DNA of 64,000 nt, from positions 62,001 through 126,000 of the forward strand of contig CAIOYC010000032.1 of NCBI GenBank assembly GCA_903862425.1. The letters run 5' to 3'. The DNA is from an uncultured Caulobacterales bacterium (lineage in GTDB: Bacteria > Pseudomonadota > Alphaproteobacteria > Caulobacterales > Caulobacteraceae). Within the stretch, counting starts at the first letter, position 1. Each line of letters starts with the position of its first letter. Both the position numbers and the translations under genes were made by a program. The notes below the pieces were generated by a model that was not told where the DNA came from, did not search any database, and was given only the letters and a program-made list of their open reading frames with translations. Below, one piece after another: positions 1-64,000 of the stretch.

Positions 1-611
1 GAGTCGTCGAACTCGGCCCGTGCCTGGAAGCCGGTCTCCACCGGGCCGGGGCACAACGCCGTGGCGTGGACGCCGCTATCCTTCAACTCGCGGTTCAGGG
101 CCTCGGTGAAGCTCAGCACATAGGCCTTGGTGGCGTAATAGACCGCGAAGTAGGGGCCGGGCTGGAAGGCCGCGGTAGAGGCCACGTTCAATATGCCGCC
201 CCTGCCGCGGGCTTTCATGCCTGCGCCGAACCGGGCGCAAAGCTCGGTCAGAACCCGCACGTTGAGGTCGATGGAGCCGAGCTGCTGGGCCAGGTCCGCC
301 TCGACCACCGCGCCGGTGACGCCGTAGCCGGCATTGTTGACCAGGACGTCGATGACCACGCCGCGCTCCTCGACCGCGGCCTCCAGATCCGCCCCGGCGC
401 CGCGCATCTCGAGGTCGAGGGAGATGATATGGGCCGCGGCGCCGTCAGCCTTCACCGCCTCGGCCACCGCCGCCAGCTTGGCTTCCGAGCGCGCGACGAG
501 CACGAGGTCATAGCCGCCGCGGGCGAACTGGTGCGCCAGCGCCTCACCGATGCCGCCGGACGCGCCGGTGATCAGGGCGACCGGGCGCGGACCCTTCGGT
601 TTCCTAGCCAT
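1..611 (-). CDS. SDR family oxidoreductase (3' part beyond window)
   Basis: Short-chain dehydrogenase/reductase of the classical NAD(P)-binding Rossmann type. The N-terminal 203 residues are visible and the gene runs off the left edge. Seen: the cofactor motif TGASGGIG at residues 15-22, NNAG at 92-95 and the catalytic YxxxK as Y158-K162. The ATG shares one base with the stop of the upstream pterin dehydratase gene (TGATG), so the two are probably co-translated. The substrate cannot be told from these motifs. It could be a general ketone or aldehyde reductase. The family call is very safe; a specific reaction is not offered. Confidence 0.93.
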   Translation of the reverse strand, partial: MARKPKGPRPVALITGASGGIGEALAHQFARGGYDLVLVARSEAKLAAVAEAVKADGAAAHIISLDLEMRGAGADLEAAVEERGVVIDVLVNNAGYGVTGAVVEADLAQQLGSIDLNVRVLTELCARFGAGMKARGRGGILNVASTAAFQPGPYFAVYYATKAYVLSFTEALNRELKDSGVHATALCPGPVETGFQARAEFDD

Positions 612-895
612 CAGGCGATCCCATCCATGAATAGGGCCAGCGCCACATCCTTGTCGCTCACCCCATCCACATCGTGGGTGGTCAGGGTAACCTCTACCTT
701 ATTGTAGACGTTGAACCATTCCGGGTGGTGATCCGCCTTGTCGGCCCAGAGCGCGACGCGCGTCATGAAGCCGAACGCGGCGTTAAAATCGTCGAACCGA
801 TAGGTCTTGGCGATGGCGTCGCGCTCACCGACCGCCTTTATCCAGCCGGTCAGTCGGCCCAGGGCCGCTTCCGCTCCGATCTTGCCGCTCGCCAT
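611..895 (-). CDS. phhB: 4a-hydroxytetrahydrobiopterin dehydratase (PCD)
   Basis: Pterin-4a-carbinolamine dehydratase, which dehydrates 4a-hydroxytetrahydropterin and so regenerates the cofactor of aromatic amino-acid hydroxylases. The 94-residue length matches the family. The signature [13 protein letters not shown] near residues 55-67 carries the paired histidines of the active site, followed by the usual VTLTTHD strand. The ATG at 895 is chosen because GGAGATCCTT lies directly upstream; the frame stays open further upstream but without conserved sequence. It is followed without a gap by an SDR gene. No phenylalanine hydroxylase gene is in the window, so the in vivo partner is unknown. Confidence 0.93.
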
Positions 896-1024
896 AAGGA
901 TCTCCTTTGCAGGGGTTCTAACGCGCGCCGGCCCGGGCGCCACCCCTTGCCGATCGCCGCTCGCGGATAGCTGGCGCCCGTCGTGCAGGCTCAGCTTTAA
1001 CTGGTTCTTAATGAGACGCCGAAC

Positions 1025-1990
1025 GTGAACGACGCAACCATGTCCCTTTTCCAGGCCCTTCCGCACGAGTTGATGCGGATGCCCACCGACGCCGCGGTAC
1101 GCTTTCGCCACCGGCTGAACGATACGGGTCTTTTCACCGACGAGGCCCTGGCACGCCTGATCGACGAACAACCGCGTGACCGCTTGGACGTCCTGACCAT
1201 GCGCAAGAACCCGCCCGGCGGCGAACGCTGGACAGCGGGCGAGGCCAACGGCCTGTCGGGCGCCGAGATACTGGAAGCGGTGCGTACCGGCGCGCTATGG
1301 GTCTCCTGCCGCCGCGCCATGGAGATGCATCCGCGTTATAAGCCGGTGTTCGATCAGGCCATCGCCGACTATTCGCGCGAGGTCGGTGTCAAGGTGCTCA
1401 GCGCCTCGGCCAGCGTGCTGATTTCCGGACCGCAGATGGGCATCTTCTTCCATGCCGATGCCGCCGACACGATGCTGTGGCATCTGCGCGGCTCCAAGAC
1501 CATGATGATCTATCCGTCTACGGAAGCCTATATTCCGGATACGGCGATGGAGGCGATCCTGCTGAAGGAAAACCTGTCCGACGCCCCCTATCGTGAAGAG
1601 ATGGACGCCGCCGCCGAGACCGTGGTGTTCCACGCTGGCGACGCCGCCGCCTGGCCGCTGCACGCGCCGCACCGGGTCCTGAACGGCGACAGCCTCAACG
1701 TGTCCATTTCGGTGGAATACACGACGCCGCAGTGCGTGCTGACCAACGGGGTTCTGTTCACCAACGGCTGGCTGCGCCGGCGGCTGAAGGCGCCGGTCTG
1801 GTCCCGCCCACCGGCGACCCTGCACCCGGTCTACTCGGCGGCGTCCAAGGGGCTCCGGGTCGTAGAGAAGTTCCGCAAGACGGTGGAGAAAAGCCACCCG
1901 CGCAAGTTCGACGTGGATCTGTCGTATCCGGACAATATCCGATGGCGCGAAGGCCAGGCTCCGGCAGCCCTCAGGATGGCGGCGGAATAG
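1025..1990 (+). CDS. Cupin-like / JmjC-type protein
   Basis: Protein of 321 residues resembling the cupin_8/JmjC-like 2-oxoglutarate oxygenase fold. An HxD pair (H143, D145) in the segment [19 protein letters not shown] and a distal histidine in [12 protein letters not shown] (near 213-216) form the expected HxD...H iron triad. The product may be an Fe(II)/2OG hydroxylase or a cupin regulator. The substrate is not inferable. The start is either GTG 1025 or ATG 1040; neither has a strong Shine-Dalgarno. Its 3' end overlaps the convergent tilS gene by 20 bp, so the two transcripts would be complementary there. Confidence 0.7.
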
Positions 1991-3056
1991 ACGCCTCGTC
2001 CGATACGAGCCCGCAGGCGGCCGCAAAGCGCTGCCTCACCCAGTCCAGCGGCTCGACCGGCCGCGCCGCCTGACCGCGGCGCGGCGGCGCGCGGGTGATC
2101 TCGACCGCATCCTCGCACACGGCCACCCGGCATCCGCACAGGGTCGCAACCCTGCCAGCGCGGATCGCTGCCAATAACCGCTCCAGTTCGGGGCCGCGCG
2201 GGGGCTTTGTGTTGCCTGAGACACTGAGCAAAGCCGCAGACAGCACGGGCTTGCTGGCCGAAGGCTCGGCGCCGATCAATAGACCTCGCGGTGTTCGAAG
2301 GCCGTCGGTCTCAACTTCAGTGGTTCGCGCCAAATTGGCTACCCCATCCCCGCCCATCTCCCTTGGGGCAGGGAGCCAGGCTTGAGCAGCGTGGCTGGCG
2401 CCGGAAACAAAACAGCCCAGGTCGCCACCTCTTTGGGGATCGGTAGCGAGGGTTCGGCGGGCTCTTACCCTGGCGAAGGCGGGATTCTCGTTGGCGGGGT
2501 CGTCGAGCCAGTCCGCGCCGCGCGCCGCCAGATCGTCGCGTAGCTCGGCCCGGCTCGCCTCGAGCAGAGGTCGCAGCAGAAACACGCCGCGCCCCTCCGG
2601 CCATGCGGGCGAGGGACCCCATTCGTGCAGCCGGCCGAGGCCCGGCGCATCCGTCCGGCGCATCAGGTCGGCTTCGGCGATGTCGTCGGCGGTATGGCCC
2701 ATGAGGATCACGCCAGCCCCGGCTTCCCGCGCCGAGTTCGCCAAAAGTGCGTGGCGCGCGGCCCGCGCCTTCGCCTGCAGGCCTGTGCTCGGCTTCGGTC
2801 CCTCCCAGCTAAGCGCCCGCCAGTCCGCGCCGAGCGCGCGCGCCTTGTCTCCCGCCTCGGCTGTCCAGCGCGCGCTCATAGAGTTGAGGCCGTGATCGAC
2901 GGTCAGGGCCAGCACCGGCCGCTCATGCGCCTTCGCCCACTCCGTAGTCAGGTGCAGCAGAGCCAGCGAATCCCCGCCACCGGACAGCGCCACAGCCAGC
3001 GGCGCGTGCGCCGCCCGGTCGAGGCGTCGCGCCATCACGTCTTCGAACGACTTCAC
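1971..3056 (-). CDS. tilS: tRNA(Ile)-lysidine synthase
   Basis: Cytosolic ATP-dependent enzyme that converts C34 of the tRNA-Ile CAU anticodon to lysidine, so that AUA is read as isoleucine. Seen: the PP-loop pyrophosphatase motif SGGGDS at residues 25-30, then LTVDHGL and GHTADDIAE, both typical of TilS. At 361 residues it is shorter than E. coli TilS, as is common in alphaproteobacteria. The ATG overlaps the stop of the upstream acyltransferase gene (ATGA), implying an operon. The 3' end overlaps the convergent cupin gene. Confidence 0.93.
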   Translation of the reverse strand: MKSFEDVMARRLDRAAHAPLAVALSGGGDSLALLHLTTEWAKAHERPVLALTVDHGLNSMSARWTAEAGDKARALGADWRALSWEGPKPSTGLQAKARAARHALLANSAREAGAGVILMGHTADDIAEADLMRRTDAPGLGRLHEWGPSPAWPEGRGVFLLRPLLEASRAELRDDLAARGADWLDDPANENPAFARVRARRTLATDPQRGGDLGCFVSGASHAAQAWLPAPREMGGDGVANLARTTEVETDGLRTPRGLLIGAEPSASKPVLSAALLSVSGNTKPPRGPELERLLAAIRAGRVATLCGCRVAVCEDAVEITRAPPRRGQAARPVEPLDWVRQRFAAACGLVSDEASIPPPS

Positions 3057-3916
3057 CCGAACAAGGTCCGGCCGGCGCCGAGCTCGAACTCCACATAGTG
3101 CTGCAGCGCCTTGATCGCTTCGGCCGGTTCGCCGGGGACAGCCTCGCCATCGATGGGTTCGCCCACCACCAGCTTGAAGCGCTGCCCCCGCTTGTTGAGC
3201 AGTTCGTGGAACAGGGTGATGTCACGCAGCTCCCCTGAGAAGCGGTCGAAGAGGTGGAACCAGAACGACCAGGGTCCATCCACGTGGATTGGCACGATGG
3301 GTGCGTGGAACTTGCGGGCCAGCGAGATGGGGCTGGGCTGCCAGGGCTCGTCGGTCAGCACCTTGTTGGCTCGCACCCGCGCTAACCGACCGGAAGGGAA
3401 GGTCACCAGGGCCTCGCCCGCCTCCAGCACCTGGGTGGTCCTTTGCAGGGTCAGGCGCGTAGCCTCGCGCGAGCGTTTGGCGGCGTTGAGCTCCACCGGG
3501 ATCAGCACGTCGTCGAACCCCGGTGCAACCCTGCGCGCATCGGCGTTGGCGTAGAAGATGAGGTCGCGGCGCACCCGCTTCAGCGCATCATAGACCGCCA
3601 CGCCGTCGGCGATACCGGTGGGGTGGTTGGAGACAGTGATGACCGCGCCTTTGGTCGGGACGCGCTCCAGCCCCTCCACCTCGACCTTCAGCGCCAGAAG
3701 GTCTGCGACATAGTCGAGCGCCGCTTGTCCGCCCATGGGAGCGATGGCGTCGGCCATGCGCCGCGCCTTGTCGTAGCCGAGCAGGGCGTTCAACACCGGT
3801 CGCGTCACGGGCCAGAACGTCGAGGCCGCCAGCCTGGGCGCGCGCTCGACGATCAGTTCGTCGACGATGTGGTGCTGCGGGGCGGAAGGGTTCGCCACCG
3901 GGGAAAGCGTTACCAT
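3053..3916 (-). CDS. Lysophospholipid-type acyltransferase
   Basis: Member of the PlsC-like glycerolipid acyltransferase family, expected to move an acyl group from acyl-ACP or acyl-CoA to a lysolipid or related amphiphile at the inner membrane. Motif I is SNHPTGIADG (H98, D104 by this start), which is one residue longer between H and D than the classical HX4D. The substrate motif reads FPSGRLARVRANK, and PIVPIHVDG forms the last motif. The ATG at 3916 is preferred; a TTG at 3952 in frame would couple to the permease stop. It overlaps tilS by 4 bp. The acceptor lipid is unknown; ornithine-lipid type OlsA is one alternative. Confidence 0.82.
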   Translation of the reverse strand: MVTLSPVANPSAPQHHIVDELIVERAPRLAASTFWPVTRPVLNALLGYDKARRMADAIAPMGGQAALDYVADLLALKVEVEGLERVPTKGAVITVSNHPTGIADGVAVYDALKRVRRDLIFYANADARRVAPGFDDVLIPVELNAAKRSREATRLTLQRTTQVLEAGEALVTFPSGRLARVRANKVLTDEPWQPSPISLARKFHAPIVPIHVDGPWSFWFHLFDRFSGELRDITLFHELLNKRGQRFKLVVGEPIDGEAVPGEPAEAIKALQHYVEFELGAGRTLFG

Positions 3917-3953
3917 GACGGAAAGATGCGCCGGGCGGGTATCCGCGCGCAAG

Positions 3954-5264
3954 TCAGGCGCGGCGGCGCAGGGCGGCGAGGTAGATGGCGCTGGAGATGG
4001 CGATGGCCGCGACCACGGCCGCGCCCTCCTGCCAGGTGCCTTGCAGGGTCAGCCAGATCATCGAACCGATGCCGAGCGCCGCCGCCGCCGTGGTGAAGGG
4101 AAAGTTCAGCGGCTTGCCTTCGCGCGCAACGCCGCGCTGGCGCAGGATCACCGCCGCTCCGCAGCCGGCGATGTAGACCACCACGGTCACCAGGGTGGAC
4201 AGGATCACCAGTGGCTCGAAGGCGCCGGTGATGGCAAAGGCCGCCTCGATCACGGCATAGACGGCTATGGCGATGTGCGGCGTGTGAGCCTTGGGGTGCG
4301 CCTTGGCGAGGGCGGCGGGCAGGAAACCGTCGCGGGCCATGCCGAACAGGACGCGCGGGGCGCTCAGCATGTCCGACGCCAGATAGCCCAGCATCGAAAC
4401 CGCGCCGCCGACCAGCAGCAGGCCCGAAAGAGCAGGGGAGACCTTGCCCATGGCGTCGGCGAGCGGGGTCTTGGCGGCGGCGAGGCTGGCCCCGAGCAGG
4501 CCCTGAGCTACGATCTGGATGAAAATGTAGAGGACCGTCACCGCCGCCAGCGCGCCGAGCAGGCCAAGCGGCACATTGCGTTCCGGTCGTCGCACCTCGC
4601 CTGAGACGCCGAGCGCCGTCTCCATACCCATGAAGGCGAACACCCCCAGCAGCATGGCCCGGCCGATATCGGCGTGTCCGGTGGTGGCCGTTTCTGTGAA
4701 GTGAGCCGGGCTGATGTGCAGCGCACCCACGAAGACGAAGACCAAGAGCGGGATGAGTTTCAAGGCGATCAGCAGGCTGACCAGCCCGCCCCCGCGCCTC
4801 ACCCCGCCGATATTGATGGCGGCGATGGTGGCGAACAGCAGAGCGATGAAGCCGGCGCGCCACAGGGGCTGGGTGAAGATGGGTACAACGCTGGCCAGCG
4901 CGTCGGCGAGGCCGGCGGCGATCCCGGCCGCCGCTAGGCCTGCGCCCAGCCAGAGCATGACGCCCGTGATGAAACCGGCATAACGGCCAAAGGCGACTTC
5001 GATACCGCCCGAAACGCCGCCCGAGACGGCCACGCGGCTCCCGGCCTCGGCAAAGCAGATGGCCACCGCTCCCACGGCAAGCGCACAGGCGATGTAGTAG
5101 AAGGGCGCCGCGGCGCCGACCGCTGCCGCCATCTTGGACGGTAGGACGAAGATGCCGCCGCCGATGACCGTATTAGCAACCGCCGCCGCCAGTCCCCAGG
5201 CCGAAAGGGCGCGTACCAAGCCGCGATCCTTGGTGTCGCCGGTGGTGTCTATCTGTGCGGTCAT
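3954..5264 (-). CDS. APC superfamily amino-acid permease
   Basis: Inner-membrane amino-acid/polyamine/organocation transporter of 436 residues with about 12 hydrophobic segments. The first helix contains the APC signature (NTVIGGGIFVLPS), the glycine-rich substrate-binding break of this family. The ATG at 5264 is preceded by GGAAGGGG. Long runs of Ala/Gly/Leu mark the transmembrane segments to the C-terminus. The substrate cannot be read from sequence. A rho-independent terminator and a 35-residue peptide gene lie directly upstream on the same strand, so the permease either has its own promoter within 5265-5353 or depends on read-through. Confidence 0.9.
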   Translation of the reverse strand: MTAQIDTTGDTKDRGLVRALSAWGLAAAVANTVIGGGIFVLPSKMAAAVGAAAPFYYIACALAVGAVAICFAEAGSRVAVSGGVSGGIEVAFGRYAGFITGVMLWLGAGLAAAGIAAGLADALASVVPIFTQPLWRAGFIALLFATIAAINIGGVRRGGGLVSLLIALKLIPLLVFVFVGALHISPAHFTETATTGHADIGRAMLLGVFAFMGMETALGVSGEVRRPERNVPLGLLGALAAVTVLYIFIQIVAQGLLGASLAAAKTPLADAMGKVSPALSGLLLVGGAVSMLGYLASDMLSAPRVLFGMARDGFLPAALAKAHPKAHTPHIAIAVYAVIEAAFAITGAFEPLVILSTLVTVVVYIAGCGAAVILRQRGVAREGKPLNFPFTTAAAALGIGSMIWLTLQGTWQEGAAVVAAIAISSAIYLAALRRRA

Positions 5265-5353
5265 GCTCGCCCCTTCCGTATCGAGCTTGGCGGACGGGGC
5301 GGCGAATGGGAAGGGCGCGCAGGCGCGGACGCGGAAGCCTGGTTCCAGATGTG

Positions 5354-5380
5354 CAAAAGGCCGGCGCAGGGCCGGCCTCT
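5354..5380 (-). terminator. Rho-independent terminator after the small membrane peptide gene
   Basis: Perfect 8-bp stem AGGCCGGC (5358-5365) with GCCGGCCT (5371-5378) around a 5-nt loop. Read on the minus strand the stem is followed by TTTT. It sits 28 bp after the stop of the small peptide gene and 90 bp before the permease start. Confidence 0.8.
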
Positions 5381-5405
5381 GACAGATTACCAAGGTCCGT
5401 AAGGC

Positions 5406-5513
5406 CTAGCTGGCGGTGGCCAGGTAGCCGAGGGTCAGGACGGGCACCAGCGAAAGTCCGAGGACCAGGGCGGCGTTGGTAAAGAGTTGCGATATCTTAA
5501 CGTTCGTAAACAT
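5406..5513 (-). CDS. Small hydrophobic peptide, 35 aa
   Basis: Short gene with a strong ribosome site: AGGGG lies 7 nt before the ATG at 5513 (an ATG at 5519 is an alternative). The product has a short polar start (MFTNVKISQLFTN) and one hydrophobic segment of about 20 residues rich in Leu/Val, ending ATAS. It is a likely single-pass membrane peptide or cleaved signal-like peptide. A terminator follows and an amino-acid permease is next. Upstream lies GGAAC-N16-CGAT, one mismatch from an EcfG promoter. No function is recognised. Confidence 0.65.
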   Translation of the reverse strand: MFTNVKISQLFTNAALVLGLSLVPVLTLGYLATAS

Positions 5514-5529
5514 TTTCATTCCCCTAATT

Positions 5530-5597
5530 ATCGCTCACCGAGGTGTGACGTTCCAGGAAAACGCCATTGGGAGGGGGCAATTCACCCCGGTGAGCGA
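5530..5597 (-). promoter_or_regulatory. Candidate EcfG-like promoter inside a long inverted repeat
   Basis: Arms TCGCTCACCGAGGTG (5531-5545) and CACCCCGGTGAGCGA (5583-5597) are complementary at 14 of 15 positions and are 37 bp apart. On the minus strand GGAAC (5553-5549), a 16-nt spacer and CGAT (5533-5530) resemble the alphaproteobacterial EcfG promoter GGAAC-N16-CGTT with one mismatch. This would place the transcript start about 10 nt before the small peptide gene. The remaining 5598-5751 stretch before recF shows no gene. Confidence 0.4.
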
Positions 5598-5751
5598 CAG
5601 GCGCGGAAATAGGCCCCCCTTGGCTTGACCGCAAGGGCGAAATGGTGCGTCGCACATTAAATCGCGGCTATTTTTGTTGCGTTGCACGCGGGTCACAGCA
5701 GTAGATTCGTCCTCGCTTTCGTCCTTGCTGCGAAAGCTTGTATGCAGCCCC

Positions 5752-9410
<3,659 letters not shown>

Positions 9411-9470
9411 CTTCGGCATGCCAACTGCCGCTCATGCGGTAGTCGCCGGCCTGAGTGGGCAGAAGCGTTC

Positions 9471-10370
9471 CTACCGCGAGGGTGCGGCGCCCATCTGGGC
9501 GGCTTCGGAGGTCTTCACCGCGTTCCATGAGCGGGTCGCGACGCTGGGCGTGCGGGCGGCGGCGCCCGTCGAGAGCGAGCGCAGATAGGCGAGGTTGACA
9601 TCGGCGGCCTCGGGCGGGAGGTCCTGACGGATCAGGGGTTCGGCCTCGGCGACCTTGCCCTCCAGCCCCAGCACGAGGGCCAGGTTCTGCCGTTCCGCCG
9701 CGCCCGCGCCGGGCTGGGCCACGGCCTTCTTCAGCAGGGCTTCGGCCGCCTGCGGCTCTCCATGGGTAGCGCGGAACAGAGCGTAGTTGGAGAGCGTGGA
9801 GGGGCTGTCCGGGTTTAGCCGCAGGGCCTGCTCAAAGGCCTGTGTGGCCAGTTCCGGCTGCTTGTTCTGGTCATAGGCGACACCGAGCAGCGACCAGGCT
9901 TTGGCGTCGCGCGGATTGGCGGCGGTGAGTTCCTTCAGGGGCTGCAGGGCGTAGAAGCCCTGACCGGCGCTGATCTGGGCGCGTGCAACCTCGAACAGGG
10001 CGGGTGCATGTTTTGGATGGGAGCTCAGCACGGTCTGGGCCGCCTCCACCGCCTCGGGATAGCGGCCGAGCACACGCATGGCTGCGGCGAGGGCGACCCC
10101 GGCCTCCGCATCGGTGGGGTCGGCGTTCACTTCCCGGCTCCAGAAGGCGACCTGGGTCAAAGGGTCCATGCGACTGGCCGTGGCGCGTTCGGCGGGGGTG
10201 GCCTTGGTCGGCTTGGCGGCGGTCTGAGCCGCGGTCGAGCCGGCGGCCGGACTCGCGGGCGGCGTGGCCGGCTTGGCGTCGCCGAAGGGCCAGGCGAAAG
10301 CCGGGGCGGCCAGCGTCAGGCTGGCCAGCACCGTCACGACGGTTGCAGCGCGGTTGGGGTTGGGACACAT
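9471..10370 (-). CDS. Exported TPR protein (TadD-like)
   Basis: Protein of 299 residues with an N-terminal signal peptide ending AAPAFA-W, a Pro/Ala/Thr-rich linker (about 33-65), then TPR repeats from about 70 to 240 (for example ALFEVARAQISAGQGFYAL and AWSLLGVAYDQNKQPELATQAFEQAL). The layout resembles TadD-type periplasmic TPR proteins of Flp pilus systems, but no pilus genes are nearby, so it is best called a TPR scaffold of unknown partner. It converges with gyrB and is divergent from the aminopeptidase gene. The 60 bp between its stop and gyrB holds only a weak hairpin (9425-9442). Confidence 0.78.
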   Translation of the reverse strand: MCPNPNRAATVVTVLASLTLAAPAFAWPFGDAKPATPPASPAAGSTAAQTAAKPTKATPAERATASRMDPLTQVAFWSREVNADPTDAEAGVALAAAMRVLGRYPEAVEAAQTVLSSHPKHAPALFEVARAQISAGQGFYALQPLKELTAANPRDAKAWSLLGVAYDQNKQPELATQAFEQALRLNPDSPSTLSNYALFRATHGEPQAAEALLKKAVAQPGAGAAERQNLALVLGLEGKVAEAEPLIRQDLPPEAADVNLAYLRSLSTGAAARTPSVATRSWNAVKTSEAAQMGAAPSR

Positions 10371-10499
10371 GTTCGGATGACGCTCCGGATAGAGGCTCCA
10401 GTCTCCGCTCGGCGCGTCAACGAAGCGTTAAGCATAAAAAGGCGAGGCCGACGCAAGCCGTGGCCGCGCGTCGCAGTTCGTGTCGATGAGGAGCCGCCC

Positions 10500-11891
10500 G
10501 TGTCCCACCCTGCCGCCGAGGTCCTGATCGCCCCCGAAGCCGCCGCTACGCCCACTTCGGTGGCGCTGGTGGCGGAAGGCGGCTGGGAGGCCCTGCGCGA
10601 GAGCCTCGACCCCGTCGGCCGCTCCGCCGCGGAGCTCGCCGGGTTCAAGGGCAAGGCGGGGCAGGCGGTGATTCTGCCAGGCGAGACGCCGCGCGTATTG
10701 GCTGGGCTGGGCGAGGGCGCCATGGCCCTGCGCAGCCTGCCGTCCAGGCTCACGGCAGCCGACTACCGGCTGGAAGGCGACGACCCGACGCCAGACCAAG
10801 CGATTGCGTTCGTCCTCGGGACCTACCGCTTCGATCGCTACAAGAAGGAGCATGGCAAGCCGCAGCCGCGCCTGGTGGTGTCCGACGCCAAGGTACGCGC
10901 CGAGGCGTTGGCCGCCGCCCACGCCCTGTTCCTGGCCCGCGACATGGTCAACACGCCGGCCAACGACATGGGGCCGCTGCAGATCGAGACCATCGCCCGC
11001 GAGATCGCCGGTGCGCACGGCGCGTCCTGCTCGGTGATCACTGGCGACGAGCTTCTGACGCAGAACTATCCGGCCGTGCATGCCGTGGGCCGCGCCGCCG
11101 TGCCCGCCCGCGCTCCGCGTATGATCGAGCTCGGCTGGAAGGGTTCCGACGCGGCGTCCGATGCGCCGCTGCTCGCCATCGTCGGCAAAGGGGTGGTGTT
11201 CGATACCGGCGGGCTCGACATCAAGCCCTCGTCCGGTATGCGACAGATGAAGAAAGACATGGGCGGGGCGGCCCACGCCCTGGCTCTGGCGCGGATGGTG
11301 ATGGGCGCGGACCTGCCTGTCCGTCTCGCCGTGCTGGTCCCGGTGGTGGAGAACGCCATCAGTGGAGACGCCATGCGACCGGGCGACGTCCTCGACAGCC
11401 GCGCGGGCCTCACCATCGAGGTGGGCAATACCGATGCGGAGGGGCGGCTGATCCTGGCCGACGCCCTGACCCGCGCGGGCGAGCTGAGCCCGGTGCTGAC
11501 GCTGGACTTCGCGACCCTGACCGGCGCGGCGCGGGTGGCCCTGGGGCCGGAGGTCATTCCCTTCTACACTGCCGACGACGCGCTGGCGGGTGAACTGGCC
11601 GAGCAGGCGAGTGCGGTGGCCGACCCGCTTTGGCGCATGCCGCTCTGGGCCGGCTATGAGGAGTCCCTCGACAGCGACGTGGCCGACATCAAGAACGACC
11701 CGGACGCCTGGGCGCAGGCGGGCTCGGTCACCGCCGCTCTCTTCCTGCAACGCTTCGCCCCTAAGGACGGCGCCTGGGTCCATTTCGATATCTTTGCCTG
11801 GAACTCGAAGAGTCGTCCTGGCCGCCCCGCCGGCGCCGAGGCCCAGGCCATCCGCGCCGTCTTCGCGGTGCTGAAGGCGCGCTTCGGATGA
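10500..11891 (+). CDS. Leucyl aminopeptidase family protein (M17)
   Basis: Cytosolic dinuclear metallo-aminopeptidase of 463 residues. The catalytic domain has GKGVVFDTGGLDIKPS, the lysine-bearing MKKDMGGAA, and the family signature NTDAEGRL at 310-317. It is shorter than PepA and its N-terminal domain is reduced, as in the PepB/CC-type branch. The GTG start at 10500 is chosen because GAGGAG lies 7 nt upstream; the frame is open for another 490 bp without similarity. It overlaps the next gene, an NlpC/P60 endopeptidase, by 4 bp, which suggests joint degradation of recycled murein peptides. Confidence 0.92.
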   Translation: MSHPAAEVLIAPEAAATPTSVALVAEGGWEALRESLDPVGRSAAELAGFKGKAGQAVILPGETPRVLAGLGEGAMALRSLPSRLTAADYRLEGDDPTPDQAIAFVLGTYRFDRYKKEHGKPQPRLVVSDAKVRAEALAAAHALFLARDMVNTPANDMGPLQIETIAREIAGAHGASCSVITGDELLTQNYPAVHAVGRAAVPARAPRMIELGWKGSDAASDAPLLAIVGKGVVFDTGGLDIKPSSGMRQMKKDMGGAAHALALARMVMGADLPVRLAVLVPVVENAISGDAMRPGDVLDSRAGLTIEVGNTDAEGRLILADALTRAGELSPVLTLDFATLTGAARVALGPEVIPFYTADDALAGELAEQASAVADPLWRMPLWAGYEESLDSDVADIKNDPDAWAQAGSVTAALFLQRFAPKDGAWVHFDIFAWNSKSRPGRPAGAEAQAIRAVFAVLKARFG

Positions 11892-12769
11892 CGCGGCTGG
11901 ACAAGACTCGGCACGACCCGCGCGTGACCCTGGCCCGCCCGGACCTGGCCGACGCTGTCCTTGAAGGCGTCATCGCCGCAGAGCGCTACGCCGAGACCAA
12001 AGCGATGCAGGTGATCGTCCCCGGCGCCGCCTTACGCACCGCCCCTGACGGTCGTGCCGAGCAGGTGGATCAGGTGTTGTTCGGCGAGGTCTTCCACGTG
12101 CTGGAGGAGACGGATGGCTGGGCCTGGGGCCAGGCTGATCGGGACGGCTACGTGGGCTATGTCGCCCTGCGCTGCCTGTCGCCCGAAGTGATCCGGCCGA
12201 CCCATTGGGTGGGCGCGATCCGTACCTATGGCTTGACCGAACCCTCGATCCGCGCTCCGGTGGCGGGGCTCTATTCGCTGAACGCCCTGGTGACGGTGGA
12301 AGCGCCCGAAGCCCTTGGGGACGATGAGCGCTTCGCCAGGGTGGCGCGTATCGGCCACGTTACCCGCCACCATCTGTCGCCTATCGGCCAGCACCTGGCG
12401 ACCGATCCGGCGGGCGTGGCCGAGCGGTTCCTGGGCGCACCCTATCTGTGGGGTGGTCGCGACAGCCTCGGCCTCGACTGTTCAGGACTGGTGCAGCAGG
12501 CCCTCTATGCCTGCGGCCGGGCTTGCCCGCGCGATAGCGACATGCAACAGGCCCTCGGCGCCCCGCTCACCATCGGGCCAGATCTCGGCGGATTGCAGCG
12601 CGACGACCTTGTCTTCTGGCGCGGCCACGTCGGAATCATGCTCGACGCCGACCGCCTGCTCCACGCCAACGCCCACCACATGGCCACCGCCATCGAGTCC
12701 CTCGCCGGCGCGGTGGCCCGGATCGAGGCGGCGGGCGGCGGCGCGCCTACGGCGTTCCGGCGGCTTTAA
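11888..12769 (+). CDS. NlpC/P60 family cell-wall peptide hydrolase with SH3 domains
   Basis: Putative gamma-D-glutamyl-meso-diaminopimelate endopeptidase of the YkfC (dipeptidyl peptidase VI) type, 293 residues. An SH3-like region (about 40-170, with GWAWGQADRDGYVGYV) precedes the C-terminal NlpC/P60 domain. The catalytic cysteine is C198 in LDCSGLVQ, the histidine is in GHVGIM, and LHANAH supplies the third polar residue. There is no signal peptide, consistent with cytosolic peptide recycling together with the overlapping aminopeptidase. The role is inferred from family and context. Confidence 0.9.
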   Translation: MTRLDKTRHDPRVTLARPDLADAVLEGVIAAERYAETKAMQVIVPGAALRTAPDGRAEQVDQVLFGEVFHVLEETDGWAWGQADRDGYVGYVALRCLSPEVIRPTHWVGAIRTYGLTEPSIRAPVAGLYSLNALVTVEAPEALGDDERFARVARIGHVTRHHLSPIGQHLATDPAGVAERFLGAPYLWGGRDSLGLDCSGLVQQALYACGRACPRDSDMQQALGAPLTIGPDLGGLQRDDLVFWRGHVGIMLDADRLLHANAHHMATAIESLAGAVARIEAAGGGAPTAFRRL

Positions 12770-12890
12770 GGAGCGGATAGAGACGAAGGCGGCTCGGCGC
12801 ATTTGCGCTCGATCTCGGCGACGGATCAGGGAGCCGTAGCGCCCTCGACCAGCCCCAACCAACAAGCACGATTGCAGTCAGTAAGGCCTG

Positions 12891-12942
12891 TAAAAGAGCG
12901 GTAAAACGGCTCTGAAAACACCATCGACCTCAGGCTAAGTGA

Positions 12943-12947
<5 letters not shown>
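12891..12947 (-). terminator. Terminator region downstream of tRNA-Lys
   Basis: On the minus strand two hairpins with T-runs follow the tRNA. The first pairs CACCATC with GATGGTG (12941-12947 with 12919-12925) and then reads TTTT; it shares bases with the tRNA 3' end. The second pairs AGAGC with GCTCT (12909-12913 with 12895-12899) and is also followed by TTTT. The rest of 12770-12890 shows no gene. Confidence 0.6.
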
Positions 12948-13018
<71 letters not shown>

Positions 13019-13156
13019 GTATCCGGTGCGTTCGGCCGGGGCCGGTCGCGCGGAGCGGCGGCTTATGGGGTATTTGGGCGGGCTTGTCCAGTGGCGGTTT
13101 TCACCCGTGTCGGCGGGCGAAGGCGGCGTTAATCTTGGCCTTATAGACACGGGATT

Positions 13157-13522
13157 ATGGCCAGACGAGACCTCACCGGCGCGATCGATTTCGACTATCT
13201 GGAGAGCTTCGCCGCAGGGGATGCCGACCTGGTGGACGAGGTGCTGGGCCTGTTCGTGGAGCAGGCGCAGCTATGGGGTCGCTTGCTCGATCCGGACGGT
13301 GATGGCGCGGCGTGGCGGGACGGCGCGCATACGCTGAAGGGCTCGGCGCTGGGGATCGGGGCCAAGGCGCTCGCAGCGGTCTGCGGCGAGGCGGAGGGCG
13401 GCTGGCAGGAGCCCGCGGCGATCAAGGAGGCGATCAAGAACCGTCTCGACCATGCCCTCGATCTGGTGCTGGCCGACATCGCCGCCTGGCGCCACGAGAT
13501 GGCGCTGCGCGGTCTCCGCTAG
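13157..13522 (+). CDS. Hpt domain protein
   Basis: Stand-alone histidine phosphotransfer protein of 121 residues. The phospho-acceptor is H58 in the canonical HTLKGSALGIGA, within a predicted four-helix bundle; the N-terminal helix (IDFDYLESFAAGDADLVDEVL) matches the Hpt fold. It would relay phosphate between a hybrid kinase and a response regulator, neither of which is adjacent. A near-consensus CtrA box lies 14-28 bp upstream of the ATG. No Shine-Dalgarno is evident. Confidence 0.85.
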   Translation: MARRDLTGAIDFDYLESFAAGDADLVDEVLGLFVEQAQLWGRLLDPDGDGAAWRDGAHTLKGSALGIGAKALAAVCGEAEGGWQEPAAIKEAIKNRLDHALDLVLADIAAWRHEMALRGLR

Positions 13523-13525
13523 GAC

Positions 13526-13903
13526 TTAGCCCTTGGTCCGGTCCCAGGCCTCGAACTCATAGGCGATGCAACGATCGATCAGGGTGCGCCAGACGGGTTC
13601 GGCTATGGCTTCGGAGAGGCCGGCGGCGCGGGCGGCGGCTTTCACCTTCGACACCACATCCTCGATCCGGGCCTGGTCATGCACTACGGCGCGGTCGGTC
13701 TTGATGCGCGCGGCGGCGTCCATATAGCGCTGGCGCTCGGCCAGCAGGGTCACCAACGCGCGGTCCAGGGCGTCGACCCCCACGCGCACCTCGGTCATGG
13801 AGCGGCAGGCCTCCGGCGCAGGGCGTGGGTCGATCGCCTGCGTCAGCGGCGAGGCGGGGCCGGCCGCGAGGGCAGCGTCTAAGAGAGGAGCGTCGGGCGT
13901 CAT
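13526..13903 (-). CDS. Chorismate mutase (AroQ type)
   Basis: All-helical chorismate mutase of the AroQ/PchB class, converting chorismate to prephenate for Phe/Tyr synthesis. The family region starts near residue 37 (VRVGVDALDRALVTLLAERQRYMDAAARIK) and continues through the conserved RIEDVVSKVKAAARAAGL and the IDRCIAYE helix. Arginine and lysine positions fit the active site of the monofunctional enzymes. The first 35 residues are Pro/Ala-rich, so translation may really begin at the internal Met36. It converges on the Hpt gene with a 3-bp gap. Confidence 0.85.
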   Translation of the reverse strand: MTPDAPLLDAALAAGPASPLTQAIDPRPAPEACRSMTEVRVGVDALDRALVTLLAERQRYMDAAARIKTDRAVVHDQARIEDVVSKVKAAARAAGLSEAIAEPVWRTLIDRCIAYEFEAWDRTKG

Positions 13904-14220
13904 GGCGGCTGTTTAGGGCAGGGCGGGCGGCGCGGCTAGATGCGGGGAAAGACACAATCAATCCACACCCGCCGGGGCGGGGTTATACTGGGAATTGGGC
14001 GCCAAACTGGTGGCGCCGTCGTGGGCGAATGGGCATGGATGGCGGGTCACAGATCGACAGACCGGTTACGCAAGATCTCGTTCGGCGCATTTTGCGCCAA
14101 AGAAGTGCGGCCGGCGCTCCGTGGACCTGGACAGTGTCCATCGCTTGTCCAGATGTGCAAGTCCCTGGCGTTAAAGCAAAAAAGGCCGGTTCTGGACAGT
14201 TTGTCCAATGGAGCGCTGTT
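13904..14220. other. Gene-free stretch with palindromic TGGACA/TGTCCA elements
   Basis: No convincing gene. It contains two palindromes, TGGACA-G-TGTCCA (14128-14140) and TGGACA-GTT-TGTCCA (14193-14207), plus a lone TGTCCA half-site (14146-14151), all upstream of the Ig-like secreted protein gene. Frames of 90 or more codons that cross here lack family features. Confidence 0.6.
14128..14207 (+). promoter_or_regulatory. Candidate operator: paired TGGACA-Nx-TGTCCA palindromes
   Basis: Two exact 6-bp inverted repeats with spacers of 1 and 3 nt have centres 66 bp apart (about six helical turns). A half-site lies between them. The downstream palindrome ends 14 bp before the ATG at 14221. The regulator is unknown. 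Confidence 0.4.
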
Positions 14221-14832
14221 ATGATGGAGTCCAGCCATCGCTTCGCCACACGGCTTGGGTTTTGTGGCGTCATGAGGCGGACTTTTCCCCGGATAGCGCT
14301 GGCCTGTACGGCTCTTCTGGCGACGCCTGCGGGCGCGCAGCCGGAGCCTCCGCCGATCCCGCAGGAGGTCATCGTGGTGGCGCCCAAGGATGCCAAGGTG
14401 GTCGCCACCTATCCTGCCGATGGGTCGGTCGTGCCGGGGGGCTCCACCATCCTGAAGATCGTGTTCGACCAGCCCATGACCGCCGACGCCTGGTCCTACA
14501 CCCCCTCGACCAAAGGACGTTTCCCCGACTGCCTGGCCCGACCGCGCCTGCTCGGCGACCGGCGCACCTTCGTTCTGCTCTGCTCGCTGGCGGTGGGGAC
14601 GCGCTATGCCCTGTCGATCAACGCCGACCCGACCTTCGAGACGGCGGGGGGGCGCAAGCCGCCGCGTTATGAACTGGGTTTCGAGACCGGGCCGAGAACG
14701 GCGGAGGTGGGCTTGCATAACGCCCTGGCTGCGGCGGGCCTCACGGACGCGGACGACCCCATCCAAGGCACGGTCGCCGCTGCGGGGTCGGTCCAGTCGA
14801 GCGGAGGCGGGCCGAAATACCCGCGCCCATGA
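14221..14832 (+). CDS. Secreted protein with bacterial Ig-like (Big_5/SbsA) domain
   Basis: Exported protein of unknown function. A signal peptide (RTFPRIALACTALLATPAGAQ) is followed by a proline-rich linker, then a segment VVATYPADGSVVPGGSTILKIVFDQPM typical of the SbsA/Big_5 Ig-like fold, and LALSxN-like strands to about residue 150. A GGAG lies 7 nt before ATG 14221, while ATG 14272 would give a cleaner signal-peptide start; both remain possible. It is preceded by a palindromic operator candidate. Cysteines in RFPDCLARPR and LLCSLAVG could form a disulfide. It may act in the envelope, but no partner is visible. Confidence 0.7.
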   Translation: MMESSHRFATRLGFCGVMRRTFPRIALACTALLATPAGAQPEPPPIPQEVIVVAPKDAKVVATYPADGSVVPGGSTILKIVFDQPMTADAWSYTPSTKGRFPDCLARPRLLGDRRTFVLLCSLAVGTRYALSINADPTFETAGGRKPPRYELGFETGPRTAEVGLHNALAAAGLTDADDPIQGTVAAAGSVQSSGGGPKYPRP

Positions 14833-14912
14833 TGGCAAGGTTAATCTCCCGCAGCATAGAATATTCTTGATCAGGCCCAGCCTATAGTAAGCGGAAATTA
14901 ATGATGAGTGTT

Positions 14913-14929
14913 GAGGTTGTAATAACCTC
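14913..14929 (+). promoter_or_regulatory. Inverted repeat upstream of the WecG/TagA gene
   Basis: GAGGTT (14913-14918) and AACCTC (14924-14929) form an exact 6-bp inverted repeat with a 5-nt spacer in an AT-rich 140-bp gap. A GGAGGTAA at 14940-14947 has no start codon at the usual distance. The repeat could be an operator or a leader hairpin. Confidence 0.3.
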
Positions 14930-14972
14930 GTCTCTGCACCGGAGGTAAATTCTAAGCGCGTAGGGTGCGGGC

Positions 14973-15809
14973 ATGGATATGACCCGCATCCGCCCCCAGC
15001 GTATTCGACTCTTCGGCGAGTCGGTCGATCTGACGACGCCGGCGGAGGTGATGAGCTTCACCGCCAAAAAGGTGGCTGCGGGCCAGCGAGCCATTGTCGC
15101 CAACCACAATACCCACAGCCTCTATCTCGTCGCCCGCGAGCCGGAGATGCGCGAATTCTACGCCAGGGCCGACCTGATCGAGCTCGACAGCATCCCGATG
15201 ATCTTCTGGGGCATGCTGACGCGCAAGCCGGTTAACCGGGGCCATCGCTGCACCTATCTCGATTGGCGCGGCGACTTCTGGCGTCTGGCGGCACGGCACG
15301 GCTGGCGGGTCTTCTACCTTGGCGGCGCGCCGGGCGTGGTGGAACTTGCGGCGCGGAACCTGCGCGGTCGCTATCCCGGCGCCGTGATCGGCGGCCGTCA
15401 CGGCTATTTCGACGACGCCGTTGACTCGGCCGACAACGCGGCCATCGTGGCGGAGATCAACGCCTTCAAACCCGATATCCTGATGGTCGGCATGGGCATG
15501 CCGCGCCAGGAGCTGTGGATCGCCCGCCACTACGGGGCGCTGAATTCAGGCGTGGTCTTCTCGGTCGGCGCCGCCTTCGATTACGAGGCGGGGGTGCAGA
15601 AGGCCGCGCCGCGCTGGCTGTCGCGCTTCGGCGGGGAGTGGGCCTTCCGCCTGCTCGCCGACCCGCGCCGTATGGCCTACCGCTATCTCGTAGAGCCCTG
15701 GTCGCTCATGCCCAAAGCCATGCGCGACATGGCCCTGACCTTCGCGCCCCGGCCCCGCCGCAGCGTGCTCGGCCATCCCCTTCCAGAACGGCGCAAGACG
15801 TTGGGCTAG
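14973..15809 (+). CDS. WecG/TagA/CpsF family glycosyltransferase
   Basis: GT26-family enzyme of 278 residues that transfers a sugar, usually ManNAc or its uronate, to an undecaprenyl-linked acceptor on the cytoplasmic face of the membrane. Family marks: IVANHNTHSLYLVA near residue 38, ELDSIPMIFWG, VFYLGGAPGVVE, FKPDILMVGMGMPRQELWI and VGAAFDYEAGVQKAAPRWL. In Caulobacter this family includes the holdfast enzyme HfsJ, which is a possible orthologue, but the synteny is not visible so no symbol is given. It converges with the nuclease gene downstream. Confidence 0.92.
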   Translation: MDMTRIRPQRIRLFGESVDLTTPAEVMSFTAKKVAAGQRAIVANHNTHSLYLVAREPEMREFYARADLIELDSIPMIFWGMLTRKPVNRGHRCTYLDWRGDFWRLAARHGWRVFYLGGAPGVVELAARNLRGRYPGAVIGGRHGYFDDAVDSADNAAIVAEINAFKPDILMVGMGMPRQELWIARHYGALNSGVVFSVGAAFDYEAGVQKAAPRWLSRFGGEWAFRLLADPRRMAYRYLVEPWSLMPKAMRDMALTFAPRPRRSVLGHPLPERRKTLG

Positions 15810-15828
15810 CGGGTCAGGCGCGAGGGCC

Positions 15829-16845
15829 TCAGTTGCCGTATATGCTGTCCCAGGACAGCTCGGCTCCGGCCTCGATGGCTGAGACCTTGACGCCTGGATA
15901 GCCGACCGTCTGGTTCGGGCTATCGCGCCAGGCCTGCACCACGAAGTCCCGCAGCTTGGCCGCGCCCTCGGCCACGGCCGCCGTGGCGAACTCCACGCCC
16001 CGCTTGTCGCCCGGCTGGAAGCCGCCTTTCTGCCAAAGGGCGTAGAGCGGTTCGACCTTGGTGTTGGTGGCGATCAAATAATCGCCCATGCACTTGCCGA
16101 TCGGCTGGGTGCACAGATGGGGCGCGGGCATCGCCGCCTGGACCATGGCCGGCTTGACGTTGGCGGTGATGAAGGCGCCCTCGAACGGGGAGTGAATACG
16201 TTCGTTCGTGTAGCCGTGCGGGTTGGGGAAATCGCCCCAACCGTTATAGTGGATCGAGGCGTGTAGTGGCTGACTGGCGTCGCCTACGAAGTGCGACCAG
16301 TAGCCCAGGTCGCGGATGATGATCAGCTCGCGGAGCTTGCGGTCCATGGCGTACCAAGCGCGCTGCTTGGCGTCCTTGGCGCGCTTCTCGCCGACGCCGT
16401 CGATGCGCCAGTAGGCGAAGTCCTTGCTGAGCTGCTCATAGCCATCGACCAGATTGTAATAGAGCCAGCCGCCTTTGTGCAGGTCGGCCCCAGCCGCGTG
16501 CAGGGCCGCACTGTAAGCGTCGCGGTTACGCGGCATATCGGTGAGCGAAATGCCGCCGAGGCCGTGGCCGTCGTCCGTGACGTCCATGAAGTGACCAGGA
16601 TCGAGGTCCTCGTCGTGGGGCTGGCCTGCACCGCGCGACCGGTCTGGCTCGCGGCCGAGTTCGCCCATCTGCTGGATCACCGTCGGTTCCTTCAGGAAGG
16701 CGGGGATTTCGGCGGGTAGCTGGGCCACGCCGAGCACGCTGATGATCCGGTGGCCCTCCGATTCCCACGCGTGAGCCTGGCCCGACACGGTAAGGGCGGC
16801 GGCGAGCGCGACACCGGCGGCGCGAGCGAAGAGGGAGCGGGTCAT
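15829..16845 (-). CDS. S1/P1-type zinc nuclease
   Basis: Exported zinc-dependent nuclease or phosphodiesterase of the S1/P1 family, 338 residues. After the signal peptide (ending GQAHA) the mature protein starts with Trp, as the family requires, because the N-terminal Trp ligates zinc; WESEGHR continues the motif. Further ligand regions are DLGYWSHFVGDASQPLHAS and HYNGWGDFPNPHGYTNERIHSPFE. The ATG at 16845 gives the proper signal peptide. It would degrade single-stranded nucleic acid in the periplasm or outside for phosphate or nucleoside supply. It lies downstream of a GST gene on the same strand. Confidence 0.9.
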   Translation of the reverse strand: MTRSLFARAAGVALAAALTVSGQAHAWESEGHRIISVLGVAQLPAEIPAFLKEPTVIQQMGELGREPDRSRGAGQPHDEDLDPGHFMDVTDDGHGLGGISLTDMPRNRDAYSAALHAAGADLHKGGWLYYNLVDGYEQLSKDFAYWRIDGVGEKRAKDAKQRAWYAMDRKLRELIIIRDLGYWSHFVGDASQPLHASIHYNGWGDFPNPHGYTNERIHSPFEGAFITANVKPAMVQAAMPAPHLCTQPIGKCMGDYLIATNTKVEPLYALWQKGGFQPGDKRGVEFATAAVAEGAAKLRDFVVQAWRDSPNQTVGYPGVKVSAIEAGAELSWDSIYGN

Positions 16846-16923
16846 GCAGGGCTCACAGTGGCGGATGGCGAGTTTAGCGAGCGGTTTGCGACCGGCGCGG
16901 GTCGGACGCAAGGGGCATTGTGC

Positions 16924-17520
16924 TCAGCCGATGGGCTCAAGGCCAAGGTCCGCGTCCACCCGGGTCACCCAGGCCTGCACAGCGGGGAATTTGCCCAGGT
17001 CGAAGCCGCCCTCGTGCGCCCTGCGGGTATAGGCTAGGAGGCTGATGTCGGCGCAGCTCAGTGTTCGATCCACCAGATAGGGCGCGGCCTCCAGCCAGGC
17101 CTCCATACGGGTGAGAGCCGCCTCGCCGCGTTCGAGCAGCTTCGGATCAAGGTCCGCCTCAGGCTTGCCGAGATACAGCATCTGGAAGCGACGCACGGCG
17201 ATATAGGGTTCGTGGCTATACTGCTCCCAGAACAGCCATTCGAACATCTTGGCCCGCCAATAAGCGTCCTTGGGGATCAGTGACGTCCCCTCGGCCAGGT
17301 GTGTGATGATGGCGTTGGACTGGGCTAGCGCCCGGCCGTCCTCGAACAGAATGGTCGGCACCTGAGCGGCGGGATTGAGCGCGCGCATGGTGGCGGACTG
17401 GGTTTCGCCTCCGACCACATCGACCTCGACCCAGTCATAGGCGACGTCGAGCAGGTCGCAGGTCCACTTCACCTTCAGACAATTGCCTGAAATCGAGTCG
17501 CCATAGAGGGTGATGGCCAT
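16924..17520 (-). CDS. Glutathione S-transferase family protein
   Basis: Cytosolic GST of 198 residues. The N-terminal thioredoxin-like domain reads MAITLYGDSISGNCLKVKW, with Ser/Asn in the place of the catalytic hydroxyl residue, and has the cis-proline AQVPTILFEDG followed by QSNAIITHLAEG that binds the glutathione gamma-Glu. The C-terminal helical domain contains LSCADISLLAYTRRAHEGG. The physiological substrate is unknown. It is the first gene of a two-gene minus-strand run with the nuclease. Confidence 0.9.
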   Translation of the reverse strand: MAITLYGDSISGNCLKVKWTCDLLDVAYDWVEVDVVGGETQSATMRALNPAAQVPTILFEDGRALAQSNAIITHLAEGTSLIPKDAYWRAKMFEWLFWEQYSHEPYIAVRRFQMLYLGKPEADLDPKLLERGEAALTRMEAWLEAAPYLVDRTLSCADISLLAYTRRAHEGGFDLGKFPAVQAWVTRVDADLGLEPIG

Positions 17521-17607
17521 GTGCGCTCCGCCGTTTCAGCGCGCGCGTTCTAGCGCGCCGCCTTGGCGAAGATCAGCCAGAAAATCTGACGTTCGGGGTA
17601 GGGGAGC

Positions 17608-17730
17608 CTAGCGCCGGACGCGTAGCAGGCGGGCCTTCATGGCCGCCACCGCGCGGTGGGCGGGCGCGCGGCCGACCGTCAGGGTCAGACCGGAACCGAT
17701 AATCGCGCCGATCAGGAAAGTAAGGCTCAT
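17608..17730 (-). CDS. Small membrane-anchored basic peptide, 40 aa
   Basis: Short open frame with ATG at 17730 and GAGG 7 nt upstream. The product begins with a hydrophobic stretch (MSLTFLIGAIIGSGLTLTVG) and ends in an Arg/Ala-rich tail (MKARLLRVRR), giving an N-in or hairpin single-pass topology. The Shine-Dalgarno is the 3' arm of a 14-bp hairpin in the leader. It sits downstream of a GlsB-like stress membrane protein on the same strand, so it may belong to the same stress regulon. No family is recognised. Confidence 0.6.
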   Translation of the reverse strand: MSLTFLIGAIIGSGLTLTVGRAPAHRAVAAMKARLLRVRR

Positions 17731-17736
17731 GACGCA

Positions 17737-17769
17737 CCTCAGGGCCGGGATTTATTCCCGACCCTGAGG
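17737..17769 (-). promoter_or_regulatory. Leader hairpin that covers the Shine-Dalgarno of the 40-aa peptide
   Basis: On the minus strand CCTCAGGGTCGGGA pairs with TCCCGGCCCTGAGG around a 5-nt loop (ATAAA). The stem is 14 bp with a single G-U wobble. The terminal GAGG of the 3' arm is the only Shine-Dalgarno of the peptide gene. No T-run follows, so it is a poor terminator and a good candidate for translational control. Confidence 0.6.
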
Positions 17770-17833
17770 CTAACGGGCGCGACTCGGCCCGTCCATGCGT
17801 CAAATGCTGCAACGCAAGGCTGGTGGATCGCGC

Positions 17834-18091
17834 TTAGTAGCTGCGGCGAACCAGAGCGTGGTAGAGGAACAGCACCACCACGGCGCCGACGACGGCGACC
17901 AGCATGCTGTAGAGGTTCAGGCCCGAAACACCGGCTGCGCCAAACATGTTGAACAGGAAACCACCGACGAAGGCGCCGACGACACCGAGCACGATATCGA
18001 GCAGGAGGCCTTCGCCCCGGCCACGATTGACGATCATGCTGCCGATCCAGCCGGCGAGCAGACCAAGGACGAGCCATGCGAGAATGGACAT
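17834..18091 (-). CDS. GlsB/YeaQ/YmgE family stress membrane protein
   Basis: Small inner-membrane protein of 85 residues of the transglycosylase-associated family. It has three glycine-rich hydrophobic segments, starting ILAWLVLGLLAGWIGSMIV, then GLLLDIVLGVVGAFVGGFLFN and a C-terminal LVAVVGAVVVLFLYHAL. GGAG lies 7 nt upstream of the ATG. These proteins are commonly induced by general stress, and an EcfG-type promoter is visible 50 bp upstream, supporting that role here. The molecular function of the family is unresolved. Confidence 0.9.
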   Translation of the reverse strand: MSILAWLVLGLLAGWIGSMIVNRGRGEGLLLDIVLGVVGAFVGGFLFNMFGAAGVSGLNLYSMLVAVVGAVVVLFLYHALVRRSY

Positions 18092-18140
18092 TGCTGATCT
18101 CCAGTAAAAGTCACCGCCGTGACTTCCGGCGTGCTGACTA

Positions 18141-18165
18141 AACTGCGATTTACCGCCACGGTTCC
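18141..18165 (-). promoter_or_regulatory. EcfG (general stress) promoter of the GlsB-like gene
   Basis: On the minus strand GGAAC (18165-18161), a 16-nt spacer and AGTT (18144-18141) match the alphaproteobacterial GGAAC-N16-CGTT consensus at 8 of 9 positions. It lies 50 bp before the start codon. Confidence 0.5.
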
Positions 18166-18190
18166 AAACGCCTTGACACCGGGTGAAGAT

Positions 18191-19453
18191 TCAGAGCGCG
18201 AGCGTCTCGGCCTTCGGTCCGATGGTGAGCACCTCCTTCACCGGCCCGCATAACACCCCGAACAGCATGGGCACGGCGTATTGCAGCGGCGCGCGCTCCA
18301 GCTGTGGATCCTGGATCGCCAGACGCCGGTCGGCGACGGCGTTGATGGCCGCGTTCAGCATCCGCGAGGCGATGGCCGGATCGACCGGCCGCAGCGAACC
18401 CTCCGCCGCGCCGTCCGAGACCATACCGGAGAATCGCCGGGCGATCCGGTCCGACCCCTCCAGCACCTTCAGACGCATAGGCTCCGGCATCGACTGCAGG
18501 GCCGACATGCGCATCAGCGGCCCTGCGGAGGAGATCTGGAACTCGGTCAGGGCGGCGACGATAGAGTTCAGCCTGAGCCAGGCGTCGCCCTCCAGGGCCA
18601 ATCCCTTGTTCTGAGCCGAGCGCAGCACCTCGAACGAGCGCTCGAAGCCGGCGGCCACCAGATCGTCCTTGCCGTTGATGTGGTGATAGAAGGCGCCCTT
18701 GGTGCGCTGAAGGGCGGCGGAGATCTTATCGACCGAGGCTCCCTTGTAGCCGTGTTGATTGATCAGCCGCGTGGCGGCGATCAACAGGGCGTCCGGCATG
18801 GCCTGCTCGTCAGCATCCGGATCTACAAGGCCGAGGGGCTGGGGCGCCCAGTTCGCACCGGGCAGGGCGATTCCATCGAGCATGATGTCGAGCATCCGCT
18901 GGCATAGGCGCGGATACTCATCCACGTCGTAACGCGGTAGCCAGGCGTTCAGCCACAGCATGTGTTCGATAATGATATTGGTCCGGGCGGCGGCGGCGCG
19001 TGCCCGCAGCCAGGCCATTTCCGGACTGCGCAACAGGTCTCGCACCTCGCCGAAGAAACGCTTCCAGGCATTCCGCACGCCTTCGCGCCAAGGATCGCCG
19101 AGCGTGCGGATGTCGCTGAACACCGGGATCGGCGGCTCCTCGCCGAGGGTGATGCGGCGGCGGAGCTCGAAATAGCCTTGGATCAAGGCTGTAAGGCGCG
19201 CGCGCGCGGTACCGTGTTTCTGGGCGGCGGCGACAAGGCGGTGCATCCGCTCCAGCCCCACCTCGAAGCAGGCAGCGGCAAGAGCTTCCTTCTTGCCGAA
19301 GTAATAGGCGATACTGGTGGGCACGATCCCCGCCGCCGACGCTACGTCAGCCAGTGTCATTCCACGAACGCCGCGTTCATTGATGAGCGTGGTGGCGCAG
19401 GCGATGATGTCATCGCGCTTCTCGTCGAAGCGTTTACTTCTGCTGGTGGCCAT
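18191..19453 (-). CDS. Tandem TetR-type transcriptional regulator (two TetR units)
   Basis: A 420-residue regulator made of two complete TetR-like halves. The first helix-turn-helix lies near residues 10-55 (GVRGMTLADVASAAGIVPTSIAYYFGKKEALAAA); the second near 225-270 (GYKGASVDKISAALQRTKGAFYHHINGKDDLVAA). Each is followed by a helical ligand/dimer region. A normal TetR is about 200 residues. The ATG 19453 is preferred; ATG 19513 or GTG 19516 would start inside a perfect palindrome that is better read as its operator. It is divergent from the acylase/amine-oxidase pair and likely controls it. Confidence 0.9.
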   Translation of the reverse strand: MATSRSKRFDEKRDDIIACATTLINERGVRGMTLADVASAAGIVPTSIAYYFGKKEALAAACFEVGLERMHRLVAAAQKHGTARARLTALIQGYFELRRRITLGEEPPIPVFSDIRTLGDPWREGVRNAWKRFFGEVRDLLRSPEMAWLRARAAAARTNIIIEHMLWLNAWLPRYDVDEYPRLCQRMLDIMLDGIALPGANWAPQPLGLVDPDADEQAMPDALLIAATRLINQHGYKGASVDKISAALQRTKGAFYHHINGKDDLVAAGFERSFEVLRSAQNKGLALEGDAWLRLNSIVAALTEFQISSAGPLMRMSALQSMPEPMRLKVLEGSDRIARRFSGMVSDGAAEGSLRPVDPAIASRMLNAAINAVADRRLAIQDPQLERAPLQYAVPMLFGVLCGPVKEVLTIGPKAETLAL

Positions 19454-19506
19454 CGAGGCGGTCAGACCTGTGGGATACTCGGGTTGATGGAACGATGCCC
19501 TCAGCT

Positions 19507-19523
19507 TTGACATCACATGTCAA
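19507..19523. promoter_or_regulatory. Palindromic operator candidate TTGACAT-CAC-ATGTCAA
   Basis: A perfect 7-bp inverted repeat with a 3-bp spacer lies in the divergent promoter region between the tandem TetR gene and the acylase gene. Its size and symmetry suit a TetR dimer. Confidence 0.5.
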
Positions 19524-19574
19524 GAGCGTGGCTAACCAGCCCTACCATAGTGGCGAATGTCGGACAGCACGCCC

Positions 19575-19588
19575 TTGATTTGGGTCAA
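19575..19588. promoter_or_regulatory. FNR/FixK-type box TTGAT-TTGG-GTCAA
   Basis: Matches the FNR/FixK consensus TTGAT-N4-ATCAA at nine of ten positions (GTCAA half-sites are common in alphaproteobacteria). It is centred about 117 bp before the acylase start and 128 bp from the TetR start. Confidence 0.4.
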
Positions 19589-19698
19589 ATTCATCCAGAT
19601 GGCCAGCCTTGATCATATCGTTCGTGCGAGACACTGAGCCTTTGCGCCTTATCGCCTTCCACCATAGTTTCCGGCCGATTTGTTTCAGGAGTGAAGGC

Positions 19699-21885
19699 AT
19701 GCGGCGCGGATTCTTGCTCTCGATGGCGGCGGTGCTTGTGATGTTGATGGGTTCGGCGGCGAGCGCCGCGCCGGCGGAACTCGCCCGTTGGGAGGCCCAG
19801 TCGCGGGCCGTCACCATCGTCCGTGACGACTGGGGCATCGCCCACGTACGCGGCAAAAGCGACGCAGACGCCGTATTCGGCATGATCTATGCCCAGGCCG
19901 AGGACGACTTCAACCGGATCGAGACCAACTTCGCCGGAGCCCAGGGCAGGCTCGCGGAGGCCGATGGCGAGCGCATGGTCTATCACGACCTGCGCGCGCG
20001 CCTGTTCCTCGATACGCCCACCTTGCAGTCCCTATACGGGCGCAGCCCCGCTCCGCTGAAGCGGCTGGTCAACGCCTGGGCCGACGCTCTGAACTACTAT
20101 CTGTTCAGGCACCCCGAGGTCCACCCGCGGGTCATCCACCACTTCGAGCCCTGGATGGCCTTCGCCTTCACCGAGGGTAGCATCGGCGGGGATATAGAGC
20201 GCATCTCGCTGAAGGACCTTGAGCGCTTCTATGGCGAGAACCAGATCGCCTTCCTTACGCGAGATACGCCCGAGCGGATGAAGGAGCCCACCGGGTCCAA
20301 CGGCATCGCCATCGCCCCGCAGAACACGGCGGATCACCATGCCCTCTTGCTTATAAATCCACACACCTCGTTCTTCTTCCGTTCGGAGATGCAAGTGTCG
20401 AGCGAGGAGGGTCTTAACGCCTACGGCGCCTCCACCTGGGGCCAACCCTTCCTTTATCAGGGCTTCAACGATCGGATCGGGTGGATGCACACCACCTCCG
20501 GCGTCGATGCCGTGGACGAGTTCGCCGAGACTGTGAAAAAGGAGAACGGGCGTTGGTTCTACCGTTATGGCGGCCAATGGAAGCCGGTGACGGCGACGAC
20601 CATCGTCATACCCTACAAGACTGGAACGGGGGCCGGCGGGGTCTCCACCCGCAGCTTCACCATCTACCGCACCCACCACGGCCCGATCGTCCGCGAGCGC
20701 GACGGCAAGTGGATCGCCGTCTCGTTGATGAACAAGCCCATCGAGGCGCTCAGCCAGGCCTTTCTGCTGACCAAGGCGCGCAACCATATCCAGTTCATGA
20801 AGGCCATGGAGTTGAAGGCCAATTCCTCCAACAACACGATCTATGCCGATGCGGATGGCAACATCGCGTATCTGCATCCCCAGTTCGTTCCCAAGCGCGA
20901 CGACCGCTTCGACTATACCCGTCCCGTGGATGGCTCCGATCCGCAGACCGACTGGCATGGCCTGCACGCCCTGAACGAGGTGCCGCACCTGCTGAATCCG
21001 ACCGTGGGCTGGATTTTCAACACCAATGACTGGCCCTATTCGGCGGCAGGGCCGGACAGCCCCCAGCGGCAGTATTACCCGCGCTATATGGATCAGGCGG
21101 GCGAGAACGCGCGTGGTTGGCACGCCACCCAGCTTCTCACAGGCCGCAAAGGCGTCACCCTGGAGGGCCTGAACGCCCTGGCCTATGACAGCTATCTGCC
21201 AGCTTTCGCTAAGATGATCCCGTCTCTCGTCCGCGCCTATGACGGCCTCAGCGCGGAAGATCCCTACCGCGCGCGCCTGCGCGACCAGATCGCTCTGCTG
21301 CGCACCTGGGACTACCGCTTCTCGCTGAACTCTACCGCGACCTCGCTGGCCGTGTTCTGGGGCGAGAATATGATCGATCGGATCGACAAGGATGCCCGTC
21401 GTACGCGTACCTATGTGATCGACTACATCGCCGAGAACGCCACCACCGAGCAGAAGCTTTCAGCCCTGGAGGAGGCGTCGGACCGCCTGAAGAAGGATTT
21501 CGGAAACTGGCGGACGCCCTGGGGCCAGATCAACCGCTTCCAGCGCCTCGACGACAGCCTTGCGCTGCACTTTGACGACGACAAGCCTTCGACGCCGGTG
21601 GCCTTTACCTCCGCCACCTGGGGTTCGCTCGCCTCGTTTGGCGCCAAGCGGTGGGGGACGAAGAAATACTACGGCACCAGCGGCAACAGCTTTGTTGCAG
21701 TGGTGGAGTTCGGCCCGCGCGTCCGCGCTAAGGCGGTCACGGCGGGGGGTGAGAGTGGGGATGTGAACTCGTCCCACTTCAACGACCAGGCCGACCGCTA
21801 CGCTACGGGGCGGCTGCGCGATGTCTACTTCTACCCCGACCAACTCAAGGCTCACACCGAACGTCGATACCATCCAGGCGGCTGA
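19699..21885 (+). CDS. Penicillin acylase family protein (S45, N-acyl amide hydrolase)
   Basis: Exported Ntn-hydrolase precursor of 728 residues, expected to cleave itself into alpha and beta chains in the periplasm and hydrolyse an N-acyl amide (beta-lactam side chain, acyl-homoserine lactone or similar). It has a signal peptide ending ASAAPAEL, the alpha-chain start VTIVRDDWGIAHVRGKSDADAVFGMIYAQAEDDF in pieces, and the predicted nucleophile Ser in PTGSNGIAIAP with downstream LLLINPHTSF. AGGAG lies 7 nt before ATG 19699. The 3' end overlaps the amine oxidase gene, a sign of translational coupling. The actual acyl substrate is unknown. Confidence 0.93.
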   Translation: MRRGFLLSMAAVLVMLMGSAASAAPAELARWEAQSRAVTIVRDDWGIAHVRGKSDADAVFGMIYAQAEDDFNRIETNFAGAQGRLAEADGERMVYHDLRARLFLDTPTLQSLYGRSPAPLKRLVNAWADALNYYLFRHPEVHPRVIHHFEPWMAFAFTEGSIGGDIERISLKDLERFYGENQIAFLTRDTPERMKEPTGSNGIAIAPQNTADHHALLLINPHTSFFFRSEMQVSSEEGLNAYGASTWGQPFLYQGFNDRIGWMHTTSGVDAVDEFAETVKKENGRWFYRYGGQWKPVTATTIVIPYKTGTGAGGVSTRSFTIYRTHHGPIVRERDGKWIAVSLMNKPIEALSQAFLLTKARNHIQFMKAMELKANSSNNTIYADADGNIAYLHPQFVPKRDDRFDYTRPVDGSDPQTDWHGLHALNEVPHLLNPTVGWIFNTNDWPYSAAGPDSPQRQYYPRYMDQAGENARGWHATQLLTGRKGVTLEGLNALAYDSYLPAFAKMIPSLVRAYDGLSAEDPYRARLRDQIALLRTWDYRFSLNSTATSLAVFWGENMIDRIDKDARRTRTYVIDYIAENATTEQKLSALEEASDRLKKDFGNWRTPWGQINRFQRLDDSLALHFDDDKPSTPVAFTSATWGSLASFGAKRWGTKKYYGTSGNSFVAVVEFGPRVRAKAVTAGGESGDVNSSHFNDQADRYATGRLRDVYFYPDQLKAHTERRYHPGG

Positions 21886-23128
21886 CCCCAGGACCGGCGC
21901 GCCTGAGGTAGTGGTGATCGGCGCCGGTTCGGCCGGGCTCGCCGCCGCCGCGCGGCTAAAGGCGGCCGGCGTTTCGGTGCTGGTGCTGGAGGCCAACGAC
22001 CGCGTGGGCGGGCGAGCGCACACCCTACACGGACCCTCGGACGCGGCTCTCGATATGGGGTGTGGCTGGCTGCACTCGGCGGACCAGAACGAATGGGCCA
22101 GGCTGGCAGGGCCCATGGGCTTCACCATCGACCATGCCCCCGCCGCCTGGACCAAACCCTCGCTGACGGTGAACTTCCCAGCGGACGACCAAGCCGCCTA
22201 TCAGAAAGTGTTCGAGGCGTTCGAGGCGCGATTGGCCCAGGCGGCCGAGAGCGAGGCGGATGTGGCGGCCTCGACCTTGATCCAACCAGATGAGCGCTGC
22301 TGGGCACCCCTGCTCAACGCCTTCTCCGGCTACTACAACGGCGCGCCCTTCGATCGGATATCGGTGAAGGATTACGCAGCCTACCAGCCCACCGATGAGA
22401 ACTGGCGCGTGCGCAAGGGTTACGGCGCGATGATCGCCGCATTCGCCGCCGACCTCGACGTGCGCCTAAACACACCCGTGACGCGGGTCGAGCACGGCGG
22501 CGCCGATGTGCGCGTTGTTACGGCGGTCGGGGCGATCAAGGCGCGCGCGGCGATCCTGGCCGTCTCCACCACGGTGCTGGCGGATTCGGTGATCGCCTTC
22601 GATCCGCCCCTGCCGGACAAGCGAGAGGCGGCGTTCAATCTGCCCCTCGGTCATGTGGAGAAGGCTTTCCTGAAGCTGCTGCATCCTAAGGATTGGCCCG
22701 AAGAGCAGATGCTCCACGGCCGGATCGATAGCGCCGAGACCGGCGGCTATACCTTCCGCCCCCTTGGCATGCCGGTGATCGAGGGCTTCTACGGCGGCGA
22801 TTTGGCGGAGACGCTGGAAGGAGAGCGCTCCGGGGCCTTCTGCGCCTTTGCCATCGAGGAACTGGCCGCCGTGCTCGGATCGGATTTCCGTAAGGCGGTC
22901 GAGCCGCTCGCCGAATCCGCGTGGCGCGCCGATCCCTTTATCCGGGGCGCCTATTCCCACGCGCGAGTTGGGTGGTCAGGAGCGCGCGCGATTCTGGCTG
23001 CGCCCGTTGGCGATCGGCTGTTCTTCGCCGGCGAAGCCTGCTCCCTGCACGCCTTCTCCACCGCGCACGGGGCCTACGAGACCGGCGTGGTCGCGGCCGA
23101 GGCGGCGCTCAGGGTGCTGCGTCCATAG
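21821..23128 (+). CDS. Flavin-containing amine oxidase
   Basis: FAD-dependent monoamine-oxidase-type enzyme of up to 435 residues. The dinucleotide-binding motif VVVIGAGSAGLAAAARLKA is followed by LEANDRVGGRAHTL, the GG/R signature of the family, and the C-terminus has the FAD motif RLFFAGEACSLHAFSTAHGAYETG. ATG 21821 overlaps the acylase by 65 nt; GTG codons at about 21911 would give a start just at the Rossmann fold. Joint transcription suggests that an amine released by the acylase is oxidised here. The amine is not known. Confidence 0.9.
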   Translation: MSTSTPTNSRLTPNVDTIQAADPRTGAPEVVVIGAGSAGLAAAARLKAAGVSVLVLEANDRVGGRAHTLHGPSDAALDMGCGWLHSADQNEWARLAGPMGFTIDHAPAAWTKPSLTVNFPADDQAAYQKVFEAFEARLAQAAESEADVAASTLIQPDERCWAPLLNAFSGYYNGAPFDRISVKDYAAYQPTDENWRVRKGYGAMIAAFAADLDVRLNTPVTRVEHGGADVRVVTAVGAIKARAAILAVSTTVLADSVIAFDPPLPDKREAAFNLPLGHVEKAFLKLLHPKDWPEEQMLHGRIDSAETGGYTFRPLGMPVIEGFYGGDLAETLEGERSGAFCAFAIEELAAVLGSDFRKAVEPLAESAWRADPFIRGAYSHARVGWSGARAILAAPVGDRLFFAGEACSLHAFSTAHGAYETGVVAAEAALRVLRP

Positions 23129-23160
23129 CAAAACGCCCCGGCCGATGGCCGGGACGCTTC
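23129..23160. terminator. Bidirectional terminator between amine oxidase and BON genes
   Basis: CGCCCCGGCC (23134-23143) and GGCCGGGACG (23147-23156) form a 10-bp stem with one wobble around GAT. The stem is followed by TTTT when read on the minus strand, so it mainly ends the BON gene; it also lies just after the amine oxidase stop. Confidence 0.7.
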
Positions 23161-23178
23161 ACGTTCAGGTCGCGGAGC

Positions 23179-24105
23179 TCAGTTCGAGCGCGGGATCGAG
23201 GTCGTTCCGGTCGTGCCGCTCGTGCTCACACTGGAGGCGCTGGCGGTCGAGGTCGAGCCGTCCTTCACGCGCAGGTTGTTCTGCACGTGCTTCACACCGG
23301 CGATGTGGTCGACGATGTCCTCGGCCCGGCGCTTGTCGTTGCGCGCCGAAACGTTGCCGGTGAGGGTGACCTCGCCGTTCGACACCTTCACGTCGATGTC
23401 CGAGGCGTCGAGCAGGTAGTCGTCGGTCAGCCGGTCGTTGACGTCCTCACGGATGCGATCGTCGGAGCGGGTATAGCCCTTGGGACCACGGCCGCTGTGG
23501 GAGTTGGCGCGGACCTCGTCGAGCTTGCGGCGGCGGGCCGCTTCGTCATCGCCGAACCACGAGGAGACTTCGTCGCGGGTCTGATCCCACCAGCCGCGAC
23601 CTTGATCGCCGCGCGCGCGATAGTCGCGGGTCAGGTCGTCATAGGGGCGATTGTCGCCGCTATAGTTGTTGTACTGATACCGCGTGTGGTCGCCGCCGCG
23701 GGTGGAGGCGTCGCGATAGCCGCTGTTGTCATAGCCCTGGCGGTCACCCTGCACGCCGCCGAGCGGGGCCCGATAGCCTTGGTGCAGATAGGCGCCCGAG
23801 GCCTGACGGTCGTCGTAGCCCTGGCGGCCGCGCGGGTCGGCGCCATAGCCGCGGTTACGGTCGCTTTCCTCGGCATAGGCGGGGCCGGCGGAGTTCCAGG
23901 GGTCATAGCCCCGGTCCCGGTCGGCGAAAGCGCGGTTTTCGTAGTCGCCGCGCCCCTGGCTTACTTGTCCGTAGCTGCGATCGCGACCGTAGTCCTGCCC
24001 GAAGCTGCCGCGCCCATATCGGTCGCCGCCCGGGGTTTGGGTACGATAGTCGTCGCGGGAGCGGTCGCTGTCGCGATCGTTGTTCCACCGGTTGTAGTCG
24101 CTCAT
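23179..24105 (-). CDS. BON-domain protein with long disordered N-terminus
   Basis: Protein of 308 residues. The first ~190 residues are an Arg/Asp/Gly/Tyr/Gln-rich low-complexity region (SDYNRWNNDRDSDRSRDDY and many RGY/DRGY repeats). A short conserved block follows (DEVSSWFGDDEAARRR), then a BON domain (RIREDVNDRLTDDYLLDASDIDVKVSNGEVTLTGNV to VKHVQNNLRV). BON domains bind lipid or membrane in stress proteins of the OsmY type. There is no signal peptide. A perfect EcfG promoter upstream indicates control by the general stress response. The first part may phase-separate or coat a surface; that is inference. Confidence 0.88.
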   Translation of the reverse strand: MSDYNRWNNDRDSDRSRDDYRTQTPGGDRYGRGSFGQDYGRDRSYGQVSQGRGDYENRAFADRDRGYDPWNSAGPAYAEESDRNRGYGADPRGRQGYDDRQASGAYLHQGYRAPLGGVQGDRQGYDNSGYRDASTRGGDHTRYQYNNYSGDNRPYDDLTRDYRARGDQGRGWWDQTRDEVSSWFGDDEAARRRKLDEVRANSHSGRGPKGYTRSDDRIREDVNDRLTDDYLLDASDIDVKVSNGEVTLTGNVSARNDKRRAEDIVDHIAGVKHVQNNLRVKDGSTSTASASSVSTSGTTGTTSIPRSN

Positions 24106-24174
24106 GGGTCCGTTTCTCCACTCGATGCGCAGGCGCGCACGAGCGCGCCCAAGAACGCCTCCCCTGCCGATACC

Positions 24175-24199
24175 AACGGTCCGACCTGCCCGGCGTTCC
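24175..24199 (-). promoter_or_regulatory. Perfect EcfG promoter of the BON gene
   Basis: GGAAC (24199-24195), a 16-nt spacer and CGTT (24178-24175) on the minus strand match the alphaproteobacterial general-stress consensus exactly. It lies 70 bp before the BON gene start. Confidence 0.65.
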
Positions 24200-24242
24200 G
24201 CACGCAACTTATTGTGAAGGCTGGATTTTACTTTGACCTGGA

Positions 24243-25550
24243 TCACTTGATCAGCATCAGCGCGATCATGGCGACGGCCGCCGCACCCATGGCGACGGTG
24301 GCGACCCAGCCGGAGATGCGCTGTACCCAGGTGGCGGTGTAGTCGCCCATCAGGCTCTTGCGCGTGGCGACCAGCATCGCCACCGCCATGATCGGCACCG
24401 CCGCCACCCCGTTCACCACCGCGCTGAGCACCAGGGCCTTGATCGGGTCTATGGGGGAGAAGCTGACCGCGATGCCGCCGACGATGGAGAGGGCGATGAT
24501 GGCGTAGAACTCCTTGGCCTCGAACAGCTTGTGGTTCAGGCCCGAACTCCAGCCCCGCGTCTCCGCCACCGCATAGGCCGCCGAGCCCGCCAGAACGGGG
24601 ATGGCCAGCAGACCCGTGCCGATGATGCCCAGGCTGAAGATCAGCGAGGCGAACGGCCCCGCCACAGGCTTCAGCGCCGCGGCGGCGTCGGCGGCGGAGT
24701 TGATGTTGGTCACGTGGTGCACATTCAGCGTGACCGCCGCCGTGAGGATCACGAAGAAGGCGATCAGCTCCGAGAGGAACATGCCGCTGATGGTGTCGAT
24801 GCCGATGCGGCGCAGCTTCTTGCGCGCCTGCACCTTGTCCTCTCCGTCGTTCAGAGCATGGCCGCCCGACTTCTCCAGTTCCTCCACCTCCTCCGAAGAT
24901 TGCCAGAAGAACAGATAGGGGCTGATGGTGGTGCCAAGGATCGCCACCAGCATGGTCAGGCTGTCCTTGTTGATGGCGAGCTGGGGCATGAGCGTTCGCA
25001 GCGCGACCTGGTCCCAGGGGATCTTCACCGTGAACACCACGCCCACATAGGCCAGCAGGGTCAGGGTCAGCCACTTCAGCAGGCCGGCGTATTTGTCGTA
25101 GGACATGAAGACCTGCAGCGCGAGCGACAGGGCGGCGAAGGCGACCACATAGACGTGCATATCGATCGGGCCGGGGATCACCAGCTTGGCCGCCGCGCCC
25201 ATGGCGGCGATATCGGCCGCGATATTGATCACGTTGGCGACCACCAGCAGGATCACCAGCAGGGTCAGCAGCCAGCGGGGGAAGATGGTCTTGATGTTGG
25301 CGGCCAGACCCTTGCCGGTGACGCAGCCGATCCGTGCGCACACCGACTGGATGGCGATCATGAAGGGCAGGCAGGCGACCACCGTCCAGAGCATGTTGAG
25401 CCCAAATTGAGCCCCGGCCTGGGAGTAGGTGGCGATGCCTGACGGATCGTCATCCGCCGCCCCGGTGATCAGGCCGGGCCCCAGTTGTTCGATGACGTCG
25501 ACCGCCGCCTGAGCCGTCGGGCCGGGCTGGTGCGTGTTCTTCTCAGCCAT
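24243..25550 (-). CDS. Nramp-like divalent metal transporter with atypical metal site
   Basis: Inner-membrane protein of 435 residues with about 11 transmembrane helices in the Nramp (SLC11) fold. In the first helix the usual DPGN metal motif is DPSG (TGAADDDPSGIATYSQAGA), and in helix 6 the MPH motif is replaced by TISPYLFFWQS. These changes resemble Nramp-related Mg2+ transporters (NRMT), which lack the metal-ligating methionine. GGGGAATGGC precedes ATG 25550; a GTG at 25562 is in frame. It is followed, on the same strand, by the BON stress gene. Substrate Mn2+/Fe2+ versus Mg2+ is unresolved. Confidence 0.85.
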   Translation of the reverse strand: MAEKNTHQPGPTAQAAVDVIEQLGPGLITGAADDDPSGIATYSQAGAQFGLNMLWTVVACLPFMIAIQSVCARIGCVTGKGLAANIKTIFPRWLLTLLVILLVVANVINIAADIAAMGAAAKLVIPGPIDMHVYVVAFAALSLALQVFMSYDKYAGLLKWLTLTLLAYVGVVFTVKIPWDQVALRTLMPQLAINKDSLTMLVAILGTTISPYLFFWQSSEEVEELEKSGGHALNDGEDKVQARKKLRRIGIDTISGMFLSELIAFFVILTAAVTLNVHHVTNINSAADAAAALKPVAGPFASLIFSLGIIGTGLLAIPVLAGSAAYAVAETRGWSSGLNHKLFEAKEFYAIIALSIVGGIAVSFSPIDPIKALVLSAVVNGVAAVPIMAVAMLVATRKSLMGDYTATWVQRISGWVATVAMGAAAVAMIALMLIK

Positions 25551-25646
25551 GCCATTCCCCACCGCCCGGGTGGCGGTTTCGATCGCAAGCGAGCCTGGGC
25601 GTATTTGGTTGCGTTGTCTCTAGCTCAGGTTGGTCTCGTGCATCGA

Positions 25647-27008
25647 TCAAAGGCTGCCGCCGCCTTCCTCGACCCGCTCAAGCTGGGCCTGAGTCGAGGC
25701 GCCTTCTTCGGCTGGCTCCGCGCCGACGGTGCGCAGGGTCGGGTTCCAGAAGGCGAAGGCGAGCAGGCCGATCAGCACGACGACGTTCATCAGGTAGGGC
25801 GTCGGATGAAAGATCTTGTAGAGCGACACCCCGAGCAACGGCGCGACGATCACCGAGGAGCCGTTGATAGCGCCGAGCGCGCCCGCCGCCCGCGCCTGCT
25901 CGCGACTGTCCACGCTGAGCGAGGCGCCCGCCGTGAACCCGGGGCGGCAGAAGCCGTAGCCGAGCGAGGCCAGGGCATAGCCCGCCACCACCCCGGCATA
26001 GGTGGGGGCCACGGCGATGATCAGGTTAGCCAGCGCCGCCAGCCCCGCGCCCCAGCGGATCAGGTGGCGCGGCTGCATCCGAAAAAGGCGGATCAGGCCC
26101 CATTGGGCCAAAAGGCCTGAAATGGCCCCCGCCCCCATGCAGGCGGCGATGAACTGCTGCGCCTGCATCGGCGCGAGCTTCAGCTTGTCGATGATGAGGA
26201 AGCCGAGCGTCTGCCCGTTCACCGTCTGGGCCGAGGCGACGAGGAAGCCGTAGAGAAGGAAAGGCGCCAGTCGCGGATCGCGCCACAGGCTGGGCGCCTT
26301 CGACCCTGGCCTGGGCTCGAAGCGGGAGGGCTCGGGCGTGACGCCGTTCTCGGTGGTGGGCGGCTGCAGTCCGCCGCCGCGCGTTTCAGGCAGATAGCGC
26401 CAGACTAGGAACATGACCACGAAGGCGAAGACCGCGAAGCCGAACATGGGCCCCGCCAGCCCGACGAAGGGCAGCACCAGGAGCGGCGCGACGAAGGGTC
26501 CGGTGACGGTGCCGAGACCGATGGCGCCGGCGAGCTGAGACATCTGCTCGGTGCGCTCCTCCCGTGTCGTGCGCTCCGCCACATAGGCCTGGCTGGCCGG
26601 GTTCGCCGCCGAGCCGAATACGCCGAAGATGGCGCGGCTGATGAGCAGCAGGCCGAAGGTCAGGCCGATCGGGATCAGGTGGCGCAGCCCCGCCGACACC
26701 ACGAGGGCGCAAAGCACCATCGACACGCCGAACCCGGCCATGCCGAGCATCATCATCGGCTTGCGCCCCGTGAAGTCTGACCGCCGCGCCCAGTAAGGCG
26801 AGGTGATCCCCCACAGGGCCGCAGACAGGGAGAAGATCGACACCACCAGCCGATCGTCCATTTTGATCTGTCGCCCGATGGCCGGCAGGATCGACTGCAG
26901 TCCCGTATTGCCGAAGGCCGTGACGATGGAGAGGGCGAAGACGAGGAAGAAGGCGCTTCGGGTCAGGCGCTCTTGCGGCGGCGCCCTTGTCGACGGATCA
27001 AGGCTCAT
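25647..27008 (-). CDS. MFS transporter
   Basis: Major facilitator of 453 residues with about 12 transmembrane segments and a long central loop (residues ~205-240, Pro-rich). Conserved loop motif A is seen as YWARRSDFTGRKPMMMLG near residue 70, typical of drug:H+ antiporters of the TetA/Bcr class, and a second helix bundle starts near 245. The ligand is not known. A regulator gene is not adjacent. It is separated by 96 bp from the Nramp-like gene on the same strand. Confidence 0.88.
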   Translation of the reverse strand: MSLDPSTRAPPQERLTRSAFFLVFALSIVTAFGNTGLQSILPAIGRQIKMDDRLVVSIFSLSAALWGITSPYWARRSDFTGRKPMMMLGMAGFGVSMVLCALVVSAGLRHLIPIGLTFGLLLISRAIFGVFGSAANPASQAYVAERTTREERTEQMSQLAGAIGLGTVTGPFVAPLLVLPFVGLAGPMFGFAVFAFVVMFLVWRYLPETRGGGLQPPTTENGVTPEPSRFEPRPGSKAPSLWRDPRLAPFLLYGFLVASAQTVNGQTLGFLIIDKLKLAPMQAQQFIAACMGAGAISGLLAQWGLIRLFRMQPRHLIRWGAGLAALANLIIAVAPTYAGVVAGYALASLGYGFCRPGFTAGASLSVDSREQARAAGALGAINGSSVIVAPLLGVSLYKIFHPTPYLMNVVVLIGLLAFAFWNPTLRTVGAEPAEEGASTQAQLERVEEGGGSL

Positions 27009-27391
27009 GACGCAAGCTTAGCGCCCGTACCGGCGCATGCAATCCGGACACGGTTTGGATACAAACATAGCCATAACCCTGTCAGTTTCGGAAAGGCGCC
27101 GGACATGCGGACATCCGGACACCCTTGCGGCGGCCATTCGCTTGGCCACGCGCCCGCATACGTACCGGATTAGGGCGGCTGGGTCGGACGTGGCGCGGGC
27201 GCAGCTTCATCCCGCCAGTATCGGGCGGTTCTGTCCTCCGTGGAAAGAAAAGCGCCGGGCGTTTCAGATCGCTTGCGGCGCAAGCCTTTCACGCAGAATC
27301 GTGGGGGAAAACCTGCACCCTGATCCTCGCATTCTCGTCGCGTCGGATACACGCTCTTCCCAAGCGCCCGCGCAGGCCCCAAATCAGCGCC
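27009..27391. other. Divergent intergenic region with CCGGACA repeats
   Basis: No gene is evident between the MFS and CobW genes. The segment carries four SCGGACA heptamers (27044, 27099, 27107, 27115), the last three in tandem every 8 bp, and the 10-mer ATCCGGACAC twice. These may be regulatory. Confidence 0.6.
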
Positions 27392-28486
27392 ATGACCGAA
27401 CAATCGCCCATCACCACGCCCGTCACCGTGCTCACCGGCTATCTCGGCGCCGGCAAGACCACGCTGCTGAACCGCATCCTGACCGAGAACCATGGCAAGA
27501 AATACGCCGTGGTGGTCAACGAGTTCGGCGAGATCGGCATCGACAACGACCTCGTGGTGGATGCCGACGAGGAAGTGTTCGAGATGAACAACGGCTGCGT
27601 CTGCTGCACCGTGCGCGGCGACCTGATCCGCATCGTCGCCGGGCTGATGAAGCGCCAGAACTCTAAGACAGGGCGCGGCTTCGACGGCATCATCGTCGAG
27701 ACCACGGGCCTGGCCGATCCCGGTCCCGTGGCGCAGACCTTCTTCGTGGACGACGAGGTGAAGGCCAAGACCCGTCTCGACAGCGTGACCACCGTGGTGG
27801 ACGCCAAGCACGTCCTGTTGCGCCTCGACGACAGCAGGGAGGCCGCCGAGCAGATCGCCTTTGCCGACCAGATCGTGCTCAACAAGACCGACCTCGTCAC
27901 CGAGGCCGAACTGAAGGAGGTCGAGCGCCGCATCCGCCGTCTGAACCCGCTGGCGCCGATCCACCGCGCGGTGAAGTCCGACGTGCCGCTGGACAGGATC
28001 CTCGGTCAGCACGCCTTCGACCTGCAGCGCATCACCGAACTCGACCCGGAATTCCTCAACCCGCCGCACGGCGAGCACGGCCATGTCCACGATGAGCACT
28101 GCGGGCACGATCACGGGCCTGAGGGCCACGACCATGCGCATCACGATCATTCACACGACGGGCATGGGGGCGGCCACGACCACGAGGACCAGTCCATCAA
28201 GGGCGTGGCCCTGACGCTGGATCGCCCGGTGGACGGGACCAAGGTCACGCGCTGGCTCAACGAGGTGCTGCAGGCCCAGGGTCCGGATATCCTCCGCGCC
28301 AAGGGCATCATCGACGTGAAGGGCGAGGACAAGCGCCTGGTGTTCCAGGCCGTGCACATGATCCTCGACGGCGAGCTGCAACGCGACTGGAAGGAGGGCG
28401 AGCGCCGCTGGTCCCGCCTCGTCTTCATTGGCCGCAACCTGGACGAGGCCAAGCTGCGCGCCGGGTTCGAAGCGACGGCGGCCTAG
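27392..28486 (+). CDS. CobW/COG0523 family metallochaperone GTPase
   Basis: G3E GTPase of 364 residues. Walker A is GYLGAGKT (16-23), the metal-binding CxCC is C69-C72 (GCVCCT), Walker B region VVNEFGEIG, the guanine-specificity motif NKTD at 164-167, and a His-rich stretch of about 226-264 with more than 15 histidines can store or sense metal. The C-terminal CobW_C domain follows. Members insert or sense Zn2+, Co2+ or other metals; B12 synthesis and zinc homeostasis are both possible. The real start at 27392 is selected because homology begins there although the frame is open further upstream. The gene overlaps the next gene by 4 bp head-on. Confidence 0.92.
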
Positions 28487-29139
28487 CGGGCCGAGTCCTT
28501 GAACGCTTTCAACCCCTCGGCCATTTCGCCGAGGACCTTGGCTAGGACCGGGTCGCGCTTGGCGTCGGTCATGTAGGCGGCCAGGCGCTCGTGGCGGGCC
28601 ATCAGGTCGAGCCGACCCGCTTCGCTGAGGGCGAGGTTCACATAGAAGCCCACCGGCGTGACCTCGCCGTCGGCCAGAGTGAACTTGTCGCCCGCCGCAT
28701 AGGGGCCGTCGCCCATGAAGTGTTCGAGATAGCCGATCCCATCGTCCAGCCGCTTCAGGATCGCCTCCACCGAGGCCGGATCTGGACCGCCCGGCGCATC
28801 GATCTGAGCCAGAAGCTGGTAGACCGGCGCGTTCACATAGACCTCCGCCACCCGCGCAATCAGGCGCACCCTCGCCCTCGCTTCGGGTCCGTGCGGCAGC
28901 AGGGCCGGCTCAGGAAAAGCCTCTTCCAGATAATCGACGATAGTCTCGGATTCCGGGATGGAGACGCCGTCGTCCAGTACCAGCAGCGGCGCCTTGCCGA
29001 TCGGGTTCATGGCCAGATACTCGGGCGACTTGATCCCGCCCGCCGGCGGCCCCACGATTTCGATCGGCAGCTTCTTGGCGTAGATGCTGATACGAACCCT
29101 TGCGGCGTAGGGCGACAGGTCGAAGGAATAGAGCTTCAT
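28483..29139 (-). CDS. Glutathione S-transferase family protein
   Basis: Cytosolic GST of 218 residues. The N-terminal motif [25 protein letters not shown] has a Ser/Tyr position for GSH activation, and the cis-Pro motif is [25 protein letters not shown]. The C-terminal helical domain runs from about 90 to 210. It is unlike the GST at 16.9 kb except in fold. The gene converges with CobW and is divergent from dapB, sharing a 36-bp promoter gap. The substrate is unknown. Confidence 0.9.
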
Positions 29140-29175
29140 GCAATCCTCTTGCGACGCCGAAGGGAGCCACGCGTC

Positions 29176-29961
29176 ATGGCTGAATTGAAGATCGGCGTCG
29201 CCGGTGCCCACGGACGCATGGGACAGGCTGTGATCGCCGCCGTCAACGCGCGGCCGGGCGTGATCGTTGCCGCGCCCTTCAACCGCGTACCCGCCGAAGG
29301 GCTGGTCAGCCGGGACGAGGCGCTGCATCTTTCCGACGTCATCATCGACTTCACCACCCCACAGGCGGCGGCGGAAATGGCCAAGGCGGCGGCGGAGCGA
29401 GGCGGCCCGGCGCTCGTCATCGGCCCCACGGGCTGGTCGGCGGCGGAGGAGCGGGTGGTGCGCGCGGCGGCCAAGCGCGTGGCCATCGTCAAGTCCGGCA
29501 ACTTCTCGCTCGGGGTCAACATGCTGATCGGGCTGGTCAACCAGGCCGCACGCGCCCTCCCCGCCGCCGACTACGACATCGAGGTGTTCGAGGCGCATCA
29601 TCGCCGCAAGGTCGATGGTCCTTCCGGCACCGCGCTCATGCTGGGCCATGCCGCCGCCGCTGGCCGTGGCAAGGCGCTGGAAGAGCTTCGCGCGGGCAGT
29701 CGCGAGGGCGTCACCGGGCCGCGCAAGGAAGGCGAGATCGGCTTTTCTGTCCTGCGCGGGGGCGGCATTGTCGGCGAGCACTCGGTGGTGTTCGCGGCGG
29801 AGGACGAGATCCTGACCCTCAGCCATTCCGCCCGCGATCGGGGCCTGTTCGCCCGCGGCGCGGTGGAGGCGGCGATCTGGGCCGTGGGCCGCGAACCGGG
29901 ACTATACGACATGCAGGACGTACTGGGTTTCGTGAAGGAAACGGTGAACGACCGTGGCTGA
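29176..29961 (+). CDS. dapB: 4-hydroxy-tetrahydrodipicolinate reductase
   Basis: NAD(P)H-dependent enzyme of the lysine and meso-diaminopimelate pathway, cytosolic tetramer, 261 residues. Seen: nucleotide-binding [13 protein letters not shown] at about 7-19, the substrate loop [15 protein letters not shown] with the catalytic His-His-x-x-Lys, and C-terminal [20 protein letters not shown] typical of DapB. AGGGAG lies near ATG 29176. It is overlapped by an amidase gene by 8 bp, giving a probable two-gene operon. Confidence 0.95.
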
Positions 29962-31390
29962 CCTCAACGCCCTTGACGCCACGGCGCTGTTGCAGGCGCT
30001 GGACGGGCGGCGGATCAGTGCGCTCGAACTGCTCGACGCTTCCGTCGCCCGCGCGCACCAGCTGAAGGACCGCATCAATGCGGTGGTCGCCGAGGCGGTC
30101 GAGCCAGCCCGCCGCCGCGCCCGCCAGATCGACGAGCGCCGCGCCAACGGTGAGAATTCGGCCACCATCGGCAAGCTGGCTGGCCTGCCCATGACCATCA
30201 AGGACTGCTTCGACGTCGATGGCATGCCCGCCTCCGCCGGGCTTAAATCCTTTCTGGACCGTCCCGCCGGGGATGCAGCGGCGGTGGGCCATGCCCGCAC
30301 CGAGGGGGCGGTGATCTGGGGCAAGACCAACGTGCCGGTCATGGCCGGCGACTGGCAGAGCTACAACGACCTCTACGGCGCCACCAGCAATCCGTGGGAC
30401 ATCGAACGCACGCCCGGCGGCTCGTCCGGCGGCGCGGCGGCGGCGCTGGCGACGGGAATCACGCCGCTGGAGATCGGCTCGGACATTGGCGGTTCTCTGC
30501 GTATTCCGGCCAGTTTCTGCGGCGTCTATGCGCACAAGCCGACCTATGGCCTCGTACCCCTGCGCGGGCATGTGCCCCCGCCGCCGGGGATAGTGGCCGA
30601 GCCCGACCTGGGCGTGGCCGGGCCGATGGCGCGCTCGGCGCGGGACCTGCGGCTGTTGCTCTCGGTCCTGGCCGGCAGCGTGGCGTCCAAGGCCGCGCCC
30701 ATGGCGCTGGCGGGGGTAAAGGTGGGGCTCTGGCTCGAAGAGCCGGCCTTCATCCTGGATGCAGACGTGCGCACGGTTATCGAGGCCTTCGCCGCCGATC
30801 TGGCGAGCGAGGGGGTGGCGGTCGAGCCGATCCAGAGCCCGGTGGATGGTCAGCACCTGCTCGATACCTACCGGACCCTGCTCATGCCGATCATCGCCGC
30901 CGGCATGCCGAACCGCGGCACGCTGGAGATGATGCGGGGCCCCGCCAAGCTGGCCATGGCGCTCGGCGGCAAGCCCGACTGGGCGAGGTCGGTTCTGGCC
31001 ATGACCGCCACCCATCACGAGTGGATGATCGCCAACGAGGCGCGGGTGAAGATGGGACATGGCGTGCGCCGCCTGTTCGATAAGTACGAGGTGATCATCG
31101 CCCCCGTCGCGCCGATCACCGCCTTCCCGCATGACCACGGGCCGTTCAACCGCCGCAAGCTGCACTGTTCCGACAACCGCAAGATTCCCTACGAGGCCAT
31201 GGTCCGCTGGATCGCGCTCGCCACGGCCTGCGGCCTGCCGGCGACCACGATCCCCATAGGACTGTCAAACGATGGCCTGCCGGTGGGCGTACAGTTGATC
31301 GGCCCGCGCGGCGGCGACGCCAAGACGCTGGCGGTCGCTGAAGCCATCGAGGATCGGCTCGGCGGGTTTAGGGCGCCGGAAATGGGCTGA
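29954..31390 (+). CDS. Amidase signature family enzyme
   Basis: Serine hydrolase of 478 residues of the amidase signature family. The triad Lys-cisSer-Ser is seen as K83 (TIKD), S157 in GGSSGG and S181 in [12 protein letters not shown]. No GatB/GatC partner is near and the spacing does not suggest GatA of the tRNA amidotransferase, so it is a stand-alone amidase of unknown substrate. GTG 29954 overlaps the end of dapB. Cytosolic; no signal peptide. A role in amino-acid amide use is inferred only from the operon. Confidence 0.9.
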
Positions 31391-31402
31391 GACCTGTTGC
31401 TA

Positions 31403-32395
31403 TCAGGGTGTTGGCTTAGGGCTTGACGGATTTGGCGCGGCGGTCGGTTTCGGCGGGGGCTGGCGGCCGAGTCGGGCGGCGCGCAGCATGCTCGGTAGGC
31501 TGTAATTGCCCTCGTGGCAGGCATATTCGTACATCGGCTTGGTGGTGGCGTTGAACACCATCTCGCCGCGCCAGGGCTGGCTGAACACCGCCGGATCGGT
31601 GACCGTGAATAGGTAGCGGATTTGGGTCGGCGAAGTGCGGGTGAACCGCTCCTTGATCACCGCGCCCTTGGTGTAGGCGAGGAAGAACCGATCCACGACC
31701 GGTTCGCGAAAGCCGCGCGTATCCACCACCAGTGTGGCGCCTTCCCAGTGGCCGACGGACTCGCCCGCCCAACTGGCCGGCCGGTTCGGATCGCGCGGCT
31801 GGTTGAGGTGGATGATGCGGACGTCGTGGTTTTTTTCCGACGCCAGCAGCACCTCGTTGGGCGTCTGGATGATCTGAAGCTCGTTAGCGTCCATGGCCGA
31901 GGTCTGGGGCGGCGCGCTGCCGTTTCCGGTCATGCAGCGGGCCGAGGCGTCCAGGTCTTCAGGATTGTCGTAGCGGTCGTCGTCATCCAGGCCGAGGAGC
32001 TTGCGCCCGGCAGGGGTGTAGGGGATGCGGCCGTTGGCGGGATCGACGATCCAGGAACTGCGGATCTGGCCGTCGATGCGGGCGAGGCCATCGCCGGAGT
32101 CGCTGAATTCCGAGTCGAGTTGACCGACCGTATCCTCGCCAAACGCCGTGACCCCATGGTGCTTGGCCAGCGACGCCTCAAAGGCGCGGGCCTCGTCCGG
32201 CGAGACCACCAGCGACTTGAAGGCCTTGGGCCGCTGCAGCTTGGTGTAGGACGCATTGGTCCACAGGCCGGTCAGGTCCGTCGCCGACGGCGCCTTTGCG
32301 GGCGGTGCAGCGGCCGCCGCCGGCAAGAGGCCGCCGCTCGCCAGCAGCAGCAGAGCCGCTGATCCGACAAGGAACGCTCGGTATTGTCGTTGCAT
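31403..32395 (-). CDS. Exported protein of unknown function
   Basis: Secreted 330-residue protein. The signal peptide (FLVGSAALLLLASGGLLPAAAAAPP) is followed by DLTGLWTN, a GRIPYTPAGRK element, and a conserved core with NPEDLDASARCM, EVLLASEKNHDVRIIHL, WEGATLVVDTRGF and MYEYACHEGNYS. This pattern recurs in a family of uncharacterised exported proteins in Proteobacteria and Acidobacteria; I recognise it but know no function. Two cysteines lie in the ASARCM and YACHEG elements. The C-terminus is Pro-rich. It converges with the amidase. Confidence 0.75.
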   Translation of the reverse strand: MQRQYRAFLVGSAALLLLASGGLLPAAAAAPPAKAPSATDLTGLWTNASYTKLQRPKAFKSLVVSPDEARAFEASLAKHHGVTAFGEDTVGQLDSEFSDSGDGLARIDGQIRSSWIVDPANGRIPYTPAGRKLLGLDDDDRYDNPEDLDASARCMTGNGSAPPQTSAMDANELQIIQTPNEVLLASEKNHDVRIIHLNQPRDPNRPASWAGESVGHWEGATLVVDTRGFREPVVDRFFLAYTKGAVIKERFTRTSPTQIRYLFTVTDPAVFSQPWRGEMVFNATTKPMYEYACHEGNYSLPSMLRAARLGRQPPPKPTAAPNPSSPKPTP

Positions 32396-32458
32396 GGCTG
32401 GACCCCCCTCGATCTCAGCCTATGCGACTCGGCGCGGAGGTAAACCCTCGGCTAAGCT

Positions 32459-33922
32459 TCAGCCCGCTTCCTTGACGAATTCCTCGAGGCCGTTCTCGCG
32501 GACCTTGCGATAGAGGGTGGAGCGGCCGATGCCGAGGCGGCGCGCCACCTCGGTCATGTGTCCGGCATAGGTCTCGATGGCGAACTGGATCAGATCGCGC
32601 TCGATGTCCTCCAGGGTGCGCAGGTGCCCGCGCGCGTCGAGGATCTTAACCGGCGTGTCCGGGCCGAGCATTTCCGGCGCGGCATAGGCCTGAGCGCCGG
32701 TCGGCGCCGGCTCCACCGCCTCGTCATGGGCCAGCGGCTGGGGCGCGGTGACGCCGGAGATGGCCGGGAAGTCATGCGGTTGCAGATAGGGGGCGTCCGC
32801 CAGGACGATGGCGCGATAGACCGCGTTCTCCAACTGACGGACATTACCCGGCCAGTCATGGGCGGTGAGCATGGCGGCGGTCTCGGCCGTGGCGGCCACC
32901 ACGCGCTTGCCTTCCTCGGCGTTGAAGCGGCGGATGAAGGCGTCCACCAGGGCCGGCACGTCGTCGCGCCGCTCGCGCAGGGCGGGAGCCTCAATGGGGA
33001 AGACGTTCAGGCGATAGAACAGATCCTCGCGGAAGTGGCCCGAGGCGACCCGTTCCTGAAGGTTGCGGTTGGTGGCGGCGATGATGCGCACATCGACCTT
33101 GATCGAGCGCTTGGAGCCGACCGCATCCACTTCTTTTTCCTGCAGGGCGCGCAGCAGCTTGACCTGCATGTCGAGAGGTAGCTCGCCCACCTCGTCCAGG
33201 AACAGGGTGCCGCCATTGGCCTCCATGAACTTGCCGAGGTGCTTTTCGGAGGCGCCGGTGAAGGATCCCTTCTCGTGGCCGAACAGGATGCTCTCGACTA
33301 GGTTTTCCGGCAGGGCGCCGCAGTTGACCGCCACGAAGGGCTTGCCGGCGCGCTCGGAGGCTCCGTGTACGGCGCGCGCGATCAGCTCCTTGCCGACGCC
33401 GCTTTCACCGAGGATCAGGATCGGGATCTGGCTCTTGGCCCCGCGCTCGGCCAGGGTCTTCAGCATCCGCATGGGGGCGGACGACCCGACGATGTCTTCG
33501 AAGCCCACGTGCCCGGCCTGACGCTTCTGCAGGCGGCTGACCTCCTTAGTCAGCTGACCCATCTGCAGGGCGTTGCGGATGGAGACGATCAGGCGCTCGG
33601 GCGAGGCCGGCTTGATCATGAAGTCCTGAGCGCCGGCCTGCATGGCCTGCACCACTACGTCTATGCCGCCGGTGGCGGTCAGCACGATCACCGGCACGGC
33701 CACGCCCTCGGCGCGGATGGCCTTCAGGGTCTCGATGCCCGACATGCGCGGCATCACCATGTCGAGGATCACCACGTCGGGGGTTACGCCGCCGGCCAGC
33801 CGGTCGAGCGCCGCCTCGCCGGAATCCGCCTGGGCGACGGCGAAGCCTTCCCGTTCGAGCACCGCCTGCATCAGGCGGCGCTGGGTCGGATCATCATCGA
33901 CGATCAGGACGGTTTTGGACAT
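32459..33922 (-). CDS. Sigma-54-dependent response regulator (NtrC type)
   Basis: Response regulator of 487 residues that activates RpoN promoters. Receiver domain residues 5-118 with phospho-acceptor D54 and K104; AAA+ domain with Walker A GESGVGKE at 172-179, the sigma-54 contact loop GSFTGA at 219-224 and Walker B TLFLDEVGELPL; then a FIS-type helix-turn-helix at the C-terminus (MTEVARRLGIGRSTLYRKV). Its length and layout fit Caulobacter TacA, a stalk and motility regulator, but the identity cannot be proven from motifs. It is divergent from pepF. No kinase is adjacent. Confidence 0.92.
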   Translation of the reverse strand: MSKTVLIVDDDPTQRRLMQAVLEREGFAVAQADSGEAALDRLAGGVTPDVVILDMVMPRMSGIETLKAIRAEGVAVPVIVLTATGGIDVVVQAMQAGAQDFMIKPASPERLIVSIRNALQMGQLTKEVSRLQKRQAGHVGFEDIVGSSAPMRMLKTLAERGAKSQIPILILGESGVGKELIARAVHGASERAGKPFVAVNCGALPENLVESILFGHEKGSFTGASEKHLGKFMEANGGTLFLDEVGELPLDMQVKLLRALQEKEVDAVGSKRSIKVDVRIIAATNRNLQERVASGHFREDLFYRLNVFPIEAPALRERRDDVPALVDAFIRRFNAEEGKRVVAATAETAAMLTAHDWPGNVRQLENAVYRAIVLADAPYLQPHDFPAISGVTAPQPLAHDEAVEPAPTGAQAYAAPEMLGPDTPVKILDARGHLRTLEDIERDLIQFAIETYAGHMTEVARRLGIGRSTLYRKVRENGLEEFVKEAG

Positions 33923-34093
33923 GAGCGATACCTGTTCCACCGCGACCCCCCGCTGTTCTGCGGGCTGGCCTTCGTTGTGTGTCGTTATGGAGCAGAAGCC
34001 TGAAGGTTCGGTTGAGGAGACATGAGTCAGGCGTTAACCGCTACGTCCATCAAGCGCATTGATCGGCTGGGGGGTGCGGTCCATATCCGCTGC

Positions 34094-35905
34094 ATGACCG
34101 CGCAAACGCCTGTGAACACCGCCGACGCTCTTCCCGTCTGGAGCCTGACCGACCTTTATTCCGGGCGCGACGACCCGAAGCTGGAGGCGGACCTCAAGGC
34201 GGCCGAGGGCGTGATCGCCGACCTGGCCAAACTGAAGGGTCAGTTCATCGCCAGCCGGGGGCAGCCTGAGCGCCTCGGCCTGCTGCTGGCCCAGGGCATC
34301 TCGCTTTACGAACAGGCTTCTAACCTGATCCTGGCCACGGGCGCCTTCGCCGGCCTCGCCGCCGCCACCGCGCGGGACGATCCGGCCTGGGCCAAGGCGG
34401 AGTCGGACCTGCGCGCCCGTCACGCCGCCATTGGCGCGGAGACCCTGTTCCTGACCCTCGAGATCAACCAGCTTGACGACTGGGAGCTGGAGAATGCGCT
34501 GAAATCGAGCGATCAGGCCGCCAAGTGGCGTCCGTGGATCCGCCGCGTCCGCCTGACCAAGGCCCACGAGCTGACGCCGGACTTGGAGCGCCTGCTGCTC
34601 GACAAGGCGCCCGCCGCCGCCAACTGGGTGCGCCTCTATGACGAGACCCTGGCGCGCATGGGCGTGGAGCTGGACGGCGAGACACTGACCCTCTCCGAAA
34701 CCTTGAACCGCCTTTCGGATTCGCGGCCCGAGCGGCGCAAGGCGGCGGCGGACGCCCTGTCGGCGGCCCTGGCCGAGCAGACGCCGGTTCTGGCCTTGGC
34801 CCTCAACACCCTGGCTTTCGAAAAGCAGGTCGAGGATCGCTGGCGCAAATATCCCAGCCCCGCCGCCAGCCGCCACATCGCCAACGAGGTCGATGCCGAA
34901 GCGGTCGAGGCGCTGGAAGCCGCAGTGGTGGAGGCCTATCCACGCCTGTCGCACCGCTATTATGCGCTGAAGGCCAAGGCCATGGGGCTCGAAGCGCTCG
35001 ACTACTGGGACCGTAACGCGCCGCTCGATCAGGCCCCGCCGCGCCGCTACACCTGGGCCGAGGCGCAGGACGTGGTGCTGGAGAGCTTCTCCGCCCTGGC
35101 TCCCGCCTTCGCCGAACGCGCCAGGACCTTCTTCGCCAATCCGTGGATCGACGCCCTGCCGCGCGCCGGCAAGCAGTCGGGCGCCTTCTCCCACCCGGTG
35201 GCCGCCAACAAGCACCCCTATGTGTTCTTGAACTATATGGACGAGCGGCGCGACGTGCTGACCCTCGCCCACGAGCTCGGGCACGCGGTGCACCAGACCC
35301 TGGCCGCGCCCCTCGGCACGCTCCTGTCCGACACCCCCCTGACCCTGGCGGAGACGGCCTCGATCTTCGGCGAGGGCCTCGTTTTCGAGCGCCTGCTGGC
35401 CGACTCCAATCCGCAGACCCGCCGCGCGCTCATCGCCGGCAAGATCGAGGACGGGTTGAACACGGTGGTGCGCCAGATCGCCTTCCACCGCTTCGAAAGC
35501 CGCTTCCACGAGATGCGCAAGCAGGGCGAACTTTCGGCTGAAGACATCGGCAAGCTGTGGCTGGACGTCCAGGGCGAGAGCCTCGGCCCGGCCGTGCGGC
35601 TGAATCCCGGCTACGAGCACTACTGGAGCTACGTCACCCACTTCGCCCACGCGCCCTTCTATGTTTACGCCTACGCGTTCGGCGATCTGCTGGTCTCGGC
35701 CCTGATGGAGAAGCGCCGCGAGGATCCGGCCGCCTTCGCGCCGCTCTATGAGCAACTGCTCGCGGCGGGCGGCTCCAAGACCTATGTGGAAGCCCTCGCC
35801 CCCTTCGGCCTCGACCCCCGCTCCAAGAGCTTCTGGGCCGCCGGCGTCTCCCGCCTCGAACGCCTGGTGGACGAGTTCGAGGCTTTGGGCGACCTCGCAA
35901 GCTGA
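34094..35905 (+). CDS. pepF: M3 family oligoendopeptidase (PepF type)
   Basis: Zinc oligopeptidase of the PepF/thimet family, cytosolic, cutting peptides of about 6-20 residues. The zinc site HELGH is residues 393-397 (LAHELGHAVHQTLA), with a further EGLVFE helix. The length of 603 residues is normal. ATG 34094 is taken because the family motif LPVWSLTDLYSGRDDPKLEADL begins soon after. An earlier ATG 34022 follows GAGGAG closely and adds 24 unconserved residues, so it remains possible. It is divergent from the NtrC-type regulator. Confidence 0.9.
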   Translation: MTAQTPVNTADALPVWSLTDLYSGRDDPKLEADLKAAEGVIADLAKLKGQFIASRGQPERLGLLLAQGISLYEQASNLILATGAFAGLAAATARDDPAWAKAESDLRARHAAIGAETLFLTLEINQLDDWELENALKSSDQAAKWRPWIRRVRLTKAHELTPDLERLLLDKAPAAANWVRLYDETLARMGVELDGETLTLSETLNRLSDSRPERRKAAADALSAALAEQTPVLALALNTLAFEKQVEDRWRKYPSPAASRHIANEVDAEAVEALEAAVVEAYPRLSHRYYALKAKAMGLEALDYWDRNAPLDQAPPRRYTWAEAQDVVLESFSALAPAFAERARTFFANPWIDALPRAGKQSGAFSHPVAANKHPYVFLNYMDERRDVLTLAHELGHAVHQTLAAPLGTLLSDTPLTLAETASIFGEGLVFERLLADSNPQTRRALIAGKIEDGLNTVVRQIAFHRFESRFHEMRKQGELSAEDIGKLWLDVQGESLGPAVRLNPGYEHYWSYVTHFAHAPFYVYAYAFGDLLVSALMEKRREDPAAFAPLYEQLLAAGGSKTYVEALAPFGLDPRSKSFWAAGVSRLERLVDEFEALGDLAS

Positions 35906-35953
35906 TGCTGCGACGCCCTTGCCTTTCCCTGAACGGCGTTTAGTTCAGGCGGT

Positions 35954-36439
35954 ATGTCCGACGACGTGCAGGGAGCGGTGCGGCTGGAGCCGCCTGAGGG
36001 GTATCAGACGCTCGACTGGACGCGTGGGTTCGGGCGATCCATCGGCCCGCTCTATCGACGTCCCACAGCGACGGGGATGACCACGGGCTTTCGCGTCGAG
36101 GACCACCACACCAACGGTCTGCGCAACGCCCATGGCGGCATGCTGATGACCCTCGCCGATATGGCCTGGGGCAATGCGGTGTCGTTCGAGCAGTCGCGCT
36201 TCTGGGTCACCGTCCGGCTCACCTGCGACTTCCTCGCCCCCGCCCAGGTGGGCGACTGGGTCGAGGGCGGCGGCGATCTCATCTCCGCCGACGAGGAAGG
36301 TATCTTCGTGGTGCGCGGGCGGCTCTGGGCCGGCGAGCGCACCCTGATGGTCGGCACGGGCGTGTTCAAATCGCTTGGCGAGCGTGAGCCGCGCCCGGGC
36401 GAAAAACACTATCGGCTCAACGAGGAAACCCCGGCATGA
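35954..36439 (+). CDS. PaaI-type acyl-CoA thioesterase (hotdog fold)
   Basis: Hotdog-fold thioesterase of 161 residues. The PaaI/HGG motif is seen as [18 protein letters not shown], where the catalytic Asn/His-Gly-Gly-Met and Asp appear, followed by [19 protein letters not shown] typical of the YdiI/PaaI group. It hydrolyses a cytosolic acyl-CoA; chain length is unknown. It is the first gene of a tight operon with an alpha/beta hydrolase (ATGA overlap) and aroA (GTGA overlap). Confidence 0.9.
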
Positions 36440-37437
36440 GCGAAGAGGCCGCGCCTCCGCACCCCCGCGTCGATCCGACCATGGCGGCGGACATCTCGCC
36501 GATCCTGGCCCCCTATCACGGTGACCGCCCGCCCGCGCCGGTCTGGTTCAAGCACGCCATCGCCGATCAGCCGGAGCGTACCTTCGTGCCGGTCGATGGC
36601 GCCGACATCGAGCTCCTCACCTGGGGCGAGCGCGGCAAGCCGGGCCTGCTCTTCCTGCACGGCAACGGGGCGCACGCGGACTGGTGGAGCTTCATCGCCC
36701 CCTTCTTCGGCCAGGATTTCCGCTGCGCCGCCATCTCCTGGTCCGGCATGGGCCGTTCAGGCTGGCGCGACAAGTACGGCTTCGAAGGGTTCGTGAAGGA
36801 GGCCATGGCGGGCGCCGAGGCGGCGGGCCTGTTCGAATCCCGCGAGAAGCCCATCGTCATCGCCCACTCCTTCGGTGGGTCGGTGACCATCGATCTGGCC
36901 GCCGCGCATGGCGAGCGGCTGAAGGCGGCGATCATCGTCGATAGCGGCGCGCGACCACCTGAGCGCCAGTGGCGCGGCCCGCCCCAGCGCACCAAACCGA
37001 GCCGGGTCTCGCCGACGTTGGAAGAGGCCCTGTCCCGCTTCCGTCTGATGCCGCCGCAGGACTGCCAGAACCACTACATCGTCGACTACATCGCCCGCGA
37101 GGCGCTCAAGCCCGCGCCGCTCCCAAAAGACGAGGGAGATGGCGGGTCGGGCGAGATGGGCTGGACCTGGCGGTTCGACCCCTTCATCTGGACCAAGATG
37201 GACTTCTCGCGCGGGTGGGAAAGCGGAGCCATGCTCGCCGCCGCCAAGTGCCGGCTGGCCTTCATCTGGGGCGAACAGTCCAAGCTGATGGAATCGGACG
37301 TGGTGGAATATTCGCGCGCGCATGCCGCCTTCGGTACGCCCTTCGTCTCTGTGCCCGAGGCGGAGCACCATGTCCTGCTCGACCAGCCGCTGGCCCTGGT
37401 CGCCGCCCTGCGCGCCGTAATCGCCGGCTGGCCGTGA
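36436..37437 (+). CDS. Alpha/beta hydrolase
   Basis: Alpha/beta hydrolase fold protein of 333 residues. The oxyanion segment is [13 protein letters not shown] (HG), the nucleophile elbow is AHSFGGS with the catalytic serine, an acid is likely in [14 protein letters not shown], and the catalytic His is in [11 protein letters not shown]. It is cytosolic. The substrate is unknown; esterases, epoxide hydrolases and C-C hydrolases share these motifs. It overlaps the thioesterase gene upstream and aroA downstream by 4 bp each. Confidence 0.9.
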
Positions 37438-38705
37438 GCGCCCGGACTTCGCTCGGCCGGGCCGTCGAGATCGTCCCGCCGCATCGACCGCTGATCGGCG
37501 CCGCCCGTCCGCCGGGGTCGAAGTCCATCACCAACCGGGCGCTGCTTCTGGCGGCGTTGGCGAAGGGCGAGAGCCGGCTGACCGGTGCTCTGAAGAGCGA
37601 CGATACCGCCCGCATGGCCGAATCCCTTATCGCCATGGGCGTGTCGGTGGAGGAACCCGACACCGCGACCTTCGTCGTGCGCGGAGACGGCAGGCTGCGC
37701 GCGCCGGAACAGCCGCTGTTCCTCGGCAATGCCGGCACCGCCACGCGCTTTCTCACCGCCGCCGCGGCGCTGGCCGACGGCCCGGTCGTGGTCGATGGCG
37801 ACGCGCACATGCGCAAGCGTCCCATCGCACCTCTGGTTCAGGCTCTGGGACGGCTGGGGGTGGAGGCCGAGACGCTGAGCGGCTGTCCGCCGGTCACGGT
37901 ACGCGGGACCGGCCATGTGGCGGGCGGCCGGGTCGAGATCGACGGGTCGCTGTCGAGCCAGTACGTCTCTGCTTTGCTCATGCTGGCGGGGCGGGCGGAT
38001 GGCCCCGTCGATGTCGCACTGACAGGCGCGGACATCGGTGCGCGCGGGTATGTAGACCTGACCCTGGCGGCCATGCGCGCCTTCGGCGGCGAGGCCGAGG
38101 CGACCGGAGACGGCGCCTGGCGGGTCCAGCCCACCGGCTATCGGGCGAGCAACTATCATGTGGAGCCCGACGCCTCCGCCGCTACCTATCTATGGGCCGC
38201 CGAAACCCTGACCGGCGGGCGGATCGACCAGGGCGTCGCCGTCGACGCTTTCACACAGCCGGACGCCGCCGCTCACGCCCTCATCGCCGCCTGGCCGAAC
38301 CTGCCGTCGGCGATCGACGGCTCGCAGATGCAGGACGCCGTGCCGACCCTCGCGGCTATGGCGGCGTTCAACGCCACGCCGGTGCGCTTCGTCGGCGTCG
38401 CCAATCTGCGGGTGAAGGAATGCGATCGCCTGCGCGCCCTCTCCACCGAACTGTCGAAGCTGAAGCCCGGTCTGGCGGTGGAGGCAGGCGACGATCTCTT
38501 GGTGACCGGCGACCCGTCCCTGATCGGTGCACGGGTGGCGGTAGAGATCGAGACCTACGCCGACCACCGCATCGCCATGGCCATGTCCTTGGCCGGCCTG
38601 CTGATGGACGGCGTCACCATCCTCGACCCCGCCTGCACCGCCAAGACCTGGCCGGAATGGTGGGATGTGCTGGCGAGCCTCGGGGTCGAGCTCCGCTTCC
38701 ACTGA
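37434..38705 (+). CDS. aroA: 3-phosphoshikimate 1-carboxyvinyltransferase (EPSP synthase)
   Basis: Shikimate-pathway enzyme that joins PEP to shikimate-3-phosphate. The 423-residue protein shows PPGSKSITNRALLLAALA at the start, LGNAGTATRFLTAAAALA in place of the more common LGNAGTAMRPL, SLSSQYVSALLMLA, RVKECDRLRALSTEL and DHRIAMAMSLAGL. The GTG start at 37434 overlaps the hydrolase stop (GTGA) and is where homology begins. The variant motif resembles the branch seen in fungal AROM proteins. It may be the only EPSP synthase or a second copy; no other aro gene is near except the chorismate mutase at 13.5 kb. Confidence 0.93.
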   Translation: MSARTSLGRAVEIVPPHRPLIGAARPPGSKSITNRALLLAALAKGESRLTGALKSDDTARMAESLIAMGVSVEEPDTATFVVRGDGRLRAPEQPLFLGNAGTATRFLTAAAALADGPVVVDGDAHMRKRPIAPLVQALGRLGVEAETLSGCPPVTVRGTGHVAGGRVEIDGSLSSQYVSALLMLAGRADGPVDVALTGADIGARGYVDLTLAAMRAFGGEAEATGDGAWRVQPTGYRASNYHVEPDASAATYLWAAETLTGGRIDQGVAVDAFTQPDAAAHALIAAWPNLPSAIDGSQMQDAVPTLAAMAAFNATPVRFVGVANLRVKECDRLRALSTELSKLKPGLAVEAGDDLLVTGDPSLIGARVAVEIETYADHRIAMAMSLAGLLMDGVTILDPACTAKTWPEWWDVLASLGVELRFH

Positions 38706-38754
38706 TAGCTCTTGTGTCCGCCGCCAAGCTCGGTCACACCCGGATCATGCGGTT

Positions 38755-38950
38755 CTCCCGTTCGCGCGGGGGCTAAGAGGGAACAGCGGTGTCGGGCGTC
38801 CCGCCCAGCGTCGCGGCTGTGCCCGCAACTGTAGCGGCGTGGGCCGCGTCCGTTCCGGCGACGAGCCGGCGCCACTGGGCAACCGGGAAGGTGAGGACGC
38901 GGCTTCGGGCGATCTTTCGTCCAGCGCCGTGAGCCAGGAGACCTGCCGCA
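38755..38950 (+). ncRNA. Cobalamin riboswitch
   Basis: The region contains the hallmarks of the AdoCbl/B12 class: an AAGAGGGAA element near 38776, GCCCGCAACTGTAGCGG (38821-38837), GCCACTGGG near 38871, GGGAAGG at 38885, and the B12 box AGCCAGGAGACCTGCC (38932-38947). It lies on the coding strand directly upstream of a BtuB-like receptor, and would switch off its expression when the vitamin is plentiful. The remainder, 38951-39114, is the expression-platform/leader region with no gene. Confidence 0.9.
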
Positions 38951-39114
38951 GCGTCGCTCGTGGATGGCCCGGGACCAGTCCCTCCGCGCGGAAGTCTCCG
39001 TTGAAGCGACACCTCACAGACCCGCAGCCGGCGAAGCCTATCCGGGCGTCGATGGGTCGTCGCATCTGGTCCACGGGCGTCCGGCGCCGTGCGTGGCGTA
39101 CGGAGACCCGCGCC

Positions 39115-41061
39115 ATGACGCGCCTGAAGACCATGCTGTTGCTTGCCGCCGGGGCCTCGGCCCTCGCCCTGTCCGCCCATGCCGAGACCACCGCCGTGAA
39201 TGAGGTAGTCGTGGTCGCCAATCGTGCGCCCGAACCGATCGAGCGGGTGGGCGAAAGCGTCACCGTGCTGGACGCCGCCGCCATCAAGGCGAGCCAACTG
39301 ACCTCCGTGTCCGATCTTCTGGCCACGACGCCGGGCGCAACGGTGGCGCGCAGCGGTTCGCCGGGCGCGCAAACCTCGCTGTTCATCCGCGGCGCCGAGA
39401 GCGCTCAGACCTTGGTGATCATCGACGGGGTACGGATGAACGATCCATCCTCGCCCGCCGGGGGCTACGATTTCGGTGCGCTTCTGACCGGAGACATCGA
39501 CCGGATCGAGATCCTGCGCGGGCCGCAGTCGGCGATCTGGGGCGCTGACGCCATCGGCGGGGTGGTTTCCATCAACACGCGGCAGGCGAAAAGCCCGTTC
39601 GAGGGCGACGGCTCCGTCGAGGGCGGCTCCTATGGTACGGTATATGGCCGCCTCGGCGTCGGCGGCGTGTCAGGCCCGCTGAGCTGGCGTCTCGCCGGCG
39701 GCTACTACAAGACCGACGGCGTTTCCGCCTTCGACAAGGCCTTCGGCGGCAAGGAGGACGACGGGTTCGAGCAGAAAACCCTGTCGGGCCGCGCGACCTA
39801 CGCCTTCACGCCCGACATTTCCCTCGACCTGCGCGCCCTCTGGTTTGACGGAAAGGGCGGCATCGACGGGTTCCCGGCCCCGCTCTACGCCTTTGCCGAT
39901 ACGCCGGAGACGCAGACCACCCGTCAGTTCATCGACTATACGGGCCTTAACGTTTCGCTGTTTGGCGGGCGGCTGAAGAACCGGCTGGGCTTCACCTGGG
40001 CGGCCACCGACAGGATCAACGACGATCCGACCCTCAAGCCGAACACCGAGTTCTACGCCAACGGCCATACCCTCACAGCGGAATACCAGGGCACGTGGGC
40101 GATCACCGACGGAACCCAGGCTGTTTTCGGCGTCGAGCACCAGCGCTCAACCATCCGCACCGCCTCGCCGGCCTCCTATGACCCCACCCCGACGCCGCTG
40201 ACCGCCGCCGCGGACCTCGACAGCGTCTATGCCCAGATTCAGTCCGAAGTGGCGCCGGGCCTGACCCTGACGGGCGGCGGCCGGTTCGACCACCACTCGG
40301 CCTTTGGCGATCACGGCACGGGCCAGGCCGCGGCGGCCTATGTGCTGCCCACCGGCTGGACCAAGGGCAATGCGACGGTGCTGCGGGCCAGCTTCGGCCA
40401 GGGCTTCAAGGTTCCGACCCTTTATCAACTCTATTCGCCCTACGGGAACCCGGCGCTGAAGCCCGAGCAGTCGAACGGCTGGGACGCCGGGGTGGAGCAG
40501 GGGCTGCTCGATGGCAAGGCCAGCGTGTCGGCGACCTATTTCGGGCGTCGCACGCGCGACCAGATCGACTTCTTCGGCTGTTATCCCACCATAACGCCGC
40601 TCTGCGCCAGCAGGCCCTACGGGTATTACGACAACATCGCCCGCACCCGCGCCGATGGGGTCGAGCTCGCTGGACGGATCACGCCATTGCCGGGCCTGAC
40701 CTTCGACGGGAACTATACCTATACCCGCACGAAGAATGAGAGCCCCGGCTCCTCCAGCTATGGCAAGGAACTGGCCCGCCGGCCGGAAAACGCGGCCAAT
40801 GTGTCGGCCAGTTATCTTTGGAACGGTGGCGCGACCACCAGCGTGGCGGTCCGCTATGCAGGGTCGAGCTATGACAACGCCGCCAACACGACGCCGCTGA
40901 AAAGCTACACCCTGGTGGACCTCAAGGCATCCTACCCGCTGCCGCTCGGCTTCGAACTCTATGGGCGGATCGAGAACCTGTTCGATCAGCGCTACGAGAC
41001 GGTCTATCAGTACGGCACGCTCGGGCGCGGCGCCTATGTGGGCATGCGCGCGCGGTTCTAG
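39115..41061 (+). CDS. btuB: TonB-dependent vitamin B12 receptor (BtuB-like)
   Basis: Outer-membrane TonB-dependent receptor of 648 residues. It has a signal peptide (LKTMLLLAAGASALALSAHA), a TonB box-like stretch NEVVVVANR, the plug domain with RGAESAQTLVIIDGVRMNDPS and EILRGPQSAIWGADAIGGVVSI, and a 22-strand barrel ending in the aromatic VGMRARF typical of outer-membrane insertion. The BtuB assignment comes from the cobalamin riboswitch in the leader; without it the ligand would be open. Energy comes from TonB/ExbBD elsewhere. Confidence 0.92.
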   Translation: MTRLKTMLLLAAGASALALSAHAETTAVNEVVVVANRAPEPIERVGESVTVLDAAAIKASQLTSVSDLLATTPGATVARSGSPGAQTSLFIRGAESAQTLVIIDGVRMNDPSSPAGGYDFGALLTGDIDRIEILRGPQSAIWGADAIGGVVSINTRQAKSPFEGDGSVEGGSYGTVYGRLGVGGVSGPLSWRLAGGYYKTDGVSAFDKAFGGKEDDGFEQKTLSGRATYAFTPDISLDLRALWFDGKGGIDGFPAPLYAFADTPETQTTRQFIDYTGLNVSLFGGRLKNRLGFTWAATDRINDDPTLKPNTEFYANGHTLTAEYQGTWAITDGTQAVFGVEHQRSTIRTASPASYDPTPTPLTAAADLDSVYAQIQSEVAPGLTLTGGGRFDHHSAFGDHGTGQAAAAYVLPTGWTKGNATVLRASFGQGFKVPTLYQLYSPYGNPALKPEQSNGWDAGVEQGLLDGKASVSATYFGRRTRDQIDFFGCYPTITPLCASRPYGYYDNIARTRADGVELAGRITPLPGLTFDGNYTYTRTKNESPGSSSYGKELARRPENAANVSASYLWNGGATTSVAVRYAGSSYDNAANTTPLKSYTLVDLKASYPLPLGFELYGRIENLFDQRYETVYQYGTLGRGAYVGMRARF

Positions 41062-41082
41062 GGGATGAAGCTGGGCGCTGGG

Positions 41083-41370
41083 TCACCCCGGCGCCCAGAT
41101 CACCTGCAATTGTTCGGCCCTGCCGAGCCGCTCCAGTCGCTTGGTCACGGTCCATTGCAGGTCCGCCAGCCGCGCCGCGTCCGGCGCTTCGACCAGGATC
41201 GCGAGCGACCCCGGTCCGGCCGAGACGAAGCACGGACCGGCCGGAAGGTCGATCCGCGCCGCGTCGTTCTCGAAGGCCACGACCACCTTGTCCCGCCAGC
41301 GATGGGCAAGGCCCGCCAGATAGCGGTGGGCCTTGCCGGTCGCGATGCAGGTATGGGCGACGGCCGTCAT
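41083..41370 (-). CDS. DUF2218 family protein
   Basis: Small protein of 95 residues fitting DUF2218 (ATGKAHRYLAGLAHRWRDKV at the start, LAILVEAPDAARLADLQWTVTKRLERLGRAEQLQVIW at the end). DUF2218 proteins often lie next to, or are fused with, siderophore-interacting ferric reductases. Here the neighbour is a PadR regulator, transcribed ahead of it with a 4-bp gap, so both are one operon. No reductase is present. Its function is unknown; a role in metal or siderophore handling is inferred. A strong hairpin (41071-41098) covers its 3' end. Confidence 0.82.
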   Translation of the reverse strand: MTAVAHTCIATGKAHRYLAGLAHRWRDKVVVAFENDAARIDLPAGPCFVSAGPGSLAILVEAPDAARLADLQWTVTKRLERLGRAEQLQVIWAPG

Positions 41371-41374
41371 CGGG

Positions 41375-41953
41375 TCAGCCCTTCTTCTCGACCGCCAGCG
41401 CGGCGGCATCGAGGGCGGCGGCGATGCTCTGCACCTCCGCTTCGGAGAGATTGCCCTCGCTCATGCGGTAGCGGAGCGCGGTGAACAGGTTCTCCATCGC
41501 CCGGCCGATCTGCGGCGAGGCGCCGGCGGAGCGGGAACGGGCCTCCTTCATGCGACTGAAGATCGCCTCCACCTGGGCTGTGTTGGCGTCGAGTTCGGCC
41601 TGGCCTTCGGGCGTGATGGCATAGGCCTTCTTGCCGCCGGCTTCCGGAGAGACGGTGGCGAAACCCGCGTCCTCGAGATAGGTGAGAGTAGGGTAGATAA
41701 CGCCCGGCGAGGGGCTGTAGGCGCCGCCGAGTTGTTCCTCGATGGCCTTGATCAGCTCGTAACCGTGGCTGGGTTTCTCGGCGATGAGCTTCAGGATGAT
41801 AAGCCTGAGGTCGCCCTGGTCGAACATGCGACCGGCGCGTCGGCCGTGATGGCCATGGCCCTCCCAGCCGCCGCGACCGCCGCCGAAACCGCGATGCGGC
41901 CCGTGATGCGCGTGGCCTTCGCCGCGCTCGTGGTGATGATGTCTTCCGAACAT
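41375..41953 (-). CDS. PadR family regulator with His-rich N-terminus (YqjI/NfeR-like)
   Basis: Winged-helix regulator of 192 residues. The N-terminal ~45 residues are rich in His and Gly (FGRHHHHERGEGHAHHGPHRG), a probable metal-binding tail, followed by the PadR domain with LRLIILKLIAEKPSHGYELIKAI and SPGVIYPTLTYLEDAGF. The C-terminal helices dimerise. E. coli YqjI has the same layout and is a nickel-responsive repressor of a ferric reductase; this analogy is inference. AAGGA lies 7 nt before ATG 41953. Three AGATATATC operators lie just upstream. Confidence 0.9.
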   Translation of the reverse strand: MFGRHHHHERGEGHAHHGPHRGFGGGRGGWEGHGHHGRRAGRMFDQGDLRLIILKLIAEKPSHGYELIKAIEEQLGGAYSPSPGVIYPTLTYLEDAGFATVSPEAGGKKAYAITPEGQAELDANTAQVEAIFSRMKEARSRSAGASPQIGRAMENLFTALRYRMSEGNLSEAEVQSIAAALDAAALAVEKKG

Positions 41954-41966
41954 GTCTGATCCTTTC

Positions 41967-42037
41967 AAGATATATCTTCGGTTGACGTGAAGATATATCG
42001 AGATGGATCGATGTCAAGAATAATTTAGATATATCTT
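41967..42037. promoter_or_regulatory. Operator array: three AGATATATC(T) sites
   Basis: The perfect palindrome AAGATATATCTT (41967-41978), AAGATATATC (41990-41999) and the palindrome AGATATATCT (42027-42036) lie between the PadR start and the thiolase 3' end, with centre-to-centre spacing of about 22 and 37 bp. AT-rich sites of this kind stand out in a 68% GC region and suit a PadR dimer controlling its own operon. Confidence 0.6.
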
Positions 42038-42071
42038 AGAATGGTCTCGATCTCTCTTGGGGGAGAGGCAA

Positions 42072-43280
42072 TCAGGCCCGTTCGAAGATCGCTGCGATGC
42101 CCTGGCCGCCGCCGATGCACATGGTCTCCAGCCCGTAGCGGCCACCGCGGCGGTGCAGTTCGCGCAGCAGGTTGGCGAGTATGCGTCCGCCGGTGGCGCC
42201 GATGGGGTGGCCAAGGGAGATGCCTGAGCCGTTGACGTTCAGCACGTCGTGGCGGCTGTCGTCGTCGGACCAGCCCCAGCCCTTCAGCACGGCCAGCACC
42301 TGGGGCGCGAAGGCCTCGTTCAGCTCGACGAGGTCGATGTCGTCCCAGCTCATGCCCGAGCGGGCGAACAGACGCTCCAGCGCCGGAACCGGGCCGATGC
42401 CCATGCGCGCCGGGTCGCAGCCCGCCGCCGCCCAGCCGACGAACCAGCCCATGGGCTCGAGGCGAAGTTCGGCCAGCTTGTCTTCCGACACCACCAGGCA
42501 GGCGGCGGCGGCGTCGTTCTGCTGGCTGGCGTTGCCGGCGGTAACCACGCCGCCCTTCTCAATGGCGCGCAGCTGGCCGAGGCTCTCGGCGCTGGCGTCG
42601 GCGCGCACGCCTTCGTCCTGTCTGAACACGACGGGATCGCCCTTGCGCTGGGGCACGGCGACGGGGACGAGTTCGTCGTCGAACTTGCCGTCCTTCCAGG
42701 CGGCGGCGGCGCGCTGGTGGCTGCGGGCGGCATAGGCGTCGCAGGCCTCGCGGCTGATCTGATAGTCGCGAGCCAGATTCTCGGCGGTTTCGATCATGCC
42801 GGAAATGACGCCGAAGCGGCTGATCGGCTGGCTCATCACCCGGCCGCGCGACAGGCGGTCGTGCATGGTCACCGAGCCGGCGCGGGCGCCGCTGCGCATG
42901 TCGGTGGAATAGTATTCGACGTTGGACATGCTCTCCACGCCGCCGGCCACCACCACATCGGCGGCCCCCGTCTGGACCATCATGGCCGCGTCGATCACCG
43001 ACTGCAGGCCCGAACCGCAGCGGCGGTCGAGCTGATAGCCAGGTACGCTGAGCGGCAGGTCCGCCGCCAGCGCGGACCAGCGCGCGATGCAGGGCGCTTC
43101 GCCGGAGGCGTAGCCCTGGGCGAAGATCACATCGTCGATCCGCTCGGGGTCGATCTTGGTGCGCTCCACCAGCGCCTTCAGGATCACCGCGCCGAGGTCG
43201 CCGGCGGTCATGCTGGACAGGCCGCCCTGGAACTTGCCGACGGCGGTACGGACGGGGGAGACGATGGCGGCTCGACGCAC
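42072..43280 (-). CDS. Acetyl-CoA C-acyltransferase (thiolase)
   Basis: Thiolase of 402 residues of beta-oxidation or biosynthetic type. The acyl-enzyme cysteine is C88 in LDRRCGSGLQS, NEAFAPQ and GHPIGATGGRI carry the catalytic His region, and CIGGGQGIAAIF supplies the second cysteine. The GTG at 43280 follows GAGGA and is preferred because homology begins there; an in-frame ATG further upstream lacks it. The FadA versus PhaA choice is open. The gene stands alone, divergent from the GT-C-like gene. Confidence 0.92.
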   Translation of the reverse strand: MRRAAIVSPVRTAVGKFQGGLSSMTAGDLGAVILKALVERTKIDPERIDDVIFAQGYASGEAPCIARWSALAADLPLSVPGYQLDRRCGSGLQSVIDAAMMVQTGAADVVVAGGVESMSNVEYYSTDMRSGARAGSVTMHDRLSRGRVMSQPISRFGVISGMIETAENLARDYQISREACDAYAARSHQRAAAAWKDGKFDDELVPVAVPQRKGDPVVFRQDEGVRADASAESLGQLRAIEKGGVVTAGNASQQNDAAAACLVVSEDKLAELRLEPMGWFVGWAAAGCDPARMGIGPVPALERLFARSGMSWDDIDLVELNEAFAPQVLAVLKGWGWSDDDSRHDVLNVNGSGISLGHPIGATGGRILANLLRELHRRGGRYGLETMCIGGGQGIAAIFERA

Positions 43281-43405
43281 GGCGATCCTCGCATGGACTG
43301 TTGTTTTGATGTGCAGATGGTCGGCCTTTGCATAGGACGCCAGATAAGTCTTGGCGAGGCTTGCTGGTCGATTGATGCAACCCGCCCCGCGCGCCAAGAT
43401 GGGGC

Positions 43406-44809
43406 ATGTTGATCGGGGAGCTTAAGGGGCGGTTGGCGTCCGCCGAGTGGCGTGCGCGCGCCTTGACCGTGGCGGTGCTGGCGGCGGCGTGGCTGTTCGT
43501 AGCGACCCTGAACTGGCCGGGCCATCTGTCCTACGACTCGGTGCTCCAGCTGCTCGATGCGCGCACCGGCCTCTACCACACCTGGCACCCGCCGTTCATG
43601 GCTTGGCTCCTCGGCCTGGGCGACGGACTGGTCCGGGGAACCGGCCTCTATGTGATGGGGCAAGGATTGCTGTTGTTCGGCGCGTTGGCGGCCATCGTGA
43701 TCGCCAGTCCCAAGGTCGGACGGTTCTCGCCGCTGCTCCCCCTGGTCCTGCTGCTCTCGCCGCTCGTGGTGCTGTGGCAGGCCATCGTCTGGAAGGACGT
43801 GCTGTTCGCCGACCTGACCGTCGCAGGTTTCGCGGCGCTCTATTTCGGCCAGAGCCTGCGGCTCGGGCGGTGGTGGTCGCTCGCCGTGGCGGCCAAGGGT
43901 CTCGTGCTGCTGGCGGCGGCAAGTCTGGTGCGCCAGAACGGGGCGACCGTCCTGCTGACGGGCGCGGCGGCGCTCGGCTATGGCGTCTGGCGATCGGCCG
44001 ATGGAGCGAGCGGGCAAAGCCGCCGGCTACGAGCCGCATTGGCCGGGCTGGCCGCGCTGGCCTTCGGTCTGCTGGCGGCCCTGGCGATGAACCTGGCGGT
44101 GCTGACCCGCGCGGTCGACCGGGGCGGCCCCATCGCCCAGATCCACATGCTGCAGACCTTCGACGTGGTCGGCGCCGTCGCCCATGACCCGTCGCTGGAG
44201 CTGGATCATCTCGACCCGTCCACCGAGGCGCTGATCCGCACGACGGCTGCGCACGTCTACACCCCGGCGCGCAACGACGGCCTGCTGGGCAACGACTTCA
44301 ACCGGGCGACGGTGGAGGCGGCGGACGACATCCAGGACCAGTGGCTCGACATCCTGCTGCACCATCCACTCCCCTATGTGGAGCACCGGCTGGCGGTGCT
44401 CGGCTGGCACCTGACCTCGCCGCTGAAGGTCTGTCCCCGCGATGCTACCGGGATCGACGGGCCGCTGCCACAACTGAAGATGCTCGGTATGCACCTGCAG
44501 CAGACGCCGCGCGACCTTCGCCTCGAGCAATATGCCAGCCTGTTCCACCACACACCGATCTACTCGCACTGGTTCTATGCGGCGCTGGCGCTGGTGCTCA
44601 TCGTGGTGATGTTCCGCTCACGGGAGCGTGCCGACGCGGTATTCGGCTTCATGCTGATCGGCGCGCTGGGGTTCGTCGCCAGTTTCGTGCTGATCGGCGT
44701 GGCGTGCGACTACCGGTATCTCTACGCGCTCGACCTGTGCACCCTGGTCGCGGCGTTCCGATGGGCGCTGGGTCTTGGGGTGAGGCCTGTGGTCAGCGCG
44801 GACGGCTAG
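43406..44809 (+). CDS. Polytopic membrane protein, possible GT-C glycosyltransferase
   Basis: Inner-membrane protein of 467 residues with about 10 transmembrane helices in the N-terminal half and two to four near the C-terminus, separated by a polar periplasmic-looking segment (residues ~240-390). A conserved block near the start, GHLSYDSVLQLLDARTGLYHTWHPPFMAWLLG, has a D and an H on the loop after the first helix, as GT-C (PMT/ArnT-like) enzymes carry a catalytic Asp there. The donor would be a polyprenyl-phosphate sugar. This is inference; function is otherwise unknown. It converges with the polysaccharide synthase gene, overlapping it by 17 bp. Confidence 0.6.
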   Translation: MLIGELKGRLASAEWRARALTVAVLAAAWLFVATLNWPGHLSYDSVLQLLDARTGLYHTWHPPFMAWLLGLGDGLVRGTGLYVMGQGLLLFGALAAIVIASPKVGRFSPLLPLVLLLSPLVVLWQAIVWKDVLFADLTVAGFAALYFGQSLRLGRWWSLAVAAKGLVLLAAASLVRQNGATVLLTGAAALGYGVWRSADGASGQSRRLRAALAGLAALAFGLLAALAMNLAVLTRAVDRGGPIAQIHMLQTFDVVGAVAHDPSLELDHLDPSTEALIRTTAAHVYTPARNDGLLGNDFNRATVEAADDIQDQWLDILLHHPLPYVEHRLAVLGWHLTSPLKVCPRDATGIDGPLPQLKMLGMHLQQTPRDLRLEQYASLFHHTPIYSHWFYAALALVLIVVMFRSRERADAVFGFMLIGALGFVASFVLIGVACDYRYLYALDLCTLVAAFRWALGLGVRPVVSADG

Positions 44810-47800
44810 GGGCTTCGCGGACCTGGACCGAGCCGGTGCGCTTCAGCTTGCCCCAGGCCTGGCCGGTGCCCCCCAGCGCCCGGATGATCGAGCGCCAGAC
44901 CACGATGTACATGATCTGCCGATAGACCAACCGCTGGGTCGGCAGGATCAGCAGCTCGCGTTTGTCGTCGCCGTCGAAGGCGTAGGCCACCCAACCCGCC
45001 GCCATCTCCAGCACTAGAAAGGCGACATAGATGCCGACGATCAGCCACAGCATGGGGTCGGGCGACATGGGCGTATCCGGATGTTCGCGCGATTGCTGCC
45101 ACGCCACGAAGCGCGCCACGGCCGCCACGACCAGTTGCAGATCCACGAAGGGCGCCAGGATCTGAGCCACGAACTGGAACACCCAAAGGGTCGGTAGCGA
45201 CAGCCAGCCGAACCAGCCGTAATGGAACAGGGCTGCGCGGTGCTTCCACAGGCACTGCAGCGTACCGAAGCTCCAGCGGAAGCGCTGGCGCATCAGGGCG
45301 CCCAGAGAGGCTGGCGCCTCGGTATAGGCCAGGGCGTTGCCCTCGTTGACGATGATCCAGCCGGCGCGGCGCAGACGCCAGGTCAGGTCCATGTCCTCGG
45401 CCAGGGTGTCGGAACTGTAGCCGCCGACCTCGACCAGGGCGCTGGCGCGGTAGGCGCCGATGGCGCCGGGAACCACGGTGATGCCGTTGAGGCGCGACAT
45501 GGCCCGCCGGTCGATATTCTGGGAGGTGACGTACTCCACCGACTGCCAGCGGGTGACGAGATTGGAGCGGTTGCCGACCTTCACATTGCCCGCCACCGCG
45601 CCGACGGTCTCGTCGGTGAAGCGGCGCGCGAGGAGGGCGAGGGCGTCGGGCTCAAGCTGGGTGTCGGCATCGACACCCACGACGATGGAGGCGTCGGACA
45701 TGGATAGGGCCAGGTTCAACGCCGAGGCCTTGCCGCCGTTTGCCTTGCGGGCGAACCGAACGCGCGGATCGTCGCCGAACCGCCGCTGCACCAACTGACC
45801 CGTCGCGTCCGACGAGCCGTCGTCCACCACGATGACGTGCTGATCGACGTCGCGGCAGGCCAGGATGCTGCGGATGGTCCGCTCGATCACCTTTTCTTCG
45901 TTATAGGCGGCTACCAGCACGTCGACGCGTGGATTGTCGAGCATGGGCGGGCGCGCGGGCGCGCGGCGGGCCGCCAGGGCCAGCATCAGCGATATCCGTA
46001 ACAAACCGAGCGCCACCGCCCCAGCGAAGCCCCAGAAGAGGATGATCGCGGCGATGCGGCGGATGGTGAAGCCAAGTGCGCCCATCTGCACCAGCGCCCG
46101 ATCGGCGGCGGGGATGGCGGGCATGGTCTCTGCGCGACTGCGCCCTTCAAGCTCGCCCACCGTAGTGAACCTGTAGCCCTGGGCCTGCAGGGTGGTGATC
46201 AGATTGTCGATGGCGCCGGCGGTGGCGGAACGGTCCGCGCCGCCATCGTGCAGCAGGATGGCCTGGCCCTTGTGCAGGTTCGCCATGACCGCCGCGTCGA
46301 TGTCGGCGCTGGTCAGCCGGTGGATCGAGCCGTCCGGCTCGTGGCGAAAGATGTCCCAGTCGTTGGGATCGATCGATTCGCCAGCGGTGATGTAGCCCTG
46401 CTCGGCGGCCACGGCGATCGGCATGATCTCGCCATAGCTACGCGGCTCGGAGTCGGCGTTATAGGGCGGACGGAACAGCACCACCGACCGGCCAAGAATG
46501 GCCTCGAAGGCGCGTTGGGTCGCCGACAGCTCCAGCCGCACCCGATCCTCGCCCACGTGCGCCATGTTGGGGTGGGTGAAGGAGTGGCTGCCGATCTCGT
46601 GGCCCTCGGCATAGACGCGCTTGACGATATCCGGATAGTCCACCGCCTCCTCACCGATCATGAAGAAGGTGGCTTTGATTCCCCGCCGTTTCAGGATGTC
46701 GAGGATGGCGGGGGTCCAGGTGGGGTCGGGTCCGTCGTCGAAGGTGAGTGCCACGGTCTTTTCCGGCGCACCGCTACGCTCCACCAGCCAACCGGACGGG
46801 AAGACGGTGTAGCTTTCGTCGGTGATCAGGCCGGTGACGGGATCGCGCTCATAGACGCGGTTGCCTGCCTGGGGCCGGCGCACCACGCGCAGCAGTTCGC
46901 CGTCGCCGATGAAGTCGACCTGCTGGGGCACCACCACCCGGTGCAGGTCCGGCTGTGGGTCCGCCTTGCGGCCGAAGGCGGTCCAGACCGACGGATCTTC
47001 CATGCCGAGCGCCCAGAGCGCGGCGCCCCTGATCTTGAAGGCGCGGCCGAGGGTCAGCGCGTTCTCTGCAGTTACGGCGTCCAAGAACCAGACTTCGTGC
47101 AGCTGTCCCTTGTCGTCATTGTACTGAAAGGTCGGCTCCATGGCCGCGTCGTCGAAGTCGAGCGCGTCCTCGGGCTTGTCCTTGCCGCGATAGCGCACGA
47201 GCAGGGCCACGGCCTGCTGGTTGGTGACGGTTTCGGTGTACTGGTCCGGGATGTTCCAGTCGTAGCCATAGGAGCCGACGCCAAGGATTACCTTCTGCAC
47301 GCCGATCACCGGCGCGAATTTGCGAAGCGCTTCCTGGGTGTAGTTGGCGGAGGCGACGGCACCGGGTTTGCTGAAGCTGCCATGCTCGTCATAGGCCATC
47401 ACCACAGCGTAATCCGCTGGGGCCGCCAGCATCTGCGCGTCGTGCGGGTCCATGTCGGTCTCGATGGTGACCGAGATCTCCTTGCCCAAGGCGTGCATCT
47501 GGCCCGCCAGCAGCCGCAACCAGGCGGAGAGGCGCGGGGTCATGGCGGGTTGCAGGCGTTCGAAGTCTACCTGCACACCGGCATAGCCGTTCTGCTGCAC
47601 GAAGGCGGCGAGCTGGCTCACCAGCGCCTTCGACGCGACCGGATCGTCCAGCATCTGCGCCAGGCGCTTGGTGTCGAATACGCCGGCCTGGGCGTTGGAT
47701 ATCACCGGTACGATGCGCACGCCGTTGGTGTTGGCGATCCGAACGAGATCCTTGGTGGTCAGACTGCGATCGGGCCGCCAGAAGTCGGTGACCAGGCCCT

Positions 47801-48212
47801 TGCCGTCCGGTGTCAGCGAGATCCAGGCCGGATAGATGTGGGTCAGGTCCGCCGCGTGGGCCTTGAAGCTTTCGATGCCGGTGTCGCGCCAGGGGGCGAA
47901 ATAGGCCCCGCGGATGGAGTCGGCGCCTGAGACCGGCTTCAGTGCCGCATGGCGTCGATCCGCCTCGATGCGGGCGAACAGCTGCTTGCGCGCGGCCGCG
48001 AGCTGGGTGCTCGACACCTTGTGCGCCGGCCGCGCCGGCTGGGGCAGGCTGGTATGATCGAAGAAGCTCAGGCGCGGCGCCGAAGCCACGCTGAAGCTGA
48101 AGGCAGCCAGGATGGCGATAGCCAAGACGGCCACCACAGCCGCGCCGATCCGCAGGTTGCGCGCGCGCGCCCCGGTGGGGTCGAGAAAGATATGGCGTGG
48201 CGGTTCGGACAT
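44793..48212 (-). CDS. Trifunctional GH18-like / polysaccharide deacetylase / GT2 synthase
   Basis: Single chain of 1139 residues. A transmembrane helix at 21-43 leads to a GH18-like domain (~100-420) with the catalytic-site pattern GVQVDFE (D216, E218). A NodB carbohydrate-esterase domain (~480-690) has TFDDGPD at 490-496, HSFTH at 543-547, RPPYN at 581-585 and LHDGG near 654. After a transmembrane segment (~715-748) comes a cytosolic family-2 glycosyltransferase: VVDDGSSD ~796-802, DADTQ ~848-852, EDMDLTWR and QRFRW, ending in more helices. It resembles PgaB (deacetylase plus hydrolase) joined to PgaC (synthase) of PNAG systems. The polymer is not known. It lies divergent from nothing; kdpE is upstream on the same strand, 108 bp away. 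Confidence 0.88.
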   Translation of the reverse strand: MSEPPRHIFLDPTGARARNLRIGAAVVAVLAIAILAAFSFSVASAPRLSFFDHTSLPQPARPAHKVSSTQLAAARKQLFARIEADRRHAALKPVSGADSIRGAYFAPWRDTGIESFKAHAADLTHIYPAWISLTPDGKGLVTDFWRPDRSLTTKDLVRIANTNGVRIVPVISNAQAGVFDTKRLAQMLDDPVASKALVSQLAAFVQQNGYAGVQVDFERLQPAMTPRLSAWLRLLAGQMHALGKEISVTIETDMDPHDAQMLAAPADYAVVMAYDEHGSFSKPGAVASANYTQEALRKFAPVIGVQKVILGVGSYGYDWNIPDQYTETVTNQQAVALLVRYRGKDKPEDALDFDDAAMEPTFQYNDDKGQLHEVWFLDAVTAENALTLGRAFKIRGAALWALGMEDPSVWTAFGRKADPQPDLHRVVVPQQVDFIGDGELLRVVRRPQAGNRVYERDPVTGLITDESYTVFPSGWLVERSGAPEKTVALTFDDGPDPTWTPAILDILKRRGIKATFFMIGEEAVDYPDIVKRVYAEGHEIGSHSFTHPNMAHVGEDRVRLELSATQRAFEAILGRSVVLFRPPYNADSEPRSYGEIMPIAVAAEQGYITAGESIDPNDWDIFRHEPDGSIHRLTSADIDAAVMANLHKGQAILLHDGGADRSATAGAIDNLITTLQAQGYRFTTVGELEGRSRAETMPAIPAADRALVQMGALGFTIRRIAAIILFWGFAGAVALGLLRISLMLALAARRAPARPPMLDNPRVDVLVAAYNEEKVIERTIRSILACRDVDQHVIVVDDGSSDATGQLVQRRFGDDPRVRFARKANGGKASALNLALSMSDASIVVGVDADTQLEPDALALLARRFTDETVGAVAGNVKVGNRSNLVTRWQSVEYVTSQNIDRRAMSRLNGITVVPGAIGAYRASALVEVGGYSSDTLAEDMDLTWRLRRAGWIIVNEGNALAYTEAPASLGALMRQRFRWSFGTLQCLWKHRAALFHYGWFGWLSLPTLWVFQFVAQILAPFVDLQLVVAAVARFVAWQQSREHPDTPMSPDPMLWLIVGIYVAFLVLEMAAGWVAYAFDGDDKRELLILPTQRLVYRQIMYIVVWRSIIRALGGTGQAWGKLKRTGSVQVREAPSRPR

Positions 48213-48319
48213 GTTCCGGGCGGCGAGGGAGGATGCGGAGATTAGGTATCCCCTGTCGCCCCCGAAGACTAGAAGTCCTGGACCTTACATCGCGTTCAGC
48301 CCCATACGGCCCAGAACCG

Positions 48320-49012
48320 CTATTCGCTGACGAAGCGGTAGCCCACGCCCGCTTCTGTAATCAGGTGGCGCGGGTTGGCATGATCCGGCTCCAGCTTCTG
48401 CCGTAGCTGGGCCATGTAGGTTCGCAGATACTGCACATCCTCCGCATTCGCCGGACCCCAGATCTTGGTCAGCAGCTGGCGCTGGGTCAGCACACGGCCG
48501 CCGCCCTTCACCACCTCGGCCAACAGGTCGTATTCGCGGGGGGACAGGCGCACCGGTTCGCCCGCGCGCAGCACCCGGCGCTTGACGAGGTCGATCTCCA
48601 ACTCACCGGCATGAATCACAGGCTCCGCACCGACCGCCTTCAGCTTGTTGCGGATCGCGGCGCGCAGACGCGCGAGGAGTTCGCCGACGCCGAAGGGCTT
48701 CTCCACATAGTCGTCGGCGCCGTTGTCCAGCGCCCTGATCTTCTCGGTCTCCCGGTCACGGGCCGACAGGATCAGGATGGGACCGCCATAGGCGGCGCGG
48801 GCTTTCACCAGGACGTCCTGCCCATCCATGTCGGGCAGGCCGAGATCGAGGATGACCGCGTCGGGCTGGGCGCGGTGGGCCAGTTCGGTCAGGCCTTCAG
48901 CGCCTGTCAGGGCCTTGATCGGCTCGAACCCTTCTGCATCGAGCGCCGGGGTGAGGAAGCGATGGATCTGGGGCTCGTCGTCGATGACGAGAATGCGCGG
49001 GCGGCCGGACAT
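48320..49012 (-). CDS. kdpE: Potassium operon response regulator
   Basis: OmpR/PhoB-class response regulator of 230 residues that turns on kdp at low K+ or high osmolarity. The receiver has IDDEPQIHRFL at the start, the phospho-acceptor Asp in AVILDLGLPDMDG and KPFGVGEL near 105; the C-terminal winged helix carries REYDLLAEVVKGGGRVLTQRQLLTKIWG and the YLRTYMAQLRQKLE recognition region. ATG 49012 is used; TTG 49015 is in frame. It follows kdpD by 13 bp. Confidence 0.95.
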   Translation of the reverse strand: MSGRPRILVIDDEPQIHRFLTPALDAEGFEPIKALTGAEGLTELAHRAQPDAVILDLGLPDMDGQDVLVKARAAYGGPILILSARDRETEKIRALDNGADDYVEKPFGVGELLARLRAAIRNKLKAVGAEPVIHAGELEIDLVKRRVLRAGEPVRLSPREYDLLAEVVKGGGRVLTQRQLLTKIWGPANAEDVQYLRTYMAQLRQKLEPDHANPRHLITEAGVGYRFVSE

Positions 49013-49025
49013 CAAAACATTTCCA

Positions 49026-51755
49026 TCACAGCAGCATATGGTGGGTGGCGATGGTCTTGGGCAGGCTGATCAGTACGCGGGTGCCGCGAAGACCGGTGGC
49101 GGCGTCGCCATGGATGGGGCTGGCGGCGGCGATGCGCCCGCCCTGCGCCTCCACGAAGCCCTTGGAGATGGCGAGGCCGAGGCCGATCCCTTCGCCGCGG
49201 TCGGATGGCTGCTCCACCCGGCGGAACTTGTCGAACACCCGCTCCAGCTCGGGGCCGGGAATGCCCTTGCCCTCGTCCTCGATGGAGATGACCACATTGG
49301 CCCGGTCCTCATAGGCCGCCACCTCGATGGCGGTGTCTTCGGGACTGTAGAGGATGGCGTTCTCCAGGATGTTGACCACCGCTTGTTCGAGCAAGGTGGG
49401 GTCGGCTTCGACCATCGAGAGCTGGAGCGGGAAGTCGCGCAGCAGCCTACGCCCGCCCAGACGGCGTTGCACGCGCTCGATGGCGGCGCCCAGCACATCG
49501 CGCACGTCGGTGGCTTGAAGGCGGGTGTTCAGCGCCCCGCCTTCCAGCCGGGTCATGTCCAGCAGGTCGCCCACATATCGGTTGAGCCGGTCCGCCTCCT
49601 CGCGGATGGACTGGAGCAGCTCGCGGCGCACCGGAGCCTTGATGCCCTCGCCGTAGTCCAGCAGCGTGGTGGCGGCGCCAAGGACGGTGGAGAGCGGTGT
49701 GCGAAGGTCGTGGCTGATCGAATTGAGCAGGGCGGCGCGGAGCTGGTCCGAACGACGCAGGGCTTGAGCCTCAGCGGAGGCGGAGGCCAGTTCGGCCCGC
49801 TCCAGCCCCACAGCGCCCTGGTCAAGCAGGGCAAGCAGCAACCGCTCTTCCGGCGAGCCCGGTGCGATCCGTCCGGCCTCGATCCCGGCCACGCCCGAGC
49901 GCGCCTTCAGCCCCTGCAACGGCCAGAAGCTCCAGCCCACCTGGGGCATGGTGCCGGTACCTACACCTGCGGGTTCGCCCTTCTCCCAGGCCCAGCGCGC
50001 GGCGGCCATGGCCCCGGTGGACAGCGGCTTCATGTCGGGCGCGCCGGCCGCGGGCTGGATTTCTCCGTCCTTGGGCAGGAGCACGATGGCCGCCCCGCCC
50101 ACCGCCGCCGCCGCCTGATCCGCCAACGCCCCAGCCGCTTCCGCCCGTGTGGCGACGGCGGACAGGGTTCGGCTGGCGGTCAGCAGCGAGGCGATGGCCG
50201 CCGCGCGGCGCGATGTGGCCCTCGACTGATCTCTCAGCCGCCCGGCCAGGGAGCCGGCGATCATGGCCACCGCGAAGAAGACCGCGAAGGTCAAAAGGTC
50301 CGTGGCGTGGCCGATGACGAAGGAGAGGCGCGGCTCCAGGAAAAAGAAGTTGTAGCTGACCGCCGCTAAACCCGCCGCCGCCACCGCTGGTCCGAAGCCG
50401 GACGACAGGCCGGTGAGCAGCACGGCCAGCAGGAAGATCATGGCGAGGTTGGCGCCGGACGCGGTTCGGTCGATCACCGCCGCCAGTCCGTTGGCCGCAG
50501 TCGCCGCGCCGAGGGCGATGGCGTAACCGGTCCAGCGCGCGCGCGCGGCGAACCGGCGGGGCGGCGCTTCGGTCTCGCCCGGCGCCACATCCGTCACTAC
50601 GTGCAGGGCGACGCCTGCCGCCCGCTCGAGCAGGACGTGCGCCAGCGACTGGCCGAACAGCGCGCGCCAGCGCGGCGCCCTGAAGCGCTGCGGCGCACGG
50701 CCGATGACCAGCTGGGTGATATTGTTGCGGCTGGCGTATTGCAGCACCGCGCCGGGCAGATCGTCGGCGGTGAGATTGACCACCGAGGCGCCCAGCTGCT
50801 CGGCCAGCTTGAACGCCGCCGCCGCCCGCCCGGCTTCGGTCGGGCCGCCGGGGCGATTGGGGCGCTCCACATGCATGACCGTCCAGCGGGCGTCCATCAT
50901 ATCGGCCAGCCGGCGGCCCGCGCGCACCAGGGAGGTGGCGAGCGGATCGCCGCCGATCAGCACCAGAATGCGCTCGCCTGCCGCCCACGGCCCCTCGATC
51001 CCCGTGCGGCGCATGTGGCCGACCAGGGCGTCGTCCACCGTCTGGGCGGCGCGGCGCAGGGCCAGTTCGCGCAGGGCGGTGAGGTTTTCGACCTTGAAGA
51101 AACGATCCGAGGCCAGCCGCGCCGTCTCCGGCACATAGACCTTGCCGTCCGCCAGCCGCTCACGCAGCTCCTCGGGCGTGATATCCACCACCTCGATGGC
51201 GTCGGCGCGGGCGAAGGCTTCGTCCGGCACGGTCTCCTGCTGACGGATGCCGGTGATGCGCCACACAACCTCCACCAGGCTTTCCAGGTGCTGGACGTTC
51301 AGGGTGGTCCAGACGTCGATGCCGGCGACCAGCAACTCCTCCACATCCTGCCAGCGCTTGGGATGGCGCGAGCCCGGCGCGTTGGAGTGGGCATACTCAT
51401 CCACCAGCAGGAGCTTGGGCCGCCGGGCAAGGGCCGCGTCGATGTCGAATTCCAGCAGGGTCCGGCCGCGATACTCGATCGGCTTTCGCGGGAGGACCTC
51501 GAGCGGCCCGACCAGGGCCTCGGTATCCTTGCGGCCGTGGCTCTCGACCACGCCCACCACCACGTCCAGGCCGTCGGTCGCGCGGCGGGCGGCGGTGGAC
51601 AGCATCTCGTAGGTCTTGCCCACGCCGGGCGCCATGCCGAGGAACACCTTCAGCCGTCCCCGACCCTCCTGCCGCGTCGCGGCGAGCAGGGCGTCCGGAT
51701 CGGGGCGGTTCTGCTCTGCGCGATTCTGCTCGGCGCGATTTGGGTCGGGGGGCGT
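49026..51755 (-). CDS. kdpD: Osmosensitive K+ channel histidine kinase
   Basis: Membrane sensor kinase of about 909 residues. The N-terminal KdpD domain has Walker A GMAPGVGKT and VDEYAHSNAPGSRH; a USP domain (~245-360), four transmembrane helices (~400-500), a GAF-like region, then the HisKA box LLNSISHDLRTPLSTVLGA and HATPase motifs (NILENAIL, GKGIPGPELERVF, GLGLAIS). The conserved stretch RPDPDALLAATRQ..RGRLKVFLG lies upstream of the first ATG/GTG, so translation likely starts at ACG 51755, 6 nt after AGGAG; GTG 51647 would cut conserved sequence. Confidence 0.93.
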   Translation of the reverse strand, partial: TPPDPNRAEQNRAEQNRPDPDALLAATRQEGRGRLKVFLGMAPGVGKTYEMLSTAARRATDGLDVVVGVVESHGRKDTEALVGPLEVLPRKPIEYRGRTLLEFDIDAALARRPKLLLVDEYAHSNAPGSRHPKRWQDVEELLVAGIDVWTTLNVQHLESLVEVVWRITGIRQQETVPDEAFARADAIEVVDITPEELRERLADGKVYVPETARLASDRFFKVENLTALRELALRRAAQTVDDALVGHMRRTGIEGPWAAGERILVLIGGDPLATSLVRAGRRLADMMDARWTVMHVERPNRPGGPTEAGRAAAAFKLAEQLGASVVNLTADDLPGAVLQYASRNNITQLVIGRAPQRFRAPRWRALFGQSLAHVLLERAAGVALHVVTDVAPGETEAPPRRFAARARWTGYAIALGAATAANGLAAVIDRTASGANLAMIFLLAVLLTGLSSGFGPAVAAAGLAAVSYNFFFLEPRLSFVIGHATDLLTFAVFFAVAMIAGSLAGRLRDQSRATSRRAAAIASLLTASRTLSAVATRAEAAGALADQAAAAVGGAAIVLLPKDGEIQPAAGAPDMKPLSTGAMAAARWAWEKGEPAGVGTGTMPQVGWSFWPLQGLKARSGVAGIEAGRIAPGSPEERLLLALLDQGAVGLERAELASASAEAQALRRSDQLRAALLNSISHDLRTPLSTVLGAATTLLDYGEGIKAPVRRELLQSIREEADRLNRYVGDLLDMTRLEGGALNTRLQATDVRDVLGAAIERVQRRLGGRRLLRDFPLQLSMVEADPTLLEQAVVNILENAILYSPEDTAIEVAAYEDRANVVISIEDEGKGIPGPELERVFDKFRRVEQPSDRGEGIGLGLAISKGFVEAQGGRIAAASPIHGDAATGLRGTRVLISLPKTIATHHMLL

Positions 51756-51757
51756 GG

Positions 51758-52348
51758 TCAGCTCCTGTGCGGCAGCGGGCGGACGGCGTCGAGCGCCCGG
51801 TTCACCAGCAGTACGTTTACGTGCGGTTGGCCGATGAAGCCAAGCGCCGGTTGCTCTGTGGCGCGCCCGATGATCGCCATAACGGCATCATTGGCCATGC
51901 CCCGCGCCTTGGCGATGCGCGGGATCTGCCGCGCGGCGTTTGCCGGTGTCACGTCCGGATCGAGCCCGGAGCCGGAGGTGGTTACCGCGTCCGCCGGGAT
52001 GGGGGCGGAGGATTCGGCGTTCAGGGTCTTGGCGTCGCCGTTGATCCGGTCGGCCAGCTTCTTGTCCATCGGACCGAGGTTGGAGCCGGAGGAGTTGGTG
52101 GCGTCATAGCCGTTCGTCCCGGCGGCGGAGGGCCGCGGGTGCAGATAGCCCGGTCCGGCGAAGTTCTGGCCGATCAAGGCCGAGCCCACCACCTGACCGT
52201 GGGCGTCCTTCAGCAGGCTGCCATTGGCCTGATAGGGCAGGGCGACCTGGGCGACGCCGGTGACCACCAGAGGGTAGACGACCCCGGTCACGACGGTGAA
52301 CAGGACCATCATCACGAGGGCCGGGCGAAGGTGTTGCAGCATGTTCAT
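51758..52348 (-). CDS. kdpC: Potassium-transporting ATPase subunit C
   Basis: Membrane-anchored subunit of the KdpFABC pump, 196 residues. One N-terminal transmembrane helix (LRPALVMMVLFTVVTGVVYPLVVTG) is followed by a periplasmic domain with GSALIGQNFAGPGYLHPRPSAAG, SSGSNLGP, SGSGLDPDVTP and GRATEQPALGFIGQPHVNVLLVN, all typical of KdpC. Its stop codon is 2 nt from the presumed kdpD start and its end contains the AGGAG used by kdpD. It is separated from kdpB by the outer-membrane protein gene. Confidence 0.96.
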   Translation of the reverse strand: MNMLQHLRPALVMMVLFTVVTGVVYPLVVTGVAQVALPYQANGSLLKDAHGQVVGSALIGQNFAGPGYLHPRPSAAGTNGYDATNSSGSNLGPMDKKLADRINGDAKTLNAESSAPIPADAVTTSGSGLDPDVTPANAARQIPRIAKARGMANDAVMAIIGRATEQPALGFIGQPHVNVLLVNRALDAVRPLPHRS

Positions 52349-52355
52349 GTCCGTC

Positions 52356-53183
52356 TCACCACTTCTTCGAAATGCCGACATAGGCCTGGGCGCCCGGCGT
52401 CTTGTCGTTGAGGCCGATATTGACGCCGCAGTCGAGCTGCAGGGTCTTGCCGATCAGCTTGGCCACGCCGAAGTCGAGGGAGGCCTGGTTGATCGTGCGC
52501 GCCGGGTCGAAATTCCAGTCGGACCATAGCTCGCCATAGACGGTGAAATCGGCGGGAAGGCTGTAGCCGATGTTTATGGTCTGGGCGGTATTGGCGTGGC
52601 GCCCGTCGCCGGTGGAGTCCTTGAAGGCGTCCACCTCGGGCGAAAGTGTCAGGGTCCACTTGTCGTCCAGCTTGAGGTTGATCGGCATGGCCATCCCGCC
52701 TTCCCAGGCGCCGTTGCCGATGCCCATCCTCGCCGTCGGCGCCTTTACGTAAGGCACAAGCGCGATCTGGGTAGTGCCGTCCGCTGAGGCGTAGATCTGA
52801 TCCTTAAGCCGCAGATAGAGGTCGCCGACCCCGTCGATGGTTTGGCTGCCGGACGCATCATGCGTCCGGACGGTGACGTAGGGCGCGATATTGGCCTCTA
52901 CGTCTAAGGTCTTGGTCAGGCCGTATTTGAGCGTGGGGTTGGTGTAGAGCCAGGTGTCGGTGGTGACCCCGTCTTGCCGCTGGAACGTCCCGTTGAAGAG
53001 GTCGGTCTCCAGCTGGAACGAGCCGGGATCGGCGGTGCAGGCGGCGTACGACTTGGTCGGCCGGTCGGCGCAGATGGCGCTGGGGCCGGGGTCGGCGGGA
53101 GGCGCAGCCGGGGCCGCCGCCTGCTGGGCGAAGGCTTCGCCGGAAAAGGCCATGGCGGCGATGAGAGGCAGGGCGAGGCGCAC
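52356..53183 (-). CDS. Putative outer-membrane beta-barrel protein inside the kdp operon
   Basis: Exported protein of 275 residues. A signal peptide (LALPLIAAMAFSGEAFA-Q) is followed by a short Pro/Ala linker, a Cys-containing segment (SAICADRPTKSYAACTADPG) and an alternating-strand region from about 55 to the C-terminal YVGISKKW, whose final aromatic residue fits an outer-membrane barrel. The pattern resembles the MetA-type 'transporter' family (FQLETDLFNGTFQ, LKYGLTKTLDVEANIAPYVT). It lies between kdpB and kdpC with gaps of 12 and 7 bp, so it is co-transcribed. A role in potassium access across the outer membrane is inferred. Confidence 0.8.
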   Translation of the reverse strand: MRLALPLIAAMAFSGEAFAQQAAAPAAPPADPGPSAICADRPTKSYAACTADPGSFQLETDLFNGTFQRQDGVTTDTWLYTNPTLKYGLTKTLDVEANIAPYVTVRTHDASGSQTIDGVGDLYLRLKDQIYASADGTTQIALVPYVKAPTARMGIGNGAWEGGMAMPINLKLDDKWTLTLSPEVDAFKDSTGDGRHANTAQTINIGYSLPADFTVYGELWSDWNFDPARTINQASLDFGVAKLIGKTLQLDCGVNIGLNDKTPGAQAYVGISKKW

Positions 53184-53195
53184 AGAAGGCTCCGG

Positions 53196-55262
<2,067 letters not shown>

Positions 55263-55285
55263 GGTCTAGGTCCTTGCAGGAAGGG

Positions 55286-56992
55286 TCAGCGATTGGCCGA
55301 GAGCATCTGGAAGTGCTCGACGATCGGGCCGAGCGCGAGGGGCGGGAAGTATTGCAGGCCGCCGAGGATCAGGATCACGCCCAGCAGCAGGAGCACGAAC
55401 TGCAGCCCGTTGGTCGGCAGGGTGCCGGCGGTGGGGGCGAGCTTGGGCTTGGCGGCGATGGAGCCGGCCATGGCCAGCACCGGGATGGCGTAGGCGAAGC
55501 GGCCGAGGCCCATGGCGATGCCGAGCGTGGTGTCCCACCAGGGAGCGTTGGCGGTGAGGCCCGCAAAGGCCGACCCGTTGTTCCCCACCGCCGAACCGTA
55601 GGCGTAGAGGATTTCGGTCAGGCCGTGCGGTCCGTTGGCGGACAGGCCCTTCAGCGCCTCGGGCAAGACCGCGGCGATGGCGGCGAAGCCGAGCAGCGCC
55701 GTGGGCAGGATGAGGGTGGCGAGGACGGCGAACTTCACCTCCCGCGCCTCCACCTTCTTGCCGAGGTATTCGGGGGTGCGCCCCACCATAAGCCCGGCCA
55801 CGAAGACGGCGATGATGGCCATGACGACCATGCCGTAGAGGCCGGAGCCCACCCCGCCCGGCGTCATCTCGCCGAGCTTGATGAGGAAGAGGGCGATGCC
55901 GCCGCCCAGCGGTGTGTAGCTCTCGTGCATGGCGTTGACCCCGCCGTCGGACGCGCCGGTGGTCATGGCGGTCCAGACCGAGCTTGAGGGCGCGCCGAAG
56001 CGGACTTCCTTGCCCTCCATATTGGGCGTCGCGACCACGTGCTGGGCGTGGACCAGGGCCGGGGTCGGCAGGGTCTCGTTCACATAGATGAGGGCGGCGG
56101 CCGAGCTGACGATGATCGCGGCGGCGGCCACCAGGGCTCGCGCCTCCTTGCGGGCGAAAGCCACCACCCCGAAGGCGATGAAGACGCCGAACGCCAAGGC
56201 GTTCATGACGATCTCTTCGATCAGGTTCGACCAGGCGTTGGGGTTCTCGAACGGGTGCGCGGAGTTGGCGTTGAAGAAGCCGCCGCCATTGGTGCCGAGT
56301 TGCTTGATGATCTCCTGGCTGGCCACCGGACCCACCACGAGGGTCTGTTTGGCGCCTTCCAAGGTCTTGGCGTCGACCGAGGCGGCGAGGGTCTGCGGGA
56401 TGCCCTGCGCCAACAGCACGAAGGCCAGCACGAGCGAGATGGGCAGCAAGATGTAAAGGGTGACACGGGTGAGGTCGGCCCAGAAGTTGCCGAGCTTCTC
56501 GCCCCGATTGGCGGCGAAGGCCCGCGCCAGGGCGGCGGCTACGGCGATGCCCGCCGCCGCCGAGGCGAAGTTCTGCACCGTCAGCCCGGCCATCTGGCTC
56601 AGATTGGAGAGGGTGCTTTCGCCCGCATAGGACTGCCAGTTGGTGTTGGTGACGAAGCTGATGGCGGTATTGAACGCCAAGTGCGGGCTCATCCCCGCGA
56701 AGTGAAGCGGATTGAGCGGCAGGACGCCCTGTACCCGCAGGATGAGGTATAGCAGCAGGAAGCCGGCGCCGCTGAACATCAGGAAGGCGGACGCATAGCC
56801 GAGCCAGCCCTGTCCCTCGTCGGGCTTCACGCCGCAAAGCGCATAGAAGCCACGTTCGATGGGATGGGCCACCGGGTCGAGCCAGGTCTTCTGGCCGGTC
56901 CACACCCGCGCCATGTAGAGGCCGAGCGGCCATCCCAGGGCGATGGTGACGCTGAGTGTAAAGGCGATTTCCGCCCATCCTTGCCAGGTCAT
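55286..56992 (-). CDS. kdpA: Potassium-transporting ATPase potassium-binding subunit
   Basis: Channel-like subunit of 568 residues with ten transmembrane helices and four pseudo-repeats. Pore-loop filters are visible as [32 protein letters not shown] and later GGVGSGLYG and [11 protein letters not shown]. It binds K+ from the periplasm. The start [13 protein letters not shown] is the usual KdpA N-terminus, 10 bp after kdpF. The gene order is kdpF-A-B then the extra outer-membrane gene. Confidence 0.98.
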
Positions 56993-57002
56993 GGGACAGT
57001 CC

Positions 57003-57089
57003 TCAGAACTTGTCGGGACGCACGAGGGCGGCCACCATGTAGATGGCGATGCCCACCGCCGCGGCGGCGTAGATCAGCGGAACTATCAT
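57003..57089 (-). CDS. kdpF: Potassium-transporting ATPase subunit F
   Basis: Small transmembrane stabiliser of 28 residues. It starts [19 protein letters not shown] and ends ALVRPDKF, matching the KdpF C-terminal LVxPxKF pattern. AGGG lies just upstream of the ATG. It sits between the 27-residue peptide and kdpA. Confidence 0.88.
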
Positions 57090-57092
57090 GCC

Positions 57093-57176
57093 CTAGAGCC
57101 TCTTCAGGAGGCCGGCATAGATGCCGAAGCCAAGGAAGAGCGCCGCGCCGAGCACGCAGAAGATCAGGTCGTCCAC
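57093..57176 (-). CDS. kdp-leading small membrane peptide, 27 aa
   Basis: Short GTG-started frame with a perfect GGAGG 6 nt upstream. The product has an acidic start (MDDLIF), a hydrophobic helix (CVLGAALFLGFGIYAGLL) and a basic end KRL, one transmembrane segment. It ends 3 bp before kdpF, so it opens the kdp operon. Comparable small frames precede kdpF in other proteobacteria. Its function is unknown; it could be a second KdpF-like subunit. A hairpin with 6-bp arms (57185-57190 with 57201-57206) overlaps its Shine-Dalgarno. The 57207-57299 stretch upstream would hold the kdp promoter. Confidence 0.7.
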   Translation of the reverse strand: MDDLIFCVLGAALFLGFGIYAGLLKRL

Positions 57177-57299
57177 GAGACGCCTCCAGCCATTTGAACA
57201 GCTGGAAGATCCCTCAGACCGGCGTCAGAGCGCTATGCGCAACATCCGATGCGGCCATAAGGGAACCATAAAGAAAGCGGCTTGGCGCACTGGATGCGG

Positions 57300-58994
57300 C
57301 TAGGCGAAGTGGGTCGCCGTGCCCGCCACCATGTACCAGGTGATGAACAACCCGCCGATCAGCGTGCCGGGTAGATAGCTGCCCGTGCGCCGCCAAGTGT
57401 AGACCGCCAGGACGCCGAGACCGAGCAGCAGAGGTACGAACTGGATGGCGACGATGGCGTTCAGAGCCTCGAATGGCAGGGGCAGGGCGCCGGTCGCGAA
57501 CAGGGCGAGATACTGGCCGCCGGTGAGGACGAAGAACCCCGTGGCCAAGGCGCCGGCGGCCCAGCCGTAGTGGCTGCGCGTGCTGCCCGTCGCCAACCCG
57601 GCCAGCCCGCGGAAAGCGACGAGAACGAACAGGGTGAAGGGGATTACATAGGACAGCGTGGCCGCGGCCTGCCGTACGCTGAGAGGCTTCAGCGCGACCA
57701 CCCAGAAGCGGAAATCCACCAGCGCCGAGCCGGCTACGACGGTGACCACATAAAGGATGGCGATGACGACGGCACCCATGAGAATGGACAGGCCCCAGGG
57801 TTGCGGACGCCTCACCGTCTTTGGCCCCAGCCACCAGCCGAACAGGAGCGCCAGGACGAGGTTCAGGACGGCCCAGATCATCAGCACATTGGTGATCGCC
57901 TGCGGGAAAAGCGCTGAGGGTTTGATCAGGGGCAGGCTGAGCGGCAGAAGGTAATAGGTCAGGGCGGGAACGAAGGCGGTCAGCAGCCACAGCGCCCACC
58001 ATCTGGCGCCGCGAACCTGTGGAACCGGCGAAGGCGCCCCGCGCAGGCCCGCGAACACCGGCAGGCCGAGCAGAAGGTCGAACAGGCCGAGCGTCAGGGC
58101 TGCGAGGCCGAGCAGGGCGAGGCCGGTCCCGGCTTCCTTGCCCCACCAGATCTGGTCGCCGCGCGCCCGAGGCGTTCCGCCTTTCAAGGTCAGAGCGAAC
58201 CAGTCGGCGGCGTCGGCCACGGCTTCGCGGGACAGGTGATCGCCGGGGTGGGTGGCCACAGGCTGGGTGAGGCGCCGCGCGGTCCCGGCGGCGATATCGC
58301 CATAGATCCGCCCCGCCTGCACCGGCTCGTTCGTGCCGAACAGCGCCTTCATCTTGGCGCCGCCGCCCACGTCCTGGGCGCGCGGAGTCAGCCACATGAG
58401 CGGCGCAAACTCGTCGAAGCGGCTATAGACCACCGCCAGATTGCGCGGCCAGGTGGGTGTCCCTTCCTTGGCGAAGGGTTTGCCGGTGGAGGAGCCCTCA
58501 AGCACCATGGCCTTGTAGGCGTCGGGCATGACGGCGGCGGCGGCGAGGACGGTCCAGCCGCCCATGCTGTGACCTTCGAGGCCGATATTGTTCCGCTCTA
58601 CGAAGGGCAGGCTGCGCAGATAGGTCAGCCCCTCGGGCCCGCCAAAGCCCTTGGTCGTCGCCGCGCCGCCGCTATAGCCGTGCCCGCGCTGGTCGAGAGC
58701 CAGCACCACATAGCCGCGCCGGGCGAACTCGATGGCGAAGGGGCTCTGGGTTTCGCGGGTGTTGATATAGCCATGGACCGCCAGAATTCCGGGCGCCGGC
58801 TTTTCCGCGGTGACGCCGGCCGGGCGGTATAGGAGGGCGCTGAAGGTCGTGCCGTCCGCGCCCCTGAACCGAACATCGCTGACCCGAACGCCGCCGGCTC
58901 GCTCGACCAGCGCCGCCAGGGCGACGCCGACCACGATCAGAACCAGTCCGATGGTCAGCCATAGGCCAGGCCGAAGCCGCGCGCCGGTTTCCAT
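57300..58994 (-). CDS. Membrane-anchored alpha/beta hydrolase with polytopic C-terminus
   Basis: Fusion-like protein of 564 residues. One N-terminal helix (LWLTIGLVLIVVGVALAAL) precedes an alpha/beta hydrolase domain (~40-270) with ILAVHGYINTRE, ALDQRGHGYSGG, the nucleophile elbow EGHSMGG and a late His in THPGDHLSREA. From about 285 to the end are seven or eight hydrophobic helices without a recognised transporter family. The active domain probably faces the periplasm. GGAGGGG lies before ATG 58994. The substrate is unknown. Confidence 0.8.
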   Translation of the reverse strand: METGARLRPGLWLTIGLVLIVVGVALAALVERAGGVRVSDVRFRGADGTTFSALLYRPAGVTAEKPAPGILAVHGYINTRETQSPFAIEFARRGYVVLALDQRGHGYSGGAATTKGFGGPEGLTYLRSLPFVERNNIGLEGHSMGGWTVLAAAAVMPDAYKAMVLEGSSTGKPFAKEGTPTWPRNLAVVYSRFDEFAPLMWLTPRAQDVGGGAKMKALFGTNEPVQAGRIYGDIAAGTARRLTQPVATHPGDHLSREAVADAADWFALTLKGGTPRARGDQIWWGKEAGTGLALLGLAALTLGLFDLLLGLPVFAGLRGAPSPVPQVRGARWWALWLLTAFVPALTYYLLPLSLPLIKPSALFPQAITNVLMIWAVLNLVLALLFGWWLGPKTVRRPQPWGLSILMGAVVIAILYVVTVVAGSALVDFRFWVVALKPLSVRQAAATLSYVIPFTLFVLVAFRGLAGLATGSTRSHYGWAAGALATGFFVLTGGQYLALFATGALPLPFEALNAIVAIQFVPLLLGLGVLAVYTWRRTGSYLPGTLIGGLFITWYMVAGTATHFA

Positions 58995-59057
58995 CAACCC
59001 CTCCCACGAACGCCGGTCGTCGCCGGTCTTTGCAGGCAGCCTAGCGCGTCCGGCGGT

Positions 59058-59537
59058 TCAGTCCACCGCCACGATCTCGATCTGCCTGCCGGCTACCTGC
59101 GCTTCGTCGCCCACCGCCTTGCCCATCAAAGCCTGCGCGATGGGGGAGACGTAGGAGACCGAGCCGCGCGCCGGGTCGGCCTCGTCCTCGCCGACGATGC
59201 GGTAGCTGCGCCGAACGCCGTCGTCCTGTTCGAGGGTGACCCGGCTGCCGAAGCGGATCACCCCGTCCCCGCCTTCAGGTTCGACCAGCTTGGCGTTGCC
59301 GCGGCGAGCGACGTAGTAGCGCAGGTCACGGGTGGCGCGGGCCATGGCGGTGCGGTCCGCGCCGATGTTGTCTCCCGCCTGCGCCAGGGCATAGGCCGCC
59401 CGCGCCGCGGCCAGGGCCTCGTCCAGCGCCGCCATGCCCTCGCGGGTGACGAAGTTGGGATGGGGGGAGATGGGGCGGTCGGGCAGGTCGGCGGCGGAGG
59501 CCTCGCTGTCGCCTTCCTTGGTGAATGCAACACTCAT
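59058..59537 (-). CDS. GreA/GreB-family transcription elongation factor-like protein
   Basis: Gre-like RNA polymerase secondary-channel protein of 159 residues. The C-terminal FKBP-like domain has FGSRVTLEQDDGVRRSYRIVGEDEADPARGSVSYVSPIAQALMGKAVGDEAQV, a clear Gre pattern. The N-terminal coiled coil is present (VTREGMAALDEALAAARAAYALAQ), but the tip reads AGDNIGADRT rather than GDLSENAEY, keeping one acidic residue and changing the other. It may bind polymerase with altered cleavage activity; Rnk is an alternative name for related proteins. It is divergent from the helicase gene. Confidence 0.82.
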   Translation of the reverse strand: MSVAFTKEGDSEASAADLPDRPISPHPNFVTREGMAALDEALAAARAAYALAQAGDNIGADRTAMARATRDLRYYVARRGNAKLVEPEGGDGVIRFGSRVTLEQDDGVRRSYRIVGEDEADPARGSVSYVSPIAQALMGKAVGDEAQVAGRQIEIVAVD

Positions 59538-59630
59538 GACCCTCTTTAGCAGAGTTCGGTCGATGCGGTTCCAAGCCTAATTCACCCCCGCGACTGGCTT
59601 TAGGACGGTTTGTGGCCTACCTGCAGGCGC

Positions 59631-61562
59631 ATGCTTCCCGAAAATCTTCCCGCCCTGCTGTCGCAGGCGCTTGCCGAACGCGGATATACCGACCTGACCG
59701 GCGTGCAGGTCGCCGTGAGCGAACCCGCCGCCTTGGGTCGCGATCTGCTCGTCTCGTCCAAGACCGGCTCGGGCAAGACCGTCGCCTATGGCATCGCCAT
59801 GGCCCAGGAGTTGCTGAGCGAGGCCGGCGCCCTGCCGCCCGCCGCCGCGCCTCTGGCCCTGATTATCGCGCCGACCCGCGAACTGGCCCTGCAGGTGCAG
59901 CGTGAGCTGGAATGGCTCTACGCCAAGACCGGCGCGCGCGTGGTGTCGTGCGTCGGCGGGATGGACCCGCGCCGCGAGCAGCGGGCGCTGTCGGCGGGCG
60001 CGCACATCGTGGTCGGCACGCCGGGCCGTCTGCGCGACCATCTGGAGCGCAGCAATCTCGACCTTTCCGCCATTCGGGTCGCGGTGCTCGACGAGGCCGA
60101 CGAGATGCTCGACCTCGGCTTCCGCGAGGAGCTGGAAGCGCTGCTGGACGAGGCGCCGGCGACGCGTCGCACCTTGCTGTTCTCGGCCACCCTGCCCAAG
60201 CCCATCCTTGCTCTGGCCCGCCGCTATCAGAGCGACGCCTACAGCATCTCCATCGCCGATGGCGGCAAGGGCCACGCCGACATCGAATACCTGGCCGTCT
60301 CCATCGCCCCGAGCGATGTGGAGCACGCCACGGTCAACCTGCTGCGCTTCTTCGAGCCTGGCTCGGCCATCGTGTTCTGCTCCACCCGCGAGGCGGTGCG
60401 CCGGTTGCACGCCAATCTGGTGGAGCGCGGCTTCTCCGCCGTGGCCTTGTCTGGCGAGCTGACCCAGAACGAGCGGGCCAATGCGCTACAGTCCCTGCGC
60501 GATCGCCGTGCGCGGGTCTGCGTAGCCACCGACGTGGCGGCGCGGGGAATCGACATCCCAGACCTCGAACTCGTCATCCACGCCGAACTGCCGCACGATC
60601 CGCAAGTGCTGCAGCATCGCTCCGGACGGACGGGGCGAGCCGGGCGCAAGGGTATCTCCGCCATCCTGGTGCCGCATCCGCGCCGCCGCCGCGCCGAGGG
60701 CTTCCTGCGCACCGCCAATGTGCAGGCGACCTGGCGCTCTGCTCCCTCCGCCGAGGACATTCGGGCCAAGGACCAGGAGCGGCTGATCGCCGAGCTGAAA
60801 CCCGATGGCGAGGTGGTCGAGGACGATCTGGCCATCGCCCGCGTGCTGCTGTCAGGCGAATTACCCGAAGTGGTGGTCGCCTCGCTGATCCGCTCCCACC
60901 GCGCCAGCCTGCCCTCGCCGGAAGACCTGGTGGAGACCCGCCCCGAGCCGCCGCAACAGCCTATGGATCGGGACAAGCCGCGTCCGGGCTTCGAGGACAC
61001 CGCCTGGTACTCCATGGACATCGGCCGCAACCGCAATGCCGAGGCGCGCTGGCTCTTGCCGATGATCTGTCGCCGGGGTCACATCACCAAGCTGGAGATC
61101 GGCGCGATCCGCATCTTCGACCGCGAGACCCGCTTCGAGATCGTCCGCAAGGTGCAGGAACGCTTCGACGCCTCGCTGGCCGAAAGCCCCGACGACGGGG
61201 TGCACATCACCCCCCTGGCCGATCCCGACGCGCCGGTAAAGCGCGACCGGGCCGGCTTCGGCCGCCCCGGCGAAAAGTCCGAAAAGCGCCCGCCTCAACG
61301 CCGCGACGGGCCTCGTCACGATGAACCTCGCCATGACGGGCCTCGCCAGCATGCGCCGCGCGGCAATGACGCCCCCCGTTATGAGGGCCCGCGACTGGAC
61401 ACGCCACGACCGGCGGCCCCCCGTCACGACGGGCCTCGTCAGGATAGGCCGCCCTCGGGCGGAGGCTTCAAAGGCAAGCCCAAAGGGTCCAGGCCGTCCT
61501 TCAACGCGGATGGTCCGCCCAAGGACTTCCAACCCCGCGGCAAGCCGCCGAAACGCCCTTGA
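59631..61562 (+). CDS. DEAD-box RNA helicase with DbpA-like RNA-binding domain
   Basis: ATP-dependent RNA helicase of 643 residues. Motifs: I SSKTGSGKT, Ia PTRELALQV, II DEADE, III SAT, and in the second RecA domain VFCSTREAVRRL, VATDVAARGIDIPDLELVIH and HRSGRTGRAGRKG. A DbpA-type RNA-binding domain is likely at about 465-520 (WLLPMICRRGHITKLEIGAIRIF). The tail from about 550 is basic and repetitive, with RHDGPR/RHDEPR units, and is disordered. ATG 59631 starts the homology. Roles in ribosome assembly and cold adaptation are typical. Confidence 0.93.
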   Translation: MLPENLPALLSQALAERGYTDLTGVQVAVSEPAALGRDLLVSSKTGSGKTVAYGIAMAQELLSEAGALPPAAAPLALIIAPTRELALQVQRELEWLYAKTGARVVSCVGGMDPRREQRALSAGAHIVVGTPGRLRDHLERSNLDLSAIRVAVLDEADEMLDLGFREELEALLDEAPATRRTLLFSATLPKPILALARRYQSDAYSISIADGGKGHADIEYLAVSIAPSDVEHATVNLLRFFEPGSAIVFCSTREAVRRLHANLVERGFSAVALSGELTQNERANALQSLRDRRARVCVATDVAARGIDIPDLELVIHAELPHDPQVLQHRSGRTGRAGRKGISAILVPHPRRRRAEGFLRTANVQATWRSAPSAEDIRAKDQERLIAELKPDGEVVEDDLAIARVLLSGELPEVVVASLIRSHRASLPSPEDLVETRPEPPQQPMDRDKPRPGFEDTAWYSMDIGRNRNAEARWLLPMICRRGHITKLEIGAIRIFDRETRFEIVRKVQERFDASLAESPDDGVHITPLADPDAPVKRDRAGFGRPGEKSEKRPPQRRDGPRHDEPRHDGPRQHAPRGNDAPRYEGPRLDTPRPAAPRHDGPRQDRPPSGGGFKGKPKGSRPSFNADGPPKDFQPRGKPPKRP

Positions 61563-61900
61563 CTGAGATATGTCGACTTCCGGTTCTTCCGGTGATGTGA
61601 CCTCCGTGCTTCATCTAGCCGTAGCGAGAGTTCTGGGTTGATCTGAGCTTTCGCTGAACGCCTGAAGCGTCATTATCCAGCAACGCCAGCCGGCATCTGC
61701 TTCCAGCTTGCCATTCGATCACCGATCACCGCTTCCGATCGCGAATAGGCCCGCCTGGTAGCAGATGTCGCCAATGGCCGAGATAAGCCCGACCGCACAG
61801 TTTGAGGACGATGCTCGCACGGCGTTGAAAGCGGACCCTGCCAAGGGCGGCTCAGGGCGCAACGGGGTGTCGCGCGACTTCCGCCCGCGACTATGCTAGA
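61563..61900. other. Gene-poor stretch between helicase and dipeptidase
   Basis: No convincing gene. A 44-codon frame (61766-61900, plus strand) starts with MSPMAEISPTAQFEDDART and ends CRPRLC-like residues; it has no recognised family and a weak ribosome site. Local base composition is slightly lower in GC than its neighbours. It may hold the terminator of the helicase gene, but no stem with a T-run was found. Confidence 0.5.
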
Positions 61901-63142
61901 TCAGGCGGGTGATTTCACTGCCGCTGCCGTCTCCGCCTGGCGCATGACGCGCAGCACGTTGCCGCCCCAGATTTTCATCAGGTCGTCGCGGGTATAGCCC
62001 TCCTCCAGCAGGCGCTGGGTGATCTTCCAGTAGCCGGAGACGTCCTCTAGCCCCACCACGCCGCCGCCGCCGTCCATGTCGGCGCCGATGCCCACATGGT
62101 CCACGCCCGCCACCTTCAGCGCGTGGTTCAGGTGATTGATGAAGTCCTCGAAGGTGGCCTTGGGTGTGGGATACTTGGCCTCCAGGCTCGCGAACTCGGT
62201 CTCGAGGGCCTTCTGCTTTTCGGGCGTCATACCGCCTTCGCCCGCCTTCTTCTGCAGCTCGGCCATGGCGGCGTCCCGGGCAGGGTTCTTGGGAGTCGGG
62301 ATCAGGTAGCTGGAGAAGGTGTTGATCTGGATCACTCCGCCATGGGCGGCCAGCGCCTTCAGGTGGGCGTCGTCGATGTTGCGGGGGTGGTCGAACACCG
62401 CTTTAGAGCCGGAGTGAGACAGGATGATCGGCGTCTTCGACAGCGCCATCATCTGATCCAGCACGTCGTCGGAAGAGTGCGAGGCGTCGAGCATCATGCC
62501 GAGCCGATTGGCCTCGGCCACGAACAGCTTCCCCTTCGGGCTCAGGCCATGCCATTCGGGTTTGTCGGTGGCGCTGTCGGCCAGGTCGTTGTTCTTGAAG
62601 TGGGCCGGGCCGATCAGGCGTACGCCCAGCTTCTGGAAGGTGGCCATCAGGCTGAGGTCGCCCTCCAGCGGATAGCTGTTCTCGATGCTCATGAACACGA
62701 ACACCTTGCCGCTCGCCATGATCTTCGCCGCATCGTCGGCCTTGAACGCGAAGGCGAACTTGTCGGCGTGTTTGGCGACCATCTCGTGGATTTCGGTAGC
62801 GCGGAGAATGGCGGCGTCGCGAGCGTCGTGGTCGCCCTGCGATGTGCGCGGCCCCTGCGGCGTGTAGACGGCGAAAAAGCCGCCCTTCAGCCCGCCCTCG
62901 ACCATGCGCGGATAGTCCACCTGCGAGCGGTCTTGCACCTTGTGCCGGTCCAGCATGTCCCAGCCGGGGCGGGCGAAGTTTGCGGGGGTGTCGAGGTGAG
63001 TGTCGAGGGTGAGGAGCGTGGCCTGTATCGCCTTCGCCTCTTGCTCGCTGACCGGCTTGCCGAGCGCCGTTGTGCAAAGCGCGCCGGCGGCGAGGAGCGC
63101 GATGGCGGCCAGCGCGCGGCGAAGGCTGTGGGACTGGATCAT
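61901..63142 (-). CDS. Membrane dipeptidase family metallopeptidase (M19)
   Basis: Exported dinuclear zinc dipeptidase of 413 residues. A signal peptide (RRALAAIALLAAGALCTTALG, with a cysteine close to the end that could make it a lipoprotein) is followed by LDTHLDTP (HxD zinc ligands), the glutamate in FMSIENSYPLE, DASHSSDDVLDQM and LSHSGSKAV, the later His ligands, and the DHVGIGADMDGGGG loop near the end, all typical of renal dipeptidase homologues. It degrades dipeptides, including D-amino-acid or beta-lactam-like ones. It overlaps the upstream gene by 4 bp. Confidence 0.93.
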   Translation of the reverse strand: MIQSHSLRRALAAIALLAAGALCTTALGKPVSEQEAKAIQATLLTLDTHLDTPANFARPGWDMLDRHKVQDRSQVDYPRMVEGGLKGGFFAVYTPQGPRTSQGDHDARDAAILRATEIHEMVAKHADKFAFAFKADDAAKIMASGKVFVFMSIENSYPLEGDLSLMATFQKLGVRLIGPAHFKNNDLADSATDKPEWHGLSPKGKLFVAEANRLGMMLDASHSSDDVLDQMMALSKTPIILSHSGSKAVFDHPRNIDDAHLKALAAHGGVIQINTFSSYLIPTPKNPARDAAMAELQKKAGEGGMTPEKQKALETEFASLEAKYPTPKATFEDFINHLNHALKVAGVDHVGIGADMDGGGGVVGLEDVSGYWKITQRLLEEGYTRDDLMKIWGGNVLRVMRQAETAAAVKSPA

Positions 63143-63618
63143 TTGTGGACGAAGAACTCCTGATAGGCGTGCGACTTGCCCTCGGGGGACTTGCCGACGC
63201 CGCGGCGGATGGCGGTCTTGCCATCCGGGCTGAAGGCCCAGAACTCGCCGGCGATCACATCCCCATCCTTCATCTTCAGGATCTGCATGTCATCCGGATC
63301 GGTTTGTTTGACCGAGACCTGATTGAACCGATCCTGATTGGCGAACACCGTGGGTGCGCCGTCAAGGGTGGTGACGTGATCGCTGATATAGGGCTTGGCG
63401 GGGTTGGTGGTGTTGACCGAGTGGTAGGTCAGCTTGTTGTCGCCGAACTTGAAGTTCACCACCAGCTTGAAGTTGGCCGGCAGGGTCCCGGCCTGGTTGC
63501 TCCAGAAGGACTTGGAGGGCACGATCTCCCAGTCCCCGTCATGGGGCGCGGCGAGGGCCGGAGCGCCGGCGAGCGCCAGGGTGGAGGCGGCGAGCGCGCC
63601 GATCAGCAGGGTGTTCAT
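63139..63618 (-). CDS. Small exported protein of unknown function
   Basis: Protein of 159 residues with a signal peptide (MNTLLIGALAASTLALAGAPALA-AP) and a mature part with alternating polar/hydrophobic strands (DGDWEIVPSKSFWSN, FKLVVNFKFGDNKLTYHSVN, DDMQILKMKDGDVIAGEFWAF), suggesting a beta-rich fold. It overlaps the dipeptidase gene (ATGA) and follows a penicillin acylase 34 bp upstream. The acylase-exported protein-dipeptidase order suggests one export-dependent degradation unit. No family is recognised. Confidence 0.7.
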   Translation of the reverse strand: MNTLLIGALAASTLALAGAPALAAPHDGDWEIVPSKSFWSNQAGTLPANFKLVVNFKFGDNKLTYHSVNTTNPAKPYISDHVTTLDGAPTVFANQDRFNQVSVKQTDPDDMQILKMKDGDVIAGEFWAFSPDGKTAIRRGVGKSPEGKSHAYQEFFVHK

Positions 63619-63651
63619 GGTCGTTCTCCCAAATTTCAGAGCGAGGTCTTG

Positions 63652-64000
63652 CTAGAGCGAAGTCCGGGCCTCGACGTGCTGTTCGATTTCGCCGCGCGTG
63701 AACCACAAGGTGCGCAAGGTCTTCTCGGACAGGTGCTTGAGTTGGTCGGCGCGGTGTGGCGAGCCTGGCTGGCTGGCGTTGCCGTAGCTCATCAGACCGA
63801 CCGCCTTGATTGGCGTGGAGAACTCGACCAGCGAGACCCAGGTCTCTCCGTGCATGGGCGTGCGTTCGCCGTTCTTGAGCGGTCCCCAGGTGATGGTTCG
63901 GAAGATGCCGGTATTGCCGAAGCCGCCGTTGCCGGGGAGGTTCACATCGTCGATGTGGAAACGCGAGACCTCGCCGAAGGGGCGGTCGATGGCGCCGTAC
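63652..64000 (-). CDS. Penicillin acylase family protein (C-terminal part; 5' beyond window)
   Basis: The frame is open to the right edge and continues past it. The residues seen, YGAIDRPFGEVSRFHIDD, then NGGFGNTGIFRTITWG, GETWVSLVEFSTPIKAVGLMSYGNASQPGSPHRADQL and LWFTRGEIEQHV, are the usual C-terminal block of the beta chain of penicillin/AHL acylases. This is the second S45 acylase in the window, and unlike the one at 19.7 kb it precedes a dipeptidase. The nucleophile serine lies outside the window. Confidence 0.88.
   Translation of the reverse strand, partial: YGAIDRPFGEVSRFHIDDVNLPGNGGFGNTGIFRTITWGPLKNGERTPMHGETWVSLVEFSTPIKAVGLMSYGNASQPGSPHRADQLKHLSEKTLRTLWFTRGEIEQHVEARTSL

Follow-up and report, generated by a model that had tools for sequence, protein, structure and literature searches.

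A predicted poly-GlcNAc synthase of the MatB/PgaC kind that carries GH18 and CE4 domains in the same polypeptide

The window, a 64,000-nucleotide stretch of a contig from an uncultured Caulobacterales bacterium, encodes one protein in which a GH18 hydrolase domain, a NodB/CE4 deacetylase domain and a processive-type GT2 synthase domain follow one another in a single chain. Among poly-GlcNAc synthases of the MatB/PgaC kind, it represents a variant with a GH18 domain, one that is widespread among bacteria and uncharacterised in the open literature searched. The protein probably operates as a one-polypeptide, synthase-dependent poly-GlcNAc machine whose product is likely to be partly deacetylated and PNAG-like.

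Results

Domain organization and predicted topology

The minus-strand reading frame is intact, extending from an ATG at 48212 to a stop codon at 44793–44795 (1139 codons; Table 1). The encoded chain consists, from N to C terminus, of a membrane helix, GH18, NodB/CE4, a second membrane helix, GT2, and C-terminal membrane helices, and a motif typical of the family (F-x-D-P-x-G-x-R) lies ahead of helix 1. As a first-pass annotation had claimed for this single 1139-residue chain, all three domains were recognized by Pfam above gathering scores (PF00704, GH18, 54.1 bits versus a cut-off of 29.6; PF01522, Polysacc_deac_1, residues 482–586, 126.2 bits; Glyco_tranf_2_3, 112.6 bits); the deacetylase extent to residue 688 was set by NCBIfam models. 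The catalytic patterns cited in that annotation are likewise all present, namely DFE (216–218), TFDDGPD (490–496), HSFTH (543–547) and RPPY (581–584) in the processing domains and DDGSSD (797–802), DAD (848–850), EDMD (939–942) and QRFRW (976–980) in the synthase.

Table 1. Features of the GH18-CE4-GT2 locus (positions in the window; residues of the 1139-residue protein).
Feature	Position	Strand	Basis or remark
GH18-CE4(NodB)-GT2 gene, 1139 aa	44793..48212	-	ORF call, Pfam, full-length homologues
Membrane helix 1, residues 15–43 (hydropathy 22–40)	48084..48170	-	hydropathy, AlphaFold2
GH18 domain, residues 103–404, catalytic D216/E218 present	47001..47906	-	Pfam, alignment, structure matches
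Small all-beta linker, residues 432–480, GH18 to CE4	46773..46919	-	AlphaFold2
NodB/CE4 polysaccharide deacetylase, residues 482–688, PdaB/PgdA/NodB type	46149..46769	-	Pfam, NCBIfam, structures
Membrane helix 2, residues 702–747 (hydropathy core 720–738), positive residues after	45972..46109	-	AlphaFold2, hydropathy
GT2 catalytic domain, residues 761–983, DDGSSD/DAD/EDMD/QRFRW	45264..45932	-	Pfam, NCBIfam, structure match, alignment
C-terminal membrane/interface helices, residues 999–1114	44871..45218	-	hydropathy, AlphaFold2
kdpE and kdpD, directly upstream, same strand	48320..51647	-	context; not conserved in relatives
467-aa protein, about 7 hydrophobic membrane helices, convergent	43406..44809	+	no Pfam or NCBIfam match

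Hydropathy analysis yielded four helices, the C-terminal two at residues 1014–1032 and 1054–1072, and an AlphaFold2 model built from 28 sequences (mean pLDDT 86.5) placed the membrane helices and the beta linker as listed in Table 1, with one single long membrane helix joining the CE4 and GT2 domains. Positive residues precede helix 1 and follow helix 2, which fits a cytosolic N terminus and a cytosolic GT2. Hydropathy, model and flanking residues thus support the topology put forward in the first-pass annotation, in which GH18 and NodB are extracytoplasmic and a membrane-embedded GT2 is predicted to face the cytosol. In Escherichia coli PgaC, two hydrophobic helices precede the GT domain and three follow it; the window protein has a PgaC-like plan (two helices before the GT domain and about three after it), with approximately 650 residues, GH18 and then CE4, inserted between helices 1 and 2.

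The GT2 synthase is PgaC-like to the same degree as MatB-like proteins

Processivity of the GT2 part is predicted from its D, DxD, ED and Q(Q/R)xRW motifs, its membrane helices and its fold: residues 724–1134 aligned over 375 residues with the hyaluronan synthase of a Chlorella virus, itself membrane-embedded (8snc; Z 31.6, rmsd 3.0), and a solved PgaC was absent among the structure and sequence matches returned. The best NCBIfam model was PgaC_IcaA (185.1 bits versus 99.6 for NodC), and the PgaC model was preferred over NodC in all relatives scored. The window score lies far under the curated cut-off of the PgaC/IcaA equivalog (TIGR03937; 422.3 bits), against which E. coli PgaC scored 648 as a control, so identity as a PNAG synthase is not assured; the NodC chitooligosaccharide synthase model (TIGR04242; cut-off 550) was also not reached. 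MatB-like CE4-GT2 proteins from Kocuria and Streptomyces scored 205 and 181, respectively, on the PgaC_IcaA model, and the window synthase is thus as PgaC-like as these proteins. BLAST identities were 35% over 270 aa for E. coli PgaC, 33% for NodC and 36% for NodB, as compared to 40% over 677 aa for the Streptomyces MatB-like protein and 35% over 685 aa for the Kocuria “bifunctional polysaccharide deacetylase/glycosyltransferase”. In a tree of GT2 sequences, the PgaC and NodC branches were too long to place.

Deacetylase and synthase residues are invariant, and the hydrolase acid is not

The CE4 module has the DD, HxxxH, RxPY and LLHD motifs, and its nearest models and structures were PdaB, PgdA and NodB. 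The closest solved folds of the GH18 part, by comparison with the model, were bacterial chitinases and SleL cortex-lytic enzymes (Z 33–35). Among 100 aligned members, the CE4 DD and H-x-x-x-H and the GT2 DxD, ED-x-D and Q-x-x-RW were kept in every one. The GH18 catalytic acid (D-x-E), intact in the window protein, was lost in seven of the 98 members that have a GH18 region: those of Sulfitobacter, where Pfam does not recognize the domain yet the region aligns, and Domibacillus, three further loci (L004, L072 and L078), and two of Granulicella (L057 and L067). Actinobacterial MatB-like proteins have no GH18 domain. Five of the loss cases are present in the GT2 tree and are scattered over different parts of it, so several separate losses of the acid seem likely. 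From the strict CE4 and GT2 residues, set beside this loss or absence of GH18, we infer that synthesis and deacetylation form the core function of the family; GH18 would act in trimming in most members and may act in binding in some.

The three-domain layout is widespread

A contig scan of genomes identified 227 stretches encoding relatives; in the 80 kept, the match mostly extended from residue 1–8 to 1130–1139. A full-size reading frame (1100–1190 aa, same domain order) was found in 98 of the 100 loci examined, and nearly half of the genomes of the window's own family had a match (96 of 199; E < 1e-120), one per genome. Full-length relatives with the same order in these loci and genomes show that the GH18-CE4-GT2 frame is neither an assembly error nor a product of chance. 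Across the phylum, sampled evenly, a match was present in 6 of 249 genomes, the window's own genome counted. The layout also occurs in Acidobacteria, deltaproteobacteria, Deinococcus, Prevotella, Sulfitobacter and Domibacillus; Pfam confirmed the three domains in Prevotella, Deinococcus, Domibacillus, Sphingomonas, one Desulfobacteraceae MAG and one acidobacterial MAG. Named strains and species with a homologue include Granulicella rosea DSM 18704, Granulicella mallensis and Edaphobacter aggregans DSM 19364. Plasmid records with the layout came from Novosphingobium, Sphingomonas, Sphingobium, Deinococcus, Prevotella nigrescens and Sulfitobacter, with the product called “glycosyltransferase” wherever annotated. 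Searches of the open-access literature returned neither a description of the GH18-CE4-GT2 layout nor an experimentally characterised member.

In the GT2 tree, the window copy grouped with those of an unclassified and a deltaproteobacterial MAG (L002 and L004; support 93/97), outside two clades that hold other copies from its family; the copy of a same-genus genome (G002, L117) belongs to one of these two clades. Since the support is moderate, horizontal transfer or differential loss of paralogues is raised here only as a lead.

Gene neighbourhood

No partner gene conserved in the window's family was found beside the gene, biofilm and polysaccharide genes included; the gene behaves as a stand-alone unit, fitting a self-contained machine. 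On the same strand, kdpE lies 107 bases upstream of the gene and is itself preceded by kdpD; the gap showed no promoter or terminator pattern. A kdp co-operon was rejected as a functional clue, as kdpDE does not lie ahead of the gene in the nearest, 75% identical homologue. The convergent 467-aa membrane protein overlaps the 3′ end of the gene by 17 bases, and a copy with 57.5% identity occupies the same convergent place at the nearest homologue (L001, a same-genus genome). A PMT_2-type membrane glycosyltransferase is divergent from the gene, approximately 130 bases away, in 57 loci, mostly acidobacterial (e.g., L050 2776–4197); hhalign gave no sign of a relationship between this glycosyltransferase and the 467-aa protein (probability 0.9%).

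In seven loci of the window's family, the gene precedes sucC-sucD-sucA-sucB (e.g., L105 11635–18001), an unrelated operon that was dismissed as a partner; a malate dehydrogenase gene adjoins at L116 (11496–12536), and both are odd sites for a polysaccharide gene. Elsewhere in the window, a 275-aa Phenol_MetA_deg-type frame (52356–53183, minus strand), probably an outer-membrane protein, lies between kdpB and kdpC and overlaps kdpC. A diguanylate cyclase follows the GH18-CE4-GT2 gene in Deinococcus (L125 9513–11048), and in D. taeanensis (L132 3072–3884) a stand-alone PgaC-like GT2 follows a protein with a GGDEF-like stretch, as read here; these neighbours are hints of c-di-GMP control. In Sulfitobacter indolifex, an 845-aa DUF3131 protein (L127 9015–11552) has a 4-base overlap with the gene and is a candidate partner. 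In Kocuria, a separate convergent GH18-like “chitinase” (L130 5023–6009; below the Pfam cut-off) adjoins the CE4-GT2 gene, an arrangement that looks as if the third domain had split off.

PgaA, PgaB and PgaD were not found in the genome

The first-pass annotation had noted no pgaA nearby. This absence extends genome-wide: no PgaA match over the cut-off was found in the window genome (99.89% complete) or in 59 relatives, matches to the PgaA model through TPRs only falling below the cut-off and being disregarded. No match to PgaB (TIGR03938) or PgaD (TIGR03940) was obtained anywhere in the window genome. E. coli was positive as the control for all three models. Three Wza-type Poly_export proteins are encoded elsewhere in the window genome and could serve as exporter.

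Discussion

The closest studied relative, judged by sequence, is MatB of Streptomyces, which has been linked to PNAG and in which a membrane helix connects a GT2 to an extracellular CE4; loss of matA or matB abolishes an F598-reactive, dispersin-B-sensitive polymer in Streptomyces (PMC5972031). MatB itself lay outside the collections compared, and its Streptomyces and Kocuria relatives stood in for it. The window protein resembles these in having an extracytoplasmic CE4, a membrane helix and a C-terminal PgaC-like GT2 in one chain, in homology over CE4-GT2 (35–40% identity), in its equal PgaC-model score, and in the N-terminal motif common to it and the Kocuria member; it differs in that the MatB-like proteins lack GH18 and come from monoderm bacteria. 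The idea that a single chain uniting synthesis with deacetylation has no precedent is not supported, as MatB already has GT2 and CE4 in one protein and full GH18-CE4-GT2 homologues are common. MatB is a well-studied counterpart for two of the three domains, CE4 and GT2, and not for the layout with GH18. That the polymer and its export route are new, as the first-pass annotation proposed, is unproven, the distance of the GT2 from PgaC being no greater than that of MatB-like proteins.

We infer the donor sugar, polymer, linkage, order of steps and biological role along the following lines. The C-terminal GT2 with its membrane helices would polymerise UDP-GlcNAc in the cytosol and pass the chain across the membrane in a channel of its own, in the manner of PgaC/IcaA, MatB and hyaluronan synthases. 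The emerging chain would then meet CE4 and GH18, both in the first extracytoplasmic loop, where CE4 may remove N-acetyl groups and GH18 may trim the chain or hold it at acetylated stretches. The resulting poly-GlcNAc would be deacetylated in part and serve in adhesion to surfaces or in aggregation; a PNAG-like, beta-1,6 polymer is more likely than a chitosan-like, beta-1,4 one.

A beta-1,4 chitin- or chitosan-like polymer or a chito-oligosaccharide, made by the logic of NodC and NodB plus a chitinase in one chain, is a rather unlikely alternative product. What counts against a PNAG-like product is that the solved GH18 and CE4 relatives have beta-1,4-GlcNAc polymers or peptidoglycan as their main substrates (chitinases and SleL; NodB and the PdaB/PgdA models), and the BLAST matches include NodC and NodB. 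The missing PgaD and PgaA-type exporter, and the lack of biofilm or polysaccharide genes conserved next to the gene in the window's family, also weigh against the preferred reading. Rhizobial NodC and NodB also parallel the window protein as a GlcNAc GT2 and a CE4 deacetylase acting in sequence, but they are encoded by separate genes, yield an oligosaccharide and are less similar in sequence; SleL/YaaH/YdhD and bacterial class V chitinases share the GH18 fold and catalytic D-x-E, but are free enzymes unattached to a synthase. The preference of the GT2 for the PgaC model argues for the PNAG-like product, and MatB, whose CE4 shows a chitin-type affinity too, gave a product with the behaviour of PNAG (PMC5972031). 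The absence of an exporter would in turn be explained by a glycan kept in the envelope, periplasmic or in the cell wall, with GH18 cutting it to periplasmic length, an idea consistent with the missing PgaA, PgaB and PgaD, with a GH18 near spore-cortex SleL and a CE4 near peptidoglycan deacetylases, and with the position of the gene after kdpDE, an osmotic/potassium system. Retention in the envelope nonetheless seems improbable, as the kdp neighbourhood is not conserved, the family occurs in monoderm Domibacillus, which needs no outer-membrane exporter, and the Wza-type proteins offer a possible route outward.

The first-pass annotation had framed the protein against the split between PgaB and PgaC, and this framing stands for the synthase alone: by sequence, only the GT2 is PgaC-like, while the hydrolase is GH18 rather than GH153 and the deacetylase is of the PdaB/PgdA/NodB kind. 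Membrane-embedded E. coli PgaC and staphylococcal IcaA share the GT2 motifs and number of N-terminal helices with the window protein, which adds the large extracytoplasmic insertion, is only about a third identical and comes without a PgaD. PgaB also combines deacetylase and hydrolase and acts after synthesis, but it is a separate periplasmic protein with another CE4 subfamily, the reverse domain order, and a GH153 hydrolase without the GH18 catalytic motifs (PMC5933820). A literal PgaB-PgaC fusion, belonging to a standard PNAG system whose PgaA is encoded elsewhere, would account for the same three activities and for PgaC_IcaA being the best GT2 model. It is nevertheless very improbable and was rejected on the subfamily and genome-wide tests, the genome having no PgaB-model match, the domain order being different and PgaA not being found. 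Bundalovic-Torma et al. described other Gram-negative PgaB-like/GT fusions without pgaA, in an order different from that of the window protein, and suggested other export modes (PMC7112194).

A more far-reaching version of the preferred reading, a partly deacetylated PNAG-like product of one polypeptide, is offered tentatively and with considerable doubt: with both processing enzymes in loop 1, the protein may be a self-contained machine that lets diderm bacteria produce deacetylated poly-GlcNAc and release it with no PgaA, PgaB or PgaD, GH18 serving as a chain-length or release device and, in some lineages, as a non-catalytic polymer-binding domain. GH18 is the sole enzyme of the three with a decaying active site, which bears on why synthases recruit hydrolases. 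If the one-polypeptide reading is right, a large set of diderms, among them many soil Acidobacteria and roughly half of the genomes sampled from one alphaproteobacterial family, would make deacetylated poly-GlcNAc through a single protein and no known exporter. PNAG-like polymers would then extend to organisms missed in pga- and ica-based surveys, and crossing of the outer membrane without PgaA would become directly testable.
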